NCBI GenBank assembly: GCA_015060735.1
Contig: SUXX01000025.1
Location: 1 to 34,895 of the forward strand
From: Bacteroides sp.
Lineage (GTDB): Bacteria; Bacteroidota; Bacteroidia; Bacteroidales; Bacteroidaceae
DNA: 34,895 bases
Direction: 5' to 3'
The notes under the pieces are model-generated. The model saw only the letters and a program-made list of their open reading frames with translations. It searched no databases and had not been told where the DNA came from. The position numbers and the translations under genes were made by a program. Shown here one piece after another: positions 1 through 34,895 of this stretch; positions within the stretch are counted from its first letter, which is position 1, and each line of letters starts with the position of its first letter.

Positions 1-2
1 TC

Positions 3-260
3 GAAAAGGCATTGCGTCTCGAAGACTTCATCGGTATCGGTGAATTGATGGCTTACGACGCATTGAACCGTGAAGAATCTTGCGGTGGCCACTTCCGTGA
101 AGAACACCAGACTCCGGAAGGTGAAGCTCTCCGTCACGACGACAAGTTCTCATACGTAGCTTGCTGGAAGTACACAGGCGAAGGCAATGAACCTGAACTC
201 ATCAAGGAAGACTTGAACTATCAGTTCACTAAGGTTCAAACTCGTAACTATAAGTCTTAA
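3..260 (+). CDS. frdA: Fumarate reductase/succinate dehydrogenase flavoprotein subunit, C-terminal end (partial)
   Basis: Only the last 85 residues are present; the open frame runs in from the window edge and stops with TAA at 258-260. The sequence (ALRLEDFIGIGEL, CGGHFREEHQTPEGEALRHD) matches the C-terminal helical region of the FAD subunit of Bacteroidetes fumarate reductase/succinate:quinone oxidoreductase, which reduces fumarate at the cytoplasmic face of the membrane in anaerobic respiration. The iron-sulfur subunit gene follows after 19 bases on the same strand, the expected order. Succinate dehydrogenase and fumarate reductase cannot be told apart from this fragment; fumarate reductase is inferred from the anaerobic lifestyle of the group. 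The segment uses few codons per amino acid, as highly expressed genes do. Confidence 0.9.
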   Translation, partial: EKALRLEDFIGIGELMAYDALNREESCGGHFREEHQTPEGEALRHDDKFSYVACWKYTGEGNEPELIKEDLNYQFTKVQTRNYKS

Positions 261-279
261 TCATTAAATGAATTGAATC

Positions 280-1035
280 ATGGATAAAAATATAAGCTTT
301 ACACTGAAAGTTTGGCGTCAGAGAGGTCCGAAGGAAAAAGGTCATTTCCAGACCATCCCTGTAAAGGATATGCCAGGCGATACTTCATTCCTCGAAATGT
401 TGGACATCGTGAATGAAGAACTCATTAACAAGGGTGAAGAACCTATCGTATTCGACCACGACTGTCGTGAAGGTATCTGCGGTATGTGTTCATTGTACAT
501 CAATGGTCATCCTCACGGCCCTGCAACAGGTGCTACTACTTGTCAGATTTATATCCGTCGTTTCAACGATGGCGATACTATCACTGTTGAACCATGGCGT
601 TCAGCCGGTTTCCCGGTTATCCGCGACTTGATGGTAGACCGTGGTGCTTACGACAAGATTATGCAGGCTGGTGGTTACGTATCAGTAAACACAGGTGGTA
701 TTCCTGATGCAAACGCAATTCCTATTCCAAAGCCAATCGCTGACGAAGCTATGGATGCTGCTGCATGTATCGGTTGTGGTGCTTGTGCTGCTGCTTGTAA
801 GAACGGTTCGGCTATGTTGTTCGTTTCTGCTAAGGTAAGCCAGTTGGCACTGTTGCCACAGGGTAAGGTAGAAGCTGCTCGCCGTGCTAAGGCTATGTTG
901 GCTAAGATGGACGAATTGGGCTTCGGTAACTGTACAAATACTCGTGCTTGCGAAGCTGAATGTCCGAAGTGTATCTCTATCAGCAACATCGCTCGCTTGA
1001 ACCGCGAATTCATTTGTGCTAAGTTGGCTGACTAA
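280..1035 (+). CDS. frdB: Fumarate reductase/succinate dehydrogenase iron-sulfur subunit
   Basis: This 251-residue protein carries electrons between the quinol-oxidising membrane subunit and the FAD subunit. The N-terminal ferredoxin-like domain has a plant-type [2Fe-2S] cluster motif at about residues 62-70 (CREGICGMC), with a further Cys at 88. The C-terminal domain has the CxxCxxCxxxC motif at 163-173 ([11 protein letters not shown]) and a second Cys group at 218-231 for the remaining clusters. Length is normal for the Bacteroidetes type. It lies 19 bases after the flavoprotein gene and is followed by a strong terminator, so it is the last gene of the operon. The membrane cytochrome b subunit is expected upstream, outside the window. 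Confidence 0.93.
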
Positions 1036-1056
1036 TCTTATAAAGATGATAAATGA

Positions 1057-1091
1057 AAATCCCGTTATCCATGTGATAACGGGATTTTTTT
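1057..1091 (+). terminator. Rho-independent terminator of the frd operon
   Basis: A perfect 9-bp stem (CCCGTTATC 1061-1069 with GATAACGGG 1075-1083) encloses a 5-base loop. It is flanked by A-rich sequence on the left and a run of seven T on the right, 22 bases after the frdB stop codon. Confidence 0.9.
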
Positions 1092-1142
1092 ATACTTAAT
1101 CGCAATTTTTAGCTTTTAAAAACTTTAAATTTATCAGAAAAC

Positions 1143-1173
1143 TTGCATTTTAAATACTAAAGTATTACTTTTG
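1143..1173 (+). promoter_or_regulatory. Bacteroidota-type promoter for a short transcript
   Basis: TACTTTTG at 1166-1173 fits the Bacteroidota -7 consensus TAnnTTTG. TTG at 1143-1145 sits 20 bases upstream, the expected -33 spacing. No plausible gene starts downstream on this strand, but a terminator follows about 45 bases later. Confidence 0.5.
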
Positions 1174-1179
1174 TACCGA

Positions 1180-1242
1180 ATAAGTTTTCATAGTATTAGA
1201 TTTAAGGTAGAAATGATTGGAGCAAAGCGTTGCTCCTTTTTT
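1180..1242 (+). ncRNA. Possible small RNA of about 60 nt
   Basis: The interval lies between the promoter at 1143-1173 and a compact terminator hairpin (GGAGCAA 1219-1225, loop AGCG, TTGCTCC 1230-1236, then six T). The hairpin has a T-run only in the plus direction, so it does not serve the dprA gene that ends on the opposite strand at 1241. The last bases are antisense to the dprA stop codon. The 5' end is inferred from promoter geometry. A short ATG frame at 1213 reads into dprA antisense sequence and does not look like a real protein. Confidence 0.4.
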
Positions 1243-2356
1243 ATTGGATTAGTCTGTATATTCCTCCTGCTAATGTTCGTACGATGCCTTTCATCTCCAT
1301 TTCGAATAGGATGGCACTTATCCGATTGATAGGCATGTTGCTTTTTACTACCAGCGTATTGATTTGCATACCGTCCTCAGCTTTTTGTAGGATGTCGATA
1401 ATGCAACTTTCTTCTTCGGATAAATCAGGGAATAATTCTCTTTGTATGATAGTCTCTTTGGAAATATTTTTCTCTTCCCAACCCATTGCCTTGGCAAAGT
1501 CTTCTGCGGATGAAATGAGTGAAGCCCGGTTATTCTTGATTAGTTCATTGCATCCTATAGAGTATGTGTCTTTTACCCTTCCAGGAAAAGCAAAGCAATC
1601 CCTGTGATAGGTTTCTGCTAGTTCTGCAGTAATCAAAGCTCCACCTTTTTGGGCTGATTCTACAACGATTACTGCATCACTCATGCCGGCTACAATTCGG
1701 TTACGTTTCACGAAATTTTGCCTGTCAGGGTTTGTTCCACTCATGAATTCTGTAAGCAGGCCTCCTTGATCGAGCATAGATATGGCTGTTTTTCGGTGCA
1801 CAGACGGGTAAATTCTGTCTAAACCATGTGCCAGTACACCTACGGTCGGAAAACCGTACTGAAGGGCCGATTTATGGGCTTGGATGTCTATTCCATAGGC
1901 CAGCCCACTTACGATAAGGGTATTTGGGCTGATTTGTGCTAAATCCTTGACGAAGGAATGGCATAAATCTAGTCCGTAGGGAGTAGCATGCCGGGTACCT
2001 ACAATGCTGATAACACGGATAGAATTTAAGTCTGTGTTTCCACGATAGAATAGAACAAGCGGAGCATCGTCACATTCGCGTAGCCTTGAGGGGTAATGCT
2101 CATCATGGAATGTCAGACATTGGATGAGGTTCTTTTCTGCGAATTCCAACTCTTCTTCTGCCCTTCGGAAGGCTTCCGGGCAGTTTAGGGCTTCTACCAG
2201 CTTTTCGGATACCCCGGAAACCAGTTGCGGGAGTTCTTTCCGGTGTTGGAACACGGCTGTAGCACTTCCTAATGATTGCATCAAATGGCAAGCACCGGCT
2301 ATCCCTAATCCGGGAATTCGGCCAAGGGCGATGGCATATATTTGTTCGTCTGTCAT
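1241..2356 (-). CDS. dprA: DNA-processing protein DprA (DNA uptake/RecA loading)
   Basis: DprA/Smf binds incoming single-stranded DNA and loads RecA during natural transformation; it is also widespread in bacteria not known to be competent. The 371-residue protein has an N-terminal helix-hairpin region, then the extended Rossmann domain with SIVGTRHATPYG, SGLAYGIDIQAH, GVLAHGLDRIYP and the conserved NRIVAGMSDAVIVVES/KGGALITAELA segment. A C-terminal winged-helix domain of roughly 65 residues ends in GGIYRL. Length is normal. Its start codon overlaps the stop of the upstream thioesterase gene by four bases (ATGA), so the two are translationally coupled in one operon. Confidence 0.93.
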   Translation of the reverse strand: MTDEQIYAIALGRIPGLGIAGACHLMQSLGSATAVFQHRKELPQLVSGVSEKLVEALNCPEAFRRAEEELEFAEKNLIQCLTFHDEHYPSRLRECDDAPLVLFYRGNTDLNSIRVISIVGTRHATPYGLDLCHSFVKDLAQISPNTLIVSGLAYGIDIQAHKSALQYGFPTVGVLAHGLDRIYPSVHRKTAISMLDQGGLLTEFMSGTNPDRQNFVKRNRIVAGMSDAVIVVESAQKGGALITAELAETYHRDCFAFPGRVKDTYSIGCNELIKNNRASLISSAEDFAKAMGWEEKNISKETIIQRELFPDLSEEESCIIDILQKAEDGMQINTLVVKSNMPINRISAILFEMEMKGIVRTLAGGIYRLIQ

Positions 2357-2763
2357 TGTTGTTCTACATAAGTTGCGAATAGGTCGTCAAATAGGCTACT
2401 GCTACTTAATCTGCCATTGACAATGCAGACCGTTTCTACGGTTGCTTTAATGACAATTTTTTCGTCCGAAGCTCGATAAATGTCTTGGTAAAATACATAT
2501 TTGATGCCTTCCTTTTTCAAGTACATTTTGGAAATAAATTCATCCCCGCTTCGTAAAGGTGTTTTAAACGAGATGGTCAGGCGGGCCACTACCGGGTCTA
2601 CTCCTTCTTCGTGAAGCTTAGCAAAACTTACGCCCATGCTTGTGAGAAATTCATGGCGTGTATGTTCCAAATAATGTTGATAGTTAGCATTATTGACAAT
2701 GCCTTGCAGGTCGCATTCATAGTCGCGTACCTTCATCTTTAATTCATAGATATATTTTCCCAT
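2353..2763 (-). CDS. Acyl-CoA thioesterase, 4-hydroxybenzoyl-CoA thioesterase (hotdog) family
   Basis: A protein of 136 residues if started at the ATG at 2763, giving MGKYIYELKMKVRDYECD; an ATG 39 bases further upstream would add a poor N-terminus and lies beyond the likely promoter. The DxxGIVNNANYQHYLEHTR segment is the hotdog-fold signature (YbgC/FadM-like), with the aspartate in the usual catalytic position. It should hydrolyse acyl-CoA or similar thioesters; the substrate is unknown. It overlaps dprA by four bases. A TAnnTTTG box lies only about five bases before the chosen ATG, which implies a very short or absent leader. Confidence 0.85.
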   Translation of the reverse strand: MGKYIYELKMKVRDYECDLQGIVNNANYQHYLEHTRHEFLTSMGVSFAKLHEEGVDPVVARLTISFKTPLRSGDEFISKMYLKKEGIKYVFYQDIYRASDEKIVIKATVETVCIVNGRLSSSSLFDDLFATYVEQQ

Positions 2764-2767
2764 AAAG

Positions 2768-2775
2768 CAAAGGTA
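2768..2775 (-). promoter_or_regulatory. -7 box upstream of the thioesterase-dprA operon
   Basis: Read on the minus strand, the sequence is TACCTTTG, matching TAnnTTTG. It ends five bases before the ATG at 2763, so a transcript from it would be almost leaderless or would favour a slightly later start. Confidence 0.5.
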
Positions 2776-2794
2776 ATGTTTATTTTTAAAATGA

Positions 2795-2872
2795 CAAGGC
2801 ATTTTGATTAAAACGCCTTGTCATTTGAGTCAAAACGCCAAGGCGTTTTTTAAAAATGCCTTGATGCGTGGG
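2795..2872. repeat. Cluster of AAAACGCC/GGCGTTTT inverted repeats
   Basis: Several overlapping palindromic units occur here. One arm AAATGACAAGGC is answered by GCCTTGTCATTT about ten bases later, then AAAACGCC is answered by AAGGCGTTTT, then a further AATGCCTTG-type half. A related cluster lies in the mnmA-ruvB gap near 32369-32412. The repeats sit between the 5' end of the thioesterase gene and the SusD terminator, in non-coding sequence. Confidence 0.6.
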
Positions 2873-2874
2873 TG

Positions 2875-2916
2875 TAAAAAAATAGGTGACTACTCTCATC
2901 ACTGAGAGCAGCCACC
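2875..2916 (-). terminator. Strong terminator of the M28-SusC-SusD operon
   Basis: Read on the minus strand, a 14-bp stem (arms 2885-2898 and 2903-2916, with two G-T pairs) closes a GTGA loop and is followed by TATTTTTTT. It lies about 30 bases after the SusD stop codon. Confidence 0.88.
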
Positions 2917-2948
2917 CTGAAGTTATTCTTTAAAGAGAGAATAAACGA

Positions 2949-4451
2949 TTAATATACACCTTCACGAGTATCCCACCACATTGGTTTACCCCAAAGGTTA
3001 TCTACAACGTCTGCATCAAACGGAGCGTTGTTTTCCGCATTCAAGTTTCTTTCAGTTGATGGATATGGTGAACGGAATGGAGGTACGTTGTGGTTTTCGT
3101 ACTGTGCAGGACGACCCGGAGCAATGTACATATTTTCCGGAGTACCTGTACGGCGGTACAATGACCAACCTTCCATACCTTGCTTGAACATAGCTACCCA
3201 TTCTTCGTACCAAATCTTCTTGATAGAGCCATCAAACTTACCGGCACCGGCCAAGTAAGCTTCAGCATCAGCAGCAGAAACTTCGTTTTCTTCCAAAGAA
3301 AGAGCTACAGCCTTGTTGTAAGCTTCTTCTGCAGTTGCAGCATAGCTTCCTACGTTATAACCCAACATTTTGGCTTCAGCAATGTGGAAGTAAGGTTCTG
3401 CAGCACGCATCCATGGAGAGAAACCACCCAAGTCTTCACCATACTTGTATCCCCAAGTAGAGTAAAGTTTAGATACGGCATTATTCTTGGCACCAATAGT
3501 GTATCCTCTATATACCGGTGTACCATCTGTATAGTCTTCATCACCTTCTGTTTGGCTAGAAGGAGTCGGCTTGCAATATACATGGATACGTGGGTCGTTG
3601 TTAGCCAACAAGTTGTCTACCATTACGTCTGAACAGCAGAATTCAGTCTTACGGGTATAGTATGCAGAACCAATAGGTTCCCAGTAAGTCTTGTTATCAG
3701 CCAACCACCAGAAGAATGCATTGTCGCTATTATCTTCCATGATAGGATATCTGTCTGGATTACCCAATACTTCTTCTACTGTAGATTTAGCCAAAGTTGG
3801 TTCTACTTCTGAAATACGGATAGCCAAACGCAAGCGGAGTGAGTTGCAATACTTCTGCCACTTAGTAACATCACCATCAAACAGCAAGTCACCATCCAAC
3901 TTGTCAGCACCACCTTCAGCAAAGCCGTCAGCAGCTTCTTTCAATTTAGCCAACAAAGCTGGGTAGATTTCTTCTTGAGTGTCATAAGTCGGGTTCAAAA
4001 CACCGTCTGCCATCTTTACAGCATCGCTGTAAGGAACGTCACGCCAACGGTCAGTTGCAATCTGCATAACAGTTACTTCGATTACCTTTGCTACGTTCAA
4101 CAAGTTGGCACTTGCTTCACCAGCACGTCCCTGAAGGTCCATGACGTTGTTCAAGATACGGTAAACATAAGCCCAGTTGCTGTCTTGTACACCGGTACGG
4201 TATTGGTATCTAGATTCATCAATGTAACTCATCTTAGATACATAACCACAGAAAGTCATCGGTTCATCCAAAGCAAACCAACGGTCGTTGAAACGGTAGG
4301 ATGTGTAATAAATGGTGTATCCCAACAAGCTACCATTAGGAACTACAACGGCGTTATCCGGGTCGGTGTTGATTTCTTCAAAAGAATCAGTACAGCCAAC
4401 CGTGGTAGACATCATGGCAACAGCCATCAATGCTACAGCTATTTTTTTCAT
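2949..4451 (-). CDS. SusD/RagB-like outer-membrane nutrient-binding lipoprotein
   Basis: SusD-like proteins form the surface lid over a SusC TonB-dependent channel and capture ligand. The preferred start (4451) gives MKKIAVALMAVAMMSTTVGC, a lipoprotein signal with the lipidated Cys at residue 20; an ATG four codons upstream (4463) is also possible. After Cys come the acidic/Asn stretch TDSFEEINTDPDNA and an all-helical tetratricopeptide-like body, as in the SusD-like_2 subgroup. About 500 residues is normal. It follows the SusC gene by roughly 30-40 bases and a strong terminator follows it. The upstream peptidase partner suggests a peptide or glycopeptide ligand rather than starch; this is inference. 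Confidence 0.92.
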   Translation of the reverse strand: MKKIAVALMAVAMMSTTVGCTDSFEEINTDPDNAVVVPNGSLLGYTIYYTSYRFNDRWFALDEPMTFCGYVSKMSYIDESRYQYRTGVQDSNWAYVYRILNNVMDLQGRAGEASANLLNVAKVIEVTVMQIATDRWRDVPYSDAVKMADGVLNPTYDTQEEIYPALLAKLKEAADGFAEGGADKLDGDLLFDGDVTKWQKYCNSLRLRLAIRISEVEPTLAKSTVEEVLGNPDRYPIMEDNSDNAFFWWLADNKTYWEPIGSAYYTRKTEFCCSDVMVDNLLANNDPRIHVYCKPTPSSQTEGDEDYTDGTPVYRGYTIGAKNNAVSKLYSTWGYKYGEDLGGFSPWMRAAEPYFHIAEAKMLGYNVGSYAATAEEAYNKAVALSLEENEVSAADAEAYLAGAGKFDGSIKKIWYEEWVAMFKQGMEGWSLYRRTGTPENMYIAPGRPAQYENHNVPPFRSPYPSTERNLNAENNAPFDADVVDNLWGKPMWWDTREGVY

Positions 4452-4491
4452 ATATTCTTTCATGTTCTTTTCAATCTTTTTTGTTTATACC

Positions 4492-7400
4492 TTAGAATGT
4501 AACGCCCACCTTGATACCGAAGCTTCTTGAAGGAGGATATGCGTTAGATTCGAAACCGACACTACCATTGCCTGAACCTGTAGTAGATTCCGGGTCCATG
4601 TGAGTCAAGTTCGAAGAGTGTACCCAAAGCAAAGCCAAGTTGTTACCTACCACTGATACATGTGCATCGCGGATGAACTTAGTCTTCTTCAAGATGCTTT
4701 GTGGGAACTTATAGGTGATGTGTGCTTCACGCAACTTCAAGTATGAACCGTCAAATACTGACATTTGGCAGATAGAATAGAAATTGTAGAAGAAATCTTC
4801 AGCATTTACAGCTGTATTATTGATGCTACCATCAGCATTCTTGAATACCAAATCTGTCAATACATTCTGACCGGCAATTACACCAGTTTCACGGATGTTA
4901 CCTTCAGCGGTATAATCGTAGATACCTGTTTGTGAACCGAAGGCTTGTGATACAGAGTAAACATCACCACCCTTACGGTAGTCGAGCATAAAGCCGAAGC
5001 TCCAGTTCTTGTAAGAGAATTCGTTGCTCCAACCGGCCAACCAGTCCGGAGTTACGTCACCAATGTGTTGGTCTGCCTTGTACACAGGAACACCATTTTC
5101 AACCAAGATAGAACCATCTTCGTTGTATACATAACCGGTACCTACCAATGTACCCCAGCTTTCACCCGGGATAGCAAGGTTTGTACAGCTCCAGCTACCA
5201 CCAATTTCATAAGCATTCAATGTTTGGCCAGTTACAGGGTCAGTATAGAGTTCGTCTACACGGCTCTTGTCTCTAGACCAGTTCAAAGTAGAAGTCCAGC
5301 TGAAACCGTTTTCATTCTTGAAGATGTCAGCAGACAAAGAAACTTCAATACCCTTGTTGCTTACCTTACCGGCGTTGATGAACATTGAGCTATAACCAGT
5401 TGCTGTAGAAACTTCAGCTGACATAATCTGGTCAGTAGTCACACGTTGGTAATAAGCTGCATCCAAACGGATACGGTTGTGCAAGAAGTTAGCTTCGATA
5501 CCTGCTTCCCAAGTTTTCACCATTTCCGGACGGAGGTCACGGGCAGGGTATGTAGTCGGGTTATAGTACAAAGTAGTTTCTCCAAATGCAGGAGACAATA
5601 CAGAGTAGTAAGAATTCAAACGATATGGGTCAGTAGCGTTACCAATCTTGGCCCAACCACCACGGAGCTTCAAGAAACTCAAGGCAGCTTGGTTTTCCAC
5701 CAATTTCGGGAAAGTTTCAGAAACCAACCAGCTACCACTGAATGATGGGTAGAAGAATGATTTATCCAAAGTAGAGTCCCAGTCGTTACGCAAGCTGATA
5801 TCCAAATATACTTGGTTAGCCCAGCCGAATGAGAAGTTACCATATACAGAATTTGAACGACGAGTTTCGTGGTTCTGAGAAGTAATTACGCTACCCTTAG
5901 CATTAGCTACAGTATACAATCCAGGTACAGTCAACTGGTCAGCACCTACCGACTTGATGTCATAGTTATAGTCACGATAGTTAGCACCAGCCAAAGCGTT
6001 TACTGATAACTTACCGAAGTTCTTGTTGAAATAAGCGATGAAGTCACCATTGATTTCAGTAGTACGACGGTCGTAGTCACGGAAATATCCTTCCGGATAG
6101 TCAACACTCCATTCAATGTTAGAGAATTGGTTAGAGTCGAAGTGGTCGAAACCTAAACGAGCTTCGAACTTCAACCAGTCTGTCGGCTTCACGAAGATAG
6201 AAGTCTTACCGTAGAAACGGTCACGAGTGTACTTGTTCAAGTTGTGGTACATGTTCCAGTACGGGTTGGTAGCATAAGCATTCTGCCAGTTGTAGTGAGT
6301 GTAGTTACCAAACTCGTCCTTTTGATCCATGTTGTCCTTCAATGATTGCATGTTAATCTGACGACCGTGCCATTGCAACAAAGACTGCAACGGGTTATTA
6401 CCGTTGTAACCGGTTACAGGCAAGTTGTCGCTCTGAGTACGGATAAAGTTAGCAGACAAGTCGAAGTCTACATACTTGTTTACAGCCATATTAGTATTCA
6501 AAGCTGCAGAATAACGCTTCTGGTCAGTATTCGGAGTAGTACCTCTTTGATCGCGGAAGCCCAAAGAAGCACGGGTAGAAGACTTATCTGTAGCAGCAGT
6601 CAATGAAACCACGTGGTTTTGTGAATAACCGGTTTCGAAGAAGTCCTTGATGTTGTTTGGTTGAGATACCCAAGGAGTCTTTTGGCGAACACCGTTTACT
6701 ACCGGGCTATCGAACTGTGGCAACATCAAACCGATGTCCAAACGAGGACCCCAAGATTCGTCGGCATTGTCGTTTACACCGTTACCAGAACCATCCAAGT
6801 AGCTAAAACCATGCTTTTCTGCAAATTCAGCATATGACATACCGCTTGCCTTATAACCACTTTCTTCCCAGTCGAATTCAGAACCGTAGTAGCCCTGACC
6901 GTACTTGTTCTGAAGACCCGGCAAGTTGTAGATCTTGTCAACAGTAAAGCTACCATCGTAAGATACTCTCACACCTTTATTCTTCTTACCGCTCTTGGTA
7001 GTAATCAATACAACACCGTTACCGGCACGCATACCGTAAAGAGCTGCCGAACCACCTTTCAATACAGAGATAGATTCAATATCTTCCGGGTTGATATCGT
7101 TCATACCTGAACCCAAGTTGATACCACTACCTGTACCGTTATCGTTCTGGATGGGCACACCGTCTACAACAATCAACGGAGCATTGTTACCGAATGAAGA
7201 GTTACCACGGATCACAATGTTTTGAGAAGCACCAATTTGACCACCTTGTGCAGTAATCTGTACACCGGCAATCTTACCCGACAAAGCAGTTGCTACGTTC
7301 ATCGGAGCTGCTTGAGTAATCTGTTCAGACTTTACTTCTTGCAAAGCATAACCCAAAGCCTTCTTTTCACGAGAAATACCCATCGCAGTAACAACGACTT

Positions 7401-7713
7401 CGTCCAGCACTTCGATGTCTGGCTTCAATTCAATTTTAAGTTCACCGGCTTGGATGGCTACTCGTTGAGTCTTCATACCGATGAATGACACGATTAAGTT
7501 CTTGGCATCTGCCGGAAGATTTGGGATAGTAAATCTACCCTCAAAGTCTGTGATTGAACCGGTAGTAGTACCTTCTACCAATACAGATGCTCCAATGATA
7601 GGCTCTCCGTCTTCAGCAGATGTTACCACACCTGTTACCTTTGAGACTTGAGCCACTGCTAACCCAACACACAGTATCAGGCCAACAAACGACATGAACA
7701 ATCTTTTTTTCAT
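4492..7713 (-). CDS. SusC/RagA-family TonB-linked outer-membrane transporter
   Basis: This is a 1073-residue TonB-dependent channel. It has a signal peptide (about residues 1-21, ending AVAQ), a carboxypeptidase-regulatory-like domain (about 25-105, GVVTSAEDGEPIIGASVLVEG), and the TonB-box region DEVVVTAMGISREKKALGYA. A plug domain follows (about 115-235, with IRGNSSFGNNAPLIVVDGVP), then a 22-strand-type barrel ending in an aromatic residue (KVGVTF). There is no N-terminal STN domain, so regulation through an anti-sigma/ECF system is unlikely; no such regulator genes are adjacent. It lies 48 bases after the M28 peptidase and just before SusD, and probably imports a peptide or glycopeptide ligand using TonB energy. 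Confidence 0.95.
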   Translation of the reverse strand: MKKRLFMSFVGLILCVGLAVAQVSKVTGVVTSAEDGEPIIGASVLVEGTTTGSITDFEGRFTIPNLPADAKNLIVSFIGMKTQRVAIQAGELKIELKPDIEVLDEVVVTAMGISREKKALGYALQEVKSEQITQAAPMNVATALSGKIAGVQITAQGGQIGASQNIVIRGNSSFGNNAPLIVVDGVPIQNDNGTGSGINLGSGMNDINPEDIESISVLKGGSAALYGMRAGNGVVLITTKSGKKNKGVRVSYDGSFTVDKIYNLPGLQNKYGQGYYGSEFDWEESGYKASGMSYAEFAEKHGFSYLDGSGNGVNDNADESWGPRLDIGLMLPQFDSPVVNGVRQKTPWVSQPNNIKDFFETGYSQNHVVSLTAATDKSSTRASLGFRDQRGTTPNTDQKRYSAALNTNMAVNKYVDFDLSANFIRTQSDNLPVTGYNGNNPLQSLLQWHGRQINMQSLKDNMDQKDEFGNYTHYNWQNAYATNPYWNMYHNLNKYTRDRFYGKTSIFVKPTDWLKFEARLGFDHFDSNQFSNIEWSVDYPEGYFRDYDRRTTEINGDFIAYFNKNFGKLSVNALAGANYRDYNYDIKSVGADQLTVPGLYTVANAKGSVITSQNHETRRSNSVYGNFSFGWANQVYLDISLRNDWDSTLDKSFFYPSFSGSWLVSETFPKLVENQAALSFLKLRGGWAKIGNATDPYRLNSYYSVLSPAFGETTLYYNPTTYPARDLRPEMVKTWEAGIEANFLHNRIRLDAAYYQRVTTDQIMSAEVSTATGYSSMFINAGKVSNKGIEVSLSADIFKNENGFSWTSTLNWSRDKSRVDELYTDPVTGQTLNAYEIGGSWSCTNLAIPGESWGTLVGTGYVYNEDGSILVENGVPVYKADQHIGDVTPDWLAGWSNEFSYKNWSFGFMLDYRKGGDVYSVSQAFGSQTGIYDYTAEGNIRETGVIAGQNVLTDLVFKNADGSINNTAVNAEDFFYNFYSICQMSVFDGSYLKLREAHITYKFPQSILKKTKFIRDAHVSVVGNNLALLWVHSSNLTHMDPESTTGSGNGSVGFESNAYPPSRSFGIKVGVTF

Positions 7714-7761
7714 AATCTCTCTTTTAAATTAAAAAAATATTTAGTTCTCTCTATTTTCAGA

Positions 7762-9309
7762 TTATCTTCTACCCATTGGGGCAGGGATGTTTTCCGGATA
7801 GCCCGGCTTGACAGGGATACGGTCGTTGTCCATAGCTGCATTGATTGCGAGCCATGCCACGATGGTTGCATCGATGGTCAAGTCTTCCAAAGACAAACGT
7901 TCGTAAGTATCCATCACTGTATGGTAGGTACGATCGTATTCCAAATCGTCTTGGATGAACTGGAAAGCAGGTAAGCCCAAACGGTCAAAGCTCATGTGGT
8001 CGGTACCCCCTGTTTTACGCAAAGTCAAAGTTTTGAAGCCCAATGATTCAATCGGCTTCTTCCAAGCTTCGAAGAACGGAACAGCCAAATCGTTTTCTTC
8101 CAGATAGATACCGCGGAAACGTCCGGAACCGTTGTCCATATTCAGATAAAGGGCAAACTTGTCGTAGCCGGACAATGGCTTTCTCTTTTCGGAATTGTAC
8201 AAATAGGTGTCGGCATAGCCTCTTGATCCATACAAACCTTGTTCTTCACCTCCCCAAAGTGCGATACGGATGGTACGTTTTGGCGAGATACCCAAAGCCT
8301 TGATGATACGCATAGCTTCCATCATGACGATGCAGCCGGAAGCATTGTCGGCACCACCGGTTCCGCCGTGCCAAGAATCCAAGTGTCCACCAATCAAAAT
8401 GATTTCATTCTTCAGTTTCGGGTCTGTTCCCGGAATTTCAGCGATGACATTGTTGATTTTCTGATTGTCAGTGAAGGTGTTCTTGACATCAAGTTCCATT
8501 TCAACCTTTTCTCCTTTGCTAATCATGCGGACCATACGTCCGTGATCTTCAATCGGAAGAATGATTTCGGGAGTTGGTTCGGCTTCGCCTACCTTATATT
8601 GCACACCGCGTGAGTGAGGTACATTGAATGTACCACTGCCGCTGATGACAGCCAGTACGTTTTCATTCTTCAAGAATGTACTGATGGCTTGTTGCAATTC
8701 ACGCATGGCCTGCCAGTTACCCATCGGGCGACGACGGTTCAGATTATTGGGTCTAGGGTCTTGGGCAATGGTAGCTAACTGTTCTTCCGACAGGCGAGTA
8801 GCCAAAGGGGTGAAGACCATTTCGTAAGTCTGTGTGGCCGGCATCAAGACAATCTTACCGGCCAATTGACCTTTGTACTTGTCCAAATCAGCGACTGTCT
8901 GTGCATCCAATACGACGCATTCGCCTTTTACCAAACCGTTTGTACTTCCTGACCAAGCCTTCGGGTTGGCTGCAAAACTACAATAATAAGGGGCTGTCAT
9001 GGCCACATAGTTCTTCTCGTTGTCCCAACCTCCTTTGTCGAATTTAGAGGCGAATTCTATTCTTACGTTGGACAATCCAAGCTCTGTCAGCTTGTCTGCG
9101 ACCATTTTCTCTGCTCTCAATTTCATCTTTGAGGCGGCCAGGCGTGGACCGAGGTCGTCTGTCATGAATTGGGAGATTTCTGTGATTTTCGAATTAGCAA
9201 ACCCTTCGTTCTTTACCTTGTAGGCAATTTCTTCGGGTAAGCAGGTCTGAGCTATAGCTACTTGAATACAGCATAATGCAGCCAATAGCATAAATACACT
9301 TTTTCTCAT
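7762..9309 (-). CDS. M28-family zinc metallopeptidase, secreted
   Basis: A 515-residue aminopeptidase/carboxypeptidase of the M28 fold with a signal peptide (residues 1-21, ending AIAQ), so it acts in the periplasm or at the surface. The co-catalytic zinc site is complete: H309 (GGHLDSW), D321 (GGADNASG), E355/E356 (WGGEEQG), D392 (YLNMDNG) and H463 (YHTVMDT). A protease-associated-like insert occupies about 120-290. It is the first gene of an operon with SusC and SusD, which suggests that imported peptides or peptide-bearing ligands are trimmed here. The precise specificity (aminopeptidase or glutamate-carboxypeptidase-like) cannot be read from sequence. Confidence 0.92.
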   Translation of the reverse strand: MRKSVFMLLAALCCIQVAIAQTCLPEEIAYKVKNEGFANSKITEISQFMTDDLGPRLAASKMKLRAEKMVADKLTELGLSNVRIEFASKFDKGGWDNEKNYVAMTAPYYCSFAANPKAWSGSTNGLVKGECVVLDAQTVADLDKYKGQLAGKIVLMPATQTYEMVFTPLATRLSEEQLATIAQDPRPNNLNRRRPMGNWQAMRELQQAISTFLKNENVLAVISGSGTFNVPHSRGVQYKVGEAEPTPEIILPIEDHGRMVRMISKGEKVEMELDVKNTFTDNQKINNVIAEIPGTDPKLKNEIILIGGHLDSWHGGTGGADNASGCIVMMEAMRIIKALGISPKRTIRIALWGGEEQGLYGSRGYADTYLYNSEKRKPLSGYDKFALYLNMDNGSGRFRGIYLEENDLAVPFFEAWKKPIESLGFKTLTLRKTGGTDHMSFDRLGLPAFQFIQDDLEYDRTYHTVMDTYERLSLEDLTIDATIVAWLAINAAMDNDRIPVKPGYPENIPAPMGRR

Positions 9310-9451
9310 CTCTTTTTGTTATTAATACCTATTATATAGGCTAAGTACTGCTAGTACTTTGCCGTTTTTTCTGCAATCTTTTATACCTTTTTAATTGTTT
9401 TTGACGATAAAAAGTCAAAAAAACATTAATTCCGAGAAAGAATGATGGCCG

Positions 9452-9459
9452 CAAAAATA
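9452..9459 (-). promoter_or_regulatory. Possible -7 box for the M28-SusC-SusD operon
   Basis: The minus-strand sequence TATTTTTG fits TAnnTTTG and would give a leader of about 135 bases before the ATG at 9309. No clear -33 TTG is seen at the right distance. Apart from this box, and a 12-bp palindrome (9613-9624) just after the DUF2851 stop, the gap 9310-9630 holds nothing recognisable. Confidence 0.35.
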
Positions 9460-9630
9460 TGTAATTTTATAATAGGTTGTATCTTTTTTGCAGAAAAAAT
9501 GATGAAAAAGTAGGAAAAAAGTTGTTTTGGGGTTGAAAATGCAAGAATTTTATCCTTTTGTGGCACGTTATGAAAAATCTTCAAGGTAGTGATGGAAATA
9601 CCAAAAAGAGTTAAATTCGAATTTTCATTC

Positions 9631-10899
9631 TTATTTGGATTGGGTTAAGTAGATATAACCGATTCGGCAATATAGGCATTTCTTCAAGTCGCAATATTCT
9701 TTTTTCAATTGGATGAGTGCCTGGCTGTCACCGGCATGTTCTGCTTTTAATCCGCATTCGGTCCACATTCGGGTGATGTAGTTGTTCTCAGCTTTCAATT
9801 CTTCCAAGAAGCGACCTGCCCGATTGCATAATTGTTCATTTCCCTTATGGACTCCATAGGCATAAAGGAAGCTTATAACCGTATTGATAATTAACAAGTC
9901 GATGGAAGAATCGCTTAAAGTTTTGGGACGAGCCGGTGATACTTCATTGAAAAGGTAGTGGTTGAGCCAATAGAGGGATGTACCACCTTTTAGTAAATTG
10001 CGGATTTCCTTCAGAGACTCTTTCTCCATTAATTGTGAGAAAAGTCCGTAACTGCGATGATAAAGGCATGCCAATTGTGCAATCCGTACATGTGGGAAAT
10101 TGTTGGGGCGTAGACGCAGAAAACGCCAACGCTGGATGTCCATGGGTGATAAGTCAAACTTGTAAGCTAGGTAATCATATTCTTTTTTGAGTTTGGTGTA
10201 ATATTCATCCCCATGGTTGTTGGCCAACAATCCGGCTTGGCCAAAAAAAATGGCTTCGATTTGAAATAGATTGTCCCGGTGTTTGTCGACTGCCCGTAAA
10301 GGAATTTGTTTGGCCCATGTCTCAAAAGCATCTCCATTGATTCCAAACCCAAAATTGCGAGCCAATGTAATGAAGAAAGCATCTTCCCAATTTTGGTTAC
10401 AGAGCATCAGACGTTCTGTGATTTGTTTGGTCTTTTGTTCGAAACGTTCCGTTTGTAAAGCCGACATCCATGAATGAACCATGAATGGAGACAAGGAAGA
10501 TACAATGCGGTAGCAGGGTGGGTAACTATCCGTAGCCAATAACTCCTGATAGTTCTCCTTTATATATATAGGACATTCCAATGAGAGTTGGGGAATCTTT
10601 TGTCCGTTGCTTCGATATACGTCGGCATCGATGTGAGTAGCAATATGTAGGATAACCGAATCGTAGGCTTTGTCTTGATGATGCTTGTGCTTTACCCAAT
10701 CCGTGGAAGATGTATGGATTTCGACATTTCCTACCCACAAAACACCGTCCAACTTGATTTTTGCATTGAAAAAGTCGGGACCGGCATTTCGATTGGGTAA
10801 TCCGGGATCGATGATTTCTAGGTGTTGTCCGTCTGTGGTTAGAAGTTCCTTTAAAGGGAAAATCTTATGTTTCCATACGTAATGTAGCAATTGTTCCAT
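9631..10899 (-). CDS. DUF2851 family protein
   Basis: A 422-residue cytoplasmic protein without signal peptide or membrane segments. It matches the Bacteroidetes DUF2851 family: MEQLLHYVWKH at the start, then NRNAGPDFFNAKI (about residue 37) and VGNVEIH (about 57). The order Asp, then a strand ending in Glu-x-His, is reminiscent of a nuclease-type core, but that is inference and no function is established. Length is normal for the family. The gene is transcribed divergently from dapB, with a TAnnTTTG box on its own strand at 10923-10930, and appears monocistronic. Confidence 0.85.
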   Translation of the reverse strand: MEQLLHYVWKHKIFPLKELLTTDGQHLEIIDPGLPNRNAGPDFFNAKIKLDGVLWVGNVEIHTSSTDWVKHKHHQDKAYDSVILHIATHIDADVYRSNGQKIPQLSLECPIYIKENYQELLATDSYPPCYRIVSSLSPFMVHSWMSALQTERFEQKTKQITERLMLCNQNWEDAFFITLARNFGFGINGDAFETWAKQIPLRAVDKHRDNLFQIEAIFFGQAGLLANNHGDEYYTKLKKEYDYLAYKFDLSPMDIQRWRFLRLRPNNFPHVRIAQLACLYHRSYGLFSQLMEKESLKEIRNLLKGGTSLYWLNHYLFNEVSPARPKTLSDSSIDLLIINTVISFLYAYGVHKGNEQLCNRAGRFLEELKAENNYITRMWTECGLKAEHAGDSQALIQLKKEYCDLKKCLYCRIGYIYLTQSK

Positions 10900-10922
10900 G
10901 TTAATGAGCTGTAAATCTTGGA

Positions 10923-10930
10923 CAAAAATA
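10923..10930 (-). promoter_or_regulatory. -7 box for the DUF2851 gene
   Basis: The minus-strand sequence TATTTTTG lies 23 bases before the DUF2851 start, in the divergent gap shared with dapB. Confidence 0.45.
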
Positions 10931-10951
10931 AAGGTTTACACCGAAAAACAC

Positions 10952-10959
10952 TATCTTTG
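10952..10959 (+). promoter_or_regulatory. -7 box for the dapB-lepB operon
   Basis: TATCTTTG matches TAnnTTTG and ends 22 bases before the dapB ATG. A clear -33 TTG at 19-20 bases was not found. Confidence 0.5.
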
Positions 10960-10981
10960 TGGCAAAAATATATAGAAGACA

Positions 10982-11737
10982 ATGAAAATAGCATTAATTG
11001 GATACGGAAAGATGGGCAAGGAGATTGAAAAGATAGCCGTAGCCCGTGGTCATGAGATTGTAAGTGTTATAGATATAGACAATCAGCAGGATTTTGAATC
11101 GGCGGCTTTTAAGTCGGCAGATGTTGCGATTGAATTTACCAATCCGATGGTGGCTTATCAAAATTACATTAAAACCTTTGCTGCCGGAGTGAAATTGGTC
11201 TCAGGTAGTACCGGTTGGCTGGAAGAACACGGTGAGGAAGTGAAGAGACTTTGTACAGAAGGTGGTAAAACTCTTTTCTGGTCGTCTAATTTCAGTTTGG
11301 GAGTAGCCATTTTCTCTGCGGTCAATAAGTATTTGGCTAGCATTATGAATCAGTTCCCGGCATATGAAGTATCTATGGTGGAGACTCACCATGTTCATAA
11401 ACTGGATGCTCCCAGTGGGACAGCGATAACCTTGGCTGAAGGTATACTAGAAAATCTTACAAGAAAAGATAAATGGGTAAAGGGTACGTTGATTGCTCCG
11501 GATGGAACGGTTAGTGGTACGGTAGATTGTGAACCGAATGAATTTCCGGTCAGTTCCATTCGGGAAGGAGAAGTCCCGGGGATTCATACCATTCGATACG
11601 AATCAGAAGCGGATAGCATCACGATTACCCACGATGCAAAGGGACGGAAAGGTTTCGCCTTGGGAGCCGTTTTGGCGGCTGAATACACCGCGACTCATGA
11701 AGGATTCTTAGGAATGAGTGATTTATTTCAATTTTGA
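10982..11737 (+). CDS. dapB: 4-hydroxy-tetrahydrodipicolinate reductase
   Basis: DapB reduces 4-hydroxy-tetrahydrodipicolinate with NAD(P)H in the diaminopimelate/lysine pathway, which also feeds peptidoglycan. The 251-residue protein shows the N-terminal nucleotide-binding motif GYGKMGKEIE, the FTNP segment, and the family signature with the catalytic His-Lys pair HHVHKLDAPSGTA. It is slightly shorter than the E. coli enzyme, as usual in Bacteroidetes. It is the first gene of a tight four-gene run (dapB, lepB, second lepB-like gene, wbqC-like gene) with gaps of 6 and 14 bases and one overlap, so it is probably co-transcribed with signal peptidase. Confidence 0.94.
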   Translation: MKIALIGYGKMGKEIEKIAVARGHEIVSVIDIDNQQDFESAAFKSADVAIEFTNPMVAYQNYIKTFAAGVKLVSGSTGWLEEHGEEVKRLCTEGGKTLFWSSNFSLGVAIFSAVNKYLASIMNQFPAYEVSMVETHHVHKLDAPSGTAITLAEGILENLTRKDKWVKGTLIAPDGTVSGTVDCEPNEFPVSSIREGEVPGIHTIRYESEADSITITHDAKGRKGFALGAVLAAEYTATHEGFLGMSDLFQF

Positions 11738-11743
11738 TTAGTT

Positions 11744-13168
11744 ATGGTGCAAGCAACAAAAAAACAATGGATTAAGTTTGCCATTGTATTGATGGTATGG
11801 CTAGTGTTCCTGTTTTGGCTGAAAAGTTGGCTAGGATTGGTCGTAGTACCTTTTATCTATGATGCTTATATCACTAAAAAGATTCCTTGGACTTGGTGGA
11901 AAGAATCAAAGAACGAAACGGTACGTGGTGTGATGAGCTGGGTCGATGCCATCGTATTCGCTTTGGTGGCTGTCTATTTTGTGAACTTGTTTTTCTTTCA
12001 AAACTATGTGATACCTTCTTCATCACTGGAGAAATCCTTGTTGGTGGGTGATTATTTATTTGTAAACAAGGCTAGTTATGGGGCTAGAATTCCACAGACA
12101 CCTCTCCACATGCCGTTGACACAACATACTCTGCCGATAGTGAATACCAAGTCATACCTGGAATGGCCGAAGTGGGATTATAAACGAGTGAAGGGATTAG
12201 GCAATGTACAACTGAATGACATTGTGGTCTTCAACTTCCCCGCAGGAGATACCGTGGCATTGAATGTTCCGGCCGAAGACATCTATCGTTTGAGTTATCA
12301 AGCCGGAAAGGAATTAAGTAAGCCGATGGATCTTTCTTCGATGAATGCGGCACAACAACGATTGGTATTTGACCACTATTATAAGGTAGGACGTCAATAC
12401 ATTAATGAAAACAAGTCCACTTTCGGTGAGGTGATTTCTCGTCCGGTAGACCGTCGTGAGAATTATGTCAAACGGTGTGTCGGATTGCCGGGACAGACTT
12501 TGGAGATAAAAGACCGAATTGTTTATCTGGACGGAGTGGCAAATAAAGAGCCGGATAATGTAGAATACCGTTATCTAGTGAAGGTGAAGAAGCCGATTCC
12601 TGATGATTTGGCCCACGAATTAGGCATCAGCTACGAAGATTTGGCTTATTATTACACGGATGCGAAGATGTATAACATTCCTCTGACCCCGAAAACAAAA
12701 GAGGCCTTGGCTGCTCGTAAAGACATTGTGATCTCCATCGAGGATGTACCGGGTGACGATGCCGGAGGACTTTATCCGGTAAACAAACTGACTGGATGGA
12801 CGACCGACAATTATGGTCCTATCTGGATTCCGAAGAAAGGTGAAACTATTGACTTGACATTGGACAATCTCCCTTTGTACGAACGCTGCATCCATGCTTA
12901 TGAAGGCAATGACCTACAGGTGAAGGATGGTAAGATTTACATCAATGGTCAGCAAACAGATAAATATACTTTCCAGATGGATTATTATTGGATGATGGGT
13001 GATAATCGCCACAACTCTGCTGACTCCCGTTTCTGGGGCTTCGTGCCGGAGGATCACATTGTGGGCAAACCCATCTTTATTTGGCTTTCTCTTGACCCCG
13101 ACCGTGGTTGGTTCGATGGAAAAATCCGATGGAAACGTCTGTTTTCGTGTGTAGATAACATCAAGTGA
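11744..13168 (+). CDS. lepB: Signal peptidase I, long Bacteroidetes form
   Basis: Removes signal peptides from secreted proteins at the outer face of the inner membrane. The 474-residue protein has hydrophobic segments near residues 9-40 and 65-87. The catalytic serine region is IPSSSLEKSL, with Ser94 aligning to E. coli Ser90. The catalytic lysine is K243 in ENYVKRCVGLPGQ. The C-terminal box GDNRHNSADSRFWGFVP is intact. A long insert of over 100 residues between Ser and Lys and another after it make it larger than the E. coli enzyme, a known trait in this group. All catalytic elements are present, so this is the working enzyme of the pair. Confidence 0.94.
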   Translation: MVQATKKQWIKFAIVLMVWLVFLFWLKSWLGLVVVPFIYDAYITKKIPWTWWKESKNETVRGVMSWVDAIVFALVAVYFVNLFFFQNYVIPSSSLEKSLLVGDYLFVNKASYGARIPQTPLHMPLTQHTLPIVNTKSYLEWPKWDYKRVKGLGNVQLNDIVVFNFPAGDTVALNVPAEDIYRLSYQAGKELSKPMDLSSMNAAQQRLVFDHYYKVGRQYINENKSTFGEVISRPVDRRENYVKRCVGLPGQTLEIKDRIVYLDGVANKEPDNVEYRYLVKVKKPIPDDLAHELGISYEDLAYYYTDAKMYNIPLTPKTKEALAARKDIVISIEDVPGDDAGGLYPVNKLTGWTTDNYGPIWIPKKGETIDLTLDNLPLYERCIHAYEGNDLQVKDGKIYINGQQTDKYTFQMDYYWMMGDNRHNSADSRFWGFVPEDHIVGKPIFIWLSLDPDRGWFDGKIRWKRLFSCVDNIK

Positions 13169-13182
13169 AAAAAGGAATGTAA

Positions 13183-14076
13183 ATGAAACGCATCTCCATT
13201 TGGCTGAAAGTGCTTTGTTCGGCAATACTTATTGTGTTGCTGGTCAAAGCTTTTGCCTTTACTTCTTGTATCATACCATCTAGAGGTATGGAGAACAGTT
13301 TGTACCAAGGAGAAAGGATTTTAGTCAACAAATGGAGTTATGGATTACGTTTGCCTTTTACCACTTACCGTCTTTTGTCAGAGAGGGCATCCAAAGGGGA
13401 CATTGTTTTGTTTAACAATCCCCACTCTCGATATAAGGATGTTCCATTGGCTTCCAAAGGATTGTTTATCAGTCGTTGTGCAGGAACACCGGGCGATACG
13501 TTAATGTTGAATGACGAATTGATAATTACGGGCGAAGCGGCTCTTAGCCCGGATAGTAAACAATTGTATGCTTATCCGCATGGGCTGGAAGACACGTTGA
13601 CAACAGTCTTGGCACAATTGGGGATTGAAGGAAATACATTGGTAGGATATTCAGATGGACATTATCTCCGTAGTTTCAGTCATTATGAAGCTTATCTGAT
13701 TCGGCAACGGATGGGAGATGCTTTTGCTTTAAAATCTGTTCATATGGCAGACAGTGCAGCGAGCCATCCTTTTATCGTACCGGCCAAAGGACAGACGGTC
13801 AAGATTTATCCATGGAACATGGCTTTGCTTTGTAATACGATTTTGCATCATGAGCATCATCATGCTGCGATTAAGCGTGATACTCTTTGGGTAGATGGTA
13901 AGCCGGTTTCTTCGTATACATTCAGTAAAGACTATTATTGGATGGTTTCCAATAATCCGGTCAATTTATCCGATTCGCGACTGTTCGGGTTGGTGCCTCA
14001 TGACCATTTGGTAGGCAAGGCTTGCCGCATTTGGTATTCCTCTCGGAAGGAGCGTATTTTTCAACCGATACAATGA
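13183..14076 (+). CDS. Signal peptidase I-like paralog lacking both catalytic residues
   Basis: A 297-residue protein with one N-terminal membrane segment (about 8-28) and the overall S26 signal-peptidase layout: IIPSRGMENSL, then GERILVNKWSYG, KGDIVLFNNP, SRCAGTPGDTL and DSRLFGLVPHDHLVGKA. The position of the nucleophilic serine is Gly35 (PSRGM where a SxSM-type motif is expected). The position of the general-base lysine is Ser97 (FISRCAG where IKRAVG is expected). The GDNR box is changed to SNNP. It therefore looks like a catalytically inactive paralog, possibly a partner or regulator of the LepB encoded 14 bases upstream. The frame is intact, so it is not a pseudogene in the ordinary sense. 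Its stop overlaps the next gene's start. Confidence 0.85.
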   Translation: MKRISIWLKVLCSAILIVLLVKAFAFTSCIIPSRGMENSLYQGERILVNKWSYGLRLPFTTYRLLSERASKGDIVLFNNPHSRYKDVPLASKGLFISRCAGTPGDTLMLNDELIITGEAALSPDSKQLYAYPHGLEDTLTTVLAQLGIEGNTLVGYSDGHYLRSFSHYEAYLIRQRMGDAFALKSVHMADSAASHPFIVPAKGQTVKIYPWNMALLCNTILHHEHHHAAIKRDTLWVDGKPVSSYTFSKDYYWMVSNNPVNLSDSRLFGLVPHDHLVGKACRIWYSSRKERIFQPIQ

Positions 14077-14717
14077 TGGGAAAGATTATTTATTTAACTT
14101 CAGCCTATTGGGCACCGGTAGCCTATTATGCTCAATTGATGGCTTGCGAAAGGGCTTATATAGAGCGTTATGACAATTATGTGAAGCAAACTTATCGCAA
14201 TCGTTGTGTGATTGCGGCAGCCGATGGTCCGTTGGCTTTGACTATCCCGACGGAAAAAAGTGAAGCATTGAAATGTCCGATGAAAGATGTCCGTATTTCC
14301 GACCATGGTAATTGGCGGCATATGCATTGGAATGCTTTGGTTTCCAATTATCGGAATAGTCCTTTCTTTGAGTATTATGCCGATGACTTTCGGGTGTTTT
14401 ACGAGAAGAAATACTCTTTCCTGTGGGATTTCAATCAGGAAATCTGTCATTTGGTTTGTGAGTTGATAGACATCCATCCGCAGATGGAAGGTACGGCAGA
14501 ATACCGTACTTCCTTCATTGAAAATGAATTGGACTTGCGGGAGTGGATTCACCCGAAGCGGATTTCTTCACTTCAGAACATTGGTTTTACAGCAGAACCC
14601 TATTATCAAGTGTTTAAAGACAAATTAGGGTTCTTACCTAATCTCAGCATTGCCGATTTGTTATTCAATATGGGGCCAGAAAGCCTGTTAGTACTTCAGA
14701 AGTGTGTGCAGAAATAA
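14073..14717 (+). CDS. WbqC family protein
   Basis: A 214-residue cytoplasmic protein resembling the WbqC-like family (SAYWAPVAYYAQLMACERAYIERYDNYVKQTYRNRC, then the NWRHMHW and YRNSPFFEYY segments). Members are often near polysaccharide or nucleotide-sugar genes, but the reaction is not settled. Start chosen at the ATG at 14073, which overlaps the preceding lepB-like stop as ATGA; the next codon (14076) is also ATG. A longer frame from 14022 would overlap the upstream gene by over 50 bases and adds a poor N-terminus. It is the last gene of the dapB operon and converges on the GH95 gene with an 18-base gap; no clear terminator is seen. Confidence 0.85.
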   Translation: MMGKIIYLTSAYWAPVAYYAQLMACERAYIERYDNYVKQTYRNRCVIAAADGPLALTIPTEKSEALKCPMKDVRISDHGNWRHMHWNALVSNYRNSPFFEYYADDFRVFYEKKYSFLWDFNQEICHLVCELIDIHPQMEGTAEYRTSFIENELDLREWIHPKRISSLQNIGFTAEPYYQVFKDKLGFLPNLSIADLLFNMGPESLLVLQKCVQK

Positions 14718-14735
14718 TCCTGTCTGAAAAGTATA

Positions 14736-17189
14736 TTACTTCTTTATTAATTTACCATCTACTGATGTAATCATATACTTTTGTCCCTTCTTGGTTTTGA
14801 AGCTAAGCAGTTGGTTTCCGTAGCGGACTTGGCAGGGTTCGCCCGCATTCGAGGTAATAACGGCTTCCTGCAATTTACCATTACTCCATCGTAAATCTAC
14901 CACAAAGTTACCACGGGCTAACAAGCCTTCTACTGAACCTTCTTCCCAGGCATCGGGAAGGGCAGGAAGCAGTTGGATGAAACCCATGTGGCTTTGTAGT
15001 AACAATTCGGTCATACCGGCAGTGCCGCCAAAGTTTCCGTCAATTTGGAAGGGTGGGTGAGTGTCCCAAAGATTGTCCATGGTACCGTTTTTAAGTAAGT
15101 TGCCGAAAAGTGTATAGGCATGGTTACCATCCTGTAAACGTGCCCATTGGTTCAGTTTCCATCCCATGCTCCAGCCGGTTGCTCCATCGCCACGATGTTC
15201 CAATACGATGCGTGAGGCTTTTGCCAATTCAGGTGTAGTGATAGGTGAAATGGTATGCCCCGGATGCAAACCGAACAGATGGTTGACATGACGATGTTGA
15301 TCCTTGGGGTCGTCAATATCCTTCGACCATTCCATCAGTTGTCCATAGCGTCCAATTTGGTAAGGAGCCAAATGGTTTAAGATGTGTTGCCATTGCTTGC
15401 GTTCCTTGGTATCTATGCCAAGAGCTTTTGCGGCATCGATGGCATTCATGAGAATTTCACGGATGACGGCATGAACAAAAGTAGCTCCTTCGTCTACCGG
15501 CCCATGTTCAGGTGAAGTGGATGGGGCAGCGGTATAGCTACCGTCCGGTCGGTGCCAAAGGTAGTCAGATGCAAAAAGGGCACTGCTCTTAATGAGCGGA
15601 TAGCCTATCTCTTTCAAGAATTTTTTATCACGAGTGTAGTCATAGTATTCCCAAATGTGTGTCGCAAGCCATGGACCGGCCATGGGCGAGAAATTCCAAG
15701 ACATGTTTTGACTAGCCAAGGGCGAGGTGAAACCAAAGATGTTGGCCGAAACTGAAGCCGTCCATCCACGGGCACCGAAGTAAGATTGAGCGACCTTTTC
15801 CCCCGGCTTTACAAGCGTGCGGATGAAGTCGATGAGTGGCCAGTTACATTCCGTCAGGTTGGTAGGACAAGCGGGCCAATAATTCATTTGGATGTTGATG
15901 TTGTTGTGATAGTCTACACGCCAAGGGCCATCCACGCCATTGGCCCATAAGCCTTGCAAGTTGGCCGGTAAATTGCCTGGTCGGGAACTGGCGATGAGTA
16001 GATAACGTCCGTATTGATAATAGATTTCTTCCAATTTATAGTCGGGTCTTCCTTGACGATAGCGTTCCAAGCGTTTGTAAGTCGGTAGGTCGTTCACTCC
16101 GGGGAATTCATATGTCGTAGGAGCATTGGGATTCAGTTGAAGCTTTACTCGATTGAATAGGGAGGTGTAATCTGCTTTATGACGTACCAGCAATTCATTA
16201 TAACAGTGAGTCTCTGCTGCCTCCATCATCTTTAGTACATTGTTTTTAGGGTTTGTTCCGACATAAGTCTTTGGGTCATCAAAGTTCGGGTTGAAGTTGA
16301 TGCGATAATCGGTGTCTGCCGTTAATAAAAAGATCACTTCATCGGCATTTCGGATAAAGAGCTTTCCATCGGATGTCGTTTGTACCGTACCACCTTTTAG
16401 GTGGGCATGGATGCACAAGGCGAATTCCATCTGATTGTTGTTCAGCTTGCCGGTGTACAACAGACCGTTGTTTCCTTGCGGGATGATTTTTCCTGTTGCT
16501 TCAGGATTTCCTGCATAGCTGAATGTCAAGTTCTGCATGCCCGGTTTGTCGGCACTGAATTTCAGCACCATAACGCTATCGGGGTAAGAGGCGAAAGAAG
16601 TCCGTTCGTATTGGACACCGTCTTTCTGAAAACGTACTACGGCCATTGCCGAATCTAGAGAAAGGATACGTTGATACTGGTTCATCCCTACCTCGCTCAA
16701 TCCGGTTTCGATGTAGATTTCTCCTAATGTGGTATAAGAGCCGAAACGGAAAGGACTTTCATTTTCGGCTTCATATTGAGCCAGTCCGTTGAAGTTCTCT
16801 TCTGTCAGTTTTTGAGCCTTCTCGATCTCACCTTCAGCAAAGGCTTGACGGATTTCGGGCAAGAGGTGGGCCGATTCCTTGTTGACATTCCAATAATAGG
16901 CTGCTCCTTTCGACGTGTTAGGCCCTCCTCGCCACAAAGACTTTTCGTTGAGCGTAATTCGTTCGGCAGCAATGGAACCTAAAATGTTTCCTCCAAAACT
17001 TCCGTTGCCGATGGGGAGAGAACGTTCTTCCCATTCCTTATCCGAACTGTAATTGTACCATGAACCCATTCCTGTCAGTTGGTTGAGTCGGTCGAACCAA
17101 ATGTTTAAACCTTCCTTTGGGTTTATTTGGGCAAGTAGGGGAGACGAAAGCAATGTGCTTAAGAGTATGTACAAAAATGTTTTTTTCAT
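14736..17189 (-). CDS. GH95 alpha-L-fucosidase, secreted
   Basis: Glycoside hydrolase of family 95, which releases fucose (typically alpha-1,2-linked) from glycans such as mucin or milk oligosaccharides by an inverting mechanism. The 817-residue protein has a signal peptide ending at about residue 21 (LLAQ), an N-terminal beta domain (WYNYSSDKEWEERSLPIGNG), and an (alpha/alpha)6 catalytic domain. By analogy with Bifidobacterium AfcA, the catalytic residues are N430 and N432 (HNNINIQMNYWP), E561 (STSPEHGP) and D717 (QIDGNFGG); all are present. A small C-terminal beta domain follows. Some GH95 members act on galactosides, so the exact sugar is not certain. It follows the M16 peptidase gene by 12 bases. 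Confidence 0.93.
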   Translation of the reverse strand: MKKTFLYILLSTLLSSPLLAQINPKEGLNIWFDRLNQLTGMGSWYNYSSDKEWEERSLPIGNGSFGGNILGSIAAERITLNEKSLWRGGPNTSKGAAYYWNVNKESAHLLPEIRQAFAEGEIEKAQKLTEENFNGLAQYEAENESPFRFGSYTTLGEIYIETGLSEVGMNQYQRILSLDSAMAVVRFQKDGVQYERTSFASYPDSVMVLKFSADKPGMQNLTFSYAGNPEATGKIIPQGNNGLLYTGKLNNNQMEFALCIHAHLKGGTVQTTSDGKLFIRNADEVIFLLTADTDYRINFNPNFDDPKTYVGTNPKNNVLKMMEAAETHCYNELLVRHKADYTSLFNRVKLQLNPNAPTTYEFPGVNDLPTYKRLERYRQGRPDYKLEEIYYQYGRYLLIASSRPGNLPANLQGLWANGVDGPWRVDYHNNINIQMNYWPACPTNLTECNWPLIDFIRTLVKPGEKVAQSYFGARGWTASVSANIFGFTSPLASQNMSWNFSPMAGPWLATHIWEYYDYTRDKKFLKEIGYPLIKSSALFASDYLWHRPDGSYTAAPSTSPEHGPVDEGATFVHAVIREILMNAIDAAKALGIDTKERKQWQHILNHLAPYQIGRYGQLMEWSKDIDDPKDQHRHVNHLFGLHPGHTISPITTPELAKASRIVLEHRGDGATGWSMGWKLNQWARLQDGNHAYTLFGNLLKNGTMDNLWDTHPPFQIDGNFGGTAGMTELLLQSHMGFIQLLPALPDAWEEGSVEGLLARGNFVVDLRWSNGKLQEAVITSNAGEPCQVRYGNQLLSFKTKKGQKYMITSVDGKLIKK

Positions 17190-17201
17190 GTTGGCGTTAT
17201 T

Positions 17202-18422
17202 TTATAAATAAGTTAATGTCGAGAGTGAGTCCTCGTCCAGCATCTCGTTGGCTACTTCCCACAAGTCGTGGGCGGTCAAAGCTTCGATTCTTCGGAAGAC
17301 TCCTTCCGGTCCTTCAAACTTGTCGTAATGTAGGAAAGTCTTAGCCATATCCAATGCATAATTTTCTGAATTGTCGCAAGCAACTCCTATCTGTCCGATG
17401 ATTTGCTTTTGGGCTGCAGAGAACTGGGTACTGCTTAGTGGATGTTCACGCAGGCATTTCAACTCTTTATGGACAAGCTGCATGCATCGTTCGACATGCT
17501 TGGGGTCTGTGCCGAAGTAGATGCAGAAAAGTCCCGTATCGGTGTATGACGTGAGGTTGGCTTCTACGTTGTAAACCAATCCGCTTCGTTCTCGTAAGGC
17601 TACATTCAGTCGGCTGTTCATGCCGGGACCTCCCAATAAATTGTTCAATAGATACAGGGCAGTTCGTTTCTCGTTATGAGCATCATAGCCTCTACGACCT
17701 ATCATGACATGAGCCTGGTGTGTATCTCTCTGCAAACGTAAGGTTTGCGGATGATAAGGCAACGGAGATGTTCGTTGATAGGTATGTTCGGATGATGGAA
17801 TGTCATTGACAGCTTTTTCAACAAGACGAACAACTCGTTTGAAGTCCAAATCGCCAAAAACAAAGAAAATCATGTTGTCCGGTCGATAGAAACGGGAGGT
17901 GAACTGCAGAGCATCCCGGCTTTGGAAACCATGCAGCAATTCGGGCTTGCCCAATATCTTCCGACCGAGTGGATGATGGGGGAATATTAATTCTTCAAAA
18001 TCATCAAAGATAAGTTCAGAAGGGCTGTCTTCGTAACTTTGTATCTCATCGATGATGACTTCCACTTCCTTGTCTATCTCCTGTTGCGGAAAAGTGCTGT
18101 GAAAGACAATATCGGCCAATAAGTCGACGGCACGAGGGAAATGTTCAACCAGAAAAGCACTGTAAACCACGGTTTCTTCTTTGTTCGTATAAGCATTTAG
18201 GTCACCGCCTACATGCTCCATCCGGTTTACGATGTGCCAGGAGCGTCTCCTTTTTGTTCCTTTGAATAACAAGTGCTCCACAAAATGAGCCATACCTTGC
18301 TCCTGTTCCTCTTCGTCGCGGGTACCGGCATCGATGGCAAAACCACAATAGGCTACGGCAGCCTTTCTAGGGGCGTGAATGATTCGTAGTCCGTTGGGTA
18401 ATGTATGTGTATTATAGTTCAT
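17202..18422 (-). CDS. M16-family zinc peptidase (insulinase/processing-peptidase type)
   Basis: A 406-residue protein with the inverted zinc motif HFVEH (H46, E49, H50) followed about 76 residues later by E126 in EVEVIIDEIQSYED, the full M16 metal site. The C-terminal half has the inactive-like second domain typical of M16B single-chain subunits, including the LLGGPGMNSRLNVALRERSGLVYNVEA glycine-rich and Arg/Tyr region. No signal peptide is evident, so it is probably cytoplasmic and degrades or processes peptides. It is first in an apparent operon with the GH95 gene; the functional link is unclear and may be only positional. A -7 box lies 30-37 bases upstream. Confidence 0.9.
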   Translation of the reverse strand: MNYNTHTLPNGLRIIHAPRKAAVAYCGFAIDAGTRDEEEQEQGMAHFVEHLLFKGTKRRRSWHIVNRMEHVGGDLNAYTNKEETVVYSAFLVEHFPRAVDLLADIVFHSTFPQQEIDKEVEVIIDEIQSYEDSPSELIFDDFEELIFPHHPLGRKILGKPELLHGFQSRDALQFTSRFYRPDNMIFFVFGDLDFKRVVRLVEKAVNDIPSSEHTYQRTSPLPYHPQTLRLQRDTHQAHVMIGRRGYDAHNEKRTALYLLNNLLGGPGMNSRLNVALRERSGLVYNVEANLTSYTDTGLFCIYFGTDPKHVERCMQLVHKELKCLREHPLSSTQFSAAQKQIIGQIGVACDNSENYALDMAKTFLHYDKFEGPEGVFRRIEALTAHDLWEVANEMLDEDSLSTLTYL

Positions 18423-18451
18423 CGTTTTAAAGTGAATTCATCTTTGAAGGA

Positions 18452-18459
18452 CAAAAATA
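18452..18459 (-). promoter_or_regulatory. -7 box for the M16-GH95 operon
   Basis: The minus-strand sequence TATTTTTG fits TAnnTTTG. It lies 30 bases before the M16 start and just outside the left boundary of the mobile element. Confidence 0.45.
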
Positions 18460-18482
18460 CGGAAAAACTTATTGTAATTACT

Positions 18483-18500
18483 TAAAAAATACGGATATTT
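18483..18500 (+). repeat. Left attachment-site repeat of the integrated element
   Basis: TAAAAAATACGGATATTT is repeated exactly at 29118-29135 in the same orientation. The element genes lie between the copies, with an integrase starting 128 bases inside this one. An 11-base part (AAAAATACGGA) also occurs once more, just outside, at 18453-18463. Confidence 0.85.
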
Positions 18501-18571
18501 CTTCATGAAAAGAAATAAAAGGCAGAATATGCCCTACAAGCATTTGTAGAGAGGGTTGGAGACTTAATTGA

Positions 18572-18623
18572 AGCCATAAGAACAGGATTTAATAACGGAT
18601 TTTAATAACGAATATTAAGAACG
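18572..18623 (+). repeat. Four tandem 13-bp repeats before the integrase gene
   Basis: The AACG/AACA core occurs at 18581, 18594, 18607 and 18620, an exact 13-base period, each preceded by a TTAATA- or TTAAG-like stretch. The array ends five bases before the integrase ATG. It may be an array of integrase arm-type sites or an operator controlling the integrase. A 6-bp inverted repeat (CTACAA, 4-base spacer, TTGTAG) lies upstream at 18534-18549. Confidence 0.6.
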
Positions 18624-18628
18624 GACTT

Positions 18629-20281
18629 ATGGAAAATCAGATTTTTGTTAATGAATTTACTTGCAACTTCAATCTTAGAGAACCAAAAGCGAAGAAGCCG
18701 ACCAATATCTATTTCATTGTTTGCATAGAGGGTAAGCAAATGAAATTCTCAACAGGAGTAAAAATCTACCCCGAGCAGTGGAACAAAAAGAAACAGGAAG
18801 CATACATAAGCTTTCGCTTATCGGAACTTGACAATCAAAACAATGCTATCGTAAATGCAAAAATAACTTCCATGAGGAAGGATTTTATGGATTATAAAAC
18901 CTATCTTTGTGAAAATCCTAAAGAGTTAATTTATAGGATACCTTTGTTGAAAAGATTTATATATAAAGATAGCATGAAAAAGAAAGCAAGCATTTCAGCC
19001 ATAGCAATGATGAGAAAAATCATAGAAAGTAGACAAAGTAAAGAAAGTACAAAGTCTCAATACAACAACACTATAGACAAATTTGAAAGATACCTTAAAG
19101 AGAACAACATTGAGGATGACTTTAAAAATATGAATCTCAAAACAATCAATGGTTATCAACAATATCTTCTGGATGAAAACACTAAGCCTGTAACCATTGG
19201 AAATATCATTAGAGGAACATTGTTTCCTATATTGAGAAAAGCTGATAAGAATATTGATATGCCGTTTGATTGGCGTACAAGCAATTTGGATAGTTTTGAG
19301 TTGGTAAGAGACAATTCAAATAAGGAAATGGCTGATAACAAGAAAGTAACGTTGTCAGAAGAACAAGTTATGCAAATTCATGCTTTTGAGATAACGAAAG
19401 AAAGCATTAAGGATATTTACAAGCAAGAAATCCAAGATGTTCATCTCCAACGATTCCAAGAAATCAAAGATATGTTTGTGTTTCAATGTTTGGTAGGACA
19501 AAGAATATCAGACCTTCCAAAATTCTTCAATGGAGAAAATAATATTGATACAGAGCATAATACCATTTCAATTATTCAGAAAAAGACAGGAACAAGAGCT
19601 TATATTCCAATACACCCTATTACACAGGAATTGCTGAATAAGTACAATGGGCATATTTTGGAATATTATAGTGATAAAAATACAACCACAAACGTTTATC
19701 TAAGAAAGTTACTTAAACAAATTGGTTTCAATGAAGAAATTACTTATGAAGAAAACGGCAAGCTTATAACAGAACCATTATACGAATTGATACATACTCA
19801 CACAGCACGCCATACATTCGTTACTATCATGTGCAGAAAAGGTGTTCCCAAAGACATGGTAATATTGGCTACAGGGCATGAAGATACAAAGATGATTGAT
19901 GAAGTTTATTCACACCTCACCCATAAGGACAAGTCCAAAAAAGTGGCAGTAGCCTTTGAAAAGGCTATCAATCCAGAAAAAGTTGAAGCCTCAACAGAGA
20001 GTATCAATGCTGACAAAATTTTGGAATTGATAAACAAAGGAATTGCAGAAGCACTTGCACCTTTGAACAAGAAGTTGGAAGATGTCAAGGAAGTAACAAA
20101 CCACATCAAAGCCAACAAAGCAACTATTAAAGAAGAAAACGTAAATTTAATAACAGGCATGGTAATCTCTTTGTTACAAGATGACATACCCTTGTTTGCC
20201 ATAAATAATATGCTTGATACCACAGGCTTGCTTTACTCAACAAGTCATGTGAAAACAGGTGTTTATTACCCCATTAAATAG
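18629..20281 (+). CDS. int: Tyrosine-recombinase integrase of the element
   Basis: A 550-residue site-specific recombinase that would integrate and excise the element. The N-terminal 110 residues look like the arm-binding domain of Bacteroidetes integrases (LREPKAKKPTNIYFIVCIEGKQ, STGVKIYPEQWNKK). A core-binding SAM-like domain spans about 120-235. The catalytic domain has R292 (VGQRISDL), K318/K319 (QKKTGTR), H391-x-x-R394 (HTARHTF), H417 (ATGHED) and nucleophile Y427 (EVYSHL); the set is complete. The C-terminus is about 100 residues longer than usual, with a possible coiled stretch (LAPLNKKLEDVKEVTNHIKANK). It lies 128 bases inside the left attachment repeat, reads inward and stops with TAG. 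Confidence 0.94.
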   Translation: MENQIFVNEFTCNFNLREPKAKKPTNIYFIVCIEGKQMKFSTGVKIYPEQWNKKKQEAYISFRLSELDNQNNAIVNAKITSMRKDFMDYKTYLCENPKELIYRIPLLKRFIYKDSMKKKASISAIAMMRKIIESRQSKESTKSQYNNTIDKFERYLKENNIEDDFKNMNLKTINGYQQYLLDENTKPVTIGNIIRGTLFPILRKADKNIDMPFDWRTSNLDSFELVRDNSNKEMADNKKVTLSEEQVMQIHAFEITKESIKDIYKQEIQDVHLQRFQEIKDMFVFQCLVGQRISDLPKFFNGENNIDTEHNTISIIQKKTGTRAYIPIHPITQELLNKYNGHILEYYSDKNTTTNVYLRKLLKQIGFNEEITYEENGKLITEPLYELIHTHTARHTFVTIMCRKGVPKDMVILATGHEDTKMIDEVYSHLTHKDKSKKVAVAFEKAINPEKVEASTESINADKILELINKGIAEALAPLNKKLEDVKEVTNHIKANKATIKEENVNLITGMVISLLQDDIPLFAINNMLDTTGLLYSTSHVKTGVYYPIK

Positions 20282-20289
20282 AAATAGTT

Positions 20290-21297
20290 ATGGTTATTGA
20301 AGAATTAGAAGACAGAGAATTTTACTTATATGCACCAACTGCATTACGTAATGAACCTCTTCTTGAATATGTTTGGGAAGTGGCTCTGGAATTTGCAAAG
20401 ATAGTAGCCCCGTTAGAGCATGAAATGTTTGAAACAAGTGCTCCCACTATTTTTGCCAACAGATACGCCGAAAGCAAACTGACGGATAAAGAAAGATATT
20501 TAAGATTTATAAAAAATTACAAATGTGACAACATTACATTTGAAGAATATTCCAAGTGGAGATACCGTAAATTAGACACAAGATTTAAAGAAAGGTTTCT
20601 ATCAAACGAAAAGTTACAAAATACCATAAAAGCTTTTGACCTTGATGTTAGCAAATTCTGGTATCTACTATTGTTCGTTTATGATTACATTGAAGATTTT
20701 GCAACAGATGCACCAACATTGAAGAAAAGTACATTGGAAGAATTTAACTGCCTCTATAAAATGCTGAATGAAACATCAGTCATTACATTTACAAAAGGAA
20801 ATCGTAAGTGCTATGAGACAAATCGGAAAGACATAATTGGATTGGTTAAGACAGCCTTGGATTATTTTGCAAAAAATTATAATGACATTTACAATAACAT
20901 TCCAGAAGGAGAATGCACAATTGAGCCTCTTAAAAAGCTTGGTTTAGATGATTTTATTGACCCTACTCCTATTATTGACCGGAAGAAAAGACAAGGGTTG
21001 TCTACGACTCATAAAAAATGGTACTTTACCAAGATGTTCGATTTCTTTTTGAAAAATAGAAAAGCCAAGCCATTACCACATGTGAAAGAGAAAGTTTCAA
21101 CGGATAAATACATGTTTATTTCCCGTCTGATTTATACGGTTGGTTATCATGGAAAAGCTTACAATATTGATAAGAACCTCAAAACCAATAACAACAACAG
21201 AATGCTTTCAAACCTATTGCATAAATACGCCAAGAAAGAATTTCCGTTAGTAGTGCAACAGGACTATTGGACAAGGCATATTATTTTGAAAGAATAA
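20290..21297 (+). CDS. Unknown 335-residue protein following the integrase
   Basis: The product is not recognised. It begins 8 bases after the integrase stop, so it is probably co-transcribed with it. The protein is rich in charged and aromatic residues and shows no signal peptide or membrane span. The N-terminal half is predicted helical (EYVWEVALEFAKIVAPLEHEMFE). The C-terminal part is strongly basic (DRKKRQGLSTTHKKWYFTKMFDFFLKNRKAKPLP; then NLKTNNNNRMLSNLLHKYAKKEF), consistent with nucleic-acid binding. The position suggests a role in integration, excision or element maintenance, but this is inference only. Confidence 0.75.
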   Translation: MVIEELEDREFYLYAPTALRNEPLLEYVWEVALEFAKIVAPLEHEMFETSAPTIFANRYAESKLTDKERYLRFIKNYKCDNITFEEYSKWRYRKLDTRFKERFLSNEKLQNTIKAFDLDVSKFWYLLLFVYDYIEDFATDAPTLKKSTLEEFNCLYKMLNETSVITFTKGNRKCYETNRKDIIGLVKTALDYFAKNYNDIYNNIPEGECTIEPLKKLGLDDFIDPTPIIDRKKRQGLSTTHKKWYFTKMFDFFLKNRKAKPLPHVKEKVSTDKYMFISRLIYTVGYHGKAYNIDKNLKTNNNNRMLSNLLHKYAKKEFPLVVQQDYWTRHIILKE

Positions 21298-21300
21298 ATG

Positions 21301-21329
21301 TGTCCTAAAAAGTCGCTGAATTTTGGACA
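21301..21329 (+). promoter_or_regulatory. Bulged inverted repeat upstream of the ParB-like gene
   Basis: TGTCC-T-AAAA pairs with TTTT-GGACA around a 10-base loop. It directly follows the preceding stop codon. It has no T-run, so it is more likely an operator or RNA hairpin than an intrinsic terminator. Confidence 0.35.
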
Positions 21330-21373
21330 CATACGCCTTTCTTCATTTGTTTCTTTGTCTTATTCAACATTTC

Positions 21374-21381
21374 TACTTTTG
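21374..21381 (+). promoter_or_regulatory. -7 box for the ParB-like gene
   Basis: TACTTTTG matches TAnnTTTG. TTTG at 21354-21357 or 21346-21349 could be the -33 element, although spacings of 16 or 24 are not ideal. Confidence 0.4.
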
Positions 21382-21453
21382 TCCCCGTAAAACAATTATT
21401 AAACGGGCGTGCCAGAAGCCAAGACAAATCCGCAGGGCAGCGGTGTAAAAAAG

Positions 21454-22380
21454 ATGACAGAAGCAAAAAAAGAAAGTATGAAACAAGAAATGTTGACATT
21501 GAAAGAAGCAATGCAGATTATCACATTGGCTGTGTTGCAAAGTAAGGGAATCAAAATTGCCAGACTGGCAGGTAACAGAAACCTTGACCAGAAGATTATC
21601 AAGGCTAAGAAGAAGTCCTTGAAGGAAACAGGCTTGTTGGTTCCAGCCATTATCGTTGAAGCAAGTTTGGTTTTGGAAGAAGGACTTGAAGTGGTGGATT
21701 TTGAAACAGGTGAAGCCGTGACGGAAGAAAACGCTGATGAATACGTGGTGTTGGTTGATGCAAACCACCGTTACAGGGCTCACTTAGAATTGGTGAAGTC
21801 AGACGATGAATACAACAAGGATTTTGCAGTCATGTTTCCGTTACAGGATATTGACGTTTGCAAGATGTTGAGTGAAATCAACGTAGCTACTAATCCATGG
21901 AAAACTGCTGACTATGGCAAGGGTGCTGCAATGGTTTTGAAAGAAGAACTTCCGCTTTTGACAGCTATCAACTCCCTTACAGAAAAGGGCTATTCTGTGG
22001 AAGCTGCTTGTAAGTGGTTAACCTTTGCTTGCAAGGTAACTAAATCCGTTATGGCAAAAGCCATGAACGGTGTGGTTACTGAAGCTCTTAGAAAGGAAAA
22101 TGGGATTGAACGTGGCATGAAGTTGATTGATGCAGCCAAGAAATCGTTTGCAGAGGATTTCTTGAAGACCAGAACATTGCCAGATTGGGTAATCAGCAAG
22201 GCTGATGACTTTGAAGGTAGCAAGGCTGAATTTACTGAAAAGATGTGTAAGTTCCTGTCAAGCTTTGACAGGGAAACCGCTACTGACATTGAAAAGAGTA
22301 AGGGTACAAGAGGTGGGGACACCAAGGAAACTATTATAAACAGAAAGCTGAACAAACTGTGGGACAAGTTGAAAGACTAA
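21454..22380 (+). CDS. ParB-like (ParB/sulfiredoxin-fold) protein
   Basis: A 308-residue protein if started at the ATG at 21454 (MTEAKKESMK); a GTG at 21409 would add 15 residues. Residues about 35-115 resemble the ParB/Srx N-terminal fold: RLAGNRNLDQKIIKAKKKSL, ETGLLVPAIIVEA, then VLVDANHRYRAHLEL at about 99-113, corresponding to the ParB box with a conserved N/H-R-x-R-A. Chromosomal ParB proteins bind CTP here; many mobile-element relatives have other, unproven roles. The C-terminal half is helical, with possible DNA-binding segments. No parS sites or ParA gene are visible, so partitioning is not established. A terminator follows, and the next gene is the radical-SAM-like DUF5131 protein. 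Confidence 0.7.
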   Translation: MTEAKKESMKQEMLTLKEAMQIITLAVLQSKGIKIARLAGNRNLDQKIIKAKKKSLKETGLLVPAIIVEASLVLEEGLEVVDFETGEAVTEENADEYVVLVDANHRYRAHLELVKSDDEYNKDFAVMFPLQDIDVCKMLSEINVATNPWKTADYGKGAAMVLKEELPLLTAINSLTEKGYSVEAACKWLTFACKVTKSVMAKAMNGVVTEALRKENGIERGMKLIDAAKKSFAEDFLKTRTLPDWVISKADDFEGSKAEFTEKMCKFLSSFDRETATDIEKSKGTRGGDTKETIINRKLNKLWDKLKD

Positions 22381-22389
22381 AAACTGAAT

Positions 22390-22423
22390 GCCTGTTATCA
22401 AAATGGTAACAGGCTTCTTTTTT
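22390..22423 (+). terminator. Terminator after the ParB-like gene
   Basis: GCCTGTTA (22390-22397) pairs with TAACAGGC (22407-22414) and is followed by TTCTTTTTT. It begins 10 bases after the stop codon. Confidence 0.85.
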
Positions 22424-22461
22424 GACGATTACAAACTATGTTAAATTAAAACTATTTTACA

Positions 22462-23145
22462 ATGATAAGAGAAGCAAAAGGGAATATGTACAAGTTTATC
22501 ACTCATACATGGAATCCCATACAAGGAAAGTGCTTGCATGATTGTGCATACTGCTATATGAAACGAAGCCCACAATATAGCAAGCCTATATTTATTGAAT
22601 CTGAAATGACTACACCATTAAATGGCAGAGATGTTTTTATTGGCAGTTCCACTGATGTGTTTGCAGAAAACATCCCGTCTGAATGGATAAATAGGACACT
22701 GAACCATTGTTTGGAAGAATACGAAAAGGGAAATTGCAGTATGTTCCTGTTACAATCAAAGAATCCAAAACGGTTTCTGGAGTTCATCAACCATCCTATT
22801 ATGAAAAGATGTGTGTTGTGTACCACCATTGAAACTAATCGTTTTTATCCAGACTTCATGCGTAATGCTCCTAAGATTGAGGAACGAGTGGAAGCTATGG
22901 AAGATGTTGCCAAACAAGGCATAGCCACAATGGTTACAGCAGAACCACTTATGCAATTTGACTTAGAAACCATGCTTGATTACTTGAAAAGGTGTCAGCC
23001 AAAAGTCGTGAACATAGGAAGGAATACCCGTAGAGAAATTGAATTGCCAGAGCCAACAAAAGAAGAAGTTCAACAGCTAATATTGGGGCTGAAAGAGTTT
23101 ACAAAAGTTCATATCAAAGAAAACGGTAAGTTCTGGTTGGCGTAA
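22462..23145 (+). CDS. DUF5131-type (phage Gp37/Gp68-like) radical-SAM-like protein
   Basis: A 227-residue protein with HTWNPIQGKC at the start and Cys24-x3-Cys28-x2-Cys31 (CLHDCAYC), the radical-SAM [4Fe-4S]/SAM cluster pattern. The WNP..GC..C..CY context fits the DUF5131 family found in phages and mobile elements. Later conserved-looking segments are VFIGSSTDVFAE, FLLQSKNPKRFLEF, CTTIETNRFYPD and MVTAEPLMQFD, consistent with a partial TIM-barrel. The reaction is unknown; relatives are often beside ParB-like proteins, as here. It follows the ParB-like gene's terminator and has its own terminator, so it may be transcribed separately. Confidence 0.75.
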   Translation: MIREAKGNMYKFITHTWNPIQGKCLHDCAYCYMKRSPQYSKPIFIESEMTTPLNGRDVFIGSSTDVFAENIPSEWINRTLNHCLEEYEKGNCSMFLLQSKNPKRFLEFINHPIMKRCVLCTTIETNRFYPDFMRNAPKIEERVEAMEDVAKQGIATMVTAEPLMQFDLETMLDYLKRCQPKVVNIGRNTRREIELPEPTKEEVQQLILGLKEFTKVHIKENGKFWLA

Positions 23146-23157
23146 TGGTAGAGGAAG

Positions 23158-23205
23158 AAAGTTGGAGGAAATCTTGTTTAAAGTGGAATCCAACTTTTTC
23201 TTTTT
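23158..23205 (+). terminator. Terminator after the DUF5131-type gene
   Basis: AAAGTTGGA (23158-23166) pairs with TCCAACTTT (23189-23197), followed by a T-rich run to 23205. The rest of the gap to 23576 (about 370 bases) is AT-rich; no gene, tRNA or clear promoter was recognised in it. Confidence 0.75.
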
Positions 23206-23576
23206 ATGCAACATAATATATCATCCACTCTACCAGACAAGGTACACAACCAATCCTATTAAGAAGAGTTGCTAATGACAAAAACACCATATTTCAGTTC
23301 TATCAAAATTCAAGAATACATAAAATAGGATTCCATTATTTAACCCCCTCCCCATAAGAACCAACTTCCAATATTTATAGGGTAATTGGCAAGTGTGCCC
23401 ACAACCCTTTTAGTCCCCCTCCTCAATATTGATATAAAAGAATGCTTTTTGAAAAATGTAGGCAAATGTAAAGAGCCCAAAATACTAAAATAGTCATTGT
23501 AAAAGTATCAAAATTATTATAGGTAATAGAAGTTATTGCCATTCAATCAATTATTAACCCTTTAATTATTTTCATT

Positions 23577-24596
23577 ATGAACGAAATTATTACAATGCCA
23601 ACAGGTTTGGCAAAGAGATTCAATTTGGGAGAATACGCAGAAGAAGCTATCGTTGTGGAAGATACTATCATCAGAACTCCCAACAATTTGCATTTCATTG
23701 AAGCAAATACTTTGGAAGTGGACTTGCAGCACCTCAAAGCTGACTGCATCACTCCTGTTTTTGCAAAGGACAATGAACTGACCATTAACCACGCAGCATT
23801 TGTGCAGACCATACAGGAAGCTGCACAGGACTTTTTCAGAGGTGAAGTTGTGGACGATGCAGCAATCAGAGTGAGCCACATTATCAAAGGTAGAATCCCA
23901 GAAGCCTTGCATAAGCCAGCCAATCAGTTGTTGGAATCAGACAAGACTTTATACTATGAACGTTGTGCATTCTCTATTGATGTGCCTACCATTTGGCAAG
24001 ACGTGAACGGCAATCGTCTGAACCTCTCTATTGTGGGAGTTCGTGCGTACAATCTTCAATCGTTGTACACCAAGAAATCACCAGAGCTTTTCAAATTGGC
24101 TATTGGATTCAAGAACCAAGTTTGTTGCAATCTCTGTCTTTTCACTGACGGGTACAAGGAAGATTTAAGGGTAAGCAGCACCACTGAACTTTACAAGGCA
24201 GCTTTGGAGTTGTTCAATCAGTTCAACATTGCCAAGCAGATTCACTTGATGCAGCAACTTGGCAACACAAGCATGACAGAACACCAATTCTGTACATTCT
24301 TGGGTAAGTCCAGACTATATCAATGCTTGTCAACCAATGCACAGAAGCATTTGCCAAGATTGTTGCTGACTGATACGCAAGTCAATTTGGTTGCAAAATC
24401 CTATATCAAGGATGAGAACTTTGGTGGCACAGGTGGAGAATTGAACATGTGGAAGTTCTACAACTTGCTTACAGGAGCAAACAAGAGCAGCTATATTGAT
24501 AGCTTCTTGGATAGAAGTTTGAACGCATCTGAAATTGCGTTAGGCATAAATTCTGCCTTGCATGGTGCTGAACAATATAAATGGTTCATTGAATAA
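23577..24596 (+). CDS. DUF3871-like protein
   Basis: A 339-residue protein resembling the Bacteroidetes DUF3871 family, which is common on plasmids, phages and conjugative elements. The diagnostic stretch is FIEANTLEVDLQHLKADCITPVFAKDNELTI (about residues 39-69). Other features are RCAFSIDVPTI, the conserved-looking NLSIVGVRAYN, and GFKNQVCCNLCLFTDGYKEDLRVSS with clustered cysteines. No signal peptide or membrane segment is present. The function is unknown; the family pattern suggests a DNA- or host-interaction role for mobile elements. It stands alone between a long AT-rich gap and a strong terminator. Confidence 0.75.
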   Translation: MNEIITMPTGLAKRFNLGEYAEEAIVVEDTIIRTPNNLHFIEANTLEVDLQHLKADCITPVFAKDNELTINHAAFVQTIQEAAQDFFRGEVVDDAAIRVSHIIKGRIPEALHKPANQLLESDKTLYYERCAFSIDVPTIWQDVNGNRLNLSIVGVRAYNLQSLYTKKSPELFKLAIGFKNQVCCNLCLFTDGYKEDLRVSSTTELYKAALELFNQFNIAKQIHLMQQLGNTSMTEHQFCTFLGKSRLYQCLSTNAQKHLPRLLLTDTQVNLVAKSYIKDENFGGTGGELNMWKFYNLLTGANKSSYIDSFLDRSLNASEIALGINSALHGAEQYKWFIE

Positions 24597-24620
24597 ATGG
24601 GCTAATATTGATTGGAGAGA

Positions 24621-24656
24621 GAAAGGGCATCACTTGTTGGTGTCCTTTCTTTGTTT
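24621..24656 (+). terminator. Terminator after the DUF3871-like gene
   Basis: A 12-bp stem with two G-T pairs (arms 24621-24632 and 24638-24649) and a 5-base loop is followed by TTTGTTT. Confidence 0.85.
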
Positions 24657-24723
24657 ACTTTCACTTTTACATAAAAGAGCAAGTAAGCATATACTGAAAA
24701 TCAACGACTTACATTTAATGAGC

Positions 24724-24731
24724 TAATTTTG
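24724..24731 (+). promoter_or_regulatory. -7 box for the small recombinase gene
   Basis: TAATTTTG matches TAnnTTTG and would give a leader of about 35-40 bases before the ATG at 24772. No good -33 element is seen. Confidence 0.45.
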
Positions 24732-24771
24732 CTTTCACTTACATAGAAAAACCAACAAAAATGAAACAAAT

Positions 24772-25359
24772 ATGAGTTTGAAGAACAGCTATACAACAAG
24801 TGATTATCTCCAATGGGATATTGCTACATCATTAGTGAGGAAATTATACAGGGATAAGAATTATAGGATAAGTTTGCTTATAGGGTGTGGCATATTCTTT
24901 GGCTTACGCATTTCTGACATGTTACGTCTTAATTGGAATATGCTTCTGAATAAGGAAGCCAAGTTTGTACTGCTTGAAAAGAAAACAGGGAAACGTAGAG
25001 AGGTGAAGATAAATAAGGAATTTCAGAAGCATATCAAAGATTGCTACCAAGCATTACACATTAACAACATGGATGAGCCTTGTTTTCTATCCACAAAGGG
25101 CAAGACTTATTCTGTACAATGGATAAATCTTGTTTTCAAGGAACTGAAATACAGATATGGATTGAAGATAAACCATTTCTCTACTCATTCACTTAGAAAG
25201 ACGTTTGGCAGAAAGGTGTTTGAATCTTCTGATAATGCTGAACTTGCTTTGGTTAAGCTCATGGAGTTGTTCAACCATTCAAGTGTAACTATTACCAAGA
25301 GATATTTAGGATTGAAACAGGAAGAAATCTTACAAACATACGATTGCTTGAATTTCTGA
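24772..25359 (+). CDS. Minimal tyrosine recombinase (catalytic domain plus short N-terminus)
   Basis: Only 195 residues, yet the catalytic set is complete: R46 (GLRISDML), K71 (EKKTGKR), H139-x-x-R142 (HSLRKTF), H169 (FNHSSVT) and nucleophile Y178 (KRYLGL). There is no arm-binding domain, and almost none of the usual core-binding domain. It is therefore a second recombinase in the element besides the integrase. Small recombinases of this kind often invert or resolve DNA locally (fimbrial or surface-protein phase variation, dimer resolution). Here the gene ends just before a promoter, a structured RNA and a surface lipoprotein gene, so control of that lipoprotein is possible; this is inference. 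Similar TTTAC/TTTTACATAA sequences lie on both sides of the gene. Confidence 0.85.
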   Translation: MSLKNSYTTSDYLQWDIATSLVRKLYRDKNYRISLLIGCGIFFGLRISDMLRLNWNMLLNKEAKFVLLEKKTGKRREVKINKEFQKHIKDCYQALHINNMDEPCFLSTKGKTYSVQWINLVFKELKYRYGLKINHFSTHSLRKTFGRKVFESSDNAELALVKLMELFNHSSVTITKRYLGLKQEEILQTYDCLNF

Positions 25360-25382
25360 TTTATACTTTGCAAAGTTGTTTC

Positions 25383-25413
25383 TTGCTTTACTGAAACCTT
25401 TTACATAATTTTG
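25383..25413 (+). promoter_or_regulatory. Consensus Bacteroidota promoter for the structured RNA/lipoprotein transcript
   Basis: TTG at 25383-25385, a 20-base spacer and TAATTTTG at 25406-25413 together match both elements of the Bacteroidota vegetative promoter. A 12-base palindrome (ACTTTGCAAAGT, 25365-25376) lies just upstream and could be an operator or recombination site. Confidence 0.7.
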
Positions 25414-25419
25414 CATTGT

Positions 25420-25652
25420 TCTTAGGAACAGACATTTTAGTAAAAGGGCGTTTAGCAATATTATCCCTCATTGGAATCTGGACAATTCTAACCGTAAGGA
25501 TAATGGGCAAGAAACGTCCACGTCTGTGGTATCTATATACCCTTAATAGGGCATATTATATCATTTGGCGTGGGCTTTGCTTATTATTTACGGTTTGGCA
25601 GTCCAGAGCCACAATGAGATAATAAGCTAAAGTTTCCACGCCTTGTTTTTTA
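25420..25652 (+). ncRNA. Highly structured RNA of about 230 nt, free RNA or lipoprotein leader
   Basis: The following can pair. ACAGAC (25428-25433) pairs with GTCTGT (25522-25527) and encloses GGGCGTTT (25446-25453) with AAACGTCC (25512-25519). Inside these, ATTATCC (25460-25466) pairs with GGATAAT (25498-25504) and TTGGAAT (25471-25477) with ATTCTAA (25485-25491). A second hairpin is CCCT-TAAT-AGGG at 25540-25551. A third is GGCGTGG (25567-25573) with CCACGCC (25636-25642), extended by CTTT/AAAG and GCTTATT/AATAAGC, followed by TTGTTTTTT. Promoter and terminator frame it exactly. A 68-codon TTG-start frame overlaps but does not look like protein. It is not one of the RNAs I can name (not tmRNA, RNase P or SRP RNA). 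No separate promoter is seen between it and the lipoprotein ATG at 25699. Confidence 0.6.
25567..25652 (+). terminator. Terminator-like long hairpin in front of the lipoprotein gene
   Basis: An 18-bp interrupted stem (7+4+7 pairs) carries an inner TGGC/GCCA hairpin and is followed by a T-run, 46 bases before the lipoprotein start. AGTTTCCA at 25631-25638 can alternatively pair with TGGAAACT at 25668-25675, which would break the base of this hairpin, an arrangement typical of attenuators. Confidence 0.6.
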
Positions 25653-25698
25653 TAATGGCTTTTATCTGGAAACTGAAAAGCAATAATACTTTTTAATT

Positions 25699-26709
25699 AT
25701 GAAGACATTACGAATGATTGGAATGGCTTTACTTGCTGTTCTTATGTGTGTAAACTTCAACTCATGTTCAAATGATGAAAATGAAATTCTGCAGCAAGAT
25801 GAAGAAATCATGGTTTCACTAGGACTTGGAGGTGAAATTAGTGTATCTGAATCCCCATTAAGTAGAGCAGAGGCCGAAGTCAAGCCTGATTTATATGGTA
25901 TTCAAATATATTCATTACCAAATTCTTCAGAAAGTAGTACAACAGAATATACGCCATACGCATATGGATTATTTGACGATATTTCCAATATTAAAATATC
26001 ATTAAACAAAGGATATAAATATAAAGTTGCAGTTCTTTTAATAAAAGATGGGAAAAATAAGGTCCATTTTAAAGACCCTGAATATGATACACCATTTGAT
26101 ATAGCTCTAGAGAACAAATTCATATTAAATACAACTGAAAAGATTCACTTTGACGCGGGAATTTCGGTTAGTGGAAGTACTATAAATAGTAGTCAACAAT
26201 TTTTTTATGCTGAAGCTGAAAAATATTATGGCGAAACAACTGATTTTATACCTTCTGAGGAGAATAATAATATTGATATATATATGAAAAAAATGTTTTT
26301 TGGTGGTAAGTTTGTCGCTGAAAATTTGACAGAAGGAACCCTTACGATTAAATTTGATAACATTGTTGCACCACAAATTAACATTGTCCCTTCTCAAAAA
26401 ACCGCTACAAGAATATTTTCTATAAGAAATTGTACAACTATATATTATAAAGATGATTCAAGTGCTATCTGTACTCTTTCCGTACAAATTATTTGGACAA
26501 AAGCAGATGGTGCAGAGATTCCATTGGGAACTCATAGCATAAAATTTAAACGAAATAAAATGCATACAATTACAATAAAAATAGCAGATATAACTTCATC
26601 ACCAGGGTTAGATTTAGAATTAGAAGATACTGAAATGAGTGAAGAAGGAAGTACAACCATTGAAAATGGAGAAATTGTTGACACAAATATTGGAACAGAA
26701 GGTGAATAA
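25699..26709 (+). CDS. Surface lipoprotein, fimbrillin-like in style, function unknown
   Basis: A 336-residue protein with a lipoprotein signal (MKTLRMIGMALLAVLMCVNF, lipidated Cys at residue 23 in NSCSNDE). This is a signal-peptide type seen on many Bacteroides surface lipoproteins. The mature part starts acidic, then shows beta-rich segments (LYGIQIYSLP, YAYGLFDDISNIKISLNKGYKYKVAVLL) resembling fimbrillin/Mfa-like folds, and ends in an acidic tail (LDLELEDTEMSEEGS). The resemblance is weak and the family is not certain. The gene is unusually AT-rich even for the element, suggesting separate acquisition. It is preceded by the structured RNA and terminator-like hairpin and followed by its own terminator. 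Confidence 0.7.
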   Translation: MKTLRMIGMALLAVLMCVNFNSCSNDENEILQQDEEIMVSLGLGGEISVSESPLSRAEAEVKPDLYGIQIYSLPNSSESSTTEYTPYAYGLFDDISNIKISLNKGYKYKVAVLLIKDGKNKVHFKDPEYDTPFDIALENKFILNTTEKIHFDAGISVSGSTINSSQQFFYAEAEKYYGETTDFIPSEENNNIDIYMKKMFFGGKFVAENLTEGTLTIKFDNIVAPQINIVPSQKTATRIFSIRNCTTIYYKDDSSAICTLSVQIIWTKADGAEIPLGTHSIKFKRNKMHTITIKIADITSSPGLDLELEDTEMSEEGSTTIENGEIVDTNIGTEGE

Positions 26710-26730
26710 ATTTAAACTTATCTAAATAAG

Positions 26731-26769
26731 AACGCCAACCTAACCAATCAAGGATAAGTTGGCGTTTTT
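26731..26769 (+). terminator. Terminator after the lipoprotein gene
   Basis: AACGCCAAC (26731-26739) pairs with GTTGGCGTT (26758-26766), an 18-base loop lies between them, and a T-run follows to 26769. Confidence 0.8.
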
Positions 26770-26891
26770 ACTAATCTTGAATCTGAAACTTTGCCTATTA
26801 ATGGCTCTCTTGCTTTAGGCTTACTTGGAACAAGTCCATGAAGCCCAGAAAAATACTTTTTTAAAATTTCTTGATTTACTTTTTCCCCCAT
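26748..26891 (-). CDS. Possible small protein of 47 residues
   Basis: An ATG frame (MGEKVNQEILKKYFSGLHGL at the start) encodes a hydrophilic, basic peptide ending VKTPTYP. The composition looks protein-like, but the frame is short, it has no clear promoter, and its 3' end overlaps the lipoprotein terminator. It is not recognised; it may be a real small element protein or a remnant. Confidence 0.3.
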   Translation of the reverse strand: MGEKVNQEILKKYFSGLHGLVPSKPKAREPLIGKVSDSRLVKTPTYP

Positions 26892-27234
26892 AACTTTATT
26901 TATTTAATTGATTGATACACAATTATATTTAGTCCTATCGGTCAGTTCAAGAAAATCCTCAAAAAGTGAAGATAACGCCAAAATCACGTCCTAATGTCGT
27001 TTTTCTTATGGTCTGTCCTCCGTCAACCAGAAAATTCTACACTCACGATACTGCTGCTGTCGATTTTCAAGAAAGCTGTAGAAAAAGTTGGTCGGTCAAT
27101 TCTTGATGAATATAATAGCATACAAGATTGGGGAGCCGGCTATCAGCTCTCCAAATCCTCCATTTATCGCATTTAAGAAGATTTTTATATACTTACAGAT
27201 AAACTAATCAATGAATTTTAAACGAAAATGAATT
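26892..27234. other. Gene-poor stretch with a possible gene remnant
   Basis: About 340 bases without a confident gene. A 60-codon plus-strand frame (26994-27176) ends with GRSILDEYNSIQDWGAGYQL-like sequence, which reads like the C-terminal end of a protein. Its first half does not, so it may be a truncated gene. No promoter, terminator or insertion-sequence end was recognised. Confidence 0.3.
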
Positions 27235-27597
27235 ATGAGCGAAGCAATAATTTATGAATTGAGAAACATGATGAAGAACGCCAAAGCTGCTTTGGAGATT
27301 GCCCACTATTATGGTGAATTACCTACATTCGTAGAAGAACTGAACAGGCAAGCAGAGCCAACAAACATGACCATATAGTACATGCTAATGCCATTGGTCG
27401 AAGTTACAAGCAATTATATCATCAGTGGAGAAGCCAAGAAATGCCAAGAAAACGTAGCTGAATTTGCTGCAAGTGTTATGAAATTGATTGAATACTATGA
27501 TATGGGCGTAGATATTCAACTGACCAACCCAAGAGATATGGTGTTCTCCATGTTCCTGTACCAAAATGAACAACCATTTATTGAGATTACAGCATGA
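27235..27597 (+). pseudogene. Small element gene interrupted by an in-frame TAG
   Basis: The frame opens with MSEAIIYELRNMMKNAKAAL, meets TAG at codon 48 (27376-27378), and continues in the same frame for another 72 codons (LVEVTSNYIISGEAKKCQENV onward) to TGA at 27597. If the TAG were read through, the product would have 120 residues, mostly helical and acidic; it is not recognised. An ATG two codons after the TAG (27382) could allow re-initiation, giving a 71-residue second half. It may be a nonsense mutation, two coupled peptides, or real read-through. The next large gene downstream has the same kind of interruption. Confidence 0.55.
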
Positions 27598-27608
27598 GCC
27601 TGACAGAT

Positions 27609-27765
27609 ACAGGAAAAGGGAGAAAACAAGAGCTGATAAGATACCAATTCCCATTTCTTTCCTATGGTTCTCCCTTATCTTTCCTGTAGTCCTCCCTCAA
27701 CTTTCCGCTGGTCTTCCCTTAACTTTCCTATCTAATAATACAGTAATACAATAATACATAATAAG
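27609..27765 (+). other. oriV: Putative replication origin: four 22-bp iterons plus AT-rich repeats
   Basis: The core CTTTCC occurs at 27657, 27679, 27701 and 27723, exactly 22 bases apart, each inside a unit close to YTCCCTTAWCTTTCC. A partial inverted copy (ACAGGAAA then AGGGAGAA) lies at 27609-27624. Directly downstream is an AT-rich tract with repeated (A/G)TAATACA at about 27735-27760, like a DNA-unwinding element. A Rep-like winged-helix gene starts about 200 bases later. Iterons with two-helical-turn spacing beside an AT-rich tract are typical of Rep-controlled plasmid origins. An operator array for the Rep gene would look similar, and both roles can coincide. Confidence 0.6.
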
Positions 27766-27963
27766 ACAACAAGCCTCAACTGCCTAGAGGCAGCTTTGGC
27801 ACTTTGATTTTTAATGACATGATAATTCACAAGCCAACAAAACAAGTCTTTTAGACACGTCTGCAAGCCAAACTACATTTTGGTTCTGCCAACTTCCACA
27901 GATTGATACGCAAGCACCATTCAGATTTTCTATTCACTAATGACCATACTTTATTTGCTAATA
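27766..27963. other. Gap between the iteron region and the Rep-like gene
   Basis: About 200 bases of AT-rich sequence, with a short hairpin-capable stretch (CTGCCTAGAGGCAG at 27780-27793). No gene or consensus promoter was recognised. Confidence 0.4.
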
Positions 27964-28776
27964 ATGAGTACATTTATACAAATACCCAACAGAATCAATC
28001 AACTGACAAAGAGAAGTAAGCTTGAAGAGATTTTCACCTATGCAGCAATCAGGAGCCAAATAAAAAATAGCAGTTACAAAGCAATAATGTTGAAGAATCA
28101 GTTGGCAGAACTGGCTGGCGTAAATGAAAGGACAATATACAATTACACAGATACACTAGAAAAGTCTGGACTAATTCTTGATATAACAAAGCAGCATGGC
28201 ACAGGGGAATACTCACACAATGTTTATCAACTTGATTATTTGGAAGAAGAATACTTCATAATGAATCCAGACCTCATCACAGAAGAATCCATGTCTGCCA
28301 AACTCAAAGGCTTGTTAATGCTTATCAAGTCTAACTGCATCAAAGGCACAAATTATCTACCATTCAATAGCAAATAGCAACTATCAGAAATCCTACACAT
28401 AGGGAAGAACACACTGCCTAAATATTTGGAGGAATTGGAAACCAAAGGATTCATTAGATACATTGGAGATACGTTGCACGTACCCCAGAAATTCTTCAAA
28501 CTTTTTCTGATTGATGATACTTACAATTTGCTCTACAAAACCATTTACGATTATTGCTTAAGCCAAAATGTTGTACCACCCTATAAAGATAAAGATACAA
28601 ACGATATTGGACTGATTGCTGCTGAATTTCCAGAGCCAGACCTACTACTATCCACCTTGAAGGAAAGATGCCCCAAACTGCCCCTAAAACCTTCAATGAA
28701 CTACTTTACAGAAACGTTGAGAAATAAACGTGCAGTAACCCAAGAACCAACCCAACATGAATATTACATTGATTAA
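27964..28776 (+). pseudogene. Rep-like winged-helix protein interrupted by an in-frame TAG
   Basis: Start chosen at 27964 (MSTFIQIPNRINQLTKRSKL); an ATG at 27940 adds eight hydrophobic residues. Residues about 42-85 form a winged helix-turn-helix (LKNQLAELAGVNERTIYNYT). TAG follows at codon 138 (28375-28377), and the same frame continues for 133 codons. These begin with a second helix-turn-helix, QLSEILHIGKNTLPKYLEEL, whose first residue follows the TAG directly. Two winged helices in tandem are the layout of many plasmid initiators, and the iterons lie just upstream. The product would have about 270 residues if read through. The stop lies between two coherent domains, so either a recent nonsense mutation or a programmed or suppressed stop is possible; the halves could also act separately. 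Confidence 0.55.
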
Positions 28777-28978
28777 AGAAGAACTACATTACCATACAGG
28801 AGATAGGGTAACTAACAAAGACTTGAAAGCTACCCTACAACGTCTTTATGACAAATACCAGATAAAGGAGAAAGCCAAAGCCACCCATATTGTGAGATAC
28901 GGCTACCAAACAAAGAGATGCAAAATACGCATTGGAGATAAAAGAATAGACGGAGTTGAGATTATCTCTCAAAAATAA
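28757..28978 (+). CDS. Small basic protein overlapping the Rep-like gene
   Basis: A 73-residue frame that starts 20 bases inside the end of the Rep-like gene, implying coupled translation. The protein is basic (NKDLKATLQRLYDKYQIKEK; then YQTKRCKIRIGDKRIDGVEI). It reads like the C-terminal end of phage or plasmid primase-helicase proteins, though I cannot confirm this by eye. It may be a small replication accessory protein or the tail of a lost larger gene. Confidence 0.45.
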   Translation: MNITLIKEELHYHTGDRVTNKDLKATLQRLYDKYQIKEKAKATHIVRYGYQTKRCKIRIGDKRIDGVEIISQK

Positions 28979-29117
28979 ATGTTCGGTCTATCGAGAAATA
29001 CGTTGCTTGTTTGTTGCATAGAATAATGAAACAAATTATTTTTGCATAAACTTATGGCATTAAAAAAGAACAAACCATAATAACAAATTCTGTAAGAGGC
29101 TGATTTATAGTGATGAA

Positions 29118-29135
29118 TAAAAAATACGGATATTT
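29118..29135 (+). repeat. Right attachment-site repeat of the integrated element
   Basis: An exact copy of the 18 bases at 18483-18500. It ends 16 bases before the LOG-family start, so the element is inserted inside what would be that gene's promoter region. The 139 bases between the last element gene and this repeat contain CATAATAACAAATT-like sequence similar to the 13-bp repeats at the left end. Confidence 0.85.
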
Positions 29136-29151
29136 GTGTAATATATAATAA

Positions 29152-29691
29152 ATGCATATGGATAAGATAGGACTGTTTTGTTCAGCATCGGATCAGATTG
29201 CTCCGATTTATGTTGAAAAAGCCCGTGAATTGGGTGCTTGGTTGGGGCGGAATCGGAAAACCTTGATTTATGGGGGAGCGAATCTTGGCTTGATGGAATG
29301 TGCGGCTCGGGCTGCCCGTGAAGCCGGAGCAACCATCATGGGAGTGGTTCCTACCAAGTTGGAGGAAAGAGGAGCCGTAAGTGATTTGCTGGACATCACC
29401 TTCCGGGTAGATAATTTGAGCGAACGGAAGGATGTCATGACCCGCGAAGCAGACGTGTTGGTCGCTATGCCTGGTGGTGTCGGTACGTTGGATGAAATAT
29501 TCCACGTAATGGCAGCTGCCATGATTGGGTATCACAGCAAAAAGGTGATTCTTTATAATGTGGATGGTTTTTGGGAAGGTATCATCAGTTTCCTGGAAAC
29601 GCTGAAGCAGAAAGAATTTGCTCGACGCCCGTTAGAGAATTATTATTCGATAGCCAATTCTTTGGATGAACTTGTTGAACACTTGAAATAA
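29152..29691 (+). CDS. LOG family protein (TIGR00730; nucleoside-5'-monophosphate phosphoribohydrolase-like)
   Basis: A 179-residue Rossmann-fold protein with the family motifs GGANLGLMECAARAA (41-55) and PGGVGTLDE (107-115), the nucleotide-binding and catalytic signature of lysine-decarboxylase-like/LOG proteins. Relatives cleave ribose 5-phosphate from nucleoside monophosphates, including cytokinin nucleotides; the bacterial role is often nucleotide salvage. A second ATG two codons in (29158) may be the true start. The gene is chromosomal, lies just outside the right end of the mobile element, and runs five bases ahead of the PfkB kinase gene, so the two are an operon. Confidence 0.9.
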   Translation: MHMDKIGLFCSASDQIAPIYVEKARELGAWLGRNRKTLIYGGANLGLMECAARAAREAGATIMGVVPTKLEERGAVSDLLDITFRVDNLSERKDVMTREADVLVAMPGGVGTLDEIFHVMAAAMIGYHSKKVILYNVDGFWEGIISFLETLKQKEFARRPLENYYSIANSLDELVEHLK

Positions 29692-29696
29692 AAGAT

Positions 29697-30614
29697 ATGA
29701 GAAAAGTTATAGGTATAGGAGAAACGATTTTAGATATTCTGTTCAAGAATAACCAACCAACGGTAGCCGTGCCGGGTGGGTCGGTTTTTAATGGCCTGAT
29801 TTCATTGGGGCGTGCCGGTGCCAATGTGACCTTCATCAGTGAAGTGGGTGGCGATCGCGTGGGTAATATAATCCTTGACTTTATGCGGGATAACGGTGTG
29901 ACGACGGATAATGTGAAGGTCTATCCCGACCGGAAATCCCCCGTCTCGTTGGCTTTCCTGAACGAACGGAATGATGCGGAATATTCTTTTTATAAAGACT
30001 ATCCAAGCCTTCGCCTGGATGTGGATATGCCCGAGGTGACGAGCGAAGACATTGTGATGTTCGGTTCATACTATGCCGTCACTCCTCAGTTACGCGAAAA
30101 GGTAAAGGAACTCCTGGACAAGGCTCGTGAGGCCGGTGCCATCATTTATTACGATGTGAACTTCCGCAGTGTACATGCCAACGAGGCCATCAAGCTGATG
30201 CCCACCATCTTCGAGAACTTTGAATATGCCGACATTGTACGTGGCTCGATAGAAGACTTTGGCAATATGTTCGGCATGAACGATGCCGACAAGGTGTATC
30301 AGCATAAGGTTGGTTTCTATTGCCCACATTTTATTTGTACGAATGGAGGAGAGGGATTGTGTCTTCGTACCAAGACGGTAAAGAAAGATTATCCCGTAGA
30401 GTCACTTCAGACGGTGAGTACCATTGGTGCAGGCGACAATTTCAATGCCGGTGTGGTATTTGGCCTGTTGAAAAACCGTATCCGCAAGGCTGACTTACCC
30501 GACTTGACCGAGGCCGATTGGGATAAGATTGTCGCCAGTGGCATGTCGTTCAGTCGTGAGGTTTGTGCCAGCCTGGACAATTATATTTCCAAGGAGTTTG
30601 CGGCTAAGCTATAA
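29697..30614 (+). CDS. PfkB-family carbohydrate kinase (fructokinase-like)
   Basis: A 305-residue sugar kinase of the ribokinase/PfkB fold. The N-terminal substrate motif is VAVPGGSVFNGLISLGRAGA (about 23-42). The ATP/anion-hole motif is GAGDNFNAGVVFGLL (244-258), with D247 as the catalytic base. Substrate specificity is not readable, although fructokinase-type activity is common in this group. It lies five bases after the LOG gene and is followed by a strong terminator embedded in a REP-like repeat. Confidence 0.9.
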   Translation: MRKVIGIGETILDILFKNNQPTVAVPGGSVFNGLISLGRAGANVTFISEVGGDRVGNIILDFMRDNGVTTDNVKVYPDRKSPVSLAFLNERNDAEYSFYKDYPSLRLDVDMPEVTSEDIVMFGSYYAVTPQLREKVKELLDKAREAGAIIYYDVNFRSVHANEAIKLMPTIFENFEYADIVRGSIEDFGNMFGMNDADKVYQHKVGFYCPHFICTNGGEGLCLRTKTVKKDYPVESLQTVSTIGAGDNFNAGVVFGLLKNRIRKADLPDLTEADWDKIVASGMSFSREVCASLDNYISKEFAAKL

Positions 30615-30617
30615 AGA

Positions 30618-30690
30618 ATCGTCAGTGTCATTCTGACGACTGAAAAAGGGGAAGAATCTGAATACATATTCGGATTCTTCCCCTTTTATT
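30618..30690 (+). terminator. Terminator combined with a TGTCATTCTGA-type repeat
   Basis: A small hairpin CGTCAG/CTGACG (30620-30638) is followed by a long stem. AAAAGGGGAAGAATC, with GAA beyond, pairs with the complementary arm ending CTTCCCCTTTT at 30687, with one G-T pair and about six loop bases. The TGTCATTCTGA and GAAGAATCTGA parts match the inverted repeat after ruvB. Confidence 0.8.
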
Positions 30691-30734
30691 TTCTCTTTCT
30701 TCTTCATACAAACCATGAGAGATACGGATGAAAA

Positions 30735-30826
30735 AGTTAATCATAACTTATGATTACAGAAACATAACTTATAATTCGGTGCTCATAACTTATGATTGTG
30801 TAATCACAACTTATGATTAACTTTTT
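30735..30826. repeat. Four palindromic repeats at exact 21-bp spacing
   Basis: ATAACTTAT-type cores begin at 30743, 30764, 30785 and 30806 (the last as ACAACTTAT), each 21 bases apart. The first unit is a near-perfect palindrome, AATCATAACTTATGATT. The outer arms GAAAAAGTTAATCATAA and TTATGATTAACTTTTTC also make the whole block an inverted repeat. The 21-bp period keeps every site on the same DNA face. Confidence 0.7.
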
Positions 30827-30827
30827 C

Positions 30828-30865
30828 TTCTTGATAAGTCATACTTTTCTTCAACTTATCAAGAA
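30828..30865. repeat. 12-bp perfect inverted repeat
   Basis: TTCTTGATAAGT (30828-30839) and ACTTATCAAGAA (30854-30865) are separated by 14 bases, directly after the 21-bp-spaced array. From here to about 31030 there is no convincing gene. One frame (30821-30961) stays open for 46 codons but has no ATG and may be a gene remnant. Confidence 0.6.
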
Positions 30866-31033
30866 GTTTGTAGCTTGTTGAACGGAAGATGGATTCAACT
30901 AGCAAATGCAATCGAATTCTATTTGGTTAATATTGATGCAGCATACAAAGAAAAGTTGTAATGGTTGGATGATACGATTAGTAAACTGTAAATCATCAAG
31001 AAATAGACTCTAGTTTATTAGTTAAGTAAAACG

Positions 31034-31071
31034 AACTCCCAATGAGCTTTTTTGCTTATTGGGAGTTTTTA
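31034..31071 (+). terminator. Intrinsic terminator in the pfkB-mnmA gap
   Basis: A 14-bp stem (arms 31034-31047 and 31054-31067, one G-T pair) has a T6 loop and a following T-run. No recognised gene precedes it on this strand since the pfkB terminator, so it may end a non-coding transcript from the repeat region or serve as a backup. The remaining bases to 31222 show nothing clear. Confidence 0.75.
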
Positions 31072-31222
31072 TTCGAGAAACTTCAGTCAGGAACATCATG
31101 GATAACTCATTGAAATAAAGCAAGTCTGAACTTTCTGAAGATGATTTATAATTTTTGATTAATTCTTATATGTAGTTTTTCAAAATTTACGCCATTTGAT
31201 GGAATTACGTTCCGCAATTGCA

Positions 31223-32347
31223 TCAAAACGGATGCTCCGCAATCACCTTGAATATCCCTCGTTGCGAGGCGATGAATGCACCGCCCAATACCCGTTTCCC
31301 GTCGTAGAAGACGGCAGATTGGCCGGGGGCGATGGCTGAGGCTTCGCCCAAGAAACGAACTAACATTTGCCCATTCTCTAAGAGGCGTACTTGGCAAGGG
31401 ATGGGCTTGCTTCGATAGCGGATACGAACGGTTAGGCTTTCGCACGTCAACAATTCGTTTGTATTAATTATCATCGCATCTTCTACCAACATGTACTCGG
31501 CTTTCAAATCCTCGGCGGTGCCAAGCATCACGGTGTTCTTCTCGGCATTGATTCGGAGCACGTGTGCCGGATGGCCCAAGGCAATGCCCAATCCTTTGCG
31601 TTGGCCGATGGTATAATAAGGAAAGCCCTTGTGTTGGCCTATTTTCACGCCTTTGTTATCGACGAAGAAGCCCGGGCCTATCTTTGTATCGATGTCGGGG
31701 ATTTGTTGGCGAAGGAAGTCACGATAGTCGCCTTCGATGAAGCAGACTTCCATACTCTCGCCTCCTTTGGACTTTGCCTCGAAACCCTTGGCGTTCAAGT
31801 ATTCGCGTACTTCTTGCTTGGTGTAGTTCCCTAAAGGGAAGAGGAAACGGCGGAGAATGTTTTGAGGTAATCGCCAAAGGAAATAGGATTGGTCTTTGGT
31901 TACGTCATCGCCCGCCACGATGTATCGGTTGCCATCCCGTTCTTCCAGTCGACAATAATGTCCGGTAGATATCCAGGCACAATCGGTCTTGTCCGCCCAT
32001 TCGCAAAGGAGGCGTTCCTTGAACAAGGGGTTGCACATTACGCAAGGGTTGGGGGTGCGGCCTTGCATGTATTCATCGATGAAATACTTCACTATGACTT
32101 GCTTGAACTCCTCGCGAACATCAGCCACGTGGTGTTCGATGCCTAACTTTTCGGCCAAGGAACGGGCTTCGAGGATGAAGTCGGGTTCTTCTTGATTGGG
32201 GGAACTGAAGGCTGAGGCTACATCCCATGTCCGCATCGTCACGCCCACCACTTCGTAGCCTTGCTCTTGAAGCATGATGCAAACGGCAGAGCTGTCGATG
32301 CCTCCGCTCATGCCTACCAATACTCGCTTTTCTTTCTGATTATTCAT
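31223..32347 (-). CDS. mnmA: tRNA-specific 2-thiouridylase MnmA
   Basis: MnmA thiolates U34 of tRNA-Lys, -Glu and -Gln using activated sulfur. It is a 374-residue protein from the ATG at 32347 ([20 protein letters not shown]); a longer frame from 32416 would run through the promoter and repeat region and is rejected. The PP-loop SGGIDSS lies at 14-20. The nucleophile region is [11 protein letters not shown], with C102, and the partner C202 lies in [10 protein letters not shown]. The C-terminal beta domain is present. It is transcribed divergently from ruvB, with a TATCTTTG box five bases before the ATG. Confidence 0.94.
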
Positions 32348-32351
32348 GAAG

Positions 32352-32359
32352 GCAAAGAT
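32352..32359 (-). promoter_or_regulatory. -7 box for mnmA
   Basis: The minus-strand sequence TATCTTTG matches TAnnTTTG and is followed by CCTTCATG, so the leader is very short. The ruvB promoter on the other strand carries the same TATCTTTGCCTTCA sequence. Confidence 0.5.
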
Positions 32360-32368
32360 AGCATATGC

Positions 32369-32412
32369 GAAGGCGTTTTCCAAAAACGTCCTCACGTTTT
32401 TAAAAAACGTCA
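32369..32412. repeat. AAAACGTC/GACGTTTT-type repeats in the mnmA-ruvB gap
   Basis: Repeated AAGGCGTTTT, AAAAACGTC, CACGTTTTT and AAAAAACGTC units resemble the cluster at 2795-2872. The copies are degenerate here. Confidence 0.5.
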
Positions 32413-32445
32413 GCATCTTTTAGGGAAAACCTCATATAGTTTTTT

Positions 32446-32453
32446 TATCTTTG
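32446..32453 (+). promoter_or_regulatory. -7 box for ruvB
   Basis: TATCTTTG matches TAnnTTTG, 19 bases before the ruvB ATG. No ideal -33 TTG was found. Confidence 0.5.
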
Positions 32454-32472
32454 CCTTCAAGAACAAAGAACA

Positions 32473-33495
32473 ATGAGAGAAGATTTTGACATCAGAGAAC
32501 AACAACTCAGCAAGAAGGAACGCGATTTTGAGAATGCTTTGCGTCCGCTGAACTTCAGCGACTTCAACGGACAGGACAAGGTGGTCGATAATCTGCGTAT
32601 CTTCGTGAAGGCGGCTCGACTTCGTGCCGAGGCACTTGACCATGTGTTGCTTCACGGCCCTCCGGGTTTGGGGAAGACCACACTGAGTAACATCATAGCG
32701 AATGAATTGGGGGTAGGATTCAAGGTGACATCCGGCCCTGTACTCGATAAGCCGGGGGACTTGGCGGGGGTGCTTACCAGCCTTGAGCCGAACGATGTGC
32801 TTTTCATCGATGAAATCCATCGCTTGAGTCCCGTAGTGGAAGAGTATTTGTATTCGGCCATGGAAGACTATCGCATCGACATCATGATTGATAAAGGACC
32901 TTCGGCCAGAAGCATCCAGTTGGAATTGAGTCCGTTTACGTTGGTAGGTGCAACAACTCGTAGTGGTTTATTGACGGCTCCGCTTCGTGCCCGATTCGGC
33001 ATCAATCTCCACTTGGAGTATTACGATGATAGTATCCTTCGACGCATTATCCAACGCTCGGCAAGCATCCTTAATGTGCCTTGCGATGTGGAGGCCGCCG
33101 GTGAGATTGCATCGAGAAGCCGAGGTACCCCGCGTATCGCCAATGCCTTGCTTCGTCGTGTCCGCGACTTTGCCCAGGTGAAAGGCAACGGACGCATCGA
33201 TGTGGAGATTGCCCGTTATGCCCTCGAAGCCTTGAACATCGACCGATATGGCTTGGATGAAATCGACAACAAGATATTGACGACCATCATCGATAAGTTC
33301 AATGGCGGGCCGGTAGGCTTAACTACTATCTCTACGGCTTTGGGCGAGGACCCGGGTACGGTGGAAGAAGTCTATGAACCGTTCTTGATTAAGGAAGGTT
33401 TCTTGAAGCGTACTCCCCGTGGTCGTGAAGTGACGGAATTGGCTTACAAGCATTTGGGACGTAGTATTTTTAGAGAGAATACACTTTTTGATTAA
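32473..33495 (+). CDS. ruvB: Holliday junction branch-migration helicase RuvB
   Basis: The hexameric AAA+ motor of RuvAB that drives Holliday-junction branch migration in recombination and repair. The 340-residue protein has Walker [10 protein letters not shown] (about residues 61-69), Walker [10 protein letters not shown], sensor [18 protein letters not shown] with the arginine finger region, and the C-terminal winged helix ([26 protein letters not shown]). Length is normal. It is divergent from mnmA. A REP-like inverted repeat separates it from the downstream flippase gene. Confidence 0.96.
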
Positions 33496-33517
33496 AAATT
33501 AATGTCATGAAACCTTC

Positions 33518-33597
33518 CGTGTCATCCTGAGCTTGCGAAGGATCTGATAACATTCACTTTATGTCTTCAGATTCTTCACTTCGTTCAGAATGACACG
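33518..33597. repeat. REP-like inverted repeat (TGTCATCCTGA type)
   Basis: The left arm starts CGTGTCATCCTGAGC (33518) and ends GAAGGATCTGA. The right arm mirrors it, from TCAGATTCTTC to CAGAATGACACG (33567-33597). The arms are about 30 bases, imperfect, and separated by a short spacer. Related sequence occurs in the terminator at 30618-30690. Such elements are dispersed in many genomes; the function is unknown, but the structure could fold as a terminator or processing site. Confidence 0.7.
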
Positions 33598-33625
33598 AAA
33601 GAGAGAAGATGGAAAAATAAGAATT

Positions 33626-34895
33626 ATGGCAGGATTAAAATCGCTCTTGAAAGACACCGCCATCTATGGCATCAGCAGTATCGTAGGACGATTCTTGAAC
33701 TATTTGTTGGTGCCTATCTATGCGGCCTCGATGTCGGCGGCATCGGGAGGTTATGGTGTGGTGACTGAGGTATATGCATGGACGGCCTTGCTGATGGTCA
33801 TCCTCACTTATGGCATGGAAACCAGCTTCTTTCGCTTCGTCAATAAAGAAACGGAAGACCCGAAGAAAGTATATTCTACCGTCTTGACGATGGTAGGTGG
33901 CACTTCCTTGCTATTTGCGGTTTTGGGGATGGTCTTCTTGCAACCCATTGCCTCGATGATGGGGTATGCCGAACATCCTTGGTACGTGGGTATGATGATA
34001 ATTGTGGTGGCGATGGATGCTTTCCAATGCCTTCCTTTCTCGTACCTCCGATACAAGCGGAAGCCTTTGGTCTTTGCCGGGTTGAAGATGCTTTTCATCG
34101 TCTTGAACATTACCCTTAACCTTATTTATTATGTCGGGATGGGTGGAAGCGATGTGTTCTATGCTTTCTTTTTTAACCTGATCTGTACATCGACCATCAT
34201 GCTTTTGCTTATCCCGCAACTGAAGTTCGGTGGTGGATTTGATGCATCCTTGGCAAAGCGGATGCTGAAGTATGGCTATCCGATTCTCATTCTTGGTATT
34301 GCCGGCATCTTGAATCAGGTGGCTGACAAGATTATCTTCCGTCATGTCTATCAGGGAGAAGATGCACAAGTGCAACTCGGTATCTATGGGGCCGCCAGTA
34401 AGATAGCCATGATTATGGCCATGCTCACTCAGGCCTTCCGTTACGCTTACGAGCCGTTTGTGTTTGCCAAGAGCAAGGACAAGGATAGCAAGGTGATGTA
34501 TGCCAATGCCATGAAGTATTTCATCATCTTTACCCTGTTGGCTTTCTTGGCGGTGGTGTTCTACATCGACATTTTGAAGTATATCCTTGCACCTGATTAT
34601 TGGTCGGGCTTGAAAGTCGTGCCGATTGTCATGATGGCCGAAATCTTCATGGGCGTTTATTTCAACCTTTCCTTCTGGTACAAGCTTATCGATGAAACCA
34701 AGTGGGGAGCCTATTTCTCCTTTGCCGGATGTGCCGTGCTGATTGCCATCAACGTGTTCTTTGTGCCTATCTATGGTTACATGGCTTGTGCTTGGGCTGG
34801 CTTTGCCGGTTATGGGGTAGCCATGCTACTTTCGTACTTTGTGGGGCAGAAGAAATATCCAATACATTACGATTTGAAAGGTATAGGTCGCTATG
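33626..34895 (+). CDS. Polysaccharide/oligosaccharide flippase-like membrane protein, 5' part
   Basis: The frame opens at ATG 33626 (MAGLKSLLKDTAIYGISSIV) and stays open to the window end, giving 423 residues. The sequence is dominated by hydrophobic helices separated by short loops, at least ten segments, and starts with the LLKDTAIYGISSIVGRFLNY pattern typical of MOP-superfamily exporters (Wzx/polysaccharide biosynthesis proteins). These flip lipid-linked glycans across the inner membrane. A later conserved-looking stretch is ILNQVADKIIFRHVYQG, then LGIYGAASKIAMIMAM. The 3' end is missing. The partner glycan cannot be inferred from one gene. It lies 130 bases after ruvB. Confidence 0.85.
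   Translation, partial: MAGLKSLLKDTAIYGISSIVGRFLNYLLVPIYAASMSAASGGYGVVTEVYAWTALLMVILTYGMETSFFRFVNKETEDPKKVYSTVLTMVGGTSLLFAVLGMVFLQPIASMMGYAEHPWYVGMMIIVVAMDAFQCLPFSYLRYKRKPLVFAGLKMLFIVLNITLNLIYYVGMGGSDVFYAFFFNLICTSTIMLLLIPQLKFGGGFDASLAKRMLKYGYPILILGIAGILNQVADKIIFRHVYQGEDAQVQLGIYGAASKIAMIMAMLTQAFRYAYEPFVFAKSKDKDSKVMYANAMKYFIIFTLLAFLAVVFYIDILKYILAPDYWSGLKVVPIVMMAEIFMGVYFNLSFWYKLIDETKWGAYFSFAGCAVLIAINVFFVPIYGYMACAWAGFAGYGVAMLLSYFVGQKKYPIHYDLKGIGRY

Follow-up and report, generated by a model that had tools for sequence, protein, structure and literature searches.

The window, a 34,895-nt stretch of a Bacteroides sp. genome (GCA_015060735.1, contig SUXX01000025.1), carries an apparent island extending from about 18.6 to 28.8 kb (its ends are approximate), which comprises an integrase gene, a DUF5131 gene, a DUF3871 gene, a small tyrosine recombinase gene, the structured RNA described here, and a lipoprotein gene (Table 1). 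The DUF3871 gene and then the small recombinase gene lie directly upstream of the RNA (23577-25359); in circular records of Bacteroides finegoldii (L023:5867-7808), a serine resolvase replaces the tyrosine recombinase at this place. The DUF5131 or radical-SAM-like protein (22462-23145) shows weak PADLOC matches to PDC-M41B (E 4e-6) and PDC-M30B (E 1e-4), both of which are candidate-defence models.

Table 1. Features of the candidate leader RNA and its neighbours in the window; "rod" and "two-hairpin" name the two alternative folds.
Feature	Positions	Strand	Basis
Integrase gene of the apparent island	18629-20281		
Small tyrosine recombinase gene, 195 aa; neighbour outside the RNA	24772-25359	+	PF00589, E 4e-21
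Promoter: TTGC (25383-25386), 19 nt, TAATTTTG (TAnnTTTG; 25406-25413)	25383-25413	+	Sequence motif
Candidate leader RNA	25417-25681	+	Covariance-model family without a match in Rfam 15
P0, 5' hairpin TGTTC/GAACA, then GACAT linker	25417-25430	+	Predicted fold; by eye in relatives
Strand A (GGGCGTTTA); rod partner D, two-hairpin partner B	25446-25454	+	Covariation
TATTATCC (rod 25618-25624; two-hairpin 25498-25505) and CTCATTG (rod only, 25611-25617)	25459-25473	+	
Left kissing loop: mini-stem GAAT/ATTC around K (TCTGGAC, 25477-25483)	25473-25489	+	Covariation
AACCGTAA (rod only, 25588-25595) and GGATAATGGGCAA (rod about 25577-25588; two-hairpin 25459-25466)	25490-25510	+	
Strand B; rod partner C, two-hairpin partner A	25511-25525	+	B:C z -13.7
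Apical hairpin, variable; much shorter in copies read outside the order	25526-25564	+	
Strand C (GGCGTGGGC and CTTTGCTTATTA); rod: B and its 5' side; two-hairpin: D	25565-25587	+	
Right kissing loop: GGC/GCC around K' (GTCCAGA, 25601-25607)	25596-25610	+	K' as for K
Strand D; rod partner A, two-hairpin partner C (terminator-like stem); bulge AGTTTCCA (25631-25638)	25622-25643	+	
T-tract directly after D	25643-25651	+	Conserved
Hairpin E (GCTTTT/AAAAGC; arms 25658-25663 with 25676-25681), loop TGGAAACT (25667-25674)	25658-25681	+	
Lipoprotein gene, 336 aa, led by the leader RNA	25699-26709	+	Open reading frame; without a Pfam match

The + strand of positions 25410-25699 has a computed folding energy of -97.5 kcal/mol, as against a mean of -61.8 (s.d. 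4.5) in 200 dinucleotide shuffles (z -8.0); the - strand of the same region also stands out (z -6.45), as expected because the region is a long inverted repeat. The initial annotation had described an apparently undescribed RNA with at least five nested helices, and had called for a covariance search and a comparison with known families, including 6S and Bacteroidales-1. More than five helices are found, the search recovered homologs with compensatory changes in these helices, and no family of Rfam 15 matches the window at its gathering threshold, the families covered including 6S-type RNAs, Bacteroidales-1, Bacteroides-1, and GibS. At E <=10, six sub-threshold matches (E 2 to 9.3) fall within 25200-25900, all to unrelated families. 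The loci of 16 relatives yielded only a tRNA (L119) and GibS (L123) upon comparison with Rfam, both away from the RNA. This GibS sRNA (RF04182; L123:6710-6839) is situated upstream of one copy of the leader, at a distance of no more than 500 nt. In the open-licence literature that we searched, mostly at the abstract level, we found no description of the RNA. As judged by sequence comparison, the candidate leader RNA is a new, widespread family without a match in Rfam 15.

The relatives were collected with a covariance model, R1, which was built on 21 rows and encodes the rod structure only. Its rows are the 22 places found by blastn, minus two near-duplicates (L005 and L017) and one of 49 nt only (L016), plus L023 and L024; in their alignment, 92.8% of the cells are paired, with 146 double-change cells versus 48 in shuffles. 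The blastn relatives themselves come from 15 of the 61 genomes of the genus sample (own genome included) and two B. finegoldii circular records. Matches to R1 at E <=0.001 are present in 54/61 genus, 214/301 family, 89/295 order, and 12/296 phylum genomes or, counting only genomes of good quality, in 33/37, 119/168, 77/243, and 11/291, respectively. These tallies include the genome of the window each time, use family, order, and phylum samples that partly overlap the genus sample, and are rough in that the filters were strict, only some candidates per genome were scored, and weak matches were partly checked. Many genomes hold several copies, with eight matches in one genome of the genus sample. 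After removal of mirror-strand, second, or cut matches, 63 of 79 (15 mirror-strand rows and a second match in L096 being dropped), 78 of 86, and 39 of 42 rows were kept, and these 180 rows reduce to 139 non-redundant members at 90% identity; the 102-row alignment used for covariation draws on 100 of these 139 sources, chosen by hand.

An exact scan of named genomes for the K motif found at least 118 stretches. Among the matches listed, 77 of 80 titles name Bacteroidota taxa (Muribaculaceae, Prevotellaceae, Parabacteroides, Barnesiella, and others), the rest being two metagenome-assembled genomes labelled Clostridium/Clostridia (L150 and L185; perhaps misbinned) and one "uncultured bacterium" (L204). 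The motif is also found on two viral contigs. We read 16 weak matches, including seven from outside the order, which have a short apical loop and otherwise the same arms, K, and U-tract. An ATG-initiated open reading frame (ORF) follows within 70 nt in three of these seven (L257, L260, and L271) and only at 227-228 nt in two, and none follows in the remaining two. The short versions of the leader in L257 and L271 precede proteins (95 and 85 aa) that are alike by eye.

The members share a common plan, in which a TAnnTTTG promoter is followed by a 5' hairpin, a fold of about 210 nt, a U-tract, hairpin E, and a start codon. TAnnTTTG is the Bacteroides -7 consensus, and 130 of 138 relatives have it in the 105 nt upstream, where mononucleotide shuffles predict 10.5. 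Of these 130, only 65 (a raw count) also have a loose -33-like TT[TG][GC] 15-27 nt before it. The promoter evidence thus consists of motif searches, with the starts presumed. Hairpin P0 and its GACAT linker recur in the printed relatives, as seen by eye. A second TAnnTTTG between the RNA and the gene occurs at chance frequency (6/136 versus 5.9 expected from mononucleotide shuffles), and the motif is absent from 25652-25698 in the window, which agrees with the earlier remark that the lipoprotein gene has no other visible promoter. On the downstream side, 98 of 139 members have the first ATG of an ORF of at least 60 aa 10-69 nt after the end of the model, and 124 have it within 300 nt; the antisense control has an ORF within 300 nt in 35 of 139 and no short-distance peak. 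The other 15 members are without such an ATG ORF within 300 nt, a count that includes contig ends. The ATG lies at 20-70 nt in 55 of 63 loci examined for context, and in the window the start codon comes 18 nt after hairpin E. As far as motif searches can tell, the RNA would therefore have the layout of an attenuator, with a promoter upstream, a same-strand gene downstream, and no second promoter between them.

The core of the RNA has two alternative sets of pairings. The rod joins A to D and B to C and has H2, K, and H3 in between; the two-hairpin fold instead joins A to B and C to D, so that the folds are mutually exclusive. Both hairpin loops of the latter carry K sequences, and hence the two loops can kiss. 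We scored covariation as a z value for matched segments against segments permuted among the 102 aligned members. The strongest values belong to the rod-only helices H3 outer (z -37.7) and H2 inner (z -34.3), with H2 outer of the rod at -7.4 and h3a_in:C2 at -9.8. Two inner pairings that exist in the two-hairpin fold and not in the rod, h2a_out:h3a_in and C2:Dup, score -16.2 and -14.0, and C:D of the two-hairpin fold scores -15.6. Strand A covaries with both of its partners (A:D z -7.6 and A:B z -12.7, or -5.5 and -7.3 among members below 70% identity). K is paired in 99.7-100% of cells, with double changes at all seven pairs (z -15). The left mini-stem likewise covaries (z -14.3), and the right one (P4R) is nearly invariant, its covariation being weak or absent (z -2.2, -1.1, and -0.8). 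In the cores of L083 and L024, an additional GCAA-loop hairpin (CTCTTAGCAATAAGAG) directly follows the GTCCAGA of the right loop. Of nine control pairings, eight fall between -3.4 (K5:h2b_in) and +1.8, and A:Ereg, at +3.4, is worse than permuted. The signal persists in divergent subsets: among 41 members below 70% identity, the rod-only helices score -20 and -23 and the two-hairpin-only pairings -10 and -10; among 14 members below 60% identity, the corresponding values are -9 and -11 and -4.2 and -4.6, with H2 outer weak in this set (z -1.8).

Counts of double changes point the same way, with 1389 double-change cells for the rod (471 in shuffles and 226-314 in slid versions) and 609 for the two-hairpin fold (206 and 108-162, respectively); none of 500 shuffles, which do not keep relatedness, reaches the count of either fold. 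Insertions that match between C and D (CTATTTG/CAAATAG in L011, L018, and L021) fit only the C:D pairing, and each half of the RNA, folded alone, is more stable than its mononucleotide shuffles (mean z -3.4 and -5.5). By computed energy, the rod is favoured over the two-hairpin fold (mean -78.5 versus -64.8 kcal/mol, the two-hairpin parts being summed and kissing pairs not counted). While the evidence for the rod gains from selection and alignment on R1, that for the two-hairpin pairings and for the D:E pairing described below was not built in, because the model encodes only the rod. The pairings are not independent, as each of the four end strands is complementary to two others and, for h2a_out, h3a_in, C2, and Dup, any three pairings imply the fourth. 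Nevertheless, the two rod pairings alone cannot yield the two-hairpin ones, and thus at least one two-hairpin pairing is kept in its own right; the rod-only helices are unaffected by this dependence. Both of the mutually exclusive folds are hence conserved, as in an attenuator. Further, the rod pairs include 793 G-U cells versus 109 A-C cells, an excess that identifies the family as an RNA of the + strand. We saw no invariant ligand pocket, and even K, the most conserved segment, covaries.

In 92 of 102 members, at least 6 of the 10 nt that follow D are T (mean 7.1 T), as against 4.4% of control windows 20-60 nt downstream. The C:D stem followed by this U-tract would give the two-hairpin fold a terminator-like end. 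A generic terminator scan flagged nothing on the + strand; it accepts loops of 3-8 nt only, and the C:D hairpin is too long for this limit. Hairpin E, for which the inverted-repeat listing allows longer arms, was considered as a terminator and rejected, as the scan did not flag it and no conserved T-run follows it in the printed downstream stretches, as read by eye. The RNA had been said to be bracketed exactly by a consensus promoter and a long terminator hairpin: the promoter at 25406-25413 holds, and the supposed terminator, which is hairpin E, does not.

The loop of hairpin E is complementary to the bulge of strand D in 80 of 102 members versus 28.0 expected from mononucleotide shuffles, and the bulge covaries with the E region at z -13.0 (-8.4 below 70% identity and -4.3 in the 14-member set). 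The letters on the two sides change together, as in GTTCCC/GGGAAC, GTTTCCA/TGGAAAC in the window, GGCTC/GAGCC in another clade, and GACGTCC/GGACGC in L134. An alternative pairing of 25631-25638 had been predicted earlier and is indeed conserved, with its partner at 25667-25674, one base off the 25668-25675 then proposed. Since E lies beyond the U-tract, D:E can act only in read-through RNA and not on termination at the tract; the conserved pairing with a hairpin placed after the tract also implies that the element extends to about 25681. The initial annotation had named a lack of covariation in the helices, or a separate promoter immediately before 25699, as grounds for abandoning its proposal; the helices covary, and no separate promoter motif stands at that place. 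Taken as a whole, its observation is partly confirmed, and its interpretation as an attenuator or riboswitch-like leader, or else a free RNA, appears to be supported, the comparative evidence favouring the leader or attenuator.

The genes behind the leader are diverse. The 63 context loci, of which L117-L136 were hand-picked among weaker matches, include 60 with a downstream ORF, and the 60 proteins, some of them near-identical, fall into 40 clusters. They comprise proteins with BspA-type leucine-rich repeats, lipocalin-like and fimbrillin-like proteins, WG repeats, zinc ribbons, YbjQ, a glycosyltransferase, a UDG-like protein, and many without a family. By a rough scan for N-terminal patterns, 15 of the 60 are lipoprotein-like, 24 signal- or membrane-like, and 21 neither. 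Defence genes were considered as the cargo and rejected, as none of 47 downstream proteins matches PADLOC at E <=1e-5. A homolog of the small tyrosine recombinase or the serine resolvase is found in 22 of the 63 stretches, a DUF3871 homolog in 19, and both in 17. The lipoproteins behind the leader in the window (25699), L024, L077, L093, and L104 share a MKTLRFIGM-like N-terminus and otherwise differ. Promoter, leader, and signal peptide look as if they were moving together as one cassette. In four instances, two leaders stand in tandem a few hundred bases apart (L273:432-951, L274:899-1459, L275:471-1256, and L276:444-1191), each copy having its own TAnnTTTG-like promoter and the first having no ORF of at least 60 aa directly after it. 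By eye, the first copy keeps hairpin E in L275 and L276, and none is seen in L273 and L274.

The RNA is thus probably a cis-acting leader of some kind, and we lean towards the more specific reading that it is a bistable one, most likely a transcription attenuator. Transcription would begin at the TAnnTTTG promoter. In the two-hairpin fold, the GC-rich C:D stem stands directly before the U-tract, and RNA polymerase should therefore stop there, releasing a short RNA. In the rod, B would take C and A would take D, such that no C:D stem forms and transcription would continue into the gene. The read-through RNA would include hairpin E, whose loop could pair with the D bulge; as D:E shares bases with C:D, it should favour the rod and, given the short distance from E to the start codon in the window, may also influence translation. 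Because A:B can form first during synthesis, the off state is likely to be the default, and a signal favouring B:C would turn the gene on. This signal is probably a general state of the cell or its envelope rather than the gene product, since unrelated genes share the leader. As the rod is computed to be more stable, we infer that any effect of the two-hairpin fold would be kinetic, exerted while the RNA is being synthesised; by the same token, this fold may be a mere intermediate. Moreover, the closing helix of the rod, A:D, also adjoins the U-tract and might itself terminate transcription.

Several other readings have to be weighed against the bistable leader. The best of these, which we nonetheless regard as unlikely, is a free trans-acting small RNA of about 230 nt that ends at the U-tract, with the gene being expressed by leaky read-through or from elsewhere. 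A promoter motif and a U-tract do bracket the RNA in nearly all tested copies, many genomes hold several copies, and the tandem first copies without an adjacent ORF are the best support for a self-contained RNA; yet most copies have a same-strand ORF nearby, no second promoter motif above chance precedes the gene, and the conserved D:E pairing reaches past the U-tract into a part that the terminated RNA would not contain. Only slightly less probable is an unconditional 5' UTR element that protects the mRNA or enhances its translation, with the two-hairpin fold as a folding intermediate and the U-tract as a spacer. While the greater stability of the rod, the unrelatedness of the led genes, and the placement of the fold beside the start codon by D:E would all suit such an element, it leaves unexplained the conserved two-hairpin pairings and the position of the U-tract exactly after a GC stem. 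A site acting at the DNA level is very improbable. If the element were, for instance, a folded or cruciform recombination site at which the neighbouring recombinase swaps cargo genes, this would account for the mutually complementary arms A, B, C, and D, the recombinase or resolvase homologs, and the varying cargo. However, the G-U excess points to a + strand RNA, promoter motif and U-tract are kept, two unrelated recombinase families occupy the same place, and 41 of the 63 loci have no homolog of either in the stretch searched. A ribosome-sensing leader-peptide attenuator of the trp type, though it shares the A-B-C-D logic, is disfavoured most of all, as ATG ORFs of at least five codons between the presumed start and B are scattered in their starts and depleted (68 of 130 loci versus 101.3 expected from mononucleotide shuffles, in a scan for ATG starts).

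To our knowledge, few cis-regulatory RNAs have been described in Bacteroidota. The present family adds an undescribed leader that, with its own promoter, precedes many unrelated Bacteroidales genes and is probably their on/off switch. Because covariation is available for two competing folds at once, the switching mechanism is directly testable, and because the leader precedes surface and accessory genes, mostly of unknown function, its signal would tell when these are used. A further proposition, which we advance tentatively as somewhat doubtful, is that the bistable leader is a portable switch that brings its own promoter, extends past Bacteroidales to other members of the class, and places unrelated and often horizontally moved genes under one signal. 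If so, it would define an RNA-based regulon that arose as genes were captured behind the leader, and a new sensing class would stand behind it, be it a ligand, an RNA-binding protein, or a polymerase-modifying RNA.

A comparison with known systems places the leader RNA in perspective. 6S RNA is rod-like, and this shape is shared by the leader RNA and 6S-type RNAs such as 6S-flavo. Identity with 6S-flavo or Bacteroidales-1 was rejected, as neither gave a cmscan match at threshold or is among the six sub-threshold matches. Bacteroidales-1 is given as an RNA of Bacteroidales and both it and 6S as Rfam families (PMC2864571). GibS and FopS are described as Bacteroides sRNAs that are multicopy in Bacteroidaceae and have canonical promoters and a terminator hairpin, FopS consisting of a single-stranded 5' stretch and one terminator hairpin; the same paper mentions a six-member sRNA family of B. 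thetaiotaomicron that adjoins transposases and invertases (PMC11697453). The leader RNA shares with GibS/FopS the multiple copies in Bacteroidaceae, the Bacteroides promoter, and a terminator-like hairpin. Identity with them was likewise rejected: in its predicted fold, the RNA of the window is nearly all paired, the folded stretch having only 7 nt free at the 5' end, and it has no match to RF04182.

Riboswitches and protein-binding leaders are large structured 5' leaders that serve as terminator platforms and sometimes occur in tandem. The leader RNA resembles them in its size and structure, its terminator-like end, and its occasional tandem copies, but differs in that no invariant binding core is recognised and the downstream genes are without an evident common pathway. 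An analogy of logic may be drawn with trp-type attenuators, in which hairpins 1:2 and 3:4 are mutually exclusive with 2:3. Both have four segments, with A:B and C:D before a U-tract opposed to B:C, a promoter upstream, and a same-strand gene downstream. In contrast to the trp-type systems, the leader RNA shows no sign of a leader peptide, its A also pairs with D, its hairpin loops can kiss, its D is coupled to a hairpin before the start codon, and it is found before unrelated genes in many genomes across the order and in some outside it.
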